Source: Apibacter mensalis (lineage in GTDB: Bacteria > Bacteroidota > Bacteroidia > Flavobacteriales > Weeksellaceae). From it: DNA of 64,000 bases. Of the stretch, positions 1 to 64,000 are shown piece by piece. Position numbers and translations under genes: made by a program. Position 1 is the first letter of the stretch. Each line of letters starts with the position of its first letter. Location: the NCBI RefSeq assembly GCF_001418685.1, contig NZ_LIVM01000003.1, positions 158,677 through 222,676 on the forward strand. Direction: 5' to 3'. The notes beneath the pieces are model-generated. The model ran no database searches and was not told the DNA's origin. It saw nothing but the letters and a program-made list of their open reading frames with translations.

Positions 1-596
1 ATTATCAACGGCTTTCCACCTTTAAATCCAACTTCCTCAACTACAGCTTTTACTGTTTCTCCTTTTCTAAAGAAATCAGATGGTATTTGATTTTCTTTAG
101 GAAGTATCATGTCATTTTGATCTTCATCCACTAATATAACCTGCTTGTGACGAATGTAATGCACTTCACCGCTTACAATCTCTCCTTCAATAGATTTAAA
201 CTTTTCATATAAATTAGAGTTATCGTATTCTGCTATTTTAGTATTCAATACTTGTTTGAATGCAAGAATATTCCTTCTTCCTAATTCATTCAATTCGATT
301 TTTTGAGTATATTCTTCTCCAACTTCAAAACTTGGATCAATTTTTCTAACTTCACTAATTTCTATTTCTAATAAATCATCTTCAGACATTTCATCTTCGA
401 CGATTTTCCTATTCAAATATATTTCCAAGTCACCTTTATCCGGGTTAACAATAACATCAAAATGATCATCTGAACCATATCTTTTTCTTAAAACGGTTTT
501 CATTGATTCTTCAACAATCGCCATTAAAGTAATTCTATCTATGTTTTTTTCGTCTTTAAAATCTGCAAATGATTCTATTAACTCTATGCTATCCAT
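1..596 (-). CDS. nusA: Transcription termination/antitermination factor NusA (3' part outside window)
   Basis: Reading leftward from an ATG at 594-596, the frame is open to the window edge and gives about 198 residues beginning MDSIELIESF. The first ~125 residues resemble the NusA N-terminal RNA-polymerase-binding domain (MAIVEESMKTVLRKRYG). They are followed by the start of an S1 RNA-binding domain around residue 130 (GEIVSGEVHYIRHKQVILVD). NusA binds RNA polymerase and nascent RNA and modulates pausing, termination and antitermination. It lies 19 bases downstream of rimP, the usual rimP-nusA-infB order, so infB probably follows outside the window. The KH domains are not visible because the gene is cut by the window. 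Confidence 0.95.
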   Translation of the reverse strand, partial: MDSIELIESFADFKDEKNIDRITLMAIVEESMKTVLRKRYGSDDHFDVIVNPDKGDLEIYLNRKIVEDEMSEDDLLEIEISEVRKIDPSFEVGEEYTQKIELNELGRRNILAFKQVLNTKIAEYDNSNLYEKFKSIEGEIVSGEVHYIRHKQVILVDEDQNDMILPKENQIPSDFFRKGETVKAVVEEVGFKGGKPLI

Positions 597-615
597 CGGT
601 CCGTTCTAATTTAAA

Positions 616-1083
616 TTAAAATTTTATATTTATTGTTGCTCTTTTTATATCGTTGTAGGGTATTTGTTCTTTGACTTCTATAGTTACATTACCTTTACCT
701 CTTTCTTTAGCTCTTCTTTCCTTCCATATAAGATCTACTTTTTCTTCATCTGCTTCCATTATAATTCCATTTAACTCTCTATTTTCTATGGTAATTATCT
801 TTAATTCTCTTCCCTTATTTTTAAGATATTGTCTTGGATATAATAAAGGATTGTCTATGCCATAAGAATAGACTGACAATTCGAAATCCTCCTCTTCTCT
901 ATCTAAGTTATTTTCAATAGCTCTACTACAATCTAAACAATCCTGTACTGAAACTCCATTATCACCATCTATGGTAACCTCTATTTTATTAGTTTTAGAA
1001 ATTTTACAAGATATTAAAAACAAATCTGTCCTAGTTTGAAGAAAATCTTCTAATAATACATTTACTTTCTCTTCTAATGTCAT
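616..1083 (-). CDS. rimP: Ribosome maturation factor RimP
   Basis: A 155-residue protein with the RimP arrangement: an N-terminal alpha/beta domain (residues ~1-80, with DGDNGVSVQDCLDCSRAIE) and a C-terminal SH3-like domain (from ~85, with NPLLYPRQYLKNKGRELKI). The DG-x-VS-x-CxxxSR-x-I pattern and the short polar strand after NPLLYPRQ are diagnostic. RimP is needed for maturation of the 30S subunit. Its stop is 19 bases before the nusA start, so the two are almost certainly co-transcribed leftward. Length is normal for the family. The start ATG at 1083 has no competing in-frame start that would keep the domain whole. Confidence 0.95.
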   Translation of the reverse strand: MTLEEKVNVLLEDFLQTRTDLFLISCKISKTNKIEVTIDGDNGVSVQDCLDCSRAIENNLDREEEDFELSVYSYGIDNPLLYPRQYLKNKGRELKIITIENRELNGIIMEADEEKVDLIWKERRAKERGKGNVTIEVKEQIPYNDIKRATINIKF

Positions 1084-1150
1084 AATAACACCTTCTAATA
1101 AAAACTAAATTTCAATCATAATTTACTATACTTTTCTAAGAATAAAGTAC

Positions 1151-1178
1151 AAAAAAAAGCCCTTGTAGATAGGCTTTT
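1151..1178 (-). terminator. Rho-independent terminator after the PorV/PorQ-like gene
   Basis: On the minus strand the arms AAAAGCC and GGCTTTT enclose a short loop and are followed by a run of eight T. It lies about 110 bases past the stop of the PorV/PorQ-like gene and before rimP, so it separates the two transcription units. Confidence 0.7.
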
Positions 1179-1285
1179 AATAATCTTTTAAATCCCAAAA
1201 ACTTTACAAATGTAACACTTATTTTCTAAATAATAAAATTATACTCTCTATGTATAAGATAATTACACTCCTATATTCTATAAAA

Positions 1286-2395
1286 TTATTTAATAAACTC
1301 AGCCATATCAATTTTAACTGAAAATATATTAGAATATAAAGCAATTGAAGAGTTTCCTATATTGGTTAGAGCATAATCTACCGTTACTCCTTTGTAACGA
1401 AAACCTATACCCGCATTAGGTTGAATGGTTAATTTTCTTGAATCGTCAAATCGGGTCTCATATTGCATATTATTTAAGCCTGCTCGTACGTACACAACTT
1501 GATCATAATCGAACTCTACCCCTATGGAAGGAGACATACTTACCGCATCAGATGAAATCCAATCATTGTTTTTATCAAATTCAAAGTTTAAATCTAACTC
1601 TGCCAATAACCCGATTTTTTTATTTAAATCAAATTTTTTGGCGGCTCCTAATTTCAATTTAGGCATGGTAAGCTCTATTTTATCTTTAGGAGCTTCATTA
1701 AGTGTTTCCTCGTCTAATTCTAACTTATTTAATTTTTTTTCATTTACAGACCATGCATTAAAAGTTGTACTTATATCTCTGGCCATAACTCCAAAATAAA
1801 ATTTATCTTGAGTCCGATATTGTAATCCTGCATCTAAACCAAAACCAAATGCATTAGCAAATTTACCGATATGTCTATATACAATTTTTGCATTGGCACC
1901 TATCGAAAGATTAGGATCATTAAATAAATTACCGGCATAGGAAGCCATAAATGCATAATCCGCAGTTGAAAAACGGCTTATTTTATTATAATCTATATTT
2001 CCCTGCTTATCTATTAATTGAGTAGTATTCATAATATCATCTACGGCAAATCGGTATAGTGAAAAACCAATAGTGCCTTCTGTTCCACTATTTAATGGAA
2101 TAGCAGCAGCTGCATATTCATATTTGGCGATAGACTGAAAATATTCTGCATGCATCAAAGCTCCTTGCCAGGAATCTCTAACTTCCGTCAGTCCTGCCGG
2201 GTTCCAGTATGCGGCATTTACATCAGATATATTGGCTACTACATTATTACCCATTCCGAAAGCCCGAGCATCCGCTCCGATATTCAAAAATTCGTTAGAA
2301 TACTTTCTAAAAGCTTGTGCATGAAGATTTGCATTTGCGCAAGTAGTACAAATGATAAAGACTAATTTAATTTTTTTTAAAAATTTCCCTTTCAA
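1286..2395 (-). CDS. PorV/PorQ-family outer-membrane protein
   Basis: 369 residues with an N-terminal signal peptide ending in LHAQA. The family hallmark follows at residues ~35-70: GADARAFGMGNNVVANISDVNAAYWNPAGL is here split as GADARAFGMG, then DVNAAYWNPAGL. The rest is alternating beta strands with aromatic girdles and ends in a strand, as expected for a FadL/PorV-like barrel of the outer membrane. PorV carries and PorQ assists type IX secretion cargo sorting in Bacteroidetes. Paralogues of unknown role are common, and this gene is not next to porU, so it may be a PorV/PorQ paralogue rather than PorV itself. It stands alone between rimP and pssA, with its own terminator. Confidence 0.8.
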   Translation of the reverse strand: MKGKFLKKIKLVFIICTTCANANLHAQAFRKYSNEFLNIGADARAFGMGNNVVANISDVNAAYWNPAGLTEVRDSWQGALMHAEYFQSIAKYEYAAAAIPLNSGTEGTIGFSLYRFAVDDIMNTTQLIDKQGNIDYNKISRFSTADYAFMASYAGNLFNDPNLSIGANAKIVYRHIGKFANAFGFGLDAGLQYRTQDKFYFGVMARDISTTFNAWSVNEKKLNKLELDEETLNEAPKDKIELTMPKLKLGAAKKFDLNKKIGLLAELDLNFEFDKNNDWISSDAVSMSPSIGVEFDYDQVVYVRAGLNNMQYETRFDDSRKLTIQPNAGIGFRYKGVTVDYALTNIGNSSIALYSNIFSVKIDMAEFIK

Positions 2396-2506
2396 ATAAT
2401 ATTATCTTTTGAAAAAATCAACTATTCTTTAAACGTTAAAAACTATTTTTTTATTACTTAGGTTACTCTGGATTTTTAAAAATAATTCTTACTTTTATAA
2501 CTTAAT

Positions 2507-2514
2507 TAGCTTTG
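2507..2514 (+). promoter_or_regulatory. Bacteroidetes -7 element upstream of pssA
   Basis: TAGCTTTG matches the flavobacterial -7 consensus TAnnTTTG, 36 bases before the pssA start. No clear TTG -33 element is present at the right distance, so this is a moderate call. Confidence 0.4.
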
Positions 2515-2550
2515 TATTTGATTATACTTTATTTATAAAATAATAGAAAA

Positions 2551-3297
2551 ATGAAATATCTTCCCAATACACTCACTCTTGCTAATTTACTTTGTGGTAG
2601 CATTGCGTGTATTTTAACAATAATAAAAACTCCCATAAATTATATTTTAATTCTGCTTCTGTGTTCTTTGATTTTTGATTTTTTCGATGGTTTTGCTGCT
2701 CGTCTTGCAAAGGTTTCAGGAGATTTTGGAAAAGAGCTTGATAGTTTGGCAGATATCGTTACTTTTGGTGTATTACCCGGCTTATTTATGTTTACCATGC
2801 TGGGAGGAGATGATTTTTATGCGCGTCTAAATAATTTGTCAAACGGATTTATTCATAATAAATATATAGTACTATTTCCTTTTTTGGGATTGTTAATTAC
2901 TTTATTTTCTGCTTTACGCCTTGCTAAATTTAATTTAGATGAAGAGCAAAGCTATTATTTTAAAGGATTGCCTACACCTGCAAATACTATATTGATATTT
3001 TCATTATACTATTTACATCAGAGTCATACTTTTTTATTATTGGATAATTGCTGGTTTTTATTATCCATTACGGCATTATCTAGTTATTTGCTGGTTGCTA
3101 ATATTCCACTATTAGCGTTTAAATTTAAAAATTTTAAATGGAAAGATAATTCTCTCGTATTTTCTTTTCTTATAATATGTATAGTTATGTTAATTTTTCT
3201 TAAAATATCAGCTATACCATTACTTATTTTAATTTACCTAATTTTATCAATTATATTTAGAAAAAAAATCATTTCTAATGGACCTAAAACTACATAA
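2551..3297 (+). CDS. pssA: CDP-diacylglycerol--serine O-phosphatidyltransferase
   Basis: 248 residues, a polytopic membrane protein of the CDP-alcohol phosphatidyltransferase family. The catalytic signature DGxxAR-x8-GxxxDxxxD is complete at residues ~46-68 (DGFAARLAKVSGDFGKELD). It transfers phosphatidyl from CDP-diacylglycerol to serine, the first step to phosphatidylethanolamine. Six to eight hydrophobic segments follow (for example NYILILLLCSLIFDFF and PLLILIYLILSII). The gene overlaps the next one by 20 bases, so the three forward genes from here to 4647 form one tightly packed unit. Confidence 0.92.
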   Translation: MKYLPNTLTLANLLCGSIACILTIIKTPINYILILLLCSLIFDFFDGFAARLAKVSGDFGKELDSLADIVTFGVLPGLFMFTMLGGDDFYARLNNLSNGFIHNKYIVLFPFLGLLITLFSALRLAKFNLDEEQSYYFKGLPTPANTILIFSLYYLHQSHTFLLLDNCWFLLSITALSSYLLVANIPLLAFKFKNFKWKDNSLVFSFLIICIVMLIFLKISAIPLLILIYLILSIIFRKKIISNGPKTT

Positions 3298-4042
3298 ATC
3301 AATCTGCTTTTTCGATCTGGAAACTACCGGAATAAATATAAGCAAAGACCGGATTGTTGAAATAAGTATATTTAAAGTTAATCCTGATCAATCTAAGGAG
3401 AGCAAAACTTGGAGAGTTAATCCGGAAATTCCAATTCCTAAAGAATCCTCTTTAATTCATGGGATTTATGATCAAGATATTGTCGATGCTCCTACATTTA
3501 AGGAAATTGCCCCTCAAATTCTGGAAATGATTAAAGATTCTGATCTAGCAGGATATAATTCTAACCGATTCGACATCCCCTTACTTGCTGAAGAACTTTT
3601 GCGAAATGGGTTCGAATTTGACACAAAAAAACACCGCCCTATTGATGTTCAAGTTATCTTCCATAAAATGGAACCTAGGAATCTTTCTGCTGCTTATAAA
3701 TTTTATTGTGATAAAAATTTAGAAAATGCACACTCTGCATCTGCAGATACTTTCGCTACCTATGAAATACTAAAAGCTCAACTTGAAAAATATGAGGAAA
3801 TTCAAAACGATATGAAATTTCTACATGAGTTTACTTTGCAAAGCAAAAATGCTGACTTGGCCGGATTTGTAGGCATAGATAAAGATGAAGATGAGATTTT
3901 CAATTTTGGAAAATATAAAGGGAAGAAATTAAAAAATGTTTTCCTTAGTGATTTAGGGTATTATTCATGGTTAATGAATGCTGATTTTCCTTTATATTCG
4001 AAAAAAATTTTTACAAGAGCCAAATTAAAAAGTGTTTTATGA
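3278..4042 (+). CDS. DEDDh 3'-5' exonuclease, DNA polymerase III epsilon-like
   Basis: 254 residues. The exonuclease I motif is CFFDLETTG near residue 10, supplying the metal-binding Asp and Glu. Motif II lies around AGYNSNRFDIPLLAEEL (~95-110). Motif III is AHSASADTFATYEIL (~150-165), which carries the His and final Asp of DEDDh enzymes. The last ~45 residues (FNFGKYKGKKL...) form a small GKYKGK-type domain (DUF3820-like) often appended to these proteins in Bacteroidetes. It probably trims 3' DNA or RNA ends in repair. It lacks polymerase domains and is distinct from a replicative dnaQ. It starts inside pssA and overlaps the next gene by four bases (ATGA). Confidence 0.85.
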   Translation: MDLKLHKSICFFDLETTGINISKDRIVEISIFKVNPDQSKESKTWRVNPEIPIPKESSLIHGIYDQDIVDAPTFKEIAPQILEMIKDSDLAGYNSNRFDIPLLAEELLRNGFEFDTKKHRPIDVQVIFHKMEPRNLSAAYKFYCDKNLENAHSASADTFATYEILKAQLEKYEEIQNDMKFLHEFTLQSKNADLAGFVGIDKDEDEIFNFGKYKGKKLKNVFLSDLGYYSWLMNADFPLYSKKIFTRAKLKSVL

Positions 4043-4647
4043 AATTTATCTGTGTAGGAAGAAATTATAGTAATCACGCGAAAGAATTAAACAATGAAAT
4101 TCCTAAAGAGCCGGTTTTATTTATTAAACCGGATACGGCTTTTGCTAAACCCGGTGATGATTGGTATATTCCTGAATTCACTGAAGACCTTCAACATGAG
4201 GTGGAAATTCTCATAAAAATTTCTAAAGTTGGAAAGTATATACAACCGGAATTTGCCGGAAATTATTATTCTGAAATTGGTCTTGGTATTGATTTTACAG
4301 CTAGAGACTTACAAGATAAATTAAAAGAAAAAGGGCTTCCTTGGGAAAAATCTAAAGCTTTCGATCGGTCTGCTTTAATTGGAAATTTTGTTAATAAAGA
4401 AAAGTTCAATTTAGATAATTTGAATTTTTCTTTAGTTAAAAATGGTCAAATTCAGCAGAAGGGTAATACCTCAGAAATGATTTTTTCATTTAATTTCCTC
4501 GTCTCATATATTTCACAATATTTCACTTTAAAAATGGGAGATATAATTTTCACCGGAACTCCATCGGGAGTTTCTAAACTTAAGGAAAATGATTTTCTGG
4601 AAGGTTATATTGAAGGTGTGCGGTTTTTTGAAGTAAAAATCAGGTAA
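4039..4647 (+). CDS. Fumarylacetoacetate hydrolase (FAH) family protein
   Basis: 202 residues, the compact single-domain FAH fold. Visible motifs are ICVGRNYSNHAKEL at the start, HEVEILIKI with the first metal-binding Glu pair, GIDFTARDLQ with the later ligand, and GDIIFTGTPSGVSKL near the end. Relatives include acylpyruvases, oxaloacetate decarboxylases/tautomerases and 2-hydroxyhepta-2,4-diene-1,7-dioate isomerases. Substrate cannot be read from the sequence, but a short YcgM-like protein of this kind most often acts on acylpyruvate or oxaloacetate. Its ATGA overlap with the exonuclease gene suggests translational coupling. Confidence 0.85.
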   Translation: MKFICVGRNYSNHAKELNNEIPKEPVLFIKPDTAFAKPGDDWYIPEFTEDLQHEVEILIKISKVGKYIQPEFAGNYYSEIGLGIDFTARDLQDKLKEKGLPWEKSKAFDRSALIGNFVNKEKFNLDNLNFSLVKNGQIQQKGNTSEMIFSFNFLVSYISQYFTLKMGDIIFTGTPSGVSKLKENDFLEGYIEGVRFFEVKIR

Positions 4648-4652
4648 TAATC

Positions 4653-5348
4653 TTAATCATTAATCTTCAATTTGTAATCTTGGCTTTTAGGTACAATAAA
4701 AAATTTATGTGGTGACCATTGTGCAAGGAAAATTTCTGATACATCATTATATCCTTCTTTTCTTAATTCATTCTTTAGCCAATCTTCTGTTTTATCAATT
4801 CCTTCTAAATAAACATGATTAATTTTGCCATCAATAACTAATAATACTGCATATTTATCATAGTCATCTGTAAAAGCAGTAATTGAACCGTCTTGCTCCA
4901 TTTGAGCAAAATACACTTTTGATATATCATATATACCATTATTTTTTAATACGCTGGCATAAGTCATTATATCAATCTTCGCTTTTTTAAACCCTTCTAT
5001 ATTAAATTTTCCTTTTAATATTAAGGGAATAATTGGACCTTCAACCAATCCCCTTAAACGACTAAATTTTTTGGTGAGAATTGCTATTAAATACACTATT
5101 AATGTCCAAATAAACAATACTAAGGCAAATTCCATAATGGATATTTTAGGATTATATATGATTCCACCTACTAGTCCTCCTAAGACTATATTTTGAATTA
5201 AATCAATTCCTGAAACTTGGTTTAATATCGTTCGTCCTACTAATTTAATATAAATCAATACAGCGATGAATGCTACAACTAGTTTAATTGATATAAAGAT
5301 ATTATCAAATATATTGAAGTTTCCTATAACAGCATTTTTTAAATCCAT
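4653..5348 (-). CDS. DUF421 (YetF-family) membrane protein
   Basis: 231 residues. Three transmembrane segments occupy the first ~90 residues (IKLVVAFIAVLIYIKLVGR, LVLFIWTLIVYLIAIL). A cytoplasmic alpha/beta domain with GPIIPLILKGKFN follows, typical of the YetF/DUF421 family. In Bacillus, YetF-type proteins are linked to spore germination (YkjA/YetF), but in Bacteroidetes the role is unknown. It converges tail to tail with the FAH gene only six bases away and is followed upstream by a 385-base gap. Confidence 0.75.
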   Translation of the reverse strand: MDLKNAVIGNFNIFDNIFISIKLVVAFIAVLIYIKLVGRTILNQVSGIDLIQNIVLGGLVGGIIYNPKISIMEFALVLFIWTLIVYLIAILTKKFSRLRGLVEGPIIPLILKGKFNIEGFKKAKIDIMTYASVLKNNGIYDISKVYFAQMEQDGSITAFTDDYDKYAVLLVIDGKINHVYLEGIDKTEDWLKNELRKEGYNDVSEIFLAQWSPHKFFIVPKSQDYKLKIND

Positions 5349-5477
5349 GATAATTTTATTTGTAATTTAGTGTTATATACAAAAGTATAAATTAATTTGA
5401 TAATTTAATACATTATTATCTAATTATTTACTATTTTATTTTAAAGAAATATATATGTACATAATTATAATAAAACA

Positions 5478-5510
5478 AAAAAGCTGAAATTGTAATGCTT
5501 TCAGCTTTTT
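5478..5510 (-). terminator. Terminator after metE (bidirectional hairpin)
   Basis: Twelve-base arms AAAAAGCTGAAA and TTTCAGCTTTTT around a nine-base loop give a strong stem with U-runs in either direction. It lies downstream of metE (leftward), in the 5349-5733 gap. Nothing else was recognised in that gap. Confidence 0.75.
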
Positions 5511-5733
5511 AATAACACATAAAAATATATATTCAGACAATCTTTCTTACAGCGTTTTAGCTTTTTGTAATCAAATAAATATTAAAATTTTTTGGTTCTT
5601 TTTCCAATAAGCTAATTTATCTAAATTTTTAGATTATTTAACATTGTAATTTTAAAATTTTCATAAAATATTAATTTTATCGTTTACTATTATTATAAAA
5701 TATAAGGCATTAATAAATTTAACTTAATTCATT

Positions 5734-8040
5734 TTAGCATTGTTCACGCAATTCTATTGCTGCACTTACCATTTCTATAAGTGCTTTCTCTGTTTCTTCC
5801 CACCCTCGAGTTTTAAGCCCACAATCAGGGTTAATCCATAATTGCTCTACCGGTATGCTTTTTATTGCTTTTTGTAACAAGGAAACCATTTCCTTCTTGG
5901 AAGGTATTCTTGGAGAATGTATGTCATAAACGCCGGGACCTATATCATTTGGATATTTAAATTCTGAAAAAATGTTTAATAATTTCATATCTGATTTAGA
6001 GCACTCAATAGTAATTACATCAGCATCCATATCTGCTATGTTTTGTATTATATCATTAAATTCTGAATAACACATATGTGTATGAATCTGTGTTTGATCT
6101 TTTACTCCGCATGAAGCAATCCTAAAAGCTTTTATTGCCCATTCTAAATATATTTTCCAATCTTTTTTTCGCAATGGAAGGCCTTCTCTAATGGCTGGTT
6201 CATCTATTTGAATAACCTTTATACCTGCCCTTTCTAAATCCAGCACTTCTTCCCTTATGGCTAATGCAATCTGAAAACATGTTTCCTTTCTCGGTTGATC
6301 ATCCCTTACAAAACTCCACTGCAATATGGTTACAGGCCCGGTCAACATTCCTTTCACATGTTTTTTTGTTAAAGATTGTGCATACGAGGACCATTTCACG
6401 GTCATGGAATTAGGCCTGAAAACATCTCCATAAATAATAGGTGGTTTCACACAACGGCTTCCATAACTCTGTACCCATCCGTTTTTGGAAAAAGCAACTC
6501 CTTCAAGTTGTTCTCCAAAATATTCAACCATGTCGTTTCTCTCAAATTCTCCGTGAACCAATACATCAATGCCTATTTTTTCTTGAAAACGTATTGCTTT
6601 TTCTATTTCCTTTTTTATCAACTCTTCATATTCTAAAGGAGTTATCAATCTTTTTTTCAGTTTTGATCTCCAGCTTCGAACTTCAGATGTCTGAGGAAAG
6701 GATCCGATCGTCGTCGTCGTAAATAAAGGTAATTGCAATGACTTGGCCTGCTTTTTCTTTCGTTGTGAAAATACAGAATGTCTTTTATCTTCTACTTTTT
6801 CTATATTTCTTATTTTTTCTTTGACTTTTTCATTATGTATTAAAGTAGATGTTTTTCTACTGGTTGCAGCGTTTTTATTTTCTTGTAATTTTTTTTGCAG
6901 TTCAGGGGTATTTTCATTTTCTGCAAGTCGTTTAAGTGTTACCACCTCATCTATTTTTTGCTTTGCAAATGCCAACCAATTTTTAATTTCTGTTGAAAGA
7001 GCTTCGGTGTCTGTTTCCAATTCTAAATCTACAGGGCTATGAAGAAGTGAACAAGATGGAGCTATCATAATACGGTCTTCACCAATTTTAGAAATTGCTT
7101 TATGAATTAGTTTCAATGATTTATCAAAATCGTTTTTCCATATATTTCTTCCATCAACGATTCCCAATGATAACAATAATTTTTCCGGTATATTTCCTAA
7201 AATTTCATCGAGTTGTTCTGGACAACGAGCCAAATCAACATGTAAAGCTTGTACGGGAAGACTAAAGGCTAGATGTAAATTGTCTTTTAAGCCGTCAAAA
7301 TAAGTGGTAAGTATTTTATTTATATAAGGAAATTGTTTATGGATTTCTTTATATGCATACTGGTAAGTTTCTTTAGCTTTTGCATCTAAATCCAGAGCCA
7401 GAAAAGGTTCATCGAACTGTACCCACTCAACCCCTTCTTTTTTCAACTTATGTAATATTTCTAGATAAACAGGGAGAATATCTTTTATTAAATCCAGTTT
7501 GTTGAAGTTTTCCTCTTTTTCTTTTCCCAACAATAAATAAGATACGGGCCCAACAATAACCGGTTTGGTCTTGATGCCTGCTTTTTTGGCTTCTAAATAT
7601 TCATCTATAACTTTTGTAGAAAACAATGAAAATTTTTGATTGTTTTCAAATTCAGGTACAATATAATGATAATTGGTATCAAACCATTTGGTCATTTCCA
7701 TGGCTTTTATATCAATACCTTCTTTTTGATACCCTCTTGCCATGGCAAAATATAAGTCTAATTCTGTGTTTGACTTATCCAGTATTACCTGATTATATCT
7801 TTTAGGAATTGCTCCAACCATTAAGGACATATCGAGTACCTGATCGTAATAAGAAAAATCATTAGAGGGTATCCAATCAATTCCTAAATCTTTTTGTGTT
7901 ATCCAGTTTTGATGCCGGATATCTTTACTTGTTATCATCAGTTCTTCTACTGATGCTTTACCTGTCCAATATTTTTCACAGGCCTTTTTAAGTTCTCTGT
8001 CACTACCAATACGCGGATAGCCAAGATTGTGTGTCTGCAT
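5734..8040 (-). CDS. metE: Cobalamin-independent methionine synthase MetE
   Basis: 768 residues, close to the usual ~755. It transfers the methyl group of 5-methyltetrahydropteroyl-polyglutamate to homocysteine, making methionine without B12. The N-terminal half begins with NLGYPRIGSDRELKKA, which is characteristic. The C-terminal catalytic half begins at TTTTIGSFPQTSEVR (~460) and holds the zinc ligands in HTHMCYSEF (His, Cys), ITIECSKSD (Glu) and NPDCGLKTRGW (Cys). The start at 8040 gives the canonical N terminus. A cobalamin riboswitch sits about 210 bases upstream on the same strand, so expression should fall when cobalamin is available. That in turn suggests B12 uptake and a MetH elsewhere in the genome. 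Confidence 0.97.
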   Translation of the reverse strand: MQTHNLGYPRIGSDRELKKACEKYWTGKASVEELMITSKDIRHQNWITQKDLGIDWIPSNDFSYYDQVLDMSLMVGAIPKRYNQVILDKSNTELDLYFAMARGYQKEGIDIKAMEMTKWFDTNYHYIVPEFENNQKFSLFSTKVIDEYLEAKKAGIKTKPVIVGPVSYLLLGKEKEENFNKLDLIKDILPVYLEILHKLKKEGVEWVQFDEPFLALDLDAKAKETYQYAYKEIHKQFPYINKILTTYFDGLKDNLHLAFSLPVQALHVDLARCPEQLDEILGNIPEKLLLSLGIVDGRNIWKNDFDKSLKLIHKAISKIGEDRIMIAPSCSLLHSPVDLELETDTEALSTEIKNWLAFAKQKIDEVVTLKRLAENENTPELQKKLQENKNAATSRKTSTLIHNEKVKEKIRNIEKVEDKRHSVFSQRKKKQAKSLQLPLFTTTTIGSFPQTSEVRSWRSKLKKRLITPLEYEELIKKEIEKAIRFQEKIGIDVLVHGEFERNDMVEYFGEQLEGVAFSKNGWVQSYGSRCVKPPIIYGDVFRPNSMTVKWSSYAQSLTKKHVKGMLTGPVTILQWSFVRDDQPRKETCFQIALAIREEVLDLERAGIKVIQIDEPAIREGLPLRKKDWKIYLEWAIKAFRIASCGVKDQTQIHTHMCYSEFNDIIQNIADMDADVITIECSKSDMKLLNIFSEFKYPNDIGPGVYDIHSPRIPSKKEMVSLLQKAIKSIPVEQLWINPDCGLKTRGWEETEKALIEMVSAAIELREQC

Positions 8041-8249
8041 TTTTATAACTTTTTAAACGATTATATTATAAAAAGCTCTTATTGCTAAACTTCACAATGC
8101 TTTCTTTTTTTTATTAAAATTAAAGAAAAATTCAAAATAGGACTGACATATAAGTAAACTATCTAAGTAAATAATATATTCATGAAGTTTCTTATATCCA
8201 AATTTTATATTTTGTGATCTTGCTCTTAATCGCGAAAGCATTGTCAATT

Positions 8250-8420
8250 AAGAATAGGCAGGTCTCCTGGCTCATAACATTTTATCTACCTTCTCACCTT
8301 CATATCGGCAATGGTTTTTATTGATAAAATTTTTACTCGTTACTTACAGTTGCGCGTCAGCTCATGATTTTCACATGATTCCCTATTAAGTCGTTTTTAC
8401 ACAGCACCTTATTCTTGTTG
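8250..8420 (-). promoter_or_regulatory. Cobalamin (B12) riboswitch in the metE leader
   Basis: Read on the minus strand, the region contains the B12 box GCGCAACTGTAAGTAA (8339-8356), preceded by GGGAATCATGTGAAAATCA. The 3' conserved block AGCCAGGAGACCTGCC lies at about 8257-8272. These are the most conserved elements of AdoCbl riboswitches, in the right order and spacing (about 80 bases apart). The aptamer precedes metE on the same strand with a ~210-base remainder of leader. By homology, ligand binding represses metE, either by termination or by occluding the start. No clear attenuator hairpin could be assigned by eye. Confidence 0.92.
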
Positions 8421-8590
8421 ATAAAGAAATTAAGTAAAGAACTTGTTTTATACAAAGATAAAAAACCTTTTCTTTTATTTCTTTATTTAAATAAAAATTA
8501 AATCCTGATCTCTATTTTTATATTACTGCTATTTTTGTACTTTTATTAATATAATTCTTTTAGTTGATCTTTAGAAGATTCTTTAAGCTT

Positions 8591-9631
8591 TTATAAATTT
8601 TCTTTTTTAATTTTCAATACCCATTTTGGATCTGAAAGTAGTGCTCTTCCAACTGCTATTAAATCTAATGTTCTATTTAATTCATCAAGAGAATTATCGG
8701 ATGCTTGAAAACTTTGTCCTTTGAATGCCCCTATAAAGTCACCGGTAAGCCCCACTCACCCGACACTTATTCGATGGTTTGGCCGTAATTTTTTTTTTGC
8801 CCATCCTGCAAAATCTAAATTTGAATTTTCAAATCCCGGTTCCCAAAATCTTCGTTGAGAGCAATGGAAAATATCTACTCCTGCTTCTGACAAAGGTAGT
8901 AACCATTGCTCCATCTTTTCAGGGCTTTTGGCTAATTTAGCTATATAATCTTGCTGTTTCCACTGTGATAAACGCAATTTTATAGGAAAATCTTCTCCTA
9001 AAGCATTTCTAACAGCTTTTATTATTTCGGTGGCAAAACGACTTCTTACGGCTATTGTAGTACCTCCCCATTTATCTTTCCGTTTATTAAATTTATCCCA
9101 AAAGAATTGATCTATCAAATATCCATGTGCACCATGTAATTCTAAGGCATCAAAACCTTTTTTCTTAGCTTGATAAGCAGATTCAGCAAAAGCTTCTATT
9201 TTTCTATATCGCTTTCGCTCGTTTCCTTTCTTCCTTGTGTTTCCGGATTTAAAAGTCCGGAAGGCCCTTTAAAAGACTCTGACGGTTTCCAATTTTTATA
9301 GGTTGGAATTATTGCCATATGCCAAAGTTGCAAAGCTATTTCCCCATCATTAGCATGTACTTCCTTAATTACCCTTTTTCATCCCTCTAATACTTGTTCA
9401 TTATAAAAAATAGGTACATTCGGATCATTGGATAAAGCCATCCTACGAACGAACGTTCCTTCTGTAATAATTAAACCTACTTCTGACTGTGCTCTTCTTT
9501 GATAATAATTAGCTACTTGTTTAGGTAGGTATGCCCTCATAAGCAAAAGACCGAGTTATAGTAGTCATTACTATCCTGTTTTTTAATTGTAGCTTTTTCG
9601 AATTAAACGGTTGAAATAATGTATGTTCCAT
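8591..9631 (-). pseudogene. Decayed NADH:flavin oxidoreductase / old yellow enzyme
   Basis: Pieces of one old-yellow-enzyme protein can be read in order along the minus strand. They are MEHTLFQPFNSKKLQLKNR from 9631, then QVANYYQRRAQSEVGLIITEG in another frame, then VIKEVHANDGEIALQLWHM, GFDALELHGAHGYLIDQFFWD, and finally a tail ending DPKWVLKIKKENL at 8591. The frame is lost after IPT (near 9530). A TGA replaces the expected Trp after LEG (near 9380). Another shift lies around 9230, and a stop at 8756 separates the last ~55 codons. The longest intact piece is 120 residues. The fold would have bound FMN and reduced enoate-type substrates using NAD(P)H. With this many lesions it is not a functional gene. 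Confidence 0.9.
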
Positions 9632-9659
9632 TTTAATTTTTGATGGGTGGGGTTAATAC

Positions 9660-10391
9660 TTATTTAATTTCATATTCTAAACGAATAGTAATATTTGCTG
9701 TTTTTTTCTTTGAAGATACATTAAATACTCCTCCCCACGAATAATCTTCTTCGGATGAATTTTGGGCAGTTATCTGAAAAACTCCTTGACTGGCATTTTT
9801 TAATTTCCCTAGTTTACACCCAGCATTAACTGCTATTTCTTCTGCTCTTCTTTTTGCATCTTTGGTTGCATCTGATATCATTTTTATTTTTAAATCAGAT
9901 AATCTAGTATAGTAGTATAAAGGAGGACGGGAATATAGTTCTACACCGTTATTGATTAATTCTGTAATTTGACGTGAAAGATCTTCCACTTTCAGCACAT
10001 CCTTAGATTCTATGGTTATAGTTTGATCTAATTGATATCCTGTAAAAATATTTTGATTTATCCCATCAACATATCTATAATCGTATTGTTTACTTATGTC
10101 AACAGATGAAAAAACCATATCTTTATTGGAAAATCCTTTGGACAAAAGATATTCTTTCACTTTTTGTCTATCAACATCCAATTCTGCATAGGCTTGTTTT
10201 AAATCTAGATTTTTCTTTGAAAAGTTTGCTTTCCATACTATTAAATCTGATTCAAAATCTTGAGTACCCAATCCCTTAACAATGATCGAGTGGGATTGGT
10301 TTCTTTTTTTGTAAGAATTGCCCAGAAAACACGCGGCGAGAACTACTGAAATGGATGCAATTAGTGTTGAAAATATTAGCTGGTTTTTCAT
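9660..10391 (-). CDS. SIMPL (DUF541) domain periplasmic protein
   Basis: 243 residues. An N-terminal hydrophobic segment (FSTLIASISVVLAACFLG) acts as signal peptide or anchor. The SIMPL fold follows, with HSIIVKGLGTQDFESDLIVW, a long central helix (AYAELDVDRQKVKEYLLSKG) and AKRRAEEIAVNAGCKLGKL near residue 180. Its conserved finish is KTANITIRLEYEI. A Cys within the hydrophobic stretch (LAAC) makes a lipoprotein possible. SIMPL proteins (YggE/BP26 type) are periplasmic or membrane-associated and linked to oxidative stress, but no biochemical role is established. It converges on the relic of the oxidoreductase and is preceded by a terminator hairpin belonging to fbaA. Confidence 0.85.
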   Translation of the reverse strand: MKNQLIFSTLIASISVVLAACFLGNSYKKRNQSHSIIVKGLGTQDFESDLIVWKANFSKKNLDLKQAYAELDVDRQKVKEYLLSKGFSNKDMVFSSVDISKQYDYRYVDGINQNIFTGYQLDQTITIESKDVLKVEDLSRQITELINNGVELYSRPPLYYYTRLSDLKIKMISDATKDAKRRAEEIAVNAGCKLGKLKNASQGVFQITAQNSSEEDYSWGGVFNVSSKKKTANITIRLEYEIK

Positions 10392-10413
10392 ACTTCTTTT
10401 TTTTTCAAATATA

Positions 10414-10448
10414 CAATAAAAGCACCTTAAATTAAGATGCTTTTATTG
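10414..10448 (-). terminator. Terminator after fbaA
   Basis: Seventeen-base arms with a single mismatch (CAATAAAAGCACCTTAA against TTAAGATGCTTTTATTG) form a long stem directly after the fbaA stop on the minus strand. Confidence 0.7.
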
Positions 10449-10475
10449 TTATAATTAAATTTTATATTTTTATTT

Positions 10476-11543
10476 CTATAGTGTATTGATATTATTTAAA
10501 TCCTCGAAAGCTTTTTCTAATCTTTTAGTGAATCCCTCTTCACATTTTCTCATCCATACTCTTGGGTCATAATATTTTTTATTGGGAGCTTCATCTCCGG
10601 TAGGATTTCCTACTTGAGTTCTTAAATAATCGATATTTTTTTCTACATAATCTCTGGCCCCTTCGGTATAAGCAAATTGTAAATCTGTATCAATATTCAT
10701 TTTAACTACCCCATAACTTATGGCTTCTCTTATGTCTAATAGAGAGGAGCCAGATCCACCATGAAATACAAAATTAATTGGTTTAGAAGATCCTCCAACT
10801 TGTTTTTGAACATATTCTTGGGAATTATGAAGTATTTTGGGCTCTAATTTAACATTACCCGGTTTATACACTCCATGAACATTACCAAATGCTGCTGCAA
10901 TAGTAAAATTAGGACTTATTGCACTTAATGCTTTATAAGTCTTATAAACGTCTTCAGGTTGTGTATATAATTTAGAACTTTCAACCTCTGAATTATCTAC
11001 TCCATCTTCTTCTCCACCGGTAATACCTATTTCAACTTCTAAAGTCATTCCTAATTTAGCCATTCTTTCAAAATATTTTGAAGAGATAGATAAATTTTCA
11101 TCTAATGGCTCTTCTGATAGATCCAACATATGTGAAGAATAAAGTGTTTTACCTTCTTTTTTATGGAATTCTTCACACGCATCCAATAAACCATCAATCC
11201 ATGGTAATAGTTTTTTTGCACAATGGTCTGTATGTAAAATTACAGTTGCTCCATAGGCTTCTGCCAATGTATGGACATGTTTTGCTCCAGCAATTGCTCC
11301 TAAAACATCTGCTCTTAAGGACTGGTTTTTAAATCCTTTTCCTGCATTAAATTGAGATCCCCCGTTTGAAAATTGTATAATTATGGGTGCATTTACTTTA
11401 ACAGCTGTTTCAAGAGCTGCATTAATATTGCTAGATCCTATAACATTACATGCCGGTAAAGCAAACTGTTTTTCTTTAGCATAGTCGAATATTTCTTTTA
11501 CTAGCGATCCTGTTGCTACTCCTGCCGGAAATTTTCTGCTCAT
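10476..11543 (-). CDS. fbaA: Class II fructose-bisphosphate aldolase
   Basis: 355 residues, class IIA (E. coli type) length. It cleaves fructose-1,6-bisphosphate to dihydroxyacetone phosphate and glyceraldehyde-3-phosphate in glycolysis, and the reverse in gluconeogenesis. Zinc and catalytic residues are visible in ILHTDHCAKKLLPW (~105-118: catalytic Asp and His ligand), in AFGNVHGVYKPG (His ligand, ~225) and in FVFHGGSGSS (His ligand, ~265). The phosphate-binding segment is KMNIDTDLQFA. It is a single-gene unit with a terminator after it and a probable promoter before it. Confidence 0.96.
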   Translation of the reverse strand: MSRKFPAGVATGSLVKEIFDYAKEKQFALPACNVIGSSNINAALETAVKVNAPIIIQFSNGGSQFNAGKGFKNQSLRADVLGAIAGAKHVHTLAEAYGATVILHTDHCAKKLLPWIDGLLDACEEFHKKEGKTLYSSHMLDLSEEPLDENLSISSKYFERMAKLGMTLEVEIGITGGEEDGVDNSEVESSKLYTQPEDVYKTYKALSAISPNFTIAAAFGNVHGVYKPGNVKLEPKILHNSQEYVQKQVGGSSKPINFVFHGGSGSSLLDIREAISYGVVKMNIDTDLQFAYTEGARDYVEKNIDYLRTQVGNPTGDEAPNKKYYDPRVWMRKCEEGFTKRLEKAFEDLNNINTL

Positions 11544-11580
11544 GTTTTTATAATTTTTTTTGTTATACTTTTTTAAATTG

Positions 11581-11607
11581 TAAATGTAAAAACTATTTAT
11601 ATCCCAA
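11581..11607 (-). promoter_or_regulatory. Probable fbaA promoter
   Basis: On the minus strand TTG (11605-11607) is followed after 16 bases by TACATTTA (11581-11588). This is a one-mismatch version of the flavobacterial TTG / TAnnTTTG promoter, 38 bases before the fbaA start. The remaining upstream gap to 12028 is AT-rich and holds no feature I can support. Confidence 0.4.
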
Positions 11608-12028
11608 AGAGTTATTTCTTGTTGAAATTTCTCATGTTTTTATTTTTTTACAAAAAGTTATAATTTTAATTGAACTCATTGCTTTAATTTCTAATAATAC
11701 AGCTAAAATTTTAAAAAGAATTGAATTATTTTTTAAAATTTACTGTGCTTCTTTCAAATTAAAAATTTAAATTATATAATATTAATATACATTCTCATAT
11801 TTTTTCCTACTTACTTCTTTATATACCCCTTGTTAACTGCTAATCTCAATTATCGTACTAGTTTTACATTCTAAGTCTAAGTATTTTGTCAAAAAATAAG
11901 TTTTAATACATATGTTTGTATATAGTAAATATTTTAAAAAAAATATTTAAATTAAAGAAGGAACGAAAATAAATGTTTACTGAACTTAATTTTTTTTAAT
12001 TACAAGCAGATATTAGCAAAAAATTCAA

Positions 12029-12055
12029 ATGCCTCATATTAAAAATATAAGGCAT
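12029..12055 (-). terminator. Hairpin after tpx
   Basis: ATGCCTCATATT pairs with AATATAAGGCAT (one mismatch) across a three-base loop, 20 bases past the tpx stop on the minus strand. The T-run after it is weak, so this may be a 3'-end stabilising hairpin. Confidence 0.55.
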
Positions 12056-12074
12056 GGTTTATCTAAATTTGTTT

Positions 12075-12575
12075 TTATTTTAAAATAGCAGCCATCACTT
12101 TTTCATAATTAGGCTCATTAGTCGTTTCCGCTACTTGTTCTTTATATATAATTTCACCTGAAACGTTAAGCACAATTACTGATCTGCTAAACAACCCTTT
12201 TAATGGACCATCCGAAAATTCTAAATTATATTCTTTACCGAAATTTGAACGAAATGCAGAAAGGGGAATAACATTATCTAAACCTTCTGCAGCACAAAAA
12301 CGTTTTTGTGCAAAAGGGAGATCTTTTGAAATACACAAAACCACCGTATTTTCCATATCAGATACTTTTTCATTAAATTCTCTGACAGACATGGCACAAG
12401 TTTCTGTATCCAAGCTTGGAAATATGTTTAAAATAACTACTTTACCTTTATAATCCGATAATTTTTTTTCTGATAAATCCGTATCCACTAATATAAAATC
12501 CGGAGCTTTATTTCCAACTTCAGGGAGAGCTCCCAATGTATGTACTTCATTACCTTTTAATGTTATTGTTGCCAT
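12075..12575 (-). CDS. tpx: Thiol peroxidase (Tpx)
   Basis: 166 residues, the full length of the atypical 2-Cys peroxiredoxin Tpx. The peroxidatic Cys lies in FPSLDTETCAMSVREF (~60) and the resolving Cys in AQKRFCAAEGL (~94), the pattern that separates Tpx from BCP and AhpC. The N-terminal beta hairpin MATITLKGNEVHTLG is also typical. It reduces hydrogen peroxide and lipid hydroperoxides with electrons from thioredoxin. It is monocistronic, with about 240 bases of non-coding AT-rich sequence upstream. Confidence 0.96.
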   Translation of the reverse strand: MATITLKGNEVHTLGALPEVGNKAPDFILVDTDLSEKKLSDYKGKVVILNIFPSLDTETCAMSVREFNEKVSDMENTVVLCISKDLPFAQKRFCAAEGLDNVIPLSAFRSNFGKEYNLEFSDGPLKGLFSRSVIVLNVSGEIIYKEQVAETTNEPNYEKVMAAILK

Positions 12576-12818
12576 TGTATTATTTTTTAATTATTTTATT
12601 ATTATTACACTAAATTTATAACGACTAATTTATGAAATAATATTAATTTTGATTATTTGTTAAATATTATATTATACAATCCTCATATCAATTATTTCTA
12701 TTTAAAAGATTTTTTTACTATTTTGAAAATGATTTATTATAATTTTAATATAAAAAAAATTTTGGTTACACTTTTTTATAAATACTTAATTAAATTTGGA
12801 TATTAAAACTTATGTAAT

Positions 12819-13337
12819 ATGCAACCAATTTTCAAATTCTGTCCCAATTGTAAAAGTAATCATTTAGAATATCCACACGGATCTAAGATTGTATGCTTAG
12901 ATTGTAATTTTGAATATTATCATAATACAGCCGGAGCAACTGCTGTTGTCATTCAAAAAAAAGATAAAGTATTATTGACTATAAGAAATAAAGAACCTAA
13001 AAAGGGTTATTTGGATCTGGCGGGAGGATTTATTGATGCCATGGAAACTGCAGAACAAGCCAGCTTTAGGGAATTACAAGAAGAATTAAATATATCCATT
13101 GACACATCTAAGTTAAAATATATAAATTCATATCCCAATACTTATTTATATAAAGATATTTTATATAACACTATTGATTTATTCTTTCTTTATAAAGATG
13201 ATAATTTATCCGTTGGAGATTTCGATCCTATTGAGTTAAAAGGTTATGTATGGAAAAATTTATCTGAAATAGATCTTAATGAAATTGCTTTTGACAGTCA
13301 TAAAAAAACTTTATCTATTCTTAAAAAAATAGATTAA
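12819..13337 (+). CDS. NUDIX hydrolase with N-terminal zinc ribbon
   Basis: 172 residues. A four-Cys zinc ribbon opens the protein (FCPNCKSNHLE, then KIVCLDCNFEYY). The NUDIX box Gx5Ex7REUxEExGU is complete from GGFIDAMETAEQ to FRELQEELNI (~67-90), with the metal-binding Glu residues in REL-x-EE. Zinc-ribbon NUDIX enzymes of this layout include NADH pyrophosphatase-like and nucleoside-diphosphate-sugar hydrolases. The substrate cannot be fixed from sequence, and the protein is shorter than NudC. It stands alone with a terminator about 110 bases downstream. Confidence 0.85.
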   Translation: MQPIFKFCPNCKSNHLEYPHGSKIVCLDCNFEYYHNTAGATAVVIQKKDKVLLTIRNKEPKKGYLDLAGGFIDAMETAEQASFRELQEELNISIDTSKLKYINSYPNTYLYKDILYNTIDLFFLYKDDNLSVGDFDPIELKGYVWKNLSEIDLNEIAFDSHKKTLSILKKID

Positions 13338-13446
13338 CTTAATAATTATGGTTATTATAAGGCTATTTATTATTAATAATTTTTTTATCATGAAAAATAA
13401 ATTCTATTTCTTAACTATTATGGAGCACAAACCAGTCTAAACTAAA

Positions 13447-13488
13447 AAAGAAATGATTCTGCATGTATTAGAATCATTTCTTTATTTT
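13447..13488 (+). terminator. Terminator downstream of the NUDIX gene
   Basis: Fourteen-base perfect arms AAAGAAATGATTCT and AGAATCATTTCTTT around a nine-base loop are followed by a T-rich tract. It lies in the 13338-13776 gap, where nothing else was recognised. Confidence 0.75.
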
Positions 13489-13776
13489 TGCTTTCGATTT
13501 AATAAAAAAACTATTTTATAGAAAGTAAAAATCACAAATTCTCATTTTTTATGATGTGTTTGAAGCCTAAACTCCCTTCTTTGCTAATGTAATGAATTTT
13601 ATTCTATATCTAAAATTTATTATAAATAAATTAATAATATCAATTTTAATATTTTTTAATTATAAATTCCAATTTGCTGAATAATAGATATATTATCATT
13701 TTTTATTACATTTCAATAATTAAAATTAATTATATAGCATTTATTTGCTTACTTTAAAAAACTTTTCATTCACTCC

Positions 13777-14100
13777 ATGAAAACAACCAATTTTTATGAA
13801 AAAGTATATCAAATTGTACGAAGAATACCTTATGGTAAAGTAACCACTTACGGTCTTATTGCTGCTCATTTGGGAGTTAAAAGCTCATCCAGAATGGTCG
13901 GATATGCTATGAACTCTTCTCATTCTTTACCAAATATTCCGGCTCATAGAGTAGTAAACAGAAACGGAATGTTAACGGGGAAATTTCATTTTCCCACCCC
14001 TACACTTATGGAAGAACTTTTACAAAATGAAGGAATCCGAGTTAAAAATGATATGATCATCAATTTTAAAAATTATTTATGGATACCTGAAAATGATTGA
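13777..14100 (+). CDS. Alkyltransferase-like (ATL) protein of the MGMT family
   Basis: 107 residues, just the DNA-binding C-terminal domain of O6-alkylguanine-DNA alkyltransferase. Signature segments are VYQIVRRIPYGKVTTYGLIA and MVGYAMNSS. At the active-site motif the usual PCHRV is PAHRV (residues ~55-59), so the acceptor Cys is replaced by Ala. That substitution defines ATL proteins, which bind alkylated guanine tightly, do not transfer the alkyl group, and hand the lesion to nucleotide excision repair. About 60 bases separate it from mntH on the same strand. Confidence 0.88.
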   Translation: MKTTNFYEKVYQIVRRIPYGKVTTYGLIAAHLGVKSSSRMVGYAMNSSHSLPNIPAHRVVNRNGMLTGKFHFPTPTLMEELLQNEGIRVKNDMIINFKNYLWIPEND

Positions 14101-14130
14101 TATTATATTTTATAATGCAAAAATTTAATT

Positions 14131-14138
14131 TATATTTG
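14131..14138 (+). promoter_or_regulatory. -7 promoter element upstream of mntH
   Basis: TATATTTG matches TAnnTTTG and lies 24 bases before the TTG start of mntH. No matching -33 TTG is present. Confidence 0.35.
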
Positions 14139-14161
14139 CAAATATTAGAAAAGTCTAACAA

Positions 14162-15565
14162 TTGAGTAAGAAATCTCTGCAAGAAGTTCATGAAAGTATA
14201 AATACTGAAAATCCTAAAAAATGGAAAAGGATACTTTCTTTTTTCGGCCCGGCTTACCTAGTTGCTGTTGGATACTTGGATCCGGGAAATTGGGCAACTG
14301 ATATTGCGGGAGGCAGTAAGTTTGGCTATGCTTTAATTTGGGTTTTATTAATGAGCAACATTATGGCAGTATTGCTTCAAGCTTTAAGTGCTCGATTAGG
14401 TATTGTTCGCGGGTTAGATTTAGCGCAAACCAATAGAGAGTATTACCCAAAATGGATGAACTATATTTTATATGGTTTTGCAGAAATAGCCATAGCAGCA
14501 ACTGATTTAGCTGAAGTATTAGGAATGGCTATTGGGTTGCAGCTTCTATTTGGACTTGATCTTATCTGGGGGGTTTGGTTTGCTGCATTAGATACTCTGC
14601 TTTTACTTGTTCTACAACGATTTGGTATAAGGAAAATGGAAGCCTTTATCATCGCTTTAGTTGCGATTATAGGGGGATGTTTTCTTGTTGAGATGTTCTT
14701 AGCAAAACCTAATATAATTGAAGTTTCTAAGGGTTTTAAACCAACCCTTCCCAATACTGAGGCTCTATATATAGCAATCGGAATTATAGGAGCAACTGTA
14801 ATGCCACATAACTTGTATCTTCATTCTGCTTTAGTTCAAACTAGAAAAATAAAAAGAGATTATGAATCTTTAAAAAGAGCTATTAAATATAACTTTTACG
14901 ATAGTCTCATCGCATTAAATTTGGCATTTTTTGTGAATGCTGCAATATTAGTTCTCGCTGCCTCAACTTTTTATAGTGCTGGATTACATGATATTGATGG
15001 ATTACATGATGCATATAAAATGTTATCCAATTTATTGGGCCCTCTAGCCCCCGTTCTTTTTGCCATTGCTTTAATTGCTTCCGGACAAAGTTCAACCGTG
15101 ACCGGTACACTTGCCGGACAAATTGTAATGGAAGGATATCTCCACTTTAGAATGAATCCCGCCTTAAGAAGATTGTTGACACGCATACTTGCAATTATAC
15201 CCGCTGTCATGGTAATAAGCATATTAGGAGATAGTTCCGTTAATGAAATGCTTATTTTTAGTCAAGTTCTATTAAGTATGCAATTAGGCTTCGCAGTGAT
15301 TCCTCTCATCCATTTTGTTAGTGATAAAGATAAAATGGGAAGGTTTGCAATCAAATTACCTTTAAAAATTATATCTTGGATTGTATGCATAATCATTATT
15401 ATTTTAAATATAAAATTAATTTATGATGAGGAAATTAATGTTTATAGTAATAAAGATATATCTTTAAGCGTAAAAATTATTTTAGGGGTTGTATCTATAG
15501 GTATATTATTATTCTTGTTTAACATTGTTTTATATCCTTGGATAAAGAGGTCACATAAAAATTAA
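14162..15565 (+). CDS. mntH: Nramp-family Mn2+/Fe2+ transporter MntH
   Basis: 467 residues, with about eleven transmembrane segments. The metal-binding signatures are intact: DPGNWATD in TM1 (~39-46) and MPHNLYLHS in TM6 (~218-226). It imports Mn2+ and possibly Fe2+ with protons across the inner membrane. Translation appears to start at TTG (14162), because no ATG precedes the conserved N-terminal region in frame. The first ~20 residues (SKKSLQEVHESINTENPKKW) are a typical cytoplasmic lead-in. It is followed by a ~700-base gap that starts with a large perfect inverted repeat. Confidence 0.93.
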   Translation: MSKKSLQEVHESINTENPKKWKRILSFFGPAYLVAVGYLDPGNWATDIAGGSKFGYALIWVLLMSNIMAVLLQALSARLGIVRGLDLAQTNREYYPKWMNYILYGFAEIAIAATDLAEVLGMAIGLQLLFGLDLIWGVWFAALDTLLLLVLQRFGIRKMEAFIIALVAIIGGCFLVEMFLAKPNIIEVSKGFKPTLPNTEALYIAIGIIGATVMPHNLYLHSALVQTRKIKRDYESLKRAIKYNFYDSLIALNLAFFVNAAILVLAASTFYSAGLHDIDGLHDAYKMLSNLLGPLAPVLFAIALIASGQSSTVTGTLAGQIVMEGYLHFRMNPALRRLLTRILAIIPAVMVISILGDSSVNEMLIFSQVLLSMQLGFAVIPLIHFVSDKDKMGRFAIKLPLKIISWIVCIIIIILNIKLIYDEEINVYSNKDISLSVKIILGVVSIGILLFLFNIVLYPWIKRSHKN

Positions 15566-15754
15566 TCTATTATTCATCAATTACTTATCCAAAAAGTAAA
15601 AATTAATTATGCCCATTTTAAGTTATCGGTATAGCATCAGATTTTAGTAAAGGAGATCTACGTTTTTCAGTTATTTCCTTTTTCGACGTTTCTACTTTAA
15701 TGATTGTATTATTTCCTGTCATTAAAATTATATTTGTCAATTTATAATTGAATA

Positions 15755-15797
15755 TTGGCTTATTTAGATAAAATTTAACTTTATCTAAATAAGCCAA
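15755..15797. repeat. 18-bp perfect inverted repeat
   Basis: TTGGCTTATTTAGATAAA (15755-15772) and its exact reverse complement (15780-15797) flank a seven-base spacer. The stem would be very stable, but neither side is followed by a T-run, so a simple intrinsic terminator is doubtful. It lies 190 bases past mntH and could be a 3'-end stabiliser for that transcript, a protein-binding dyad or a mobile-element trace. Confidence 0.8.
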
Positions 15798-16173
15798 CTG
15801 ATTAAAAATTACCTGCTTAAATAAGTATATACACTTGTTGAGGCAAAATTAAGATTTGTTAATCCTGCGATTTTACTTCCTAATTCACGTAATGAAAATA
15901 AGATTGATATTTGTATTGATGGTAAAACATTACATTTGGTATTATGACAATAGAGTATGCAATAAAATGATCACTCCTATTTTAGTCGTATATACTTATA
16001 CTTAAATTATTAACGTACTGCTTATTTTTAATTAATTATTTCTCTTATATGTTTCACATTATTTTAGATTATATACACAATTATATCAAACATCATTTAC
16101 ATCTAACCGTTACCTTGTTTTTTATAAAAATTTTATATTTTGCATAAATTTTATTTAATATTTATCTAAAGTT

Positions 16174-16181
16174 TACCTTTG
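16174..16181 (+). promoter_or_regulatory. -7 element upstream of the Pr6Pr gene
   Basis: TACCTTTG matches TAnnTTTG, about 60 bases before the first possible start of the membrane-protein gene. The -33 element is not evident. Confidence 0.3.
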
Positions 16182-16266
16182 CTTTCTAACTTTTACAATT
16201 TTTTGCTTTTATAATAGTTATAACCTCATTATTTAAAATTTATGAGATATTTTATTAATTTATCAA

Positions 16267-16866
16267 TTGTTTTTTTTGGTCTTTTTCAGCATTACTACAG
16301 AAAGTTATACTTTTATCTATGGTGACGTTCATCCATTAATTTTAAATGAAAAATCTTATTTAAATCGTTTTATTTATTACTACAGTTATTTTACTATTCA
16401 ATCTAATTTGGCTGTTGGAATTACTTCATTAATATTGCTTTTTAAATCTGATTATTCTAAAAAATGGTTTCGTATTTTACAATTAGATGGTATTATTTGT
16501 ACAACTATTACTTGTATAGTATATAACATTGTTCTAAGACATGATCATAAACTTAAAGGTATTATAATATTAACCAACGAAGCTTTACACGTAATAATTC
16601 CTTTTTTATCAGCATTATACTGGATATTATATGGTTTTGTACAAAAATTAGATAAAAAAATTGCTGTCTTTGCTATTTTTCCTCCTCTCATTTATATTAT
16701 TTATATTTTTATAAGAGGTCATTTCACAGATATATATCCCTATCCATTTCTAGACGCAAACAAAATAGGTTTACAACAAGCTGTATTAAATACATGTGGA
16801 ATTATACTCTTATTTTTATTTCTTGAATTTATCTTACTATATATGGATAAAAAATTGAAAAAATGA
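16267..16866 (+). CDS. Pr6Pr-family membrane protein, possibly frameshifted at its start
   Basis: 199 residues from a TTG start, with six hydrophobic segments. The conserved segment YFTIQSNLAVGITSLILLF lies at ~42-60, later ones are ALHVIIPFLSALYWILYG and GIILLFLFLEFILLYMDKK. This matches Pr6Pr/FAR-17a-like membrane proteins of unknown function. An ATG at 16242 begins MRYFINLSIVFF in the other frame and runs into the same T8 tract (16270-16277). A one-base change in that tract would join it to the long frame and give a better N terminus. Either translation starts at TTG, or the gene carries a homopolymer frameshift. Confidence 0.65.
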   Translation: MFFLVFFSITTESYTFIYGDVHPLILNEKSYLNRFIYYYSYFTIQSNLAVGITSLILLFKSDYSKKWFRILQLDGIICTTITCIVYNIVLRHDHKLKGIIILTNEALHVIIPFLSALYWILYGFVQKLDKKIAVFAIFPPLIYIIYIFIRGHFTDIYPYPFLDANKIGLQQAVLNTCGIILLFLFLEFILLYMDKKLKK

Positions 16867-16914
16867 ATAAATTCTAATTCTTAAATTTATTTAAATAATA
16901 TATATCTAAAATAA

Positions 16915-16940
16915 AAAAGACTGCATAAATGCAGTCTTTC
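16915..16940 (-). terminator. Terminator after tsf
   Basis: AAAGACTGCA / TGCAGTCTTT with a four-base loop is followed by a T-run on the minus strand, 20 bases past the tsf stop. It may also act for the converging membrane-protein gene. Confidence 0.8.
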
Positions 16941-16958
16941 TAATATATAACTTTTGAA

Positions 16959-17777
16959 TTATAATCTTATAAACCCGGTTATTTTAACTTCAGGATCAAT
17001 TGATTTCACATAATCTTCAACTGAAATTTTTTCACCCATTATATAATCTTGCTTTAACAAGGTATTATCTTTAAAAAACTTATTTAATTTTCCTTTAGCT
17101 ATATTTTCAAGCATAGCTTCCGGTTTACCTTCTTGACGCAATTGATCTTTAGCAATTTCAAGTTCTTTTTCAATTACACTAGAATCAACCTGTGTTTCAT
17201 CTAATGCAATTGGGGTCATTGCTGCAACTTGCATTGAAATATTTTTAGATACTTCAGCTGCATTGCCGAAAGACTTTGATAAACCAACTGCAGAAGCTAT
17301 TTTATTTCCGGCATGTATATATGAACCTACAAATGGAGCTTCTAATTTTTTAAATCCGGATATTTCTATTTTTTCACCGATTACTCCCGTTTGCTCGATA
17401 AGTTTTTCACTTACAGGAATACCATTGAAATCGGCTGCTAATAATTCTTCTTTGGTATTGAAATTTAATGCAAGTTTTGCAAAATCCTTAGCCAATTTAA
17501 CAAAATCTTCATTTTTTGCAACAAAATCTGTTTCACAGCTTAATTTAATTACAACTGCCTTTGTATGGGCGTCGTTTACTGCAGCTATTACTGCTCCTTC
17601 AAGATTTTCTCTATCTGCTCTATTTGCAGCAACTTTTTGTCCTTTTTTTCTTAATAAGTCAACCGCTTTGTCGAAATCTCCTTCTGCTTCAACTAAAGCT
17701 TTTTTTGAGTCCATCATTCCTGCTCCTGTAGCATTTCTTAGTTTTGCTACATCAGCTGCTTTTGGTGAATATGACAT
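16959..17777 (-). CDS. tsf: Translation elongation factor Ts
   Basis: 272 residues. The N-terminal UBA-like domain (VAKLRNATGAGMMDSKKALVE, ~8-28) and the EF-Tu contact motif KLSCETDFVAKNEDFVKLA (~75-95) are clear. The core domain follows, with AVGLSKSFGNAAEVSKNIS. EF-Ts is the nucleotide exchange factor that regenerates EF-Tu-GTP. It follows rpsB after 23 bases, the near-universal rpsB-tsf pair, and ends the rplM-rpsI-rpsB-tsf cluster. Confidence 0.97.
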   Translation of the reverse strand: MSYSPKAADVAKLRNATGAGMMDSKKALVEAEGDFDKAVDLLRKKGQKVAANRADRENLEGAVIAAVNDAHTKAVVIKLSCETDFVAKNEDFVKLAKDFAKLALNFNTKEELLAADFNGIPVSEKLIEQTGVIGEKIEISGFKKLEAPFVGSYIHAGNKIASAVGLSKSFGNAAEVSKNISMQVAAMTPIALDETQVDSSVIEKELEIAKDQLRQEGKPEAMLENIAKGKLNKFFKDNTLLKQDYIMGEKISVEDYVKSIDPEVKITGFIRL

Positions 17778-17800
17778 CTTTATTTTATTTAAATTTAATT

Positions 17801-18601
17801 TTATTCTGCATTATTTTCTTCACTATTATCAGATACTTCAGAGTCATTAGTATCTTGCATTAAAACGTCTTCTTCTTCTGCTGCGCCTTCTTCTTTTGCC
17901 TTGGCTTTTTCAGCTTTTCTCACACTTAACCCTTCTTTAATAGAATTGGTAACTGTTTCTAATATCAAATCTATAGATTTTGAAGCATCATCATTACCCG
18001 GAATAGGAAAGTCTACCAACTGAGGATCTGAATTAGTATCTACGATTGCAAAAACAGGTATACCTAATTTTTTAGCCTCTGTCACAGCGATATGTTCTCT
18101 TAGTATATCTACTACAAAAAGAGCAGAAGGTAAACGAGTCATGTCAGCAATAGATCCTAAGTTTTTTTCTAATTTTGCTCTTTGACGATCTACTTGCAGT
18201 TTTTCTTTTTTAGATAGAGTTTCAAAAGTACCGTCTTTTTTCATTCTGTCAATTGAATTCATTTTTTTCACTGCCTTTCGAATGGTAACAAAGTTTGTTA
18301 ACATTCCTCCGGGCCATCTTTCTGTAATATAAGGCATGTTTACAGATTCTGCATGTTTAGCAACAATATCTTTTGCTTGCTTTTTAGTTGCTACAAATAG
18401 AATTTTTCTTCCTGATGTAGCAATTTTTCCTAAAGCGTTAGACGCTTCATCTAATTTTACAGAGGTTTTGTGTAAATCAATAATGTGGATCCCATTTTTC
18501 TCCATAAATATATAAGGAGCCATATGTGGATTCCACTTTCTGGTAAGGTGACCAAAATGCACACCTGCATTTAAAAGGTCTTTTACGTCTACTTTTGCCA
18601 T
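17801..18601 (-). CDS. rpsB: 30S ribosomal protein S2
   Basis: 266 residues. Conserved blocks are LLNAGVHFGHLTRKWNPHM (~8-26), ITERWPGGMLTNF (~92-104) and AVTEAKKLGIPVFAIVDTNSDP. The last ~40 residues are an acidic low-complexity tail (AKEEGAAEEEDVL...SEENNAE) seen in several Bacteroidetes S2 proteins. S2 joins the 30S subunit late and contacts S1. A nine-base inverted repeat lies in its leader at 18638-18661. It precedes tsf by 23 bases. Confidence 0.97.
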   Translation of the reverse strand: MAKVDVKDLLNAGVHFGHLTRKWNPHMAPYIFMEKNGIHIIDLHKTSVKLDEASNALGKIATSGRKILFVATKKQAKDIVAKHAESVNMPYITERWPGGMLTNFVTIRKAVKKMNSIDRMKKDGTFETLSKKEKLQVDRQRAKLEKNLGSIADMTRLPSALFVVDILREHIAVTEAKKLGIPVFAIVDTNSDPQLVDFPIPGNDDASKSIDLILETVTNSIKEGLSVRKAEKAKAKEEGAAEEEDVLMQDTNDSEVSDNSEENNAE

Positions 18602-18637
18602 ATTTTTTTTAGTTTACGTTCCGCTGTTTTTGCAATC

Positions 18638-18661
18638 AACTTAAAATTTAACTTTTAAGTT
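18638..18661 (-). promoter_or_regulatory. Inverted repeat in the rpsB leader
   Basis: AACTTAAAA and TTTTAAGTT are perfect nine-base arms around a six-base spacer, 37 bases upstream of the rpsB start. It may be an autoregulatory S2 site, an mRNA hairpin or an operator. The sequence alone does not decide. Confidence 0.4.
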
Positions 18662-18723
18662 TGGATGCTAAACTAAACGACAAGTTAAAATTGTTTATTA
18701 AAATCGTTATTTTTTTATATAAA

Positions 18724-18751
18724 ATAACCACTACAATAAAATAGTGGTTAT
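18724..18751 (-). terminator. Hairpin after rpsI
   Basis: ATAACCACTA and TAGTGGTTAT pair around an eight-base loop and are followed on the minus strand by an AT-rich, T-containing tract. It sits 21 bases past the rpsI stop, so part of the transcription from the rplM promoter probably ends before rpsB. Confidence 0.7.
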
Positions 18752-18771
18752 AAGTATTTTTATTAGTTGTA

Positions 18772-19158
18772 TTAACGTTTAGAGAATTGGAATCTTTTAC
18801 GCGCTTTTTTCTGTCCAAATTTCTTTCTTTCAACCATTCTAGGATCTCTGGTTAAAAGTCCTTCAGGCTTTAAAATCGTTCTATTTTCTTCATTTAGTGA
18901 TACTAGAGCTCTAGACACTGCCAGTCTAATAGCTTCAGCCTGTCCGGTTACTCCCCCTCCATATACATTTACTTTAATATCGTATTGACCTAATGTCTCA
19001 GTTAATTGAAAAGGTTGCGCTATTTTATATTGTAATACTTCTGTAGGAAAGTAAACTTTATAGTCTTTTCCGTTTATAGTAAAGTCTCCTTTTCCTTCAG
19101 AAAGATATACTCTTGCAACAGATGTTTTTCTTCTTCCTATTTTATGTGTAACTGCCAT
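18772..19158 (-). CDS. rpsI: 30S ribosomal protein S9
   Basis: 128 residues, full length for S9. The start IGRRKTSVARVYL, the central NVYGGGVTGQAEAIRLAVSRAL and the C-terminal RDPRMVERKKFGQKKARKRFQFSKR region (ending SKR) are all present. The basic C-terminal tail reaches the P-site tRNA in the 30S subunit. It follows rplM after five bases, the standard L13-S9 pair. Confidence 0.98.
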   Translation of the reverse strand: MAVTHKIGRRKTSVARVYLSEGKGDFTINGKDYKVYFPTEVLQYKIAQPFQLTETLGQYDIKVNVYGGGVTGQAEAIRLAVSRALVSLNEENRTILKPEGLLTRDPRMVERKKFGQKKARKRFQFSKR

Positions 19159-19163
19159 TATTT

Positions 19164-19619
19164 TTAGATGAAAGCGTTAATATCAAATGTTTTAGGTTGT
19201 TGAGCAACTTGTTCATGCTCTACTCCTTCATATAAGTATAAATTTTTAAGTACTTTTCTTCCCAATTTATTTTTAGGAAGCATACCTTTTACTGCATACT
19301 CCAACAATCTTCTTGGATCTTTTACCTTAATTTCGGCAACACTTGAAAATTTTTGTCCACCGGGATATCCTGTATGTCTCACATATTCTTTTTGTTCTGT
19401 TTTATCCCCGGATAAAACAACTTTTCCTGCATTGATAATCACAATATTATCACCACAATCTGCATGTGGAGTAAAATTTGTTTTGTGTTTTCCTCGCAAT
19501 ATTTTAGCTATTTTAGAAGCTAAACGCCCTAATTTTTGTCCTTCTGCATCAATAAGTAACCACTCTTTATTTGCAGTCTCTTTATTTGCCGATATGGTTT
19601 TGTAACTTAGTGTATTCAC
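19164..19619 (-). CDS. rplM: 50S ribosomal protein L13
   Basis: 151 residues. WLLIDAEGQKLGRLASKIA (~20-38), GDNIVIINAGKVVLSGDK and YAVKGMLPKNKLGRKVLKNLYLY are L13 signatures. It is an early-assembly 23S rRNA-binding protein. It begins the rplM-rpsI unit and is preceded by a strong flavobacterial promoter about 45 bases upstream. Confidence 0.98.
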   Translation of the reverse strand: MNTLSYKTISANKETANKEWLLIDAEGQKLGRLASKIAKILRGKHKTNFTPHADCGDNIVIINAGKVVLSGDKTEQKEYVRHTGYPGGQKFSSVAEIKVKDPRRLLEYAVKGMLPKNKLGRKVLKNLYLYEGVEHEQVAQQPKTFDINAFI

Positions 19620-19663
19620 TTTTCTTCTTTTTCCTTTATTAAAAATCGCCCTAAATAGGGTTG

Positions 19664-19693
19664 CAAATTTAAAAAATATTTTTAATTTAACAA
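19664..19693 (-). promoter_or_regulatory. rplM-rpsI promoter, strong flavobacterial consensus
   Basis: On the minus strand TTG (19691-19693) is separated by 19 bases from TAAATTTG (19664-19671). This is a full match to the TTG-N17-23-TAnnTTTG promoter of Bacteroidetes, 45 bases before the rplM start. A small palindrome CCCTAAATAGGG (19650-19661) sits just downstream, near the start of the transcript. The rest of the 19694-19884 gap shows nothing. Confidence 0.75.
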
Positions 19694-19884
19694 ATATCTT
19701 ATGAACATTTTATCGATTTTATGTGAGTTATTGTATATACCTTTAGTTCTTTAGGTATTTTATATGCTCAATTTATTTACAAAAAAGATGATCGTAAGAA
19801 TTTTTTTATTTATTAAAAATTTTAGATTTTTTAATTTATATTAATTATAATTTTATTTATTATTTATTAAACTAAATACTAATA

Positions 19885-20898
19885 ATGCGCAAAAATAATT
19901 TTGATTTTTTACGGTTATTGTTATCAATTTTAATTATTATAACTCATTCATATGATCTGAAAAATAATAATACTACTGACTTTTTAAGTGATTTTTCTGG
20001 ATTTAGTGTTGCTTATTTAACTGTAAAAAGTTTTTTTGTTATGAGCGGTTTTTTAGTGTGCAACAGCTTATTAAGGAGTTATTCTTTATTTATTTTTTAC
20101 TGGAAAAGATTTTTAAGAATATATCCGGGGCTTTTTGCAGCATTATTCTTTACCATTTTGTTATTACCTTTTGCTTATGATAAGAGTTTTTCAGATTATA
20201 TCACTAATAAGGATGTCTATACTTATATACCTAACAACTTATCCTTATTCAACTTGCAATATACTGTCTCGGGAATATTTGAAAATAATCCGTTTCCTAA
20301 AGTAATTAATGGCTCATTATGGACTTTACGTTATGAATTTTTCTTTTACATTTTAATTTCATTTTTATTTTTCATAAAAAAATATCATTTGTTTTTAAAG
20401 ATATTTTTAATAACTGTTTTATTCTCTAACATGGTCTTATATTTTTATTTTACTGCTCATAATCCCTCTTCTATTCAAATTCACTTTACAGACCTTTCTA
20501 TCTCTTTCATTTCAGGGGTTTTATTTTCTGTTTTCAATTTCCACAGACTTAATTATAATTATATTAAAATTATTTTTTTTGTTTCGCTATTGTTATTTTT
20601 TTTATTTGCTAGAATTTTTGATGAGCACTATTTTTTATTTTGCCAATATTTTATTTTCCCTTTTATCGTAATTTGCTTTGGATTATTATCTATATATCCA
20701 TTAAATAAAATAAATATCATAGGTGATCTTTCCTATGGAATCTATATTTCAGCTTTTGTTATACAACAATTTATTATTAATTTTTCACCTGAAATTCATC
20801 CACTTAATTTAGCTATATTTACTTTCATTTTATCTTCAACATATGCATACTTTTCGTGGCATTTTATTGAAATTAAAGCTTTAAATCTAAAAAAATAA
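19885..20898 (+). CDS. Acyltransferase 3 family membrane protein
   Basis: 337 residues with about ten transmembrane segments. The opening RKNNFDFLRLLLSILIIITHSYDL holds the conserved FDxLR and the catalytic-site His of the family (~22). VKSFFVMSGFLVCNSLLR and FYWKRFLRIYPGLFAALFF are the R/K-R-x-x-R-I-x-P motif region. Such proteins O-acetylate or otherwise acylate exported polysaccharides, LPS or peptidoglycan. The substrate is unknown and no glycan genes adjoin it. It is divergent from the rplM operon and 89 bases ahead of porZ. Confidence 0.9.
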   Translation: MRKNNFDFLRLLLSILIIITHSYDLKNNNTTDFLSDFSGFSVAYLTVKSFFVMSGFLVCNSLLRSYSLFIFYWKRFLRIYPGLFAALFFTILLLPFAYDKSFSDYITNKDVYTYIPNNLSLFNLQYTVSGIFENNPFPKVINGSLWTLRYEFFFYILISFLFFIKKYHLFLKIFLITVLFSNMVLYFYFTAHNPSSIQIHFTDLSISFISGVLFSVFNFHRLNYNYIKIIFFVSLLLFFLFARIFDEHYFLFCQYFIFPFIVICFGLLSIYPLNKINIIGDLSYGIYISAFVIQQFIINFSPEIHPLNLAIFTFILSSTYAYFSWHFIEIKALNLKK

Positions 20899-20987
20899 AT
20901 TTTTCAATATTTTTCAAATAAATAAATACTATTTTCACTAATTTTCCACTAAATCTATTAAATTTACATGCTATATATGTCATTTCT

Positions 20988-23234
20988 ATGAAGAAGTTTA
21001 CTTTCTTACTTTTATTAATTATTACCGGTCTTTGCCACTGCCAAAGTTCAAGATGGAAAGATTATTTTTCTTATTTTAATGTTAAAGCAATTCAACAAGT
21101 CGATAATCTTATTTTCTGTGCTTCTGAAAACGGGTTATTCTCTTATAATAAATCAACCGGAGAATTAAAAAAAATCTCAAAAGCTAACGGTCTTCATGAA
21201 GTTAATATTTCTGCTTTTGCTTATAATTCCAGTAATAAAACTTTACTAGTTGGGTATAACAGCGGTAAATTAGATATTTTAAAACAAGATAAGATCCATT
21301 TAGTTGTGGATATCCCTTTTGATAAAAATTATCAAGGTAATAAAAAAATTAATCATATATATACTGAAGGCAACTATGCGGTACTTTCAATGGATTTTGG
21401 AATAACTTTATTCGATTTAAAAAAACTTGAATTTAAAGAAACTTGCTATTTTAAACAAAGTCTCAATTACTATAAAGTCAATAAAAGCGCAATATTGAAT
21501 AATAAAATATTCGCTGCCTCAACTAGTGGAATTTATTCTCACGATATAGATAATATGCTTCCTAATTTTTCTGCCTGGACTCACACTAACAATGGAATTA
21601 ATTTTAATCAAATAGCTAAAAATAATTCATCCTTATTTATTAGCTCTAACAATACTATTTATAAAAGTGATGATGGAGGTATTACCTGGCAAAATAAAGG
21701 TAATTATATTGATTTAAAGGATATCGTTTCAATTGATGGTTTCCTTTTATTGATTCAAAAAAATAAAATATTTTTATTAGATAATTTCTTAAAAGTTTTA
21801 AAATCAATGGAATTTTCTGATGATCTAAATACCGGTTTTTATTCTGATGGTATTTTTTATGCAGGAACACAATTTAAAGGTCTTATTAGAAACAATACTT
21901 ACGTGGTACCGGATGGCCCCTTTAACAACCGTTCTTATTCATTAACCATCTGTGATAATCAATTGTGGGTAGCCCCGGGAGGAAGAAATATAGATAATTA
22001 TTATCAAACGAATCCTAATACCTTTGGTTTTTATCATTTTAATGGACAAAGATGGGATCATGTATCAGCCGAGAGCATTAATGATGAACGATATATTATG
22101 AAAGTTATTCCTAATTGTAATAATACTCGTGAAGCCTTCATTCTTTCCTATGAAAATGGTTTGTTAAAGATGGTTAACAATCAATTGAAATTTATTTATA
22201 ATCGTACTAATTCGCCAATAATTGAATATGAGCGATTGGTTGGCGGTGATTTTGATGCTGATGGGAATTTAATTTTGATTCAAACCTTTGCAGCTGAATC
22301 TGCCAATGGGGTAAACAATGCCATTATTATAAAAACTCCAAGTGATCAATTTAAATTTTTAAGCCTTTTACCAAAAAGAGTTAATCTTACCGGAGGAGCT
22401 ATGAATCCTTATATTGATTCCCAAGGATATATATGGGTACCCTCTCCAAGAAATAATGGACTAATAGTATATAAATATAATCGGACTCCGCTTAATACAT
22501 CTGATGACAAAATTTATTTAATTGATTCTAATAAGGATTCAGGAAATTTACCCTCTAATAATATTTTATGTGTAAATTTAGATAAATCCGGAACTGCGTG
22601 GATTGGAACTGATAGTGGTCTTCGTATATTACGTAACCCATATCAATCATTAGAAACAGGTAATTATAATACCGAAAGGATTGTTATTACTCAAAATGGT
22701 TTAGGTGAAGAAGTTTTACGAGAGACTAAGATTACAGTAATTAAAACCGATGCTGCTAACAGGAAATGGATAGGTACACATAGCTCAGGGGTTTTTTATT
22801 TATCTGAAGACGGAACCACTCTTTTAAATAGATTTACTGAAGAAAATTCCCCACTACCCTCCAACCTCATCACCGATATACAAATTGATAAAACCGGAGA
22901 AGTATATTTTGTTACTCCATCCGGTATTGTTTCTTATAGAAGCGACATTGTTGATTCCGACGATGAATTTGGAGATATTGTTGCGTATCCTAATCCGGTC
23001 AGGCCCGGTTATACAGGAAATATAACTATACGCGGTTTAGCCCACGATTCTTTTGTCAAAATTACAGATGTTGCAGGTAACCTCGTTTATGAGACTAAAG
23101 CTCCCGGAGGAGTTGCAACTTGGAACGGTACTAATTTTAACGCTAAGCCGGTCTCTTCCGGAGTATATTTAGTGTTAGTAAGCAATTCGGAAGGGAAAAA
23201 ACATGCTACAACTAAAATTGCAATCATTCGATAA
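20988..23234 (+). CDS. porZ: Type IX secretion system surface protein PorZ
   Basis: 748 residues, with a signal peptide (FLLLLIITGLCHCQS). Two beta-propeller regions follow, made of repeats such as LIFCASENGLFSYNKSTGEL and GTAWIGTDSGLRILRNP, like the two-component-regulator propeller fold of PorZ. The last ~85 residues (AYPNPVRPGYTGNITIRGL ... TTKIAIIR) are a type IX C-terminal domain. PorZ is part of the surface attachment complex with PorU, PorV and PorQ, which removes the sorting signal and links cargo to A-LPS. Its position directly before recO (14-base gap) is a conserved flavobacterial arrangement. Confidence 0.9.
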   Translation: MKKFTFLLLLIITGLCHCQSSRWKDYFSYFNVKAIQQVDNLIFCASENGLFSYNKSTGELKKISKANGLHEVNISAFAYNSSNKTLLVGYNSGKLDILKQDKIHLVVDIPFDKNYQGNKKINHIYTEGNYAVLSMDFGITLFDLKKLEFKETCYFKQSLNYYKVNKSAILNNKIFAASTSGIYSHDIDNMLPNFSAWTHTNNGINFNQIAKNNSSLFISSNNTIYKSDDGGITWQNKGNYIDLKDIVSIDGFLLLIQKNKIFLLDNFLKVLKSMEFSDDLNTGFYSDGIFYAGTQFKGLIRNNTYVVPDGPFNNRSYSLTICDNQLWVAPGGRNIDNYYQTNPNTFGFYHFNGQRWDHVSAESINDERYIMKVIPNCNNTREAFILSYENGLLKMVNNQLKFIYNRTNSPIIEYERLVGGDFDADGNLILIQTFAAESANGVNNAIIIKTPSDQFKFLSLLPKRVNLTGGAMNPYIDSQGYIWVPSPRNNGLIVYKYNRTPLNTSDDKIYLIDSNKDSGNLPSNNILCVNLDKSGTAWIGTDSGLRILRNPYQSLETGNYNTERIVITQNGLGEEVLRETKITVIKTDAANRKWIGTHSSGVFYLSEDGTTLLNRFTEENSPLPSNLITDIQIDKTGEVYFVTPSGIVSYRSDIVDSDDEFGDIVAYPNPVRPGYTGNITIRGLAHDSFVKITDVAGNLVYETKAPGGVATWNGTNFNAKPVSSGVYLVLVSNSEGKKHATTKIAIIR

Positions 23235-23248
23235 GATAAGTTTAATAA

Positions 23249-23959
23249 ATGATTCAAACCACTAAAGCTATTGTTTTGTCTTTTTTAAAATATGGAGATT
23301 CTTCTCTTATTGTTAAATGCTATACTGAAAAATTTGGTTACAAAGATTTTATTTTAAAAAATTCTTTTTCGAAGAAAAATAGAAAAAGTCATTTTATTTT
23401 TTTATTTAATGAAATCGAAATTACGTTTTATTCCAATAATAACAATTCTTTAAAATTAATTAAAGAAATTCATCAAGCCCACATTTTTAATACTATTCAT
23501 ACGAACATTATTAAATCATCAATTATAACTTTTATTGGAGAAATAGTGAACCAAACTCTTAAAAAAGAGGATGCACAAGACTTGTCTTTATATAATTTTA
23601 TAAAAAACAGTTTAATTGATTTAGATGTTAAAGACAGTTATTTTTCTGATTTTCATCTTTATTTTTTACTGCATTTTTCTAAATATATTGGTTTTTATCC
23701 TCTGGAAAATAATTCAGATTTCCCTTTTTTCAATATTAAAGAGGGTATATTTTCTCTAAAGGCTGATACTGTTTCGAGGGAAGAAAATGCACATCTATGG
23801 AAACTGTTACTTACTTATGATTTCAAATCTTTAAAAAATTGCTTTAATTCATCACAGCGTAAGCAAATGCTTTCTGAAATTTTAACTTATTTTGATATGC
23901 ATTGGTCTAATTTTAATAAGCCTATTTCATTAAATATTTTAAAACTTATTTTCGATTAA
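23249..23959 (+). CDS. recO: DNA repair protein RecO
   Basis: 236 residues. The N-terminal OB-fold begins TTKAIVLSFLKYGDSSLIVKCYTEKFG, the classic RecO start, and the helical C-terminal domain follows with LDVKDSYFSDFHLYFLLHFSKYIGFYP. The zinc-binding Cys residues of many RecO proteins are absent, as is common in Bacteroidetes. RecO loads RecA on SSB-coated DNA with RecR. It is co-oriented with porZ and converges on mnmA with a 17-base gap. Confidence 0.93.
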   Translation: MIQTTKAIVLSFLKYGDSSLIVKCYTEKFGYKDFILKNSFSKKNRKSHFIFLFNEIEITFYSNNNNSLKLIKEIHQAHIFNTIHTNIIKSSIITFIGEIVNQTLKKEDAQDLSLYNFIKNSLIDLDVKDSYFSDFHLYFLLHFSKYIGFYPLENNSDFPFFNIKEGIFSLKADTVSREENAHLWKLLLTYDFKSLKNCFNSSQRKQMLSEILTYFDMHWSNFNKPISLNILKLIFD

Positions 23960-23976
23960 TAATTTTAGCTAAATAA

Positions 23977-25161
23977 TTAAGAAATAACCCCACTTCCTAT
24001 TAATTCGTCGTCAACATACCAAGCGGCAAACTGCCCTCGGGTTATTGCTGATTGCAAATTTTCGAATTCGATATATAGTCTCTTTTCAAATTGATATAAA
24101 ACTGCATTTTGTAATGATTGTCTATATCTTATCCTTACTCTTACTCTTAAAGTATCTCCGATCTTCATTTTTAAGTCCTCTCTAACCCAATGTACTTCAT
24201 TTTGATCAATAAATAATGCTTTTCTAAATAAACCGGGATGATTTTTACCTTCACCTACATAAATCGTATTATTTCTTACATCCGTATCAATTACAAAACA
24301 CGGCTCAACATGTCCTCCTATACCCAATCCTTTTCTTTGCCCGATTGTGTAATAATGAGCCCCTGAATGTTCTCCAATGATTTTTCCATCTGCTTCATTA
24401 TAATTTAATGGAGTAGACAAATAAATCAATTCTTCTTCTTTGGATTCAAACGATTGTTCTTCTGTTTTATATATAGAATTGTCTGAAAAAATTTCAATTA
24501 ATTTGCCTTTTTTAGGTTTTAATTTTTGTTGTAAAAAATCAGGTAATCTAATTTTACCGATGAAGCATAATCCTTGAGAATCCTTTTTATATGCAGTGAT
24601 TAAACCAATTTCCTGTGCAATTTGCCTTACTTCGGGCTTAGTTAAATTTCCTATAGGAAATAATGTTTTGGACAGTTGATATTGGTTAAGCTGACATAAA
24701 AAATAAGATTGGTCTTTATTGGTATCTAAACCCGATAAAAGCCGATAAATTGTTTTATTTTCGCCATCAAATGAATTAATTCTAGCATAATGGCCGGTTG
24801 CTACTTTATCTGCTCCTAAAGATAAAGCCGTTTTAAGAAATATATCAAATTTGATTTCTCTGTTGCATAAAATATCCGGATTCGGGGTTCGTCCTGATTC
24901 GTATTCATGAAACATATAATCAACAATTCTTTCTTTATAAATTTCAGAAAGGTCTACTACTTGGTAGGGTATATTCAGTTTTCGAGCTATCAGCATTGCA
25001 TCATTACTATCTTCAACCCAAGGACATTCATCTTCAAGTGTAAATTCAGAATCATTCCAATTCTTCATAAAAAGACCTATAACTTCATGACCTTGTTGTT
25101 GCAATAAATATGCTGCAACGCTTGAATCTACCCCCCCGGATAAGCCTACTACTACTTTCAT
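23977..25161 (-). CDS. mnmA: tRNA-specific 2-thiouridylase MnmA
   Basis: 394 residues. The PP-loop motif [13 protein letters not shown] (~8-20) binds ATP. The two catalytic Cys are in [12 protein letters not shown] (~100) and [10 protein letters not shown] (~197). TGHYARI and the C-terminal barrel ([14 protein letters not shown]) are characteristic. It thiolates U34 in the tRNAs for Lys, Glu and Gln. It lies after the yajC cluster, separated by a terminator hairpin, so it is likely transcribed from its own promoter. Confidence 0.97.
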
Positions 25162-25170
25162 TCTATATAA

Positions 25171-25210
25171 TTAAAAGGCATACTCTATTATTATAGAATA
25201 TGCCTTAAGT
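25171..25210 (-). terminator. Terminator after yajC
   Basis: Fourteen-base arms with one mismatch (AAGGCATACTCTAT against ATAGAATATGCCTT) and a four-base loop lie between yajC and mnmA on the minus strand. They end the secG-nusB-yajC transcript. Confidence 0.75.
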
Positions 25211-25225
25211 TTTATTTATATTCTT

Positions 25226-25552
25226 TTATTTTTTTGCTGGTGAATTTTCCGAATATCTGGCTATGGATAATTCTCTGGAAATTGCTGATTTTTCAATTTT
25301 TATTTTACCGGCCATAGTTTCTATAATTAACCCATCATCCATAATTTCTGCAACTTTTCCATGAATACCGGAAGTGGTAACTATTCTTGTTCCTTTTGCT
25401 ATATTATCTTGAAAATTCTTTTCTTGTTTTTGTCTTTTTGTTTGCGGCCTAATAAAAAAGAAATAAAACACCACAAATAGGAGTACTAAGGGAAGGAATG
25501 CTCCTGCTTGTTCCATGAAACTTCCTTTTGCTTGTAAAATTATTGTTAACAT
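25226..25552 (-). CDS. yajC: Preprotein translocase subunit YajC
   Basis: 108 residues. One membrane segment (GAFLPLVLLFVVFYFFFIRP, ~17-36) is followed by the family motif RPQTKRQKQEKNF and the small soluble domain GTRIVTTSGIHGKVAEI. YajC associates with SecDF in the inner membrane. It follows the DUF1573 gene by 18 bases in a reverse block shared with nusB and secG, so two Sec accessory subunits are encoded close together. Confidence 0.95.
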   Translation of the reverse strand: MLTIILQAKGSFMEQAGAFLPLVLLFVVFYFFFIRPQTKRQKQEKNFQDNIAKGTRIVTTSGIHGKVAEIMDDGLIIETMAGKIKIEKSAISRELSIARYSENSPAKK

Positions 25553-25570
25553 TTTTATTTAAATTTATTT

Positions 25571-26023
25571 TTAATTAACTTTTGCTTGAAATTTAATTAA
25601 TTTAGTTTCAAAGTTGCCTGAAATCGCTATAATTTTAACTACCTCTCCCTCAAAATTAGATGAATCGAAAGTAACCGTAACTTCACCTTTCTTGCCCGGA
25701 TATACCGGTTCTTTAGTATATTTAGGAGTCGTACATCCACAGGAAGGCCGTACTTCTGAAATTAATAAGGGACGTTTTCCAATATTGGTAAATTTAAAAA
25801 TATGGGTAACTTTTTCTCCCTTTTTTATATCTTTAAAATCATACGTATCTTCACTAAATTTTATAACAGATTCTTCTGTTATTTTAGGTACTTCATGACT
25901 ACTATTATTTTGGGTATTATCCTGAAGTGTACTTTCTATCTGCTTTTGAGAAGATTTTTTTTTATTGCAACTGAATGTGATTAACAGACCAACTATTAAA
26001 AATACTACTGCTGATTTTTTCAT
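25571..26023 (-). CDS. DUF1573 lipoprotein
   Basis: 150 residues. A lipoprotein signal peptide ends LLITFSC (lipobox Cys ~19) and is followed by a polar low-complexity linker. The DUF1573 Ig-like domain (~60-150) holds HIFKFTNIGKRPLLI, then SEVRPSCGCTTPKYTKEPVYP and the closing GNFETKLIKFQAKV. The SCGC motif is nearly invariant in the family. Function is unknown. It is widely kept in Bacteroidetes next to nusB and yajC, as here (12 bases from nusB, 18 from yajC), so it is probably a periplasmic envelope protein of that operon. Confidence 0.9.
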   Translation of the reverse strand: MKKSAVVFLIVGLLITFSCNKKKSSQKQIESTLQDNTQNNSSHEVPKITEESVIKFSEDTYDFKDIKKGEKVTHIFKFTNIGKRPLLISEVRPSCGCTTPKYTKEPVYPGKKGEVTVTFDSSNFEGEVVKIIAISGNFETKLIKFQAKVN

Positions 26024-26035
26024 ATGTTAGAATGT

Positions 26036-26941
26036 TTAAACTTTATTCATATCTCTTGCGTATCTATCTAAAATACCGTTAATAAATACATTACTTTTCG
26101 CACTTGAATAAACCTTTGCTAATTCAATGCATTCATTAATTACTACTTTAGCAGGAACTTGTGGAAAATAATTAAGTTCTGTAAATCCCATTGCTAATAT
26201 GATTTTATCTATTTCTGCAATTCTATCCAGTTCCCAATTATTTGATCTTTTTTCGATTAATTTTAAACTTTCCGGATAATGCTTTACCGTTGTCCTAAAT
26301 AGATTTTTTGCAAATAAAATACCTTCATCCGATTTTAAAACTTGAATTAATGTATCAAATGGCGCACCTTCCTCCATAGATTTTATAGTCTTCAATGTCA
26401 TATTATTTGCAATATGTATATCGTCAGCCCACGAAAGCTTCAATTCTTCAAACCATTCATACATGATATCATTATCTGCTATATGTTTTAAGAATAATTT
26501 AAGCAATATTTTTTTCTCAGATTCAAAATCTGTTTCTTTACTTTGCATATACTCTAAATAACTTCTGGTAGTTTGAAATTTTTTAAAGATAATAGCCGGA
26601 TAATTATTATTTAAATGCCACGATAATTCTAAATGTTTGTCTGAATACTCTTTTCTTGCTTTGTTTTTTTCTAACAACTCAAATATTCTATTATTAACAA
26701 ACTTAAGATTAGGATTTTTTTCCTCTTCTGTTGCAAAACGTTTTTGCTTTTTCCTTTCAATAACTTCAAGAGCATAATCTCTTATAGCCAATAGAAGATT
26801 TAACTGATAAATGTATAAATCATATATCTCATCTATAGACTGAAACATACTTTTTTCAACATATTCTAACTCATTCACACTTATATTATATGCATATAGA
26901 ACCTGTAGAATTTTTTCTCTAATTTGCCTTCTTCCTAACAC
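26036..26941 (-). CDS. nusB: Transcription antitermination factor NusB (long flavobacterial form)
   Basis: 301 residues, about twice the E. coli length. The start MLGRRQIREKILQVLYAYNI is the NusB N-terminal helix. The conserved core reappears at the C terminus (IDKIILAMGFTELNYFPQVPAKVVINECIELAKVYSS ..., here given only as IILAMGFTELNYF and VINECIELAKVYSS), ending GILDRYARDM. The ~150 residues between are a helical insertion typical of Flavobacteriia. NusB with S10 (NusE) binds boxA RNA in rRNA antitermination. It is in the reverse block between secG and the DUF1573 gene. Confidence 0.92.
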   Translation of the reverse strand: MLGRRQIREKILQVLYAYNISVNELEYVEKSMFQSIDEIYDLYIYQLNLLLAIRDYALEVIERKKQKRFATEEEKNPNLKFVNNRIFELLEKNKARKEYSDKHLELSWHLNNNYPAIIFKKFQTTRSYLEYMQSKETDFESEKKILLKLFLKHIADNDIMYEWFEELKLSWADDIHIANNMTLKTIKSMEEGAPFDTLIQVLKSDEGILFAKNLFRTTVKHYPESLKLIEKRSNNWELDRIAEIDKIILAMGFTELNYFPQVPAKVVINECIELAKVYSSAKSNVFINGILDRYARDMNKV

Positions 26942-27003
26942 ATCGATAAATTTTTAAGAACATTATTAATTACTATTTTTAGTGTTAATTACTATAGTGT
27001 ATT

Positions 27004-27330
27004 TTATTTTACGTTAGTTTTTGGCAATGCCTGTTCTTGCTGAGTAGTTGAAGACTGATTTGAATTTTTGGTTGGAGTTGATGTATATATAGTTGGCTTT
27101 GCAATCAATACAGATGCAAAAATTGATAATAATACTATTACCCCTCCTAAAGTCCAAGTTGCCTTTTCCATAAAATCATTTGTTTTTTGAACACCAAACA
27201 TTTGTGTGCCACTACCTCCGAAAGTTGAACTTAACCCTCCTCCTTTTGGATTCTGAGATAAAACAACTAATATTAGTAAAATGCACGCGATAATGATGAA
27301 TATCATTAGTATTCCATATACTGCTGTCAT
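27004..27330 (-). CDS. secG: Preprotein translocase subunit SecG
   Basis: 108 residues, two transmembrane segments (ILMIFIIIACILLILVVL and GGVIVLLSIFASVLI) joined by the glycine-rich motif QNPKGGGLSSTFGGSGTQMF that marks SecG. The C-terminal tail is Ser/Thr/Gln rich. SecG aids SecYE translocation. Its start is one base from the stop of the TPR-like gene, so the two are tightly coupled. Confidence 0.95.
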   Translation of the reverse strand: MTAVYGILMIFIIIACILLILVVLSQNPKGGGLSSTFGGSGTQMFGVQKTNDFMEKATWTLGGVIVLLSIFASVLIAKPTIYTSTPTKNSNQSSTTQQEQALPKTNVK

Positions 27331-27331
27331 G

Positions 27332-28444
27332 TTATTTTGAATTTTTTATCTTTTTTATTCTTCTTATTTCTGAAGCAAAAAAACTACTTTTTTCTGGATA
27401 TTTCAAACTTAATATCTTAAAAGCTGTTAATGCTGTATCATATTTTCCTTGCTCCACATATAATTGAGCTAAAGTAATAGTCATTAAATTCGCAATATCT
27501 TGAATTTCTTCTTTTTTAAACTCTACATCTTTACTATATTGCGTGTCTTTTGCGACCGGTTTTATCTTTGGATTATTTTCAATAAAATTTGAAATGATGT
27601 TGTTTTGTCTTTCTTGTTGTGGAATTGTTTTTTTAGCTTTTGAAGCATTTTTTTGTTTTGAAAGGGAGATCCATTGGTTGAAAGTTAATTTACCTAATCC
27701 TAAAGTAATATTCTCCTTTTCATTTTCAATATTTTGATCATTCAAACTAGCATCTTTGATTTTGCTTTCATCAAACTTTTCATTTAATTCTTCTATATCT
27801 GAATTTTCAATTTCACTACCAATTTGCGTTCCGAAATTCGAAGTAAATAAATGAGATATTCCTAACTTTTCTATGTTAGTATATAATATATCTTTATTTA
27901 AAAAATTGCTTTTCTTACTGAGTTCTTCTTCATTAGATGAAAGCAATTGAATTTTGGAAGTATCCTCTACTGGTTGAAAATCTAGTTTTTTACTACTATC
28001 ACTTAATAATTCTTCAGATGTTTTTATTTTATTTAAAATTTTCTCATAATTTACATCTATCTCATTCAATTTTATCAAATTATTCTCTTCTTCCATAAAT
28101 TCATTACTATCAATACTTTCAAGAATTATATTTTCATCAGCTAATAAATTTTTATTTTCTTCTTCTCTTATTATATCCTCTGTCGTCGTTACTGATTTCA
28201 TTAACTTCTTATTGTCATCTGTAGATTTTTTTATAAGCTCTCGATAACTTGTATAAATTGATATCTTTTGAAGGTCTTTTTTATTTAATGAATCTGAAAT
28301 ATATCTATTTTTCCAATTTAAATAAACCAAATGAAAAGATTGAGCAAATGGATATTTAGTTATTAAATCTTCAATATAATTCTTATCGGAAAATTTAAGT
28401 TTTCCAGGATTTTCTATTAACTGTATAATTCTGCTATTATCCAT
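27332..28444 (-). CDS. Hypothetical protein with C-terminal TPR-like repeat
   Basis: 370 residues, highly charged. No signal peptide is visible. The N-terminal ~60 residues (LIENPGKLKFSDKNYIEDL, then KYPFAQSFHLVYLNWK) are conserved-looking. A long Asp/Glu/Lys/Ser-rich middle follows. The C-terminal ~60 residues contain one clear tetratricopeptide unit (LAQLYVEQGKYDTALTAFKILSLKYP). Genes of this type sit between lptE and secG in many flavobacteria. Function is unknown; a scaffold role is only an inference from the TPR. It is packed within four bases of lptE and two of secG. Confidence 0.75.
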   Translation of the reverse strand: MDNSRIIQLIENPGKLKFSDKNYIEDLITKYPFAQSFHLVYLNWKNRYISDSLNKKDLQKISIYTSYRELIKKSTDDNKKLMKSVTTTEDIIREEENKNLLADENIILESIDSNEFMEEENNLIKLNEIDVNYEKILNKIKTSEELLSDSSKKLDFQPVEDTSKIQLLSSNEEELSKKSNFLNKDILYTNIEKLGISHLFTSNFGTQIGSEIENSDIEELNEKFDESKIKDASLNDQNIENEKENITLGLGKLTFNQWISLSKQKNASKAKKTIPQQERQNNIISNFIENNPKIKPVAKDTQYSKDVEFKKEEIQDIANLMTITLAQLYVEQGKYDTALTAFKILSLKYPEKSSFFASEIRRIKKIKNSK

Positions 28445-28447
28445 AAA

Positions 28448-28957
28448 TTACCAATCGGCTACTATTGCTAAAAATATTTGATCTATAATTCTTTGATTAA
28501 TTTTCTGCGCTAGGTCATCTTGAACATTAATTAATAATTCTTTGCTCGAATAATCTTCATAATCGGAAAAGGTTTTTTCAAAGCTTTTATCTGGCTGCTT
28601 TTTATTTTCGTATCTAACTGAAACACTTATTGTCAATCTGTTTTGAGTTGCTTCATCTGAATTACTTTGTATATTTACCGGAGTAATAAAAAAATTCGTT
28701 ATTTCACCTTCTAAAATTAAATCCGGATCTATATTTGTCTCTACAAGCCTAGTTCTTTGATTAAATCTACTTTGTAAGGCGGTAGTAAAGTCAACACTCA
28801 AATTTGGGCTTTGATATGCTGAGTAATTAGGAAATGACTTAATCTCTATAGTTTTTATATCGGGATTCAATGAAATCCCTGTGAATGAATAACATCCTGA
28901 CAAAGATATAAAAAAAAATCCTATTATAAGTAATATGATTTTATTCTTCAATATCAT
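28448..28957 (-). CDS. lptE: LPS-assembly lipoprotein LptE
   Basis: 169 residues. The lipoprotein signal ends FFISLSGC (Cys ~22) and is followed by YSFTGISLNPDIKTIEIKSF, the Bacteroidetes LptE start. The fold continues with SVDFTTALQSRFNQRTRLVE and the helix LINVQDDLAQKINQRIIDQIFLAIVADW region. LptE plugs the LptD barrel and helps insert LPS in the outer membrane. It overlaps the upstream sigma-54 activator gene by 17 bases, implying co-translation. Confidence 0.9.
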   Translation of the reverse strand: MILKNKIILLIIGFFFISLSGCYSFTGISLNPDIKTIEIKSFPNYSAYQSPNLSVDFTTALQSRFNQRTRLVETNIDPDLILEGEITNFFITPVNIQSNSDEATQNRLTISVSVRYENKKQPDKSFEKTFSDYEDYSSKELLINVQDDLAQKINQRIIDQIFLAIVADW

Positions 28958-30218
28958 ATTGTTTAATTTTTCTATATAATGTTCTTTCCGATATCCCTAG
29001 CTCCTTTGCCGCTAATTTACGTTTCCCATTATACTTTTCTAATGCTTTTTTTATAAGTTCCTCTTCCTTTCTTTGTAAAGATAAAGATTCAGAATGATTA
29101 GACACATCTTCATATTCATAATCATCCAAAATTTCATGGTAATCGTTAACAGTTGATTGAACAGTTGGTATAACAGGTTTTTCATCGTAGTATACAAGAG
29201 AATCTCCAGATTTAGGAATTTCATAATCTTTATAAACTCTATGAAAAAGATCTTGATCATTGGGTTTTAGTCTCAAATCTCCTTTATTTTTAATGAGTTC
29301 TAAAGTCAACGCTTTCAAATCATTGAGATCTTTTTTCATGTCAAATAAAAACTTATATAATATTTCTCTTTCACTGGAAATATCCGAATGGTTTTCATTT
29401 TGTTTGGAAAAGTTAATTAAAGATGTTGTATGAGGAATGTCTTTTAAATATTCTTTTACCTTATCTAATGATAAGCTTCTGTTAGTTTCCACTACAGTAA
29501 TTTGTTCAGTAAAATTTCTTAATTGACGTACATTTCCTGGCCAATAATAATTTTGTATATAAGAAATTGCTTCTTCAGATAAACTTACAGGAGGCATTCT
29601 ATATTTTTCTGAAAAATCAACTGAAAATTTTCTAAATAATAATGGGATATCATTTTTTCTTTCCCTCAATGCCGGTATATCTATCTGTACCGTATTCAAC
29701 CTGTAATATAAATCTTCTCTAAAGCTACCTTTTTTTATAGCTTCTAATAAATTAACATTTGTCGCAGCTACGATTCTGACATTCGTTTTCTGAATATTTG
29801 AAGATCCTACTTTCATAAATTCTCCGCTTTCAAGAACTCTTAATAACCGTACCTGCGTTTGCAATGGTAACTCTCCAACTTCATCTAAAAAAATAGTACC
29901 TCCATCTGCTACTTCAAAATAACCTTTTCGTATTTTATCAGCTCCCGTAAAAGCTCCTTTTTCATGTCCAAAAAGTTCTGAATCTATCGTTCCTTCAGGT
30001 ATTGCTCCGCAATTAACAGCAATATATTGTTTGTGTTTTCTTGGTGAAAGATGATGAATAATTTTGGGAATAAACTCTTTTCCAACACCGCTCTCACCAA
30101 TTACTAGAACAGAAATATCAGTTGGAGCAAGTTGCATAGCTTTTTCTAAAGCCCTGTTAAGGGCAAGATTATTTCCAATTATCCCGAATCTTTGTTTTAT
30201 TACCTGTAATGAATCCAT
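28941..30218 (-). CDS. Sigma-54-dependent transcriptional activator (no receiver domain)
   Basis: 425 residues. The AAA+ domain begins almost at the start. Walker A is VIGESGVGKEFIPK (~40-53), the sigma-54 contact loop is GAFTGADK (~87), and Walker B is GGTIFLDEVGELPL (~107-120). The arginine-finger region FREDLYYRLNTVQIDIPALRER and YYWPGNVRQLRN follow. A ~150-residue acidic linker leads to a C-terminal Fis-type HTH (RKLAAKELGISERTLYRKI). There is no N-terminal receiver or sensory domain, so control must come from its level or a partner. It sits between miaB (8-base gap) and lptE (17-base overlap), a conserved flavobacterial setting that suggests an envelope-related regulon. Confidence 0.93.
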   Translation of the reverse strand: MDSLQVIKQRFGIIGNNLALNRALEKAMQLAPTDISVLVIGESGVGKEFIPKIIHHLSPRKHKQYIAVNCGAIPEGTIDSELFGHEKGAFTGADKIRKGYFEVADGGTIFLDEVGELPLQTQVRLLRVLESGEFMKVGSSNIQKTNVRIVAATNVNLLEAIKKGSFREDLYYRLNTVQIDIPALRERKNDIPLLFRKFSVDFSEKYRMPPVSLSEEAISYIQNYYWPGNVRQLRNFTEQITVVETNRSLSLDKVKEYLKDIPHTTSLINFSKQNENHSDISSEREILYKFLFDMKKDLNDLKALTLELIKNKGDLRLKPNDQDLFHRVYKDYEIPKSGDSLVYYDEKPVIPTVQSTVNDYHEILDDYEYEDVSNHSESLSLQRKEEELIKKALEKYNGKRKLAAKELGISERTLYRKIKQYDIEE

Positions 30219-30226
30219 ATTTTTAT

Positions 30227-31657
30227 TTATATGATTTCTCCAATTAAGGTAGCTGAAGTACAGCCATTTACCAATACGTTAACAAAATCCCCTACTTTCG
30301 TATTATCTGTTTTAGTAAAAACCACCACAGCATTTTGGGAAATCCTTCCGTACCATTGTTCTTTACTTTTTTTACTCGTTCCCTCTACCAAAACTTCATG
30401 TACCTTATTAATATACGTTTTCATTCTTTCTAATGAGAGTTCTTGTTGAAGATTTATAATTTCTTTAAGTCTTCTTGACTTTATTTCTGCAGGTATATCA
30501 TCTTCCATTTTTTTATGAGCTACCGTTCCCGGACGTTCTGAATATGCAAACATATATCCAAAATCATATTTTACATATTTCATTAGAGATAAAGTTTCCT
30601 GATGCTCTTCTTCTGTTTCTCCACAAAAACCGGTTATAATATCATGAGAAATTGCACAATCCGGAACAATTTCCCTTATTTTATCCACTAAATAAATATA
30701 TTCTTCACGTGTATGTTGACGATTCATTCTCTGCAATACCGATGTGCTTCCACTCTGAACAGGTAAGTGTATGTATTTGCAAATGTTATTATGCTTAGCC
30801 ATCACGTGTAATACTTCTTCATGCATGTCTTGTGGATTAGATGTTGAAAAACGAATTCTAATTTCAGGACAAGCTTCTGCTACCATATTCAATAACTGTG
30901 CAAAATTTATCGCTGTTGCTTTTTGCAATTCACTAGCTTTTGAAAAATCTTTTTTAGGGCCTCCTCCATACCACAAGTAGCTATCTATATTTTGACCTAA
31001 AAGCGTGATTTCTTTATATCCATTTTCTCTCAATTCTTTACATTCTTTAAGAATAGAATGAGGATCTCTGCTCCTTTCTCTTCCTCTTGTAAAAGGCACT
31101 ACACAAAAGGTACACATATTATCGCATCCTCTGGTTATTGATACAAAGGCCGTAACCCCATTCCCCCCTAACCGTATAGGACTTATATCTGCATAGGTTT
31201 CTTCTTTGGATAATAGAACATTAATAGCATTTCTACCATCATCAGTATTTTTTAGTAAATTAGGAAGATCTCGGTATGCATCCGGACCTACTACTAGATC
31301 TACTAAATGCTCTTCTTCTAAAAATTTCGCTTTTAATCTTTCTGCCATGCAGCCAAGAACTCCTATAACTAAATTCGGGTTTTTTCTTTTTATTGCATTA
31401 AATTGAGAAAGCCTTTTTCTTACTGTCTGCTCAGCTTTATCTCGTATAGAACAGGTATTTAGAAGAATTAAATCTGCTTCTTCCAATAGAGATGTTGTAT
31501 TATAGCCTTCGTTACTAAGTATTGAAGCTACTATTTCACTATCGGAAAAATTCATTTGACAACCATAACTCTCCAAAAACATTTTTTTTGTGTTTTTAGT
31601 AGAACATTCTTGTACTAATATTTCTCCTTGTCGTTCTTCTATAATTTCTTTTTCCAT
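30227..31657 (-). CDS. miaB: tRNA-2-methylthio-N6-isopentenyladenosine-37 synthase MiaB
   Basis: 476 residues. The UPF0004 domain opens with [22 protein letters not shown], with auxiliary-cluster Cys there, in [13 protein letters not shown] and in VLGCMAERL. The radical-SAM motif is [20 protein letters not shown] (~180-200). A TRAM domain closes the protein ([11 protein letters not shown] ... [15 protein letters not shown]). It adds a methylthio group to i6A37 of tRNAs that read UNN codons. It heads the reverse block that continues into the sigma-54 activator. Confidence 0.97.
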
Positions 31658-31829
31658 ATTTAATCATTCCCTAACAAAAAAAGTAACGGGACATTACTAA
31701 ATCAAAATAATTTGCAAAGATAAAACTTTATATACCAAGTTAACAGATTATTATTTTAAATATTTCTTAAAATATATGTTATGTAAATATATTTTATTTA
31801 TCTACTGGTGAAGACCATTGCAAAATATC

Positions 31830-32955
31830 CCGTTAAATTTTGCAAAAATAATACCCACATCATATTAACTAGTTCCTACTATTGCCGCATAAAAACCTCC
31901 CAAATAAAAATCTGACTGCTTAAGCATTCCTGTGCTGTAAATTATCGCACTCGGTGGAGTCGATACCGGAAGAAATAGACCGCATGAAGCACAAAAACCA
32001 ATTACCAAACCTATAGGTAGTATTTATTCTGGAGGAAGGACAACTGCTGCAATATTAATTATAATTATTGCTGTTGCTGTGCTTCTCATTATGTTGGAAA
32101 ATATAATCGTTACTATGGCAAATATCACCATCATAAGATATTCATTAGATGATGCCCTCCTAATAACTCGGAATAATACGGCGCCAATAACTCCTTTATG
32201 GCTATCCCAAGTGATAATCCACTCGCAACTAACATTAAGGTGTTCCACGGAAGTTTTCTTATATCTTCTGCTGTTATTATCCCTAACATAGGTAGGAAAA
32301 TAATAGGTATACCGGAAGTATCTGCACTGGGAATTTAAATTTTGAGCCCATCATCCATAAGAAAACGGTTATAAACAAAATAAGTATTACAAAAAATCTT
32401 TGCAATCTAATTTTTTTGGGAATCGGAGATAATTCTTCTAAAAAATTTAAATAAATTTTTTCAACTTTAGATGTATATCTTTACTTTAATAGGGTCCAAA
32501 AAAAAGCAACAATAATAATGCTACGGGCAATCCAAGTATCAACCAGTCAAAAAATGAAACTTCTATTCCTTTTGACTTTAAAACATCTACTACTATCAGA
32601 TTGGGGAGTGAAGATATTAGGCTACCCATTCCGGAAAATGTTGCCGAGACAGGTATACTTATCAATACTGCTTTTGTTATCGGTTAATCTTTCCCTTCCT
32701 TATCTAAAAAAGGGATAACTGCTGCTAAAATCATTGCTGATGTTGTTGTATCAGATATTATTAATGATAAACATAAAAAGGAGAAAGAAACTAGGTCTCT
32801 AATACTGCTATATCGAGTGAAAAAAAGAATAGTCCGACTTTAGTCTTTATATTCCAAACATCCAAGGATTTTTCTATAAGAAGATCACTATAGACTCTAA
32901 TATTTGTATTAATCTTTTTAAAATCTTTATCAATTCTATGAAAATCGAAATCCAT
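31830..32955 (-). pseudogene. Decayed SLC13/DASS-family sodium:anion symporter
   Basis: Fragments of one divalent-anion symporter can be read in order on the minus strand. The first runs from an ATG at 32955 (MDFDFHRIDKDFKKINTNIR). It is followed by AVLISIPVSATFSGMGSLIS with SSLPNLIVVDVLKSKGIEVS (near 32690-32560), IPKKIRLQRFFVILILFITV (near 32430) and TIIFSNIMRSTATAIIIINI (near 32110-32050). The last is GFCASCGLFLPVSTPPSAII (near 31990-31930). The SNxxSNTA-like and TPPSA motifs identify the family. Frame changes and stops separate every piece. The intact protein would have imported dicarboxylates or sulfate. Deletions are also likely, because the distance is short for a ~480-residue protein. 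Confidence 0.85.
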
Positions 32956-33078
32956 AATATTTCCCTAAATTTAATTTTATCTACTCTTATAAATTTGACA
33001 AACTATTGACTCATTGCTAATTACATTATAAATTTATCACTTTCTCTTACAGTTTACCTTAATTGAGAAAATAATTTT

Positions 33079-33117
33079 TAAATTTGTATTTTATATTGTA
33101 CTTGTATAGTACAAGTA
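33079..33117 (+). promoter_or_regulatory. Promoter -7 element and palindromic operator ahead of the 33141 gene
   Basis: TAAATTTG (33079-33086) matches the -7 consensus. Thirteen bases later is the 19-base palindrome TACTTGTATAGTACAAGTA (33099-33117: eight-base perfect arms, three-base centre). A second overlapping pairing TTGTACT / AGTACAA is also perfect. The TTGTA/TACAA half-sites resemble operators of HutC-type GntR repressors. The site would lie at the transcript start, a classic repression position. No regulator gene adjoins it. Confidence 0.5.
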
Positions 33118-33140
33118 TAAATGTACATCTAAAATAAATT

Positions 33141-33605
33141 ATGAATAATTTTTCTAAGCTTTGGGTTTTTCAGTCCAGGAGATTTCTTAGTTCTGAAGAA
33201 AAACAAGATATTAGCTATACTATTTCTAACTTTTTAAAATCATGGGCTGCTCATGGGGCAGACTTAAAGTCTGAATTTAAGATCATTAAAAATAAATTTA
33301 TAATTATATCGGTTGATGAAAATCAAACTAAAGCCACAGGTTGTTCTATAGATAAATTAAACCAATGTATTAAACATATTGACTATAAGTATCAATTAGA
33401 TCTTTTAAACAGATTATGGGTGAGCTATCAAGATGATAGTGGGGATATTGCTACTGTTTCTATGAGTTCATTCAAGGAAAAAATTAAATCCGCTCAGATT
33501 ACTCCGGACACATATATATATAACCTTGCCATTAGTACCTCTAAAGAATTTGAAGAAAAATTTAAACAACCTCTAAAGGAAAGCTGGGCAAAAATATATA
33601 TGTAA
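33141..33605 (+). CDS. Conserved flavobacterial hypothetical protein (often labelled ABC transporter ATPase)
   Basis: 154 residues, soluble, no signal peptide. The start KLWVFQSRRFLSSEEKQDIS, then SWAAHGADLKSEFKI and KATGCSIDKL, match a small protein family conserved across Flavobacteriia. Databases often name it ABC transporter ATPase, but no Walker A, signature or Walker B motif is present, so that name is unsupported. Cys and Ser in ATGCSID are the most striking conserved-looking residues. It is a single gene behind a promoter and palindrome. The T-rich end at 33607-33640 may include a weak terminator. The rest of the gap to 33980 shows nothing. Confidence 0.75.
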   Translation: MNNFSKLWVFQSRRFLSSEEKQDISYTISNFLKSWAAHGADLKSEFKIIKNKFIIISVDENQTKATGCSIDKLNQCIKHIDYKYQLDLLNRLWVSYQDDSGDIATVSMSSFKEKIKSAQITPDTYIYNLAISTSKEFEEKFKQPLKESWAKIYM

Positions 33606-33980
33606 TTATCCTTTATACAAGGAAGGTTATTTTTTTTAATATTTCCATGTGAACTGCTCTCCTCCCGTACATTAAATTTCGTTTTTTTCAAAATATTTAA
33701 TAAAATTATAGCTTAACATTGAACAAGTATTATCATTTTATATCTAATAAATCTATTTTACCTATTTAATTTATTTTTATTATTATTATTTCAGTTAAAT
33801 TGATTATTAATATTAATTAAGTCAAAAACTTGCCTTTCATTTCTTACTTAGTTTATAAATTTTCAAAAAAACATATCATATATTTTATAATTAATAAAAA
33901 TAAATAAAGGATTAAATTATTATTTTTAATTTATAATGTATATTTTTGTTATTATAATAACACTTAAAAAACAGAAATAT

Positions 33981-36662
33981 ATGAAAAATTTCTTTTTACT
34001 TACTTTTATTTTTTTTCTTGCTATACCCAGTAACGCTCAAAATTATTGGAAAAGAACCAGTTTAGCAGGAAAACAGATAAAAAACGAAAATATTAATTTA
34101 ACCATTGAAGATCTATATGCACTTGATATTTATTCTTTAAAAAAACAATTAAAATCTTCCCCATTAAGAGGAACGAATAAAGCTCCTATAATAGTTTATA
34201 TTCCGACAGCAGAAGGTAAAATTGAAAAATTTTCAGTTTATCATGCGCCTGTTATAGATGAAGAAATAGAAAATAAATATAATTTGTATTCATACGTGGG
34301 GATTGGATTAGATGATAAAAACAAATATATTAGATTTAGTATTTCTCCTAATCAATTTAATTCCATGATTTTGGATAATACAGGTAAAATACAACTAATT
34401 GATCCTTACACTACTGATGGGGAAGTTTATTCAGTTCGCATAAGAAAGGGTCCCGATTTCAAAGATTTTAAATGTAATACCGTTGATGAAATTCCTACTG
34501 AAAAATCGATTTCCAATAAAATAGCATCCAGAGATCGAAAATTTCGGACTTATAGATTAGCTCTTTCAGTAACCGGTGAATATACACAACATTTTAATGG
34601 ATTAAATGGCGCTTTACAACAAATAAATATTACATTAACCCGAGTTAACGGTATTTTGGAAAAAGACCTTGCCGTAAATCTTAAGATGATTAATAATATT
34701 TCTCTTATATATGCAGATCCAGATACTGATCCTTATTCAGATTACACTCTTATGGATAATTGGAATATGGAACTTCAAAAAACGCTAACTGCGGTAGTTG
34801 GTGAAGATAACTATGATATAGGCCACCTGTTCGGCGCTACAGGAGGAGGAGGTAATGCAGGGTGCATAGGTTGCATTTGCGTAAGCCCCATCTTAGATCA
34901 AAACGGTATTCCTGTAAAATTAGGTAAAGGTAGCGGAATTACCTCTCCGGCAAATAATAATCCATCAGGAGATCACTTTGACATTGATTATGTTGCTCAT
35001 GAAATAGGGCATCAATTGGGAGCTAATCATACTTTTTCATATAAAATTGAAGATACCGGAGTAAATATAGAACCTGGAAGTGGGAGCACCATAATGGGAT
35101 ACGCGGGAATAACGAATGCAAATGTTCAAGAAAATTCCGATGCTTATTTTCACTCTGCAAGCATTCATCAAATAACTTACAATCTACAATCTAAAATTTG
35201 TGGTACATCTTTTAATATCCCTAACAAACCTCCTATAGTTAATGTAGGAGCTCCAAGTGTGACTATACCTATAGGCACACGATTTTATTTAGATGCAGAA
35301 GGAACAACTGATCTCGAAGGGGATGAGCTAACTTTTTGTTGGGAACAAGATGATAATGCTACTAACAAGGTCATTAAAGTGGATCCGACACAAGATTCCG
35401 GTCCTATATTCAGATCTTTTCCCCCAACTTCATCTTCAAGAAGGTATTTTCCTTCTTTAACCACTGATCTACATTCTCCGGAAACATGGGAAACTGTTTC
35501 AAATGTCAAAAGAAACCTTCATTTTACAGTAACTGTTCGCGATAATAACCCTAATAAGCCTCAAACTAAAATTGAAACCAAAGAGGTTGTTGTCTCTAAT
35601 ACCGCAGGTCCATTTATAGTAACATTTCCTACAGCTGATTATGTTGCTAATAAGGAAAGTTCTATTAATGTTACTTGGAAGGTAGCTAACACAACGGCTC
35701 ATCCATTTAATACACAATATGTGAAAATTTCATTAGTTACAGATGATGGTCAAACAATTACTCCTTTGGTTGATAATATTCCGAATTCGGGAAATGCGAC
35801 CGTTAATTTACCAGCCAATGTAACCGCTAAAAAGGCTAAAATTATGGTTGAGGCAACAAATAATATATTCTTTGCTTTAAGTGATAATTTCTCAATCGGA
35901 TACGAGCCGGTAGAAATATGTAAAAATTATACTTATATGGGTTCTCCTAAACCTATTCCAGATGGAAAGGGAAATAACGCTTCAGGTGGGTATGCTTCTA
36001 TGAATATTAATATTCCTGAAGAAGATAGTTACGGTGAGTTAAAAAGTATTAAAGCCACTGTAGATATTGATCACGAAAATATAAGTGATTTATATGTTGT
36101 ATTACAATCTCCTTTGCCCGATTGGAAGCAAGCAATTTTATGGAATTTGGATTGTTTTTCTAAGTACAAAACTTATTCTGGGTTGCATGTAACTTTTGAT
36201 GATGCCGGAGATAAAGTGAAGTGCTCCTCACCCATTACAGGTACTATTAAACCTTATAAACCACTTCAAACATTATATAAGAAAAAATTTAGCGGTGAAT
36301 GGCTATTAGGTGTTGCTGATTATTACCTTAACAGTACTGGTACATTAAATTCCTTTTCTTTAAATGTATGCAGTACAAATTACAGACAACTCAATACTGA
36401 GAATATTATTACTGGAACCCCTTCTTTTAAAATCTACCCTAATCCTTCCGGTGGAATTTTAACTATTGATTTAGGGGTAAATCGGTTTAAAGGAAACACT
36501 ATTCAGGTTAAAATTTATAGTTTGGCGGGAAGCTTGTTATTTAAAAAAGTTGAAAAAAATAAATTATTTACTGTAGATCTCACTAACTATCCTGCTGGAA
36601 TATATACCATAAATATTTCGGGAAATGGACATTCTTTATCCAAAAATATAATTAAAAAGTAA
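33981..36662 (+). CDS. Secreted reprolysin-like metalloprotease with P-domain and type IX sorting domain
   Basis: 893 residues from the ATG at 33981, which begins a proper signal peptide (KNFFLLTFIFFLAIPSNAQ). An upstream in-frame ATG at 33936 would add 15 residues before it. A propeptide-like region runs to ~190. The M12B-type protease domain has the full zinc motif HEIGHQLGANH (~340-350) and a Met-turn STIMGYAG. Fibronectin/Ig-like segments follow, then a proprotein-convertase P-like domain (~640-770, with PEEDSYGELKSIKATVDIDH and FSGEWLLGVADYY). The last ~75 residues (IYPNPSGGILTIDLG ... PAGIYTINIS) are a type IX C-terminal domain. It is expected to be exported by the T9SS and to degrade host or environmental protein. 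Confidence 0.92.
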   Translation: MKNFFLLTFIFFLAIPSNAQNYWKRTSLAGKQIKNENINLTIEDLYALDIYSLKKQLKSSPLRGTNKAPIIVYIPTAEGKIEKFSVYHAPVIDEEIENKYNLYSYVGIGLDDKNKYIRFSISPNQFNSMILDNTGKIQLIDPYTTDGEVYSVRIRKGPDFKDFKCNTVDEIPTEKSISNKIASRDRKFRTYRLALSVTGEYTQHFNGLNGALQQINITLTRVNGILEKDLAVNLKMINNISLIYADPDTDPYSDYTLMDNWNMELQKTLTAVVGEDNYDIGHLFGATGGGGNAGCIGCICVSPILDQNGIPVKLGKGSGITSPANNNPSGDHFDIDYVAHEIGHQLGANHTFSYKIEDTGVNIEPGSGSTIMGYAGITNANVQENSDAYFHSASIHQITYNLQSKICGTSFNIPNKPPIVNVGAPSVTIPIGTRFYLDAEGTTDLEGDELTFCWEQDDNATNKVIKVDPTQDSGPIFRSFPPTSSSRRYFPSLTTDLHSPETWETVSNVKRNLHFTVTVRDNNPNKPQTKIETKEVVVSNTAGPFIVTFPTADYVANKESSINVTWKVANTTAHPFNTQYVKISLVTDDGQTITPLVDNIPNSGNATVNLPANVTAKKAKIMVEATNNIFFALSDNFSIGYEPVEICKNYTYMGSPKPIPDGKGNNASGGYASMNINIPEEDSYGELKSIKATVDIDHENISDLYVVLQSPLPDWKQAILWNLDCFSKYKTYSGLHVTFDDAGDKVKCSSPITGTIKPYKPLQTLYKKKFSGEWLLGVADYYLNSTGTLNSFSLNVCSTNYRQLNTENIITGTPSFKIYPNPSGGILTIDLGVNRFKGNTIQVKIYSLAGSLLFKKVEKNKLFTVDLTNYPAGIYTINISGNGHSLSKNIIKK

Positions 36663-36679
36663 TGGATTAACTTAACATT

Positions 36680-36724
36680 TAAGCACTCTTTTTTTAAGTA
36701 TTAAAAAAAGGTGCTTTTTTATTT
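36680..36724 (+). terminator. Terminator after the metalloprotease gene
   Basis: AAGCACTCTTTTTTT pairs with AAAAAAAGGTGCTT and is followed by a T-run, 20 bases past the stop on the plus strand. Confidence 0.8.
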
Positions 36725-36744
36725 TTATTAATGATCCTATGTAC

Positions 36745-37407
36745 TTAAAATTTAAATTCTCTTTCAGGAATTTTTTTGTTAACTTCAAGCGATTTAAATA
36801 TAAGAATAAATTCTGTTTCTTCTTCCCTATTTTTGACCACCATACGACATGGAAAAGTTAATCCTGAAAATACTTGAAAGTCTGAGTATATTTTACTTTC
36901 CATATCATTATCTTCTCTAATCAATTGGTACGTGGTTTTATCGAAATAATAAATTTCAGATTCCCTATCTTTAGTAAGTTTTATTTTATAACAATTCACA
37001 TTTTCAATCTTTTCTTCTCCAAGAAGTATAGGATGAAATCCTTTAATGGAGTAATCAATTAAATCTGACTCAAATGCTTCAGAAATATAATTGTTACTTT
37101 CTTCAATGGTATTAGTCTGAAAGTTAAATTGAATAGCCTTCTTTCCGTTGTATCCATTTAAAATAATTTTTTTCTTCTGTATTTGTATAACTGTTTTATT
37201 TAAATCCGGCCTTTGCTGGTAAATTTCTATGGGATATGTCTCGTTTAAACCTAAAATTATTTCTCCTGTTATAACTATAGAGTTAAATCCTTTCCATTTG
37301 TCTATACCTCCAGTAATTTCAAGATGTTTATTGATAATACGTTCTGCTGTTTGAGAGTAGCCTACAAGTGATAAAAACACTCCTAGAACAAAAAATAACT
37401 TCTTCAT
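36745..37407 (-). CDS. LolA-like outer-membrane lipoprotein-sorting family protein
   Basis: About 220 residues from the ATG at 37407, which opens a signal peptide (KKLFFVLGVFLSLVGYSQ). In-frame ATGs at 37416 and 37452 would add up to 15 unlikely residues, and the outer one would overlap a terminator hairpin. The mature part reads as a half-barrel of strands, with AERIINKHLEITGGIDKWKG at its start and CYKIKLTKDRESEIYYFDKT in the middle, like LolA/LolB and the DUF4292-type proteins of Bacteroidetes. A role in lipoprotein handling is possible but unproven. It converges with the protease gene. Confidence 0.65.
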   Translation of the reverse strand: MKKLFFVLGVFLSLVGYSQTAERIINKHLEITGGIDKWKGFNSIVITGEIILGLNETYPIEIYQQRPDLNKTVIQIQKKKIILNGYNGKKAIQFNFQTNTIEESNNYISEAFESDLIDYSIKGFHPILLGEEKIENVNCYKIKLTKDRESEIYYFDKTTYQLIREDNDMESKIYSDFQVFSGLTFPCRMVVKNREEETEFILIFKSLEVNKKIPEREFKF

Positions 37408-37442
37408 ATTAAACATTAGAAAAACATATTTATAATTTATAA

Positions 37443-37479
37443 AAAATTCCAAGTAACTACTAGGTAAACTTGGAATTTT
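37443..37479 (-). terminator. Terminator between the kdnB-like and LolA-like genes
   Basis: AAAATTCCAAGT and ACTTGGAATTTT are perfect 12-base arms with a T-run after them on the minus strand. It lies 110 bases past the alcohol-dehydrogenase gene. Its overlap with the extended 5' end of the next gene supports the internal start at 37407. Confidence 0.75.
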
Positions 37480-37588
37480 ATAAAAATATTATACTTTATT
37501 AATTTTTAGATACTAATTTATTTATATCCTGACTTAACAATTTGCTGACATTAAGATAAAAAAGATATAACAAGTACGGTTTTATATA

Positions 37589-38662
37589 CTACATTTTCTC
37601 ATAAAGTGCTCTTAGTTTTTCCTTGGTCATTATTTTCTGCCAATCTTTACCTAAAGCATTTTCCCAAAGAGGAACCATTCCATAAGAAACGTTAATCATA
37701 GCATTAAATTGTTCATCTGTTAATCCTTTGCAAATTCCCTGAGGTATTTCAATCTGATTTTTTTCTACCATATATTTAAATTCCTTAACCCCTTCCGGAT
37801 AATACTCTTCCAACCTGTCAAATACAATGCAATTACCTACTCCGTGATGTATTCCTAACAAGTATGAAAGCCCGTAACTAACTGCATGTGCAATACCAAC
37901 TTGAGAATATGCTATACTCATTCCTCCATGCCATGAAGCCATCATCAAATCTTCATCGGATTCTTCATCCCATACGGATTTATGAACATATACTTTCTGG
38001 CAAAGTTCCAATGCTTTTTCTCCATAACTTTTACTAAAAGCATTAAGATAAGTTCCGGTTAAAGATTCAATGCAATGAATATAACAGTCCATCCCGGTAA
38101 AAAAGGCTTGATTTTTTTCGACTCCTTTTACTAAATCCGGATCTAATATTACTTGATCAAAGGGAGTAAAATCTGAATTAATTCCTAATTTTCTTTCCGG
38201 ACCGGTTAATATACAGGTTCTTGAAACCTCCGCTCCTGTTCCACTAATCGTTGGTATACCTACATGATATACAGCCGGATTTTTTACTAAATCCCATCCT
38301 TGATACTGAGAAGAGGATCCTTCACTATTCATCATAATTGCTACGGCTTTAGCGGAATCTAGTACACTTCCTCCTCCTATACCAATAACTCCGGAAACGG
38401 TTCCGTATTCCTCTTTTAGGGAATCTCTGATCGTGTCAATTCCTTTCGTTTTTGGCTCATCTGTAGTGTCTATAAATATAACTTTATCTTCTCTTTTTAA
38501 GGGAATCCTTTTCTCAAGTTCTTTTCCTTCAAACACTTTATCTGCTAAAAAAATAAATGGATATTCTTTATTTCTTTTTTCTTCAATAATTTCTGAAGTT
38601 TGATTAAAACTTCCACGTCCATAAATTACACGTGGAACCATTGGAAAATTTTTAAATTTCAT
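37589..38662 (-). CDS. kdnB: Iron-containing alcohol dehydrogenase, probable Kdo 8-oxidase KdnB
   Basis: 357 residues. The NAD-binding loop is VSGVIGIGGGSVLDSAKAVA (~88-107). The metal ligands are in FFTGMDCYIHCIES (Asp, His ~195), SYGLSYLLGIHHGVGN (His ~265) and upstream AHAVSYG. It belongs to the Fe-ADH superfamily. The adjacent kdsB (4-base gap) points to KdnB, which in Shewanella oxidises C8 of Kdo before the aminotransferase KdnA makes 8-amino-Kdo. No kdnA is seen nearby, so assignment rests on the kdsB linkage. The fallback is an iron alcohol dehydrogenase of unknown substrate. Confidence 0.75.
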   Translation of the reverse strand: MKFKNFPMVPRVIYGRGSFNQTSEIIEEKRNKEYPFIFLADKVFEGKELEKRIPLKREDKVIFIDTTDEPKTKGIDTIRDSLKEEYGTVSGVIGIGGGSVLDSAKAVAIMMNSEGSSSQYQGWDLVKNPAVYHVGIPTISGTGAEVSRTCILTGPERKLGINSDFTPFDQVILDPDLVKGVEKNQAFFTGMDCYIHCIESLTGTYLNAFSKSYGEKALELCQKVYVHKSVWDEESDEDLMMASWHGGMSIAYSQVGIAHAVSYGLSYLLGIHHGVGNCIVFDRLEEYYPEGVKEFKYMVEKNQIEIPQGICKGLTDEQFNAMINVSYGMVPLWENALGKDWQKIMTKEKLRALYEKM

Positions 38663-38666
38663 ATTT

Positions 38667-39416
38667 TTATATTTTCTCGTTTATCTGTTCTTTCAAAATT
38701 TCATTTGCTTTTTCCAAATCCTCCGGTGTGTCAATTTCAACCCCAACAAAATCAGTCTCTATTACTTTAATTTTCATGCCATGTTCTAAATATCTTATAC
38801 ATTCAACCTTTTCTGCTTGTTCATTTTGTAACATAGGTAACTTCGCAAAATCTAATAAAGCTTTTCTACGGAAAGCATATACACCTACATGTTCATAATA
38901 ATCCGCAAGAAATGATTTTTCCCTAGGATAGGGTATTACTGAACGTGAAAAATACAAGGCAAAGTCATTCCGATCTTTAACTACTTTGACATAATTGGGA
39001 TCTTCAATTAATTTCCAATCATCTATTTTACGAATCAAGGTAGCCACATCTATTTCATTTTTTTGATCCTTTTTAAATACTTCAATTAGCTTAGCTAATG
39101 GCTCTATTTTTACAAAAGGTTCATCTCCTTGAATATTTATTATAATATCACATTCTAAATTTTCAACAGCTTCAGCTATTCGATCGCTCCCAGTTTCATG
39201 TTCCCTACTACTCATAATGGCTTTACCACCATTTCTAGTAATATCATTATGAATTATTTCGGAGTCGGTTACTACAAATACATCTGAAAAAAGTTGAGTT
39301 TTGAGTGCATTTTCATAAGTTGACCGAATGACTGTTTTTTTTCCTAACATGCCCATCAATTTTGCAGGGAAACGAGAGGCTGCATACCTTGCAGGAATAA
39401 CTGCTATTATTTTCAC
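38667..39416 (-). CDS. kdsB: 3-deoxy-manno-octulosonate cytidylyltransferase KdsB
   Basis: 249 residues. The start [16 protein letters not shown] and [16 protein letters not shown] are nucleotide- and Kdo-binding signatures. NIQGDEPFV (~95) holds the metal-binding Asp. It activates Kdo (or 8-amino-Kdo) as the CMP-sugar for LPS core assembly in the cytoplasm. It is followed after four bases by the kdnB-like gene. TAACTTTG on the minus strand (39436-39443) is a good -7 element 20 bases upstream. Confidence 0.95.
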
Positions 39417-39570
39417 GTTATTTATAATTTAAATACAAAGTTAACTAAAATAGCTTTTGTTCGTTGTTATTATCATAATTAAAAAACATTTCAAATGTGT
39501 TTATTTTTTTAACTCTTTCGTCTTATTTATACAGATATCATTTTTTGTTATTAAACATAATATATAAATA

Positions 39571-39595
39571 GATGATCCTTTTATTTAAGGATCAT
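39571..39595. terminator. Secondary hairpin downstream of ompA
   Basis: ATGATCCTT and AAGGATCAT pair around a six-base loop, just beyond the main ompA terminator. It may back it up, or be an unrelated dyad upstream of kdsB. Confidence 0.45.
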
Positions 39596-39600
39596 TAATA

Positions 39601-39635
39601 AAAAAAGTCATCCAAAATTTGGATGACTTTTTTAT
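39601..39635 (-). terminator. Strong terminator after ompA
   Basis: AAAAAAGTCATCC and GGATGACTTTTTT form a perfect 13-base stem with a seven-base loop, about 20 bases past the ompA stop. Long T-runs on both sides suit either direction. Confidence 0.85.
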
Positions 39636-39656
39636 TAGTAAAATTTGTTTTGTAAA

Positions 39657-41084
39657 TTATTTTCTCTTATTACCAGGAGTTTTTACTTTAACTTCTTCAG
39701 TAATAGAAACTTTTGATCCTGTTTGATCTAAGATCACAACTCTTCTGTTTTCTCTATCACAAGTTTCTTGATCCGGGTAAAGAATGTTTCCTTTTTCATC
39801 TCTCTTAGCATTGATATCTGCTTGTTTACATAACAATTCTGTTTTTCCAAAGCCTCTAGCTATCAATCTATCTTTGCTTACTCCATTATTAACTAACTCA
39901 TTAACAACAGATTGAGCTCTTTGTTTGGATATTCTATTGTTTACCGCTACAGATCCTACCCTATCGGTATGTCCGTCTACAAAGAATTTTTTACCATCAA
40001 AGCTTTCATCATTCAACAATTTAGCTGCATCTTTAACTAATGGTAAAGATTCTGCTGTTAATTTGGAGCTGTTAAATTCAAAGTTAATATTTTTTAATCG
40101 GAATGTAACGTCTTTAGTTTCCCAAGGACAACCGTTATTTTCAATTGGTCCTTTTACTGTTGGACATGCATCGTCTATATCTGGGATACCGTCTCCATCT
40201 GTATCAGGACATCCTTGGAATTGTGAAGGCCCTGCGGCAGTTGGACATCTGTCTTGATCGTCCGGTATTCCGTCTCCATCTGTATCAGGACATCCTTGGA
40301 ATTGTGGCAATCCCGGTGTGTCAGGACATCTGTCTTGATCGTCCGGTATTCCGTCTCCATCTCTATCACTTGGTGCTTCAACCGGTGGTGGCGGTGGTAA
40401 TGGTTCTTCTTTCTTAGCACCGAATTTAAATATAATTGAGGCTGAATGTTGGAAGAAATTTATGTAATCTTTAGTATATGCTGTCGCCCAGTTATATTGA
40501 GATTCTATATTTATACCGAAGTTTTTAGTAAACCAGAAGTTAATACCTACCCCTCCATTTAATATGAAATTATCATCATGGCCGGTAAATTTCCCTCCTA
40601 ATTTATAATTTTTCTCAGGGTTATAATCATCATCATAAGCATCTAAATGAGTGGATGGATCATCTTCAACAATTCTAATTCCTTTATAAGAATATTTGTG
40701 GTAATTTGCACCTATTCTCACATAGGGGTCTAACCATCTTAATGATTTTGATTCACTAAGTGGAGTAAATCTAAGACCTAACCCTGCTAAAACAAAGAAT
40801 TCATCTTTAATTTTTAATCTTTTATTGTCTATTTCTCCAATTGAAGCTTGCAAGTCAACTGCAAAGTTTTTACCAATGCTTCTAGCAACTGTTAATTTAG
40901 ACAACGGTGGTACAATACTATAATCATCGGTATCAAAATATCCGTCAAAGATACCACGAACAGAAGTATAGTCTACTGCATGAGCTCCAATCCCGATATA
41001 CCATTTATCTGAAATGTTTTGAGCAAATACAGTAGTTGCTAACGTTGTAGCCAATCCTGTAAGTAACAAATTGAACTTTTTCAT
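39657..41084 (-). CDS. OmpA-family protein with thrombospondin type 3 repeats
   Basis: 475 residues. A signal peptide (LLLTGLATTLATTVFAQ) is followed by an eight-strand-like outer-membrane barrel (~22-225) and a Pro-rich hinge (EEPLPPPPPVEAP). Three calcium-binding TSP3 repeats follow (~238-315; each DxDGDGIPDDQDRCP). The C-terminal OmpA peptidoglycan-binding domain (~330-455) contains FFVDGHTDRVGSVAVNNRIS. It links outer membrane to cell wall and is probably an abundant surface protein. It has a strong promoter upstream and a strong terminator downstream, so it is monocistronic. Confidence 0.95.
   Translation of the reverse strand: MKKFNLLLTGLATTLATTVFAQNISDKWYIGIGAHAVDYTSVRGIFDGYFDTDDYSIVPPLSKLTVARSIGKNFAVDLQASIGEIDNKRLKIKDEFFVLAGLGLRFTPLSESKSLRWLDPYVRIGANYHKYSYKGIRIVEDDPSTHLDAYDDDYNPEKNYKLGGKFTGHDDNFILNGGVGINFWFTKNFGINIESQYNWATAYTKDYINFFQHSASIIFKFGAKKEEPLPPPPPVEAPSDRDGDGIPDDQDRCPDTPGLPQFQGCPDTDGDGIPDDQDRCPTAAGPSQFQGCPDTDGDGIPDIDDACPTVKGPIENNGCPWETKDVTFRLKNINFEFNSSKLTAESLPLVKDAAKLLNDESFDGKKFFVDGHTDRVGSVAVNNRISKQRAQSVVNELVNNGVSKDRLIARGFGKTELLCKQADINAKRDEKGNILYPDQETCDRENRRVVILDQTGSKVSITEEVKVKTPGNKRK
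40140..40372 (-). repeat. Direct repeats encoding the TSP3 units of the OmpA protein
   Basis: Blocks of nearly identical DNA about 80 bases apart (for example GATCGTCCGGTATTCCGTCT occurs twice) encode the TSP3 repeats. Similarity at the DNA level suggests recent duplication and possible copy-number change. Confidence 0.75.
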
Positions 41085-41123
41085 ATATAAAAATCTAATT
41101 TAAAAAATCTAATTTTTAGGTTG

Positions 41124-41154
41124 CAAAGTAACATTTTTATTATCTAACTCCCAA
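41124..41154 (-). promoter_or_regulatory. Probable ompA promoter
   Basis: On the minus strand TTG (41152-41154) and TTACTTTG (41124-41131) are separated by 20 bases. The -7 differs from TAnnTTTG at one base. It lies about 40 bases upstream of the ompA start. Confidence 0.55.
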
Positions 41155-41161
41155 GAAAAAA

Positions 41162-41620
41162 TTAATATTTCTTTACCATTCTGTTAATATTTCGTTTGGA
41201 TTCTCTTTCTTTTATTGCTTCTCTTTTATCATATAATTTTTTCCCTTTCGCAAGATATATATGGATTTTCGCTATTCCTTTTTCATTGATATACAATTTC
41301 GTAGGTATAATGGTTAATCCTGTTTCTTTAGTTTTCCTTACTAATTTGTTAATTTCCTTTTTATGTAATAACAGTTTTCTTTCCCTTTTTATTGTATGAT
41401 TATAACGAGTACCGAAATAATATTCATCAATAGTCATGTTTATTACATATAATTCTCCATTAATAAATTGACAAAAACTTTCTGCAATACTTGCCTTCCC
41501 TAATCTAATGGATTTTATCTCAGTGCCATGTAAAACTAATCCGGCCTCATATTTATCCAATAGTTCATAGTTAAATCTTGCTTTTCTGTTCAGTATATTT
41601 ACTTTATTTTCAAATTTCAT
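41162..41620 (-). CDS. smpB: SsrA-binding protein SmpB
   Basis: 152 residues from the ATG at 41620 (MKFENKVNILNRKARFNYEL). An in-frame ATG at 41650 would add ten residues that overlap the divergent promoter, so the internal start is preferred. Signatures are VLHGTEIKSIRLGKASIAESF (~28-48) and YLAKGKKLYDKREAIKERESKRNINR region at the end. SmpB delivers tmRNA to stalled ribosomes in trans-translation. It is divergent from the ABC-F gene across a 44-base spacer. The ssrA gene is not in this window. Confidence 0.95.
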   Translation of the reverse strand: MKFENKVNILNRKARFNYELLDKYEAGLVLHGTEIKSIRLGKASIAESFCQFINGELYVINMTIDEYYFGTRYNHTIKRERKLLLHKKEINKLVRKTKETGLTIIPTKLYINEKGIAKIHIYLAKGKKLYDKREAIKERESKRNINRMVKKY

Positions 41621-41622
41621 AA

Positions 41623-43287
<1,665 letters not shown>

Positions 43288-43352
43288 AGATTAATGGGAT
43301 GAATTTTAAAAACTAATCTTTTTTATTTCACACTTAATAAATAAAACAAAAG

Positions 43353-43391
43353 AATCTTTTAATCCTACATTAAGATTAAAAGGTTTTTTTA
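43353..43391 (+). terminator. Terminator after the ABC-F gene
   Basis: AATCTTTTAATC and GATTAAAAGGTT pair around an eight-base loop and are followed by seven T, 65 bases past the stop. Confidence 0.75.
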
Positions 43392-43455
43392 TTATAAAAA
43401 CCTAACTTTCTTAATAGTATGCTTATTATCTAAGCATATATTTTTGATTAATAAT

Positions 43456-44094
43456 TTAAAGGATTCTCTGCGCCTTTTTAAATTTACTTTTCCAATAGGA
43501 TTCCTCTAATGAACTTATGATAACCCCTTTGGATGTTGAAGCATGTATAAATGAAATTTCTCCTGAACCGGATATGTTATAGACTATGCCAACATGATTT
43601 ATAGAACTACCACCGGTAACAAAAAACAATAAATCACCTTCTTTTATTCGAGATATATTGATGTTCTTTCCTACATTAGACATGTCAATTGAACGTCTCG
43701 GCAATTTTACATCAATTTTTTGATAAGCATTGCAAACCAAACCGGAACAATCAATACCACTGAATGTATTTCCCCCATATTTATAAGGAGTTCCTTTATA
43801 TTTTTCAGCTTCTTTAAGAACCAGAATTACGTCTGTTGATTTTTTATTTTTATACTCACCGTATTTTTTTGATTCTAAATTCGAATCTTTCTTTTCAAGC
43901 CTTATAATTTGGGGAGATTTATAAGTTGGTTTTGATTTTGAAATATGTTTATTTGTGTTATTTGAGTTATAGGTATATCTTTTCGAATGTGCATGTGGTG
44001 ATTTATATGAAGCAGTTGTCTCGTAAGATACACACGATATTATTAATGAAAAAAACATTAATCCAGACACATAAATTACAATTCTACTTTTCAT
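43456..44094 (-). CDS. NlpC/P60 family cell-wall peptidase (lipoprotein)
   Basis: 212 residues. A lipoprotein signal ends MFFSLIISC (Cys ~21). A polar linker runs to ~90. The NlpC/P60 domain holds the catalytic Cys in YKYGGNTFSGIDCSGLVCNA (~117), His in INHVGIVYNI (~168) and a polar third residue in SFIHASTSKG. It probably cuts the D-Glu-meso-DAP bond of peptidoglycan stem peptides, as Spr/MepS-type enzymes do. It is separated from rnhA by about 120 bases. Confidence 0.9.
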   Translation of the reverse strand: MKSRIVIYVSGLMFFSLIISCVSYETTASYKSPHAHSKRYTYNSNNTNKHISKSKPTYKSPQIIRLEKKDSNLESKKYGEYKNKKSTDVILVLKEAEKYKGTPYKYGGNTFSGIDCSGLVCNAYQKIDVKLPRRSIDMSNVGKNINISRIKEGDLLFFVTGGSSINHVGIVYNISGSGEISFIHASTSKGVIISSLEESYWKSKFKKAQRIL

Positions 44095-44211
44095 ATATTT
44101 TATTTTTTATAATCCTTGTGCTAAATTATGAAATTATGAACATTTTTTTAATTCATAATTACTGGTTTATTAACAAAATGTTCTTTGTATTATTTCTTAT
44201 AGATTTAACCT

Positions 44212-44694
44212 TTATTCAAAAATATTTTTCTTCTCTGAAATAATCTTTTCATAGCCTATATCAATAGAAAGAGTATCTCCTTTAGCTGCGGTAGTTGCTA
44301 ATTGATCTGCCTTTTCATTGTATGAATGTCCATAATGTCCTTTTACCCAATGAAAGGTTACTCTATGTTTTCTATAAATTTTAACAAATCGAATCCATAA
44401 ATCTGGATTTTTTATCTTTTCAAATTTTTTTTTCTCCCATCCGTAAATCCATTTATTATTAATAGCATCCACCACATATTTTGAATCAGAATATATTTCA
44501 ACTTCTTGATTGGGTTTATTAATCTTCTCCAAAGCGATAATGACTGCCAGTAATTCCATTCTGTTGTTGGTGGTTAAACGAAATCCTTCTGAAAAACTTT
44601 TCTCATAAGTAGTTCCTTTCAGTATCATTATTATGCCGTACCCTCCTTTTCCGGGATTTCCGGATGAAGCTCCGTCTGTATAAATCTCAATCAT
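44212..44694 (-). CDS. rnhA: Ribonuclease HI
   Basis: 160 residues. Catalytic acidic residues are visible in IYTDGASSGNPGKGGYG (Asp ~5), TTNNRMELLAVI (Glu ~47), VEIYSDSKYVVDAI (Asp ~69) and YNEKADQLATTAA (Asp ~132). It degrades RNA in RNA:DNA hybrids such as R-loops. It follows the yjjG-like gene by six bases, and rnhB (RNase HII) is also in this window at 56.7 kb. Confidence 0.96.
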   Translation of the reverse strand: MIEIYTDGASSGNPGKGGYGIIMILKGTTYEKSFSEGFRLTTNNRMELLAVIIALEKINKPNQEVEIYSDSKYVVDAINNKWIYGWEKKKFEKIKNPDLWIRFVKIYRKHRVTFHWVKGHYGHSYNEKADQLATTAAKGDTLSIDIGYEKIISEKKNIFE

Positions 44695-44700
44695 ATCTGT

Positions 44701-45405
44701 TCAAAAGATATTTTTTAACTCTAATAAATTTTTAATAATAGGGATTTCAGCCGTTTTATGATATTCTCCTTTTTTATAATTAAAATATACCGGATACATC
44801 CCTATGTTTTGGGACCCCATTACATCGGCTTCCCAATCATCCCCGACAAATGCAGATTCATTCACTAAAGCATGGGCTTTTTCAAGAGCTAATTCAAATA
44901 CTTCTTTTGCCGGTTTTCTTTTATTTATCTCTTCTCCGCTGGTTAGGGTTGTCAGGTAATCTTTAATACAAGTTTCTTGAACTTTTTGTTTCGTTTGTTG
45001 AATAAACCCATTGGAGACTACATGTAATTGATAACCTTTTGTTTTTAAATAATTCAAAATTTCTTCCGCACCCTCAATCAAATTGTTGTTTTTCATTATT
45101 CGGGTTAAAAAATAATCGTTAAAATAATTCCAAATTTTATCATCATCTATATGGAATTCTAAAAATGTATCCTTAAATCTTCTCTCCAATATGTCTTTCT
45201 TACTTACTTTATCTTGCCTATATAGTAACCAAAGGTTTTCATTTCTTTCATAATAACTTGTAAAAAAATCTGAAAATATCAATTTATACCTTTCTTCTAT
45301 TTTTAAATTCTCATAGATACTTTTAATGGTCAAATATGAATTTTTATCTGTATCCCAAAGTGTATTATCCAGATCAAAAAATATATGTTTTATCTTTCTT
45401 TTCAT
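44701..45405 (-). CDS. yjjG: YjjG-family HAD noncanonical pyrimidine nucleotidase
   Basis: 234 residues. HAD motif I is IFFDLDNTLWDTDKNS (~8-23), motif II lies near LHVVSNGF (~118), and motif IV is FVGDDWEADVMGSQN (~185). The helical cap and NKRKPAKEVFELALE (motif III Lys) fit the YjjG/YfnB subfamily, which dephosphorylates 5-substituted or damaged pyrimidine nucleotides. It lies between menA (11 bases) and rnhA (6 bases) in one reverse unit. Confidence 0.88.
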   Translation of the reverse strand: MKRKIKHIFFDLDNTLWDTDKNSYLTIKSIYENLKIEERYKLIFSDFFTSYYERNENLWLLYRQDKVSKKDILERRFKDTFLEFHIDDDKIWNYFNDYFLTRIMKNNNLIEGAEEILNYLKTKGYQLHVVSNGFIQQTKQKVQETCIKDYLTTLTSGEEINKRKPAKEVFELALEKAHALVNESAFVGDDWEADVMGSQNIGMYPVYFNYKKGEYHKTAEIPIIKNLLELKNIF

Positions 45406-45416
45406 GCACAGGTCTT

Positions 45417-46340
45417 TTAAAGACTTAACCCCATTCCAAAAAAAACTGAAAAAAATAATGCCAATAAAGCGGTAGGTTTCAGATATAAATCCAAATCTTT
45501 AGCGTTTTGAGTGTATAGAATTTTTCTACGTAATATAGTATTCGGAATAAATAATATAAAAAATAAAAAGGGTTTTAATGATGACCAGCTTTCCAGTTTA
45601 ATTACAAATTCATTCTGATGAATTAATAGGAAAATTAAACCAAGAATAAAAGGTAAATTCATCAGCACCATTTGATAATATTTAGCTTTTTGGAATCCCA
45701 ATCGTAATGCAAGGGTTTTTTTATTACTGACCCTGTCCGACTCAATATCCCTCATATTATTTAGATTCAATACAGCACAACTAAATAATCCGATAGCTGA
45801 AGCCGGTAATAAATTATCCCAACTAAAAGTTTTGGTATATAAAAAATCACTTCCTAATACGGAAACTAATCCAAAAAAAATAAAAACGAATACATCTCCT
45901 AATCCCATATATCCATAAGGTTTTTTTCCCATGGTATAAAATATCGCTGCCAGTACACAAGCAATTCCCAAACCCATGAAAATAAAAAATTCGTTTTTAT
46001 AATTGGGAATAAAAGTATACCACAGGAGCACAACCGAAGAAAGTAAGGATAGTAGTATGGTAATAATAATTGCCCGTAACATCGAATGTTGTGTAATAAC
46101 TCCCGATTGAATAGCACGGGACGGGCCTACTCTTAGCTCATTATCGGTACCTTTAGTTCCATCTCCGTAATCATTAGCAAAGTTAGATAAGATTTGAAAT
46201 AGTATTGTGGTAAGACAAGAAAGTCCAAAAATAATTCCATCAAAATCTCCTTTCCATTTAGCGAGTAATGATCCTAAAATGATCCCACTTAAAGAAAGCG
46301 GTAAAGTTCTTAATCTAGCTGCCTCAATCCAATTTTTCAT
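45417..46340 (-). CDS. menA: 1,4-dihydroxy-2-naphthoate polyprenyltransferase MenA
   Basis: 307 residues, about eight transmembrane segments. The start WIEAARLRTLPLSLSGIILG and the prenyl-diphosphate motif NFANDYGDGTKGTDNELRVG (~53-72) are diagnostic, with the second Asp-rich site in NLNNMRDIESDRVSNKKTLA. It joins DHNA to the isoprenoid chain in menaquinone synthesis at the inner membrane. It is the first gene of the menA-yjjG-rnhA unit. Confidence 0.94.
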   Translation of the reverse strand: MKNWIEAARLRTLPLSLSGIILGSLLAKWKGDFDGIIFGLSCLTTILFQILSNFANDYGDGTKGTDNELRVGPSRAIQSGVITQHSMLRAIIITILLSLLSSVVLLWYTFIPNYKNEFFIFMGLGIACVLAAIFYTMGKKPYGYMGLGDVFVFIFFGLVSVLGSDFLYTKTFSWDNLLPASAIGLFSCAVLNLNNMRDIESDRVSNKKTLALRLGFQKAKYYQMVLMNLPFILGLIFLLIHQNEFVIKLESWSSLKPFLFFILFIPNTILRRKILYTQNAKDLDLYLKPTALLALFFSVFFGMGLSL

Positions 46341-46477
46341 CTATTTTTTGATCTATTTTTTAATTGATTACAAAAATACACTAATTTATATAATAGATTA
46401 AATGCTAAACCTAACTAGAATTAATAACAGTATTAAAAAATAAAAATGGTAGTTAAATCTAAGAGCTTTAAGTCTCT

Positions 46478-47482
46478 TCAGTATATTAAGGTAAGAAATT
46501 CATCCAACGTAATTTTTCCAAAATATATTGATAAATCTACATCTTTTAATGAATCCGCAACGGATATTTTTGTATATTTTTTTCCAATTAATTTATTCTC
46601 AATATCTTCAGGATTACCTACTCCAAAAAAATCTCCATAAATCTTTATTGCTGTAATGATCCCTTCGTCCACATTCAATTTTAAATCAATGGATCCAATA
46701 GGAAATCGTTGAGTTCGTTCCATATAAAATTTAGGCGAACGTCCGTAATTCCAATCCCAATTAGCATATCTTTGCTGTGATATTTTTTTTATTTGAGCCC
46801 AGTCTGATTCTGTCAATTCGTATTTATTAATATCGTCTATTTTATCAACATTAAAAATAGATAATAGAAGCTTATCTCTGAATTCTTCAACAGTTAATTT
46901 TGTTGTAATAAAATCAGCTATATTTACAACCCTGCTTCTTATGGATTTTATTCCTTTAGATTCGAATTTATCTTTTCTTACCTTTAAAGATTTAACTACT
47001 TCATCCATGTTGCTGTTGAATAATAGGGTCCCATGAGTAAACATTCTTTTATTAGTAGCAAATTGAGCATTCCCGCTTACTTTCCTTCCCTCCACTAATA
47101 TATCATTTCTTCCCTTTATTTCTGCGTTAACTCCCATTTGCTTCAACGCTTTAATAACCGGATTTAAATATTTTTGATAATTGGAAAAACTATTTCCGTC
47201 ATTCTTGGTAATAAAACTAAAGTTTAAATTACCCCTATCATGATAGACTGCTCCTCCCCCCGACAATCTTCTGACCACTTTTATATTTTTTTCTTCAACA
47301 TATTCTGTATTAATTTCTTCTATTGTATTTTGATGTTTTCCTATAATAATGGAAGGATCATTAATATAGAAAAGAAGATATGAATTTTCTTCAATGGGAA
47401 AATTCATTACCAGATATTCTTCGATAGCCAGGTTAATTTCGGGATTATAATTGTTTTTATTATCTACAAATAACATTCTCAT
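46478..47482 (-). CDS. lplA: Lipoate--protein ligase LplA
   Basis: 334 residues. LNPEINLAIEEYLV-like start (NPEINLAIEEYLVMNF), VVRRLSGGGAVYHDRGNLNF (~74-93), GRKVSGNAQF (~130) and THGTLLFN are LplA signatures. The C-terminal accessory domain (~245-334, with GIITAIKIYGDFFG) is present. It attaches lipoate to E2 and GcvH proteins using ATP, so lipoate salvage is expected. About 220 bases separate it from the divergent tyrS. Confidence 0.95.
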   Translation of the reverse strand: MRMLFVDNKNNYNPEINLAIEEYLVMNFPIEENSYLLFYINDPSIIIGKHQNTIEEINTEYVEEKNIKVVRRLSGGGAVYHDRGNLNFSFITKNDGNSFSNYQKYLNPVIKALKQMGVNAEIKGRNDILVEGRKVSGNAQFATNKRMFTHGTLLFNSNMDEVVKSLKVRKDKFESKGIKSIRSRVVNIADFITTKLTVEEFRDKLLLSIFNVDKIDDINKYELTESDWAQIKKISQQRYANWDWNYGRSPKFYMERTQRFPIGSIDLKLNVDEGIITAIKIYGDFFGVGNPEDIENKLIGKKYTKISVADSLKDVDLSIYFGKITLDEFLTLIY

Positions 47483-47673
47483 TTTTTTGGATCAAAAATA
47501 CAATAAATAGTTTTTACACTCTCTCTACTGAATATTCAAGGGGTCATTAATATTTATTATAATTCAATTAAAGTGATAATAAATATTGTGATATATTTTT
47601 AATTTATTTAGTTAAAACCGTAAAAAAAGTACATTTTATGCTTATAATGGAACATATTCAGCGAAAAAAATTA

Positions 47674-47681
47674 TAAATTTG
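47674..47681 (+). promoter_or_regulatory. -7 promoter element of tyrS
   Basis: TAAATTTG matches TAnnTTTG exactly, 21 bases before the tyrS start. No TTG is present at the proper distance upstream. Confidence 0.45.
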
Positions 47682-47701
47682 CCTGTTGAAAAATCTAACA
47701 T

Positions 47702-48997
47702 ATGAATTCTTTTATTGAAGAGTTAACTTGGAGGGGATTAATTCATAATATAATCCCGGGAACAGAAGAACAACTAAATAAGGAAATAACACTGGGATAT
47801 ATTGGTTTTGATCCGACTGCAGACTCTCTTCATGTGGGAAGCCTAGTGCCTATCTTGCTTTTAGTTCACTTTCAAAGACATGGTCATAAGCCTGTTGCTT
47901 TAATTGGAGGTTCTACAGGTATGATTGGAGATCCTTCCGGAAAAAGTTCAGAGCGCAACTTACAAGATAGTGAAACTTTACAAAAGCATCTTTTAGGAAT
48001 AAAATCCCAATTAGAACGATTTTTAGACTTCGACAGCAATAAGCCAAATTCTGCCATAATGGTAAATAATTACGACTGGATGAAGGATGTCAGCTTTTTA
48101 GATTTCGCGCGAGATATCGGAAAACATATTACTGTTAATTATATGATGGCTAAAGATTCTGTCAAAAAAAGATTAAATGGTGAATATCAAGAAGGTATGT
48201 CTTTTACAGAATTTACCTATCAGCTTTTGCAAGGATTTGATTTTTATCATTTATATAAAGAAAAAGGTGTTAAGCTTCAAATGGGTGGTTCTGATCAATG
48301 GGGAAATTTAACAACCGGAACTGAACTCATTAGAAAAAAAATTGGAGAAGAAGCTTTTGCGTTAACTTGTCCGTTAATTACTAAAGCAAATGGAACTAAA
48401 TTTGGTAAAAGTGAAGGTGGTGAAAATATTTGGTTGGATGTAAACAGAACTTCCGTTTTTAAATTTTATCAATTCTGGTTAAATATAACAGATATTGATG
48501 CTGAAAAGTATATAAAGATTTATACATTCCTGTCCAAGGATGAAATTGAATCATTAATTGAAATTCATAAACAAAATCCTTCTAATAGGGTTTTACAAAA
48601 GAAATTAGCTGAAGAAGTCACTATCTGGGTTCATGGTAAAGAAGAAGCGATTAAAGCGATAAAAGCTTCCTCTATTTTATTTGGAAAATCTACTAAGGAA
48701 GATTTTCTATCATTAGATGAAATTACTTTTTTATCATTATTTGAAGGAGTTCCTCAAAAAGAAGTTTCTTTAGAATCACTAAAAAAGGGAATTTCAATTC
48801 TTGATGCATTATATGAAGCAAGCGGTTTTTTATCTTCAAAAAATGAAGCTAAGAGAGCTTTAAAGGAAAATTCCATTTCTGTTAATCAAGAAAAGGTAAG
48901 AGAAGATTTTATTATTAAGGAATCAAATTTAATTCAAGGCAAATACATTTTACTTCAAAGAGGGAAAAAATCATATTTTATTCTAAAAGGAATTTAA
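47702..48997 (+). CDS. tyrS: Tyrosyl-tRNA synthetase
   Basis: 431 residues, class I synthetase. The HIGH-like motif is [17 protein letters not shown] (~38-54) and the KMSKS-like motif is [15 protein letters not shown] (~238-252). [10 protein letters not shown] binds tyrosine. A C-terminal S4 RNA-binding domain (~360-425, [19 protein letters not shown]) completes the bacterial TyrRS form. It charges tRNA-Tyr. It is monocistronic, with a small -7 promoter match upstream. Confidence 0.97.
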
Positions 48998-49087
48998 TAA
49001 AAAAGTTATTATTTTGAGTAAATAAATTTTATTAAAATAACAGAATATATATTTTTGTAACACGTTATATTTTATATTAACAAATAG

Positions 49088-49582
49088 ATGAAAGGGCTTA
49101 TTAAGTTTTATCATCCTGATGAAACCTTAGAATATCACATCAGGAAATGTTTTTGTAAGGTAGTTTTTCTTAACAAGAAGAATACTTTAGTAGTTGAAAT
49201 AGAATCAGATGATGATTTAGATCACGTTGAGGAAGATTCATACCAAAATGAGTACCCACAAGTGTCTTTTTCCATTGAAGATTTTGAAATCCCTGTGAAA
49301 ACTATCCAACAGCTATATGGGAAGTCATTTCAGATACCTTCTTATGATGAAAAGGAAAACGAAAATGGTGAGGTAGAGGAGTTATATTATACAAATCTGA
49401 ATTTAAATGACGAAGAAGATTTAGAGACTGACAACAATGAATTGAAATTTGGAAAAGATGAACAGGGTAATTTAAAACTTATATGGCAAGGCTATTGTGA
49501 AGATTTCATTACACAAGAAGACCCATTACGGTTTAAGGTATCTTGCTCTTTTATAAACGATATTTTAGAAATAGACGATTAA
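49088..49582 (+). CDS. Hypothetical acidic protein
   Basis: 164 residues, no signal peptide or membrane segment. The first ~35 residues (KGLIKFYHPDETLEYHIRKC) are basic and well structured. The rest is rich in Asp and Glu (for example NLNDEEDLETDNNELKFGKD). The C-terminal end, FITQEDPLRFKVSCSFINDI, looks folded. I do not recognise a family. It lies 90 bases after tyrS and 15 bases before the next gene, possibly a two-gene unit. Confidence 0.6.
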   Translation: MKGLIKFYHPDETLEYHIRKCFCKVVFLNKKNTLVVEIESDDDLDHVEEDSYQNEYPQVSFSIEDFEIPVKTIQQLYGKSFQIPSYDEKENENGEVEELYYTNLNLNDEEDLETDNNELKFGKDEQGNLKLIWQGYCEDFITQEDPLRFKVSCSFINDILEIDD

Positions 49583-49597
49583 ATTGAATCATATAGA

Positions 49598-50023
49598 ATG
49601 AAAAAAATAATAGTACTTTTTTATATTTTAGGATTTATTTCTTTTACCAATGCTCAAAGTTTTAAAGGCATGGGAGATCAAAAAGTACAGTTAGGAATTA
49701 ATGCTTTTGGATATGGAACCGGAATTACTGGTTCGTATGATTATGGAGTTATGGATTGGCTTTCCATTGGTGCCGGTACAGATTTTTACTGGAGCGATGA
49801 TGATGATAATTTTTTTATTTTTGGGCGGGCTAATTTTCATTTAAATGATATCTTAGGGCTCCCACAAAATATGGATTTATATCCCGGCATAAATATAGGT
49901 GGAAGAAATGAAGGCTTGGGTCTGGGTGTGCATATGGGTTATCGTTATTTCTTTGATGATAAATTTGGTGCTTTCGTTGAACTAGGTAGCCACGGTTCTT
50001 TGGGAATTATTTTAAATTTATAA
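49598..50023 (+). CDS. Small secreted/outer-membrane beta-barrel protein
   Basis: 141 residues. A signal peptide (KKIIVLFYILGFISFTNAQS) is followed by alternating strands with Gly/aromatic pattern (QLGINAFGYGTGITGSYDYG, LGLGVHMGYRYFFDD). It ends GSHGSLGIILNL, like small outer-membrane barrels of Bacteroidetes. The family cannot be named. It is probably co-transcribed with the acidic hypothetical gene 15 bases upstream and converges on the glycan operon. Confidence 0.7.
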   Translation: MKKIIVLFYILGFISFTNAQSFKGMGDQKVQLGINAFGYGTGITGSYDYGVMDWLSIGAGTDFYWSDDDDNFFIFGRANFHLNDILGLPQNMDLYPGINIGGRNEGLGLGVHMGYRYFFDDKFGAFVELGSHGSLGIILNL

Positions 50024-50096
50024 AAATATTTAGAATATTAATTTAAGAAATTTTAATAAATAATATTCCTTTTCTGATGAAATTTACTACTTGCTT

Positions 50097-50687
50097 TTAT
50101 TCAAAATAACGAAAAAAAGGATCCGTTGCTAACTCTAACATATTTTTATCTCCTTTACTGTCTCCAAAAGCAAATATTTTGATAAATTTAGCTAATTGAA
50201 TTTCACTAATAATTCTAACTGCTTTCTGTTCATAATTACAATTAGGTGTTGCAAATTTTCCGGTAAAAACTTCATTAATAAATTCTGCTTCGGTAGAAAT
50301 CAAACGTAACCCTAAATATTTTGCAAAGGGTTCAACCCATAGGTCAAGAGAAGCAGTAACGACGTATTTATTAGGTTCGTTCGACAATGCTCGTATATAT
50401 TCTAATGCTTTAGGTCTAATAAGGGTGTTTTTCCTACATTCAAAATAATATTGAACTAATTTCTTTATTTCTGAACGTGTTTTACCCTTTAGAAATTGAG
50501 AAATAAATCTTTGTTTAATTTTTCCTGCATCAAATATTTTGAATCTTACTAATATAAATAAAGGAATAAATTTTATGAAAATTTTCTTATACTTGAGAGG
50601 AAAAGAAACTTGTAAAAAGTCGAATAAGGTGTCTTTGTTTGTTATGGTTCCATCAAAATCAAATAAATATAAACAATTATTTTCCAT
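50097..50687 (-). CDS. HAD-IB family phosphatase of the arabinofuranosyl-lipid operon
   Basis: 196 residues. HAD motif I is LYLFDFDGTITNKDTLFDF (~7-25), motif II VVTASLDLWVEP (~108-119), motif IV FAFGDSKGDKNMLELA (~172-187). The helical N-terminal cap is typical of HAD-IB. It overlaps the GT-C gene by 11 bases and ends the operon. A UbiA-type transferase makes a 5'-phosphorylated lipid-ribose that needs dephosphorylation before epimerisation, so this enzyme is a good candidate for that step. In mycobacteria the proposed enzyme is of the PAP2 family instead. The role here is inferred from context. Confidence 0.8.
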   Translation of the reverse strand: MENNCLYLFDFDGTITNKDTLFDFLQVSFPLKYKKIFIKFIPLFILVRFKIFDAGKIKQRFISQFLKGKTRSEIKKLVQYYFECRKNTLIRPKALEYIRALSNEPNKYVVTASLDLWVEPFAKYLGLRLISTEAEFINEVFTGKFATPNCNYEQKAVRIISEIQLAKFIKIFAFGDSKGDKNMLELATDPFFRYFE

Positions 50688-52356
50688 CTTTTTTAATAAA
50701 ATAATATTTTTGAAATAAATAATAATTCTGCTTATCTTTTTCGAAATCTTCTATCGAAATATTCCGTGCATTTATCCCATATTCCTTAAAATAAAATTCC
50801 TCACTGTCATAATCAACTTTTATGGGAATTATTTTATCACCAAAACACTTTTTTAACATAGTTAAACATTTTCTTTTTTCGTAACTATTATATATTGTTT
50901 TACTATAATTATATCCACCAATTATAAAAGTCATAATTACAACTAAAACCAAACTAATTTGGCTAATAACTTTTAGTATTGCATTACCCAAATAATAACT
51001 TACAAAAAAAATAAAAATAGGAAAAATCCATAATTGAGGTATAAAACGAGCCCACCACGCCCCTTGTATGAAGGGAATAATACTAAAAAAAATAAATAGA
51101 GTAAATAATATTATTAAGTTCATCTGATCTTTTTTTAAATAAAAAAACATCGTAATAAACAAAATAATTGCAACAATGAAAAATCCACTAAACCAGAACC
51201 CCAATCCTGAAAGTCTGGCACAAGCAATAGATGAATATTTTATCTCATAAAATTTAAAGGAAAATGGTATTTTAAACTCTTCAATATTTTCATTTATTGT
51301 GTTATTTGACCAAGAATGTGGTGCATGATTAACCCTATAGAAAAGAGATTTAAAAGCCGCAATGATTGATAAATTTCCTTTCAAAGATGGAGGTCTTTGA
51401 TGCTCAATAATATCAATTTTATTTTTTCCAACAACAGGATATATAGGATTTCCTTTTCTAAGTAAATTTTCTCCAAAAGGGTACCATGAAACAATTCCTA
51501 TCATTATTCCTGATACTATTAATAATTTAAAATTATGTTTAATTTCTTTAATCCTTTTCGCACTTAATAAGTACATAAAGTAAAAAAAGAACAGGCATAT
51601 TACTAAAACAAATGACGTCAACTTTATATTAACAAATAATACAATTATCATTAGTAATGTTAAGTCTATGTAAGGCCACTTCTTATCAAAGGATTTTAAT
51701 ATTAAAAGTGATAAACATATTAATAATGACAAGTAAATTATACCATCTACATAAAAGGTAAATATTTGATTAATTACAATAGGATTAACATGTAAAAACA
51801 AGGTAAATACTATTGAAAATATATTTCTGTAAAATATTTTCTTGATACTTAAGTATGTAAAACTTAAAGATGATAATAAAAATAAAAAATTAATAATTTT
51901 AGAAGATTCTATATTACCCGTTAGACTGTACACAGAATATTGCGAAAATTCTATTCCTTTTACATAATGATTATATACATATTGAAATGGAATATTCTTT
52001 GTCATTTCTTCATGTATTGGATTCCATTTTTTACTTATTTCCAAAATAATACCTTTATGGTAAAGCATGCCGTCCTGACTAAAATCAATCATAAAGCTAT
52101 TGATTAATAATGTTGTTAATATAATAGCAATAAAAAATAGCATAATACCATTTACTTTGCTTATTGGAAATTTAAATAAGGCTAATAAATATGATATAAG
52201 TATGGATAATGGAAAAACAAATAAGACAAACTTTAACTTAAAGATTAAACATAAATCTATAAATAAAAAGTTAAAAAATAAAGTTGATATACATAAAAAA
52301 CCAGTTAAATATATATCAATTTGTTTAAAAGAAAAATATGATATAATGTTTTTCAT
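50677..52356 (-). CDS. GT-C-like polytopic membrane protein, candidate arabinofuranosyltransferase
   Basis: 559 residues with 11-13 transmembrane segments. The first large periplasmic loop contains FSQDGMLYHKGIILEISKKW (~91-110), with an acidic residue and Tyr-His as in GT-C sugar transferases that use lipid-phosphate donors. A soluble C-terminal tail (~480-559) follows. In an operon that makes a lipid-linked pentose, it may transfer that sugar to an outer-surface glycan or protein. Family membership is inferred from topology and motif, not recognised directly. It overlaps the HAD gene by 11 bases and follows the SDR by 19. Confidence 0.65.
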   Translation of the reverse strand: MKNIISYFSFKQIDIYLTGFLCISTLFFNFLFIDLCLIFKLKFVLFVFPLSILISYLLALFKFPISKVNGIMLFFIAIILTTLLINSFMIDFSQDGMLYHKGIILEISKKWNPIHEEMTKNIPFQYVYNHYVKGIEFSQYSVYSLTGNIESSKIINFLFLLSSLSFTYLSIKKIFYRNIFSIVFTLFLHVNPIVINQIFTFYVDGIIYLSLLICLSLLILKSFDKKWPYIDLTLLMIIVLFVNIKLTSFVLVICLFFFYFMYLLSAKRIKEIKHNFKLLIVSGIMIGIVSWYPFGENLLRKGNPIYPVVGKNKIDIIEHQRPPSLKGNLSIIAAFKSLFYRVNHAPHSWSNNTINENIEEFKIPFSFKFYEIKYSSIACARLSGLGFWFSGFFIVAIILFITMFFYLKKDQMNLIILFTLFIFFSIIPFIQGAWWARFIPQLWIFPIFIFFVSYYLGNAILKVISQISLVLVVIMTFIIGGYNYSKTIYNSYEKRKCLTMLKKCFGDKIIPIKVDYDSEEFYFKEYGINARNISIEDFEKDKQNYYLFQKYYFIKKDGK

Positions 52357-52375
52357 TTGTTTAACATATCATAAA

Positions 52376-53104
52376 TTACATTTTTAATTTTTTAAATATA
52401 AATTCCGGAATATTCTTTACTACAATCATTATGTATCTCCAGATCCCAGTAATATATACTTTATTTTTTTTCTTCTTATATGCTTTATAAATTAGGTCAG
52501 CAGCTTTGGACGGTGAAGAAGTCAACAGCTCAGGTAAATCCATTTTTAAGGTCATCTTGGTATTCATAAAACCGGGAACAACCGTCATAACATGAACATT
52601 TTTATGATAAAGATAATTACGTAAACCATCTAAATAAACCATAAATCCCGCTTTTGAACTTCCATATATAAAATTACTTTGTCTACCACGAAGTCCGGCA
52701 ACTGATGATAATCCAATTATAGTTCCGGATTTATTATTTTCAAACTTTTGTGCAAAATAATTTATTAATGGAACCAGATTGGCGTAATTAATAGTAAGGA
52801 TTTTTTGTGTATTAATCTCATCGTATAATCCCTCTTCTGTATTTTTACCTAAAAAGCCTATTGCACAAAACAAGAGATCTGAATCGATTTTATCAAATAC
52901 AGAATAATCAAAATCTCGGGTTAGATCAAAATTTATAATCTCTGAATCTTGTTCAAACTTTACTAAGATATGCTTTGACAATCTTTGGGTTTCTTCTGGA
53001 TTTGAAGTTATTAAGTATATTTTGGGATACCGGTTTTTATTTTCAAATAATAATTTATTGATGAATGCTTGAGAAATATCTGAAGTTGCTCCTAGAATTA
53101 TCAT
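52376..53104 (-). CDS. SDR oxidoreductase, DprE2-like (decaprenylphospho-2-keto-pentose reductase)
   Basis: 242 residues, Rossmann short-chain dehydrogenase. The nucleotide loop is IILGATSDISQAFINKLL (~2-19), the catalytic Ser is in IGLSSVAGLRG (~135), and the YxxxK motif is NFIYGSSKAGFMVYLDG (~150). VVPGFMNTKM matches the PG motif. A C-terminal hydrophobic helix (IWRYIMIVVKNIPEF) resembles DprE2. Together with a DprE1-like FAD oxidase two genes upstream it would reduce the 2'-keto intermediate, completing epimerisation of lipid-phospho-ribose to arabinose with NAD(P)H. Confidence 0.85.
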   Translation of the reverse strand: MIILGATSDISQAFINKLLFENKNRYPKIYLITSNPEETQRLSKHILVKFEQDSEIINFDLTRDFDYSVFDKIDSDLLFCAIGFLGKNTEEGLYDEINTQKILTINYANLVPLINYFAQKFENNKSGTIIGLSSVAGLRGRQSNFIYGSSKAGFMVYLDGLRNYLYHKNVHVMTVVPGFMNTKMTLKMDLPELLTSSPSKAADLIYKAYKKKKNKVYITGIWRYIMIVVKNIPEFIFKKLKM

Positions 53105-53109
53105 TTTAT

Positions 53110-54398
53110 TTAAGAATTGTATAATATTAAACTTTTATTTATAATTGTATTGTCTTTTAGGGTGTATTTAATATCTGGATTAATTGATCTGACAATATTA
53201 GCATTTATATAGCCTGATTGCAAATAAGGATGAATATATTCTATCTTTTTATTTAGTAACGGAACACTATAAGCGGTATCACTTAAAAAATATTTCAGAT
53301 TTTTTCTTTCTTTAAAAACCTTCATCACCCTTAGTCTGTAGGATAGATAATTTACAGGAGATTTTAGTAGATACATGGTTTTAATCACCAAAAATAAAAT
53401 GGTAATTATAAAAATATAATATAATTTATTTAAATATATTTTAAAAAATAATATTAAAAACGAAAAATAAAAACAAAAAAATGTCGGAGCCAACATTTTT
53501 GTGTTTAAAGATTCTATTCCCTGCGTATATTCTGAATCAAACATCCAAGTAAAATATACACATGCAATGGTAAGTAACAATTGATTAAATGAATTTATCT
53601 TAGCATTAAATGACACTCGGTAAAACCAAACATAGGACATTAGAAAAAATAAGCCTATAAGTACTATTCCTATCATTATAAAAAAAATTATGGATACCGA
53701 TTCAAGTATTTTAATTGAAAATATAGGATTAACAACACTTAATGTTCCTAATAAATTCTCTAGGGTGTATTTCCCTATATTGTCCAACGCGGGTGCAAAT
53801 CTATGTACACTCAAAAAACTTCCCAATCCAATGTAATTATAGAGTAAATATATGTATATGCTTAACGAAGATAATAATAAATAATAAAAATAATTCTTGG
53901 ATATAAGCTTATATCTTAAAGTATAATAGAAAAAGTAAATTAATATAACTACAAGACCATATATGCTAATGTATCTTACCACAGTTAGATATACCGTAAC
54001 TATAACTACCGAAATATAATTTTGAATCTTAGTTCGTTTTCAGTTAAAAATTTACTCAAATAATAAATTAAAAATTTAAATGTAACTAATATTGCTGTTT
54101 CTTTAAAATAAAACTTTTTAACACAGGAAAAGAACATAATAACTACAAAACTTAAACAACTAATAAATCGTTAACTGAAATAAAATTCGTTTGAAAATAA
54201 ACATCAAATTTTTAATAATATAGGATCTCCTATAGGAAATAAATTAATTTTACAATTCGGAATATCTTTAGCTATTTCAATGCAAGAAATCGTTTTAGAA
54301 GTAATACTATCATATGGCCTCAATAAAGGTATTATAGCGATGTTTAAAAGTGAAATTATGATGAGAATCCAATATTTTATTATTTTATAATCAGTCAC
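53110..54398 (-). pseudogene. Frameshifted polytopic membrane protein, probable glycosyltransferase
   Basis: The intact gene would begin at 54398 (MTDYKIIKYWILIIISLLNI). That frame stops at 54204 after FPIGDPILLKI. Downstream another frame carries FVVIMFFSCVKKFYFKETAI, then LVTFKFLIYYLSKFLTEN and ELRFKI, and stops near 54005. A third frame resumes with NYISVVIVTVYLTVVRYISI and runs 290 residues to 53110 through 7-8 transmembrane segments. At least two indels are therefore needed to restore one ~430-residue protein. It lies between the DprE1-like and DprE2-like genes with 2-5 base spacing, so it was once part of that operon. The 3' piece could be translated alone, but the N-terminal catalytic part would be lost. 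Confidence 0.8.
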
Positions 54399-54400
54399 TA

Positions 54401-55726
54401 TTAAGATAAATAATTATCGATTCTCTTTTGTTGTAAAGAGTCAAATTTACCTGTTTCGGGAACTTTTACATAATCTATAAGAGTTTTTTTTGACATGGAA
54501 TCTTTTGCTAAATAAATTCTTCCCCCATAATGTTCTACTATTTCATCCAATTCCTTAACTAAAAAGGATAATTTTTTATTGATTTTAAAATCTAATGCTA
54601 AGCTGTATCCATCTATAGGAAATGAATTATGAGCTTTTAAATCACCTTTTTTATATAATTTTAAAACAGCAAGGAAAGAACCTTGACCGCTTTTTGCTAT
54701 TGTTTTTAAAATTTCTGTCATCCCCTCTTTACCAACCTTTTTAGGAATTATAAATTGATATTGAATAAATCCATTTCTACCATAGATCCTATTCCAATTA
54801 TTAATAGCATCCAGTGGGTAGAAAAAAGTATCATAGTCAACTATATTACTTACAATTTTTTTTCTTTGTTTAAAATAATATAAAAAATTAAATGCCTTTA
54901 CTGACCATGTATTCAATATAAATGAGGGAAAATCAAAAGGAACATTTAATTTAAATTTTTTCTTAGGTTGCAATGGTTTTCCTTTCCATTGGGTAGGTAA
55001 TTCTGACAAGGTAGCATGCTCCCCCACCATCAATATAGATCTTCCCATTCGTTTGCCTTTTTGCAAGCAATCAATCCACGCAACACTATAGGTCCAGTTT
55101 TCACATTCTTCGAAAAATTTAAATATTTCTTCAAGGTTTTCTGCTTTTAAAACCTTTTGTTTGATATAAGCGGTCTGTATTCTTTTTAAAGTAAATTTAG
55201 CAGAAATTATGACTCCTGTTAACCCCATGCCTCCAATAGTATTCCAAAATAAATCCGAATTTTCTTCACGTGAACATTTTTTTATTTCACCATCTTGGGT
55301 AATTATATTAAAATTAACAAGATAATCTCCAAAACAACCTTCTGAATGATTATTTTTTCCATGAACATTGGCCCCTATAGCACCTCCAACAGTTATTAAT
55401 TTAGTTCCGGGTGTTACGGGTAAAAAATAACCTTCCGGAACAATTACATCAAGAATATCAGACAATATAACTCCGGATTCACATTCAAAAACACCCTTTT
55501 CCCTATCAAAAGATAGAAACTTATTTAATCGTAATGTAGATAAAATGTTATCACTATTTAATGAATTATCACCATAGGACCTTCCATTTCCTCTAGCAAT
55601 AATAGAATTGCTTTTTTTTATTATTTTTTCTATTTCCTTTAAGTCTGATGTTACATGAAAATTAGTTTTAACTACCGGATACTTTCCCCAGTTTGTTACA
55701 TTTTTTTTATTTTCAGTATCATTCAT
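54401..55726 (-). CDS. FAD-dependent DprE1-like decaprenylphosphoryl-ribose oxidase
   Basis: 441 residues, VAO-type FAD domain. FAD-binding segments are SIIARGNGRSYGDNSLNSD (~42-60) and PVTPGTKLITVGGAIGANVH (~103-122), with GKNNHSEGCFGD following. The C-terminal RIYLAKDSMSKKT holds the Lys equivalent to Lys418 of the mycobacterial enzyme. In the substrate pocket, where the mycobacterial protein has Cys387 (GWNxCVDF-like), this one reads GYSLALDF, so the Cys is Ala. It would oxidise C2 of polyprenylphospho-ribose. It follows the UbiA-like gene by four bases. Confidence 0.9.
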   Translation of the reverse strand: MNDTENKKNVTNWGKYPVVKTNFHVTSDLKEIEKIIKKSNSIIARGNGRSYGDNSLNSDNILSTLRLNKFLSFDREKGVFECESGVILSDILDVIVPEGYFLPVTPGTKLITVGGAIGANVHGKNNHSEGCFGDYLVNFNIITQDGEIKKCSREENSDLFWNTIGGMGLTGVIISAKFTLKRIQTAYIKQKVLKAENLEEIFKFFEECENWTYSVAWIDCLQKGKRMGRSILMVGEHATLSELPTQWKGKPLQPKKKFKLNVPFDFPSFILNTWSVKAFNFLYYFKQRKKIVSNIVDYDTFFYPLDAINNWNRIYGRNGFIQYQFIIPKKVGKEGMTEILKTIAKSGQGSFLAVLKLYKKGDLKAHNSFPIDGYSLALDFKINKKLSFLVKELDEIVEHYGGRIYLAKDSMSKKTLIDYVKVPETGKFDSLQQKRIDNYLS

Positions 55727-55730
55727 AATT

Positions 55731-56594
55731 TTAATTTAAATATTTAAGAACAAAAATCATTGCTAACCAAGCTGCTAAATCTATTTGAAGAAATAAATCT
55801 TTATATAGAACTTTTGTAGGAGATTCAGTTTTATTATATACAAAGGTTAATTGTAAATATCTTAGAATGCCTATTACTACAAATAAAGCAGTATATACTA
55901 TATAGTCATGGAAATTCTTTTTTATCACAGGATCTAATGTATACATAATGTAACACATTATAAAACATGTTGAAACAACTGTAATCGAAATATCTACCAA
56001 TTGAAGATTATATCCATCTAATGCTTTTCTTGTTTGACCCGTTAATTGTACGTTTACCAATTCCCCCCTTCTTTTGCCTAAAGCCAGAACCAAGGCTAAA
56101 AAAAAGGTAACTAAAACTGCCCAAACAGATATGGGTAATCCTGTTGAAAAACCACCCATATAAATTCTTAGCAAAAAACCTATTGAAATAATTACTACAT
56201 CTATAATTGCAATATGCTTTAATTTAAAACTATAAGCTAAATTCATTATAAAGTAAAGAGTTATGATTAATATTACTCCCCATGAATGAATAATCAAGCC
56301 CATAAAATAGGCAGCAATGATTAAAAGCAGAAAAACAATAAATGCTTGATTAACTTTTATTTTTCCAGCTGCTAAAGGCCTATTTTTTTTTTCAGGATGC
56401 ATTTTATCCTTTTCAATATCTGTACAATCGTTAATTATATATATGGAACTTGCTATGAATGAAAACGAAAAAAAGGCAATTATTGAATTCAATACTAAAT
56501 GTAAATCCAATAATTTACCTGCAAAAAAAATAGGAAGGAATACAAAAATGTTTTTAAACCATTGCTTGATTCTTATTAACCTTAAATAATCCAC
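55731..56594 (-). CDS. UbiA-family prenyltransferase, polyprenyl-phosphate 5-phosphoribosyltransferase-like
   Basis: 287 residues, about eight transmembrane segments. The first Asp motif is YIINDCTDIEKDKMHPEKKN (~53-72), with the NDxxDxxxD pattern. RPLAAGKIKV and a second Asp-rich loop (GELVNVQLTGQTRKALDGY) follow. RxIRIKQWFKNIFVFLPIFFAGK at the start (RLIRIKQWFKNIFVFLPIF) is characteristic of the Rv3806c-type branch rather than MenA or UbiA. That enzyme puts phosphoribose from PRPP onto polyprenyl phosphate. It is the first gene of the six-gene glycolipid operon, 85 bases after rnhB. Confidence 0.88.
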   Translation of the reverse strand: MDYLRLIRIKQWFKNIFVFLPIFFAGKLLDLHLVLNSIIAFFSFSFIASSIYIINDCTDIEKDKMHPEKKNRPLAAGKIKVNQAFIVFLLLIIAAYFMGLIIHSWGVILIITLYFIMNLAYSFKLKHIAIIDVVIISIGFLLRIYMGGFSTGLPISVWAVLVTFFLALVLALGKRRGELVNVQLTGQTRKALDGYNLQLVDISITVVSTCFIMCYIMYTLDPVIKKNFHDYIVYTALFVVIGILRYLQLTFVYNKTESPTKVLYKDLFLQIDLAAWLAMIFVLKYLN

Positions 56595-56679
56595 TATATG
56601 AATTTGAAATTATAATTTATAAAGATATGACATTTGTGCTAATTTTAATGATCTTCCCATAAGCTATTAAATCATTATT

Positions 56680-57276
56680 TTAAAAATTTAATGATAATTG
56701 TTCTGGTAATAACTTAAATGACTTTCTATGTAGGTAAGTGATCCCAAATTTTTCTATTGCCTGTCTATGAGCAATTGTCGGATATCCCTTATTATTTTTC
56801 CACCTATAATTAGGAAATTCTTCATGGAATTTATTCATTAGGCTATCTCTATGGTTCTTAGCTAAGATTGAGGCAGCAGCAATATTCAAATAGTTAGCAT
56901 CACCCTTTATCGCACAAAAATGCGGTATTTCTTTATATGTATTGAACCTATTCCCATCGACCAGCAAAAACTCAGGCACTACTTTTAATTGATCTACAGC
57001 CAAATGCATCGCTAAAAAACTTGCATTTAAAATATTTATTTGATCAATTTTTTGAGGATAAACTTCTGCAATTGCCCAATCAATTGCATTTCGTCTAATA
57101 ATTATATCTAATTCTTTTCTTTTTTTTTCACTTAATTGTTTGGAATCATTGATCTCATTGTTAAAAAAATCTTCGGGAAGTATAACCGCGGCCGCAACTA
57201 CAGGACCGGCCAAGCAACCCCTTCCCACTTCATCTAGAGCAGCTTCAAATTTGTATTTAGAATATTTTATCTTCAT
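56680..57276 (-). CDS. rnhB: Ribonuclease HII
   Basis: 198 residues. The catalytic DEVGRGCLAGPVVAAAVIL (~16-34) carries the Asp-Glu pair. NDSKQLSEKKR and LLVDGNRF (~104) supply the other acidic residue, and ASILAKNHRDSLM is the helical motif. It removes single ribonucleotides and RNA primers from DNA. It abuts the NlpC/P60 gene with no spacer. Its stop is 85 bases ahead of the UbiA-like gene. Confidence 0.96.
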   Translation of the reverse strand: MKIKYSKYKFEAALDEVGRGCLAGPVVAAAVILPEDFFNNEINDSKQLSEKKRKELDIIIRRNAIDWAIAEVYPQKIDQINILNASFLAMHLAVDQLKVVPEFLLVDGNRFNTYKEIPHFCAIKGDANYLNIAAASILAKNHRDSLMNKFHEEFPNYRWKNNKGYPTIAHRQAIEKFGITYLHRKSFKLLPEQLSLNF

Positions 57277-58047
57277 TTAGAATATTCTTCGAATTAAACG
57301 TAATTGATGAGTATATTTATTAAGATCCGAATTAAAAATTCCTGTATAATCTAAATTATCTATACGTACTTTTCCATGAGCATGAAGTATTTTTTGATCA
57401 GTAAGTATAAACCCTACATGTACAATTCTTCCTTCCTGGTTTTCAAAAAAAGCAAGATCTCCCGGTTCTGCTTCTTCAATAAAGCTTAAAACCTTTCCTT
57501 CTAATGCTTGTTGACTAGCATCTCTAGGTAATCTGTAGCCGGCTAATTTATAAACCATTTGTACTAATCCACTGCAATCAATCCCATATGTTGTTTTTCC
57601 ACCCCACAGATATGGAGTATTAATATATTTAAAGGCTAACTCTAAAATTTGTTCTTTTTTTTGTTTTCCTTTTATTAAAACCCCTTCAATTAAAAAATGT
57701 TTATTGGGGGCTAATTCAAAAACATTGTCAATAATTGACCCATGAATTTCTGCCCCAATGGTAACCGGAAAAGGCTGATTATTTAGAATTAAAAGGCTAA
57801 AAGGCTCTGAAATATAGGAATTATCTTGAGAAAAATTAGTAAACTCTGTTTCACTGAGAAATGAAATTTGTTTATAATCTACCCATCCTTCATAGCCATC
57901 AAAAAAAATTTTAATTTTAACCCATTGCTGTTTTACTTCTATAATCTCACATAGTTCACCAAATAACAACTGAGTAACCATTTCAGAAGAATCATAGGGT
58001 TCTTTTCGTACCGGAGCAACACTTACTTGGCAAATAGATTTACTCAT
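57277..58047 (-). CDS. SH3-domain NlpC/P60 peptidase
   Basis: 256 residues. The N-terminal SH3b domain (~1-65: VAPVRKEPYDSSEMVTQLLF) and a second SH3-like segment precede an NlpC/P60 domain. There the catalytic Cys lies in LWGGKTTYGIDCSGLVQMVY (~165) and the His in GRIVHVGFILTDQK (~218), with HAHGKVRID closing the triad. No signal peptide is evident, as in YkfC-like enzymes that trim gamma-D-Glu-DAP muropeptides taken up by the cell. It probably works in peptidoglycan recycling. It is 10 bases from the O-methyltransferase gene and touches rnhB. Confidence 0.9.
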   Translation of the reverse strand: MSKSICQVSVAPVRKEPYDSSEMVTQLLFGELCEIIEVKQQWVKIKIFFDGYEGWVDYKQISFLSETEFTNFSQDNSYISEPFSLLILNNQPFPVTIGAEIHGSIIDNVFELAPNKHFLIEGVLIKGKQKKEQILELAFKYINTPYLWGGKTTYGIDCSGLVQMVYKLAGYRLPRDASQQALEGKVLSFIEEAEPGDLAFFENQEGRIVHVGFILTDQKILHAHGKVRIDNLDYTGIFNSDLNKYTHQLRLIRRIF

Positions 58048-58057
58048 AAATGCAAAT

Positions 58058-58690
58058 TTATTTTTTTCTAATAATACTTATACCATCTCTGATAGGTAAA
58101 ATTATTACCTCTAGAGATGAGTCTGATCTGATATATGAATTAAATTCCCTTATACTTTCCGTTTTTTTATCTTTGAAATTCCCAACAACTTTTCCTTTCC
58201 ATAAAATATTATCTGCAATAATGATCCCTCCTGAACGTAATTTAGGCTTTAACATCTCCACATATTTATTATAATTCTTTTTATCGGCATCCAGAAAAAC
58301 CATATCAATTTCTTCATTAATTCGTTGTATTACATTGATGGCATCATCTAGAATAAAATTAATCTTTTTATAAAATTCAGACTTTTGAAAATATTTTTTA
58401 GGTATATATGCCGTCTCATAATTATTATCTACCGTAATTATCTTTCCTGATTCCGAAAGCCCCTCAGCTAAACACAAGGTTGCATATCCAGTAAAAGTAC
58501 CGATTTCTATTATTAAACGAGGAGATATTAATTTTGAAATCATACTCAACAATCTTCCTTGTAATAAACCTGATAACATATGGGGCTGTGTAGTTTTTAG
58601 AAATGTTTCTCTCCTTAATTCTTTTAATAAAGTTGGCTCTTCAGAACTGTTTTTTTCTATATAATCTTCAAGTAAAGGGGTTAATTCCAT
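58058..58690 (-). CDS. Class I SAM-dependent O-methyltransferase
   Basis: 210 residues of the caffeoyl-CoA O-methyltransferase-like family (bacterial YrrM type). SAM motif I is IIEIGTFTGYATLCLAEGL (~60-78), and the acidic metal-binding residue is in IDMVFLDADKKNY (~125-137) with GGIIIADNILWKGKV following. These Mg2+-dependent enzymes methylate catechol-type hydroxyls or wobble hydroxyuridine in tRNA (TrmR). The latter is plausible for bacterial members, but the substrate cannot be settled here. Confidence 0.88.
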   Translation of the reverse strand: MELTPLLEDYIEKNSSEEPTLLKELRRETFLKTTQPHMLSGLLQGRLLSMISKLISPRLIIEIGTFTGYATLCLAEGLSESGKIITVDNNYETAYIPKKYFQKSEFYKKINFILDDAINVIQRINEEIDMVFLDADKKNYNKYVEMLKPKLRSGGIIIADNILWKGKVVGNFKDKKTESIREFNSYIRSDSSLEVIILPIRDGISIIRKK

Positions 58691-59154
58691 TATTTTATAC
58701 TATTCTTTTACAAATATAATCCGTTTTAAAAAAAACGTTAACATTAAAAATCATTTTATCCAAATAAATTATTTTACCATCTTAACTTTATAATATTTAT
58801 AATCACAAATTAATATTAACTATTATAAAGTTCATTATAAACAAAATTATTTTCTCAAAAAATAAATTTAATAAAATAAACAATATAAACTATTAACATT
58901 AATTATACTATATATAGGGGTTAAAATGAATTGTACATAATTAATAAATTAAAAAAAGCCGAAAAAGCCAATCTAGAAAAGGGATTGAGTGAATTTTTAA
59001 AATATTGGCTAGAAAAATGAAATGTACATTTACTACTATTTTACTACCATTTTAACCACCTAATAAACCCGTAAGGTTAATAATAGCCTACTTACTACTA
59101 CAAAGTTACTAAAACCCTTTTAAAAGCAAGTATAACGTATATATTACAATTAGA
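58691..59154. other. Host/prophage boundary gap with a short coding relic and direct repeats
   Basis: The first ~230 bases are plain AT-rich sequence. From 58931 a 29-codon stretch (TTG start; INKLKKAEKANLEKGLSEFL then KYWLEK, stop 59018-59020) looks like the C-terminal end of a lost gene. It is flanked by AAAATGAATTGTACAT (58923-58938) and AAAATGAAATGTACAT (59014-59029), 15 of 16 identical and 91 bases apart. A short period-11 array (TTTACTACTAT, TTTACTACCAT, TTTAACCACCT) follows at 59029-59061. No intact gene is seen. Confidence 0.45.
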
Positions 59155-59184
59155 ATGAGTATGATATTTCATGCTCATTTTTTG
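59155..59184 (+). terminator. Rho-independent terminator near the prophage left end
   Basis: ATGAGTATG and CATGCTCAT form a nine-base stem (one G-U) with a six-base loop, followed by TTTTTT on the plus strand. No intact gene upstream is served by it, so it may belong to the lost gene at 58931-59020. Confidence 0.6.
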
Positions 59185-59218
59185 TATGTATTAATTTTGT
59201 TATAAAACAATAAAAAAT

Positions 59219-59254
59219 AGTTGGGTATGCAGTTGGGTAGTCAGTTGGGTAGTC
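59219..59254 (+). repeat. Three tandem 12-bp repeats, candidate transposase-binding sites
   Basis: AGTTGGGTATGC (59219-59230) is followed immediately by AGTTGGGTAGTC twice (59231-59242 and 59243-59254). Direct repeats near the end of a Mu-like element are expected where the transposase binds. The remaining sequence to the repressor stop (59255-59467) is AT-rich without an obvious gene. Confidence 0.75.
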
Positions 59255-59467
59255 AATCATGATGTTAAAATAATCAATTTATAAACATATAATTACTTTT
59301 TAGCGTTAAAAATACAACTAAAAAACAACAATAGGGCATATATATTCCACAAAAACAATAATATAAATTTTGGTTAAATAATATGACAATCAGTACTTTG
59401 AGTGTAAATATGCAAAAAAAACGTGTGTTTTCTTATCTTAATAATTGATATAAAAATTGTTTAATAA

Positions 59468-59941
59468 CTACTTATTTATTTTACTTATTGTTTCCAATGG
59501 TTTTGCGACAGTAATATCCTTGACAATATTAAGAGAATTGATTTCTTTTTTTAACGCTTCATTTTCCTGCTCTAACTTGTTTATTTTATAATCTTTAAGT
59601 TCCAAACTTTCTTTTAAAGCATGTATAGTATCTTTTAATATAGATATAATTTCAGTATCCTTATTTTTCTCAGCACTATACTCTACCTGAGGCTCTTCAA
59701 ACTTATATAGTTTTTTATCATTGTGACTTTTCAACATATTCCCTTTTCCCGTTAAAAGCCATTCAGGGTTAATATCTAAACAATTGTCTAATATTTTATT
59801 AAGAATACCTTCCCCTAAATCTGATTTTCTTTTTAACTGAATGGCTATATATCCATTAGAAAGATTATTTTTTTTCTCAAATGAACTATTATTAAGTCCC
59901 TTATAATCAATATATTGCTTAATTCTATTTATGGCCTTCAT
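59468..59941 (-). CDS. Phage repressor-like HTH protein
   Basis: 157 residues. An N-terminal helix-turn-helix (~1-70: INRIKQYIDYKGLNNSSFEK, then LSNGYIAIQLKRKSDLGEGI) ends with NPEWLLTGKGNML, the closing motif of many CI/C2-type phage repressors. Residues ~95-140 form a coiled coil (LKESLELKDYKINKLEQENE). The S24 peptidase domain of LexA-type repressors is missing, so it should not be cleaved by RecA. It is divergent from the early genes across an operator and likely maintains lysogeny by repressing them. Confidence 0.8.
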   Translation of the reverse strand: MKAINRIKQYIDYKGLNNSSFEKKNNLSNGYIAIQLKRKSDLGEGILNKILDNCLDINPEWLLTGKGNMLKSHNDKKLYKFEEPQVEYSAEKNKDTEIISILKDTIHALKESLELKDYKINKLEQENEALKKEINSLNIVKDITVAKPLETISKINK

Positions 59942-59960
59942 AATAAAACATTAAAATATT

Positions 59961-59985
59961 GTCTAAATATTTATTATATTTAGAC
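59961..59985. promoter_or_regulatory. Prophage operator (perfect inverted repeat)
   Basis: GTCTAAATAT and ATATTTAGAC are perfect ten-base arms around the five-base spacer TTATT, midway between the divergent repressor and early genes. It lies just upstream of, and probably overlapping, the early promoter region, so it is the likely repressor site. Confidence 0.75.
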
Positions 59986-59994
59986 TATTGTTTA

Positions 59995-60002
59995 TATATT
60001 TG
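59995..60002 (+). promoter_or_regulatory. Prophage early promoter -7 element
   Basis: TATATTTG matches TAnnTTTG, ten bases after the operator and 21 bases before the first early gene. Its -33 region would fall inside the operator, consistent with repression by occlusion. Confidence 0.55.
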
Positions 60003-60023
60003 TAACAACATTTATACAAAGTT

Positions 60024-60227
60024 ATGAAAAGAGCGAAGGATGTTAATAAAAACGCACAAAAAATACAATATGGTGATTTTGTAACCCTATCAGAAATGTT
60101 GGGATGCACCAGTCAGGCAGCTCGCATGAGATATGAAAGAGGAGATAAAAAAGCTAAAGAAGCATTAAGTATTATTATAGAAACCAGAAGAAAAATAATC
60201 AAAGAATATAAATTACAAAATCAATAA
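60024..60227 (+). CDS. Small early phage protein, Ner-position DNA-binding candidate
   Basis: 67 residues, basic. FVTLSEMLGCTSQAARMRYE (~21-40) reads as a helix-turn-helix, and the C terminus is a Lys/Arg-rich helix (IIIETRRKIIKEYKLQ). It occupies the position of Mu ner, the small negative regulator between the operator and the transposase. Homology to Ner itself is not evident, so the role is inferred from position. The transposase follows 33 bases later. Confidence 0.65.
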   Translation: MKRAKDVNKNAQKIQYGDFVTLSEMLGCTSQAARMRYERGDKKAKEALSIIIETRRKIIKEYKLQNQ

Positions 60228-60260
60228 GATACGATTAAGCCGGTATTTAAAAAAATAAAA

Positions 60261-62264
60261 ATGGAAGTATACGAATTCTATAACAATAAATGGGGAGTGC
60301 TATCAAATTGGCTATTTGAAAAGTCTGGTATTTTACTGAAAACTACTTATAAGACTTTAACCAGAAGAAAACACTTAATCCTTTTACGCAAGGGAGGTAA
60401 TGGCCGTACAGCTCTAGTAGAATTTGATAGTATGCGTTCTGACATTAAAGAAAAAGTAATTTCTCTAGCCGGAGACCCTTATAAAATTGGTAAAAAATAT
60501 TCATTCATTGAGTATTTAGAAAAAGATGATAATGCAGAAAAATATTACAACGAGTATATATTGGAAAGCGGGGAATTTCTCCCGGAAAACCGAAAACTTG
60601 AATACACCAACAACGCTTCCATATTAAACACAATTTCCAAAATTATAAATGATACCCTTATACGTAGAAGAGCCTTAGGCGGTAATCAAAAAAAAATATG
60701 GGAAAATATAGCAGAAATCATAAAAAATTTAGATAAAAGTAAATGGCCGCATTCTTTACCGGAAAATTACCGCCGTTTACGAGAACGATTAAAATTATAT
60801 CAAAACCACGGATATCAAATCTTAATACATAAAAACTATTGTCATACCAACAGCCAGAAATTAACAGAATCCTCCAAGTTATGGTTATTAGCCAAATGGA
60901 GCAACCAAGTAGAACGTATTACTAGCGTTGCGCAATTACATCATGAATATAATCAGTTTGCCTTGCAGGAAGGTTTAAAACCCGTGGAAGAAAAAACCAT
61001 TTACAACTTTATATATGATGAAGAAGTTATGCCCCTGTGGTATGGTCATAAATTCGGAGAACTTAAATACAAAGAAAAATACAACTACCAGCAAAAAACT
61101 AAATTACCAACATTAAGAGATTCGCTCTGGTACAGCGACGGAACTAAATTAAACTTTTTTTACCTCACAGAAGACGGCAAAATGGAAACCATATCAGTAT
61201 ATGAGGTTATGGATGCTTACAGTGAAGTTTTGCTTGGATATCATATCAGTAAAGAAGAAAACTACCAAGCTCAATATTCGGCGTATCGGATGGCAATACA
61301 ATTTTCAGGACATAAACCTTATCAAATAGGTTTCGATAATCAAGGTGGCCATAAAAAACTCGAAGTTGGTAATTTTTTAAATAAAATAGCTCATTTAACT
61401 ATAAAGACACAACCATACAACGGTAAATCAAAGACTATAGAAAACGCATTTTGTCGTTTGCAAACTCAACATCTTGCCCGTTATTGGTTCTTCACCGGGC
61501 AGAACATACAGGCTAAAAAAGAAATATCCAAGGCAAACATGGAATTTATTTTAGCTAATAAAAGCAGCCTTCCTTCTCTTGATGAAGTAAAAGAAATTTA
61601 CAAAAAGGTACGGGAAGAATGGAATAATTCCCCACACCCCATAAGCGGAAAAACCCGTAAGCAAACCTATTTAGACAGCCAAAACGAAAAAGCGCCTAAA
61701 ATAGAAATATGGGATATGGTTAATTGCTTCTGGGTGGAAAGAAAGCAACCGGTTAAATGGTCTTCTTTCGGATTTTCCTTTACTGAAAAAAAGGTAAGCT
61801 ATGATTATTTTGTTTATCGTGAAGATGGACTGCCTGATCTGAATTTTCACGAAAAAGCCGTCGATCAATCTTTCTACGTAAAACACGATCCGGAAGATAT
61901 GAGCATGATTTATTTATACCAGAAAGATACGCAAGGACAATTACGATTTGTTAGAGAGGCCGTTTTAAAAACCGAAATACACCGAGGAAAGCAAGAACAA
62001 GAAAAAATCGAGGCGGAATGGATTAAAAAGGTACATAATCAAAATAAGAATAAGCGTATACAACGAAGAGATGAGATGGATGATATCCTTAAAAATTTCA
62101 ATATGGATGCAGAGTCCTATGGATTGGTTAAACCAAATTTAAAAGGTTTAGAAAATTCCAAGGTTGGAAGAAAACGTAAAAAGGTGCAAAGTGAAGACAT
62201 AGGAAGCTGGCAGAAAAAAGAAAGCGGGTATACCGCAGTAGAAGATGTAAGAGAACTTTATTAA
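60261..62264 (+). CDS. Mu-type DDE transposase (MuA-like)
   Basis: 667 residues, matching MuA (663). The N-terminal ~250 residues are DNA-binding, with winged-helix-like segments (LKTTYKTLTRRKHLILLRKG). The RNase H-like core carries the catalytic triad: D293 in LWYSDGTKLNFF, D359 in QIGFDNQGGHKK and E394 in SKTIENAFCRLQ. The spacing of the last two is exactly 35 (DD35E). A beta-barrel domain follows (~490-560) and a basic C-terminal tail (NKRIQRRDEMDDILK) that in Mu contacts MuB. It performs strand transfer for integration and replicative transposition. Confidence 0.92.
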   Translation: MEVYEFYNNKWGVLSNWLFEKSGILLKTTYKTLTRRKHLILLRKGGNGRTALVEFDSMRSDIKEKVISLAGDPYKIGKKYSFIEYLEKDDNAEKYYNEYILESGEFLPENRKLEYTNNASILNTISKIINDTLIRRRALGGNQKKIWENIAEIIKNLDKSKWPHSLPENYRRLRERLKLYQNHGYQILIHKNYCHTNSQKLTESSKLWLLAKWSNQVERITSVAQLHHEYNQFALQEGLKPVEEKTIYNFIYDEEVMPLWYGHKFGELKYKEKYNYQQKTKLPTLRDSLWYSDGTKLNFFYLTEDGKMETISVYEVMDAYSEVLLGYHISKEENYQAQYSAYRMAIQFSGHKPYQIGFDNQGGHKKLEVGNFLNKIAHLTIKTQPYNGKSKTIENAFCRLQTQHLARYWFFTGQNIQAKKEISKANMEFILANKSSLPSLDEVKEIYKKVREEWNNSPHPISGKTRKQTYLDSQNEKAPKIEIWDMVNCFWVERKQPVKWSSFGFSFTEKKVSYDYFVYREDGLPDLNFHEKAVDQSFYVKHDPEDMSMIYLYQKDTQGQLRFVREAVLKTEIHRGKQEQEKIEAEWIKKVHNQNKNKRIQRRDEMDDILKNFNMDAESYGLVKPNLKGLENSKVGRKRKKVQSEDIGSWQKKESGYTAVEDVRELY

Positions 62265-62273
62265 ATAAAAAAA

Positions 62274-62287
62274 TCCCCCTAAGGGGA
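62274..62287 (+). other. Short hairpin between transposase and MuB-like genes
   Basis: CCCC and GGGG enclose a short loop in an otherwise AT-rich 43-base spacer. It may modulate readthrough or translation of the second gene; there is no T-run. Confidence 0.4.
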
Positions 62288-62307
62288 ACATAAAAGCAAA
62301 CAAAAAT

Positions 62308-63162
62308 ATGAATAAAGAAGAAAAAAAACAAATTGTTATCAAGCTGGGAGAGCTGGTAAAATTAAAGGGATCGCAAAATAAACTTGCAAATACTTTAAAA
62401 ATCAGTTCTGCAACCTTATCGCAAATGCTTAATGGGAATTGGTCCCTTATAAAAGACGAAATGTGGCGGGATGTAGCTGCGCAAATCGGTATTAAAAGGA
62501 ATAATTGGAATATTGTTGAAACAGCTAATTTTAAAAAACTACATACCCTATTTCAAGATGCCGTGGAAGATTCCCAAGTCTTTGCGGTTATAAATTCGGC
62601 GGGTAGCGGCAAATCAGAAACGGCAAAAGCATTTGTTGAAAATACACCTAATACCTATCTCTTACAATGTAATGAGTATTGGAATAGAAAATATTTTTTA
62701 GCTGAATTATTGACCGCATTAGGTAAGGATTACAGCGGACTAACAACTGCAGAAATGATGATTGAGGCTGTACGTATTTTACAAAAAAAATATAAACCGG
62801 GTTTGATTCTGGATGAAGCCGATAAATTAAGTGATCAAGTTCTTTACTTTTTTATTGCGCTCTATAATCAATTAGAAGATCATTGTGCCATTATCTTAAT
62901 GGCGACCGATCACCTAGAAAAAAGAATAAAAAGAGGTTTAAAATTAAACAAAAAAGGCTATAAAGAAATTTTTAGCCGAATTGGCAGACGTTTTGTCGAT
63001 TTTGGAGGAATTAATGCTACCGATGTTGCCTCTATATGCTTAGCTAATGGGATAGAAAATAAAAATCATATTAAAGATATATGGCGAGATAGTGAAGGGG
63101 ATTTGCGAAGGGTGAAAAGAAAAATATATGCTATAAAAAAGATAAATAAAGATACTGAATGA
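62308..63162 (+). CDS. MuB-like AAA ATPase with N-terminal HTH
   Basis: 284 residues. An N-terminal HTH of XRE type (~15-60: SQNKLANTLKISSATLSQML) precedes an AAA domain with Walker A NSAGSGKSETA (~96-106) and Walker B PGLILDEADKLSD (~164-176). A sensor region ILMATDHLEKRI follows at ~197. MuB coats target DNA and activates the transposase through its ATPase. The HTH plus ATPase build is the same as Mu B. It overlaps the next gene by four bases. Confidence 0.88.
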   Translation: MNKEEKKQIVIKLGELVKLKGSQNKLANTLKISSATLSQMLNGNWSLIKDEMWRDVAAQIGIKRNNWNIVETANFKKLHTLFQDAVEDSQVFAVINSAGSGKSETAKAFVENTPNTYLLQCNEYWNRKYFLAELLTALGKDYSGLTTAEMMIEAVRILQKKYKPGLILDEADKLSDQVLYFFIALYNQLEDHCAIILMATDHLEKRIKRGLKLNKKGYKEIFSRIGRRFVDFGGINATDVASICLANGIENKNHIKDIWRDSEGDLRRVKRKIYAIKKINKDTE

Positions 63163-63773
63163 AACGAGCAATATCCATCCATGAGATTTATACTAAAAAA
63201 AGAAAAGTATTACCATTTGATGGGATATGGGAAGCGCATATCGGAAAACCCGAATTAAAAGGCAGTTGGATTATTTGGGGAAATTCAGGAAATGGAAAAA
63301 CCGGCTACGCAATACAATTAGCAAAATATCTTACACGGTTTGGCAGAGTAGCTTACAACGGCTTAGAAGAAGGAAACAGCGAGTCCTTTGCAGAAGCTTG
63401 TAAAAGAAATAATATGGATAAATGCAAAAGAAGATTTGTATTAATTGAAGATAGTATAGAAGAGCTGGATAAACGGTTAAATCTACACAAGTCACCGGAT
63501 ATAATAATAATCGATAGTTTACAATATTCGGGAGTTAATTATACAGCTTATAAAGAATTACTAAAAAAATACCCGAACAAATTATTTATATGGATTTCAC
63601 ATGCGGAAGGACGTAATCCTGAGGGACGTGTAGCAAAAAAAGTAAGATATGATGCCTTTGTTAAAATTTATGTTGAAGGATATATAGCAAATGCTGTAAG
63701 TAGATATGGAGGAAAGGAAAGCTATATCATTTGGGAGGAAGGTGCAGCTAAATATAGTTTAACAATTGAATAA
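63159..63773 (+). CDS. Phage-borne RecA/AAA-like P-loop ATPase
   Basis: 204 residues. Walker A is WGNSGNGKTGYA (~41-52). A Walker B-like strand follows in SPDIIIIDSLQYSG (~112-125), with ISHAEGRNPEGR as a sensor-like segment. This resembles RecA-core ATPases of the KaiC/DnaB branch, but no helicase domain is attached. Its four-base ATGA overlap with the MuB-like gene implies coupled translation. Role unknown; a second ATPase next to MuB suggests target handling or replication of the phage DNA. Confidence 0.75.
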   Translation: MKRAISIHEIYTKKRKVLPFDGIWEAHIGKPELKGSWIIWGNSGNGKTGYAIQLAKYLTRFGRVAYNGLEEGNSESFAEACKRNNMDKCKRRFVLIEDSIEELDKRLNLHKSPDIIIIDSLQYSGVNYTAYKELLKKYPNKLFIWISHAEGRNPEGRVAKKVRYDAFVKIYVEGYIANAVSRYGGKESYIIWEEGAAKYSLTIE

Positions 63774-63803
63774 TCTTAAAAAAACAAATAAAAACACAAA
63801 CAT

Positions 63804-64000
63804 ATGTTAAACATAAGACAAAAATGGATTAAGGAATATAACCATTTATATGACTATAACGGAGCATGGATAATAAGCGAAAATGACGGATTTCGTACTC
63901 CTATAGCTATAATTCCAGAACCTATAGGAATGAAAAGTTTAAAACAAGCACAAAATGCAAGGCTTATTGAAAAAACACCTGAGCTATTAGAAATTGTTAA
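63804..64000 (+). CDS. Phage early protein, truncated by window end
   Basis: From an ATG at 63804 the frame is open for 65 codons to the window edge. It begins LNIRQKWIKEYNHLYDYNGA and continues with WIISENDGFRTPIAIIPEP. It is too partial to name. It lies 30 bases after the ATPase gene in the same early operon. Confidence 0.6.
   Translation, partial: MLNIRQKWIKEYNHLYDYNGAWIISENDGFRTPIAIIPEPIGMKSLKQAQNARLIEKTPELLEIV

Follow-up and report, generated by a model that had tools for sequence, protein, structure and literature searches.

We found that a block of genes in an Apibacter genome encodes a four-enzyme core, namely a UbiA-type phosphoribosyltransferase, a HAD phosphatase, a DprE1-like oxidase, and a DprE2-like reductase, all assigned by homology, which probably makes polyprenyl-phospho-D-arabinofuranose from PRPP; a protein of predicted GT-C fold would transfer the sugar. 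This sugar is mainly familiar as a component of the cell wall of mycobacteria, in which DprE1 serves as a drug target. In the proposed route, UbiA would join ribose-5-phosphate from PRPP to polyprenyl phosphate, the HAD protein would strip the 5-phosphate from this product, the DprE1-like oxidase would convert it to a 2-keto sugar, and the DprE2-like reductase would reduce the latter to D-arabinofuranose. An unlinked flippase would then carry the lipid-linked sugar across the membrane, a GtrA-like protein encoded on another contig being one candidate (no MATE-family flippase was found in the block), and the GT-C protein would transfer the sugar, at the outer face of the inner membrane, onto a surface glycan or glycoprotein.

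The original prediction had described a mycobacterial-type pathway in a Bacteroidetes genome. As far as the lipid donor, the set of UbiA-, DprE1- and DprE2-like enzymes bears this out, but the label is too narrow, because the block includes a HAD phosphatase and follows a logic like that of published pentofuranose side-chain systems. The genome is indeed that of a member of the Bacteroidetes, and the finding extends to a trait of the family Weeksellaceae (170 of 197 genomes, scored by DprE1) and to other phyla.

Gene organization

The window, a stretch of 64,000 nt, comes from a genome of 2.33 Mb in 42 contigs, the closest named relatives of which belong to Apibacter (family Weeksellaceae). 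The block occupies positions 50097-56594, and all six features lie on the reverse strand in the order that had been predicted (Table 1, listed in the direction of transcription). Their predicted tight spacing was confirmed as well, with gaps of 4 nt between UbiA and DprE1, 5 nt between the broken reading frame and DprE2, and 19 nt between DprE2 and the gene of the 559-aa protein, which overlaps the HAD gene by 11 nt; the exception is the 418 nt of decayed gene that separate DprE1 from the longest surviving frame. An RNase HII gene lies 85 nt upstream of the block on the same strand. The promoter scan gave 82 matches, close to the mean for shuffled sequence (74.0, sd 10.6). A terminator scan, with 6 matches against a shuffled mean of 3.3 (sd 1.9), did not clearly mark the end of the operon.

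Table 1. Features of the predicted arabinofuranose donor block and the evidence for each.
Feature	Position	Strand	Evidence
UbiA-family polyprenyl-phosphate phosphoribosyltransferase (predicted first step)	55731..56594	-	NCBIfam, PDB, motif
DprE1-like FAD oxidase	54401..55726	-	NCBIfam model, PDB, tree
Decayed gene of a putative GT-C membrane protein, located between DprE1 and DprE2	53110..54400	-	Alignment of L098 homologue
Longest surviving frame of decayed membrane gene	53110-53982	-	
DprE2-like short-chain reductase (SDR)	52376..53104	-	NCBIfam model, PDB, motifs
559-aa membrane protein, predicted GT-C fold	50677..52356	-	Predicted fold
HAD-IB phosphatase, predicted 5-phosphate removal from UbiA product	50097..50687	-	Pfam, NCBIfam, context

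UbiA and the HAD phosphatase

The UbiA protein passes the cut-offs of two NCBIfam models for decaprenyl-phosphate phosphoribosyltransferase, NF008977 (238.2 bits against 234) and NF008978 (209.1 against 207), and stays under that of a third, NF008976 (163.6 against 474). Its best PDB chain is the phosphoribosyltransferase 8j8j (8.7e-38), with which the stretch NDCTDIEKD at residue 55 aligns; this stretch fits the UbiA aspartate motif NDxxDxxxD, and the protein has nine hydrophobic windows. The HAD protein matches PF12710 of Pfam (8.1e-24) and exceeds the cut-off of TIGR01488 (71.7 against 45), while TIGR01490 scores 93.1, below its cut-off of 98.3. By sequence, both proteins are of the types that had been assigned to them, a UbiA-type phosphoribosyltransferase and a HAD phosphatase.

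Two of the eight genomes with UbiA only were read (loci L097 and L108), and in both the UbiA and HAD genes are adjacent, in the neighbourhood where four other loci (L039, L041, L047, and L103) have UbiA-DprE1-DprE2-HAD. DprE1 was not found in either genome at a threshold of E 1e-40, nor was DprE2 at either locus. The L097 UbiA passes both cut-offs (237.0 against 234 and 214.7 against 207), and that of L108 passes one of the two (208.6 against 207; 224 is under 234). Since the HAD gene stays with UbiA when the DprE pair is absent, it appears to be tied to UbiA, as expected for a phosphatase acting between UbiA and the epimerase pair, and such UbiA-HAD loci are likely to represent a natural switch between ribose and arabinose. 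Gene fusions agree with assigning the HAD protein to UbiA. HAD-UbiA fusions adjoin DprE1 at three loci (L057, L065, and L074), where the fusion model PRK08238 is over its cut-off in all three and the Pfam HAD model in two, and at locus L055 DprE1 and DprE2 are fused in one 673-aa frame, both parts of which score below the equivalog cut-offs.

DprE1-like oxidase and DprE2-like reductase

The oxidase scores 401.7 bits with the DprE1 model NF053785, below the cut-off of 500, with the next family at 63.7, and its best PDB chain is DprE1 4aut (1.6e-80, residues 8-413), followed at 3e-12 by the first chain that is not DprE1. The SDR, which carries the motifs LGATSDISQA and YxxxK, reaches 149.3 bits with the DprE2 model NF053786 (cut-off 250) and scores higher with a general SDR model (219.3, itself under the cut-off of 267), while its best PDB chain is DprE2 21gq_C (3.1e-23; next chain 2.4e-09). 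Because the equivalog cut-offs are missed, we call the two proteins DprE1-like and DprE2-like, and at this level both original assignments stand.

In the oxidase tree, the window protein falls among DprE1 proteins and is distant from the FAD paralogue of its own genome; that paralogue, a weak match (1.5e-6), is the sole other one in the genome, in which no second DprE1 was found. The window protein lies in a clade (100/99) of 23 of the 45 rows, comprising 19 from Bacteroidota, one from Verrucomicrobiota (Pelagicoccus), and three without a label, and the four Actinomycetota rows fall outside this clade. The tree, from which two of the 43 loci (L072 and L073) were dropped for low coverage, includes no mycobacterial row, and within this sampling a grouping with unrelated oxidases, which would have spoken against the prediction, was not seen.

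The missed cut-offs leave some room for a core that makes another lipid-linked pentofuranose, either because the epimer differs or because the oxidase and reductase act on another lipid-linked sugar. Auxiliary epimerases are reported to diversify such systems (Kelly et al. 2024, PMC11127046), but the xylofuranose epimerase described there consists of one SDR, with no oxidase involved. Moreover, among PDB chains the two proteins here match DprE1 and DprE2 best. All 44 DprE1 rows retain the lysine corresponding to Lys418, the active-site lysine of the M. tuberculosis enzyme, and we consider a different pentofuranose improbable. At the position of cysteine 387, which is the target of covalent inhibitors and is not known to be needed for catalysis, 41 of these rows have Ala, three have Thr, and none has Cys.

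Membrane transferases

The "broken membrane protein" of the original prediction is a real pseudogene. The nearest relative (L098) has an intact 465-aa homologue, which aligns to it at 65% identity in one frame and at 58% in another, with stops inside both aligned stretches. Intact homologues are also present at L034, L035, and L036, while just both ends of the gene are left at L099 and a C-terminal scrap at L032. Given the frame change and the stops, together with the remnants at L099 and L032, we reject the explanation that the break is a sequencing error.

The 559-aa protein, for which sequence searches of Pfam, NCBIfam, and PDB gave no informative family match, has a predicted structure sharing the fold of GT-C enzymes, in line with the GT-C-like protein that had been proposed, and is predicted to be the sole intact transferase candidate in the operon. 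GT-C slots turn over within Apibacter, this strain having one gene wrecked and a different one intact, and the membrane genes are exchangeable rather than fixed members of the operon.

A further GT-C family, AftB-like, occurs in other Weeksellaceae and some Apibacter (121 of 194 genomes, 119 of these being DprE1-positive). Its profile matches a single PDB chain, AftB 9dlf_C, weakly and over about 200 residues; AftB belongs to GT89. The structure model of the AftB-like protein was too weak for use. No AftB-like gene was found in the genome of the window, nor any trace of one at its surE locus or at those of G081, G071, and G041.

These observations could mean that the pathway is a relic in this strain, the transferase using the donor being gone and the core on its way out. 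The gene between DprE1 and DprE2 has decayed, the genome has no AftB-like gene, and the block of L032 is likewise without a transferase gene. Against this, the four core genes are intact, a different GT-C-fold gene in the block is intact and overlaps the HAD gene, and dN/dS between the window and L098 is 0.061-0.105 for UbiA, DprE1, DprE2, HAD, and RNase HII, values that are rough given dS of 0.72-0.99 for the core four (0.72-1.09 with RNase HII). The core genes are under purifying selection, and a decaying pathway is quite unlikely.

Distribution and origin

The 170 Weeksellaceae genomes with DprE1 are spread over 24 of 33 genera, and UbiA is present in 174 of 194 family genomes. Both genes occur in 166 genomes, DprE1 only in one, UbiA only in eight, and neither in 19, on the assumption that the three unsearched genomes are G194-G196; all genome counts treat related genomes as separate. 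The comparison of neighbourhoods that had been suggested was carried out with relatives, and the core recurs across Weeksellaceae. According to tblastn, UbiA, DprE1, DprE2, and HAD are all present in 24 of the 43 named loci, in 21 of them in the order of the window (at L069 and L070 HAD is matched weakly, with 23-24% identity). In the family, DprE1 typically occurs within a UbiA-DprE1-DprE2-HAD core.

In a sample of the phylum, DprE1 was found in 82 of 395 genomes, none of which is labelled "same order" outside the window's own family; Arenibacter (L053), labelled Flavobacteriaceae, carries the core. DprE1 was also found in other phyla, including Actinomycetota (loci L067-L070). The latter loci, and nearest characterised homologues that we take to be mycobacterial, might suggest that the genes were recently acquired from an actinobacterium by horizontal transfer, but this is hardly credible, being contradicted by the mainly Bacteroidota clade of the window oxidase (Actinomycetota rows lie elsewhere, and none is mycobacterial) and by the family-wide distribution of DprE1. 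An older transfer into the ancestor of the family is possible.

Possible acceptors

The preferred reading, in which the core supplies a D-arabinofuranose donor, leads to the question of where the sugar is placed, and the AftB-like genes of relatives offer some indications. In the Empedobacter group, and also at L104, L105, and L107, the AftB-like gene lies in exopolysaccharide clusters. In at least 51 of 121 cases it lies at most 7 kb from a gene for a TMEM260-like protein O-mannosyltransferase (37 of 45 in one genus and 14 across six other genera; 36 genomes were not judgeable, and 34 had no nearby copy among the matches listed), and at L106 the AftB-like and TMEM260-like genes share a single base. 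As TMEM260-like genes are nearly universal (192 of 194 genomes), their presence is uninformative, and adjacency alone was used. It weakly suggests a glycoprotein acceptor in the genera with this adjacency, and only there. Speculatively, and with rather low probability in our estimation, Weeksellaceae could use the AftB-like protein and the adjacent TMEM260-like O-mannosyltransferase to put D-arabinofuranose on O-mannosylated proteins, or D-ribofuranose in members that have lost DprE1 and DprE2; if true, this would be a family-wide bacterial arabinosylated O-mannosyl glycan.

Comparison with known systems

The chemistry proposed here is of an already known kind; its family-wide presence in Weeksellaceae was not found in print by a literature search that covered few subscription papers. 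The main text of PMC11127046 names no Bacteroid-, Flavobacter-, Chryseobacterium, Elizabethkingia, Arenibacter, or Weeksell-, and PMC10115798 concerns the breakdown of D-arabinan by gut Bacteroidetes. With a family-wide core in Bacteroidota, relatives lacking the epimerase genes, and exchangeable transferases, three questions become testable in other bacteria: the phosphatase step after UbiA, the acceptors of AftB-like enzymes, and the change from an arabinosylated to a ribosylated surface on loss of DprE1 and DprE2.

Of the mycobacterial pathway (Rv3806c, Rv3807c, DprE1, and DprE2), homologues of Rv3806c, DprE1, and DprE2 are present here. The phosphatase of the block differs, being of HAD type (PF12710), whereas Rv3807c of M. 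tuberculosis is described as unrelated to HAD phosphatases in PMC11127046. For the Nod-factor arabinosylation operon noeCNHOP, PMC5080398 assigns noeC, noeH, and noeO to lipid-linked arabinose, NoeN as a putative phosphatase, and NoeP as a transferase; by this description the operon is alike, and its acceptor is a lipo-chitooligomer. Among transferases, AftB is a weak match of a GT-C family that occurs in relatives and is absent from the window's genome, while identity of the 559-aa protein to ArnT is 10% or less, and the fold shared with ArnT and other GT-C enzymes is silent on donor and acceptor.

The closest published logic is that of the three-component systems of Kelly et al. (PMC11127046) for pentofuranose side chains, in which a polyprenyl phosphoribose synthase with a HAD phosphatase works with a flippase and a GT-C enzyme, and DprE1/E2 homologues are present where arabinofuranose is added. 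The UbiA-type synthase, HAD phosphatase, GT-C protein, and DprE1/E2 homologues are shared with the block described here. In contrast to those systems, the HAD phosphatase here is a separate protein, the block has no MATE flippase, and the core is family-wide instead of belonging to a serotype gene set, while the GT-C genes swap within the genus.

Occurrence of the core genes in other lineages

The DprE1 of Pelagicoccus (Verrucomicrobiota) falls within the Weeksellaceae-side clade of the DprE1 tree and is a candidate for horizontal transfer. An Apibacter-like DprE1 (71%) is also present on a contig labelled as a Prevotellaceae MAG, where the genes run DprE1-DprE2-UbiA-HAD, which would reflect either transfer or mis-binning. 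In two further loci (L097 and L108), UbiA lies beside HAD and both DprE1 and DprE2 are absent from the locus, while the neighbourhood of these pairs elsewhere carries the four-gene core; the UbiA-HAD pair is likely to represent a ribofuranose version of the pathway. As well, a single 673-aa frame in a Bacteroidetes MAG joins homologues of DprE1 (residues 7-414) and DprE2 (residues 439-673).

Locations of the features discussed
Feature	Locus	Coordinates
DprE1-like oxidase	window	54401-55726
Pelagicoccus DprE1	L056	9992-11311
DprE1-DprE2-UbiA-HAD with Apibacter-like DprE1	L038	1056-4667
UbiA-HAD	L097	7889-9383
UbiA-HAD	L108	8514-10031
Arenibacter 395-aa protein	L053	12045-13232
Second GT-C member	L125	G000:C12:30834-32369
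DprE1-DprE2 fusion	L055	9989-12010
AftB-like/TMEM260-like	L106	5648-10641
AftB-like/TMEM260-like	L096	9469-14536
AftB-like, surE site	L100	8746-10239
AftB-like, surE site	L101	8591-10150

Membrane proteins and AftB-like genes

Between DprE2 and HAD, the position held in the window by the gene of the 559-aa protein, Arenibacter encodes a 395-aa putative membrane protein. The 559-aa family, with its predicted GT-C fold, has a second member in the window's genome, which is shared with two other Weeksellaceae genomes (G081 and G071).

The AftB-like gene adjoins a TMEM260-like protein O-mannosyltransferase gene in L096 and L106, with a one-base overlap in the latter. In two Apibacter genomes it lies next to a tail-specific protease gene, close to surE; at that site the window's genome, G081, G071 and G041 are without the gene, and no remnant was detectable.

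Cysteine site of DprE1

Cys387 of M. tuberculosis DprE1 is the cysteine targeted by covalent inhibitors. Among the 44 DprE1 rows, the equivalent residue is never cysteine (0/44), being alanine in 41 and threonine in three.
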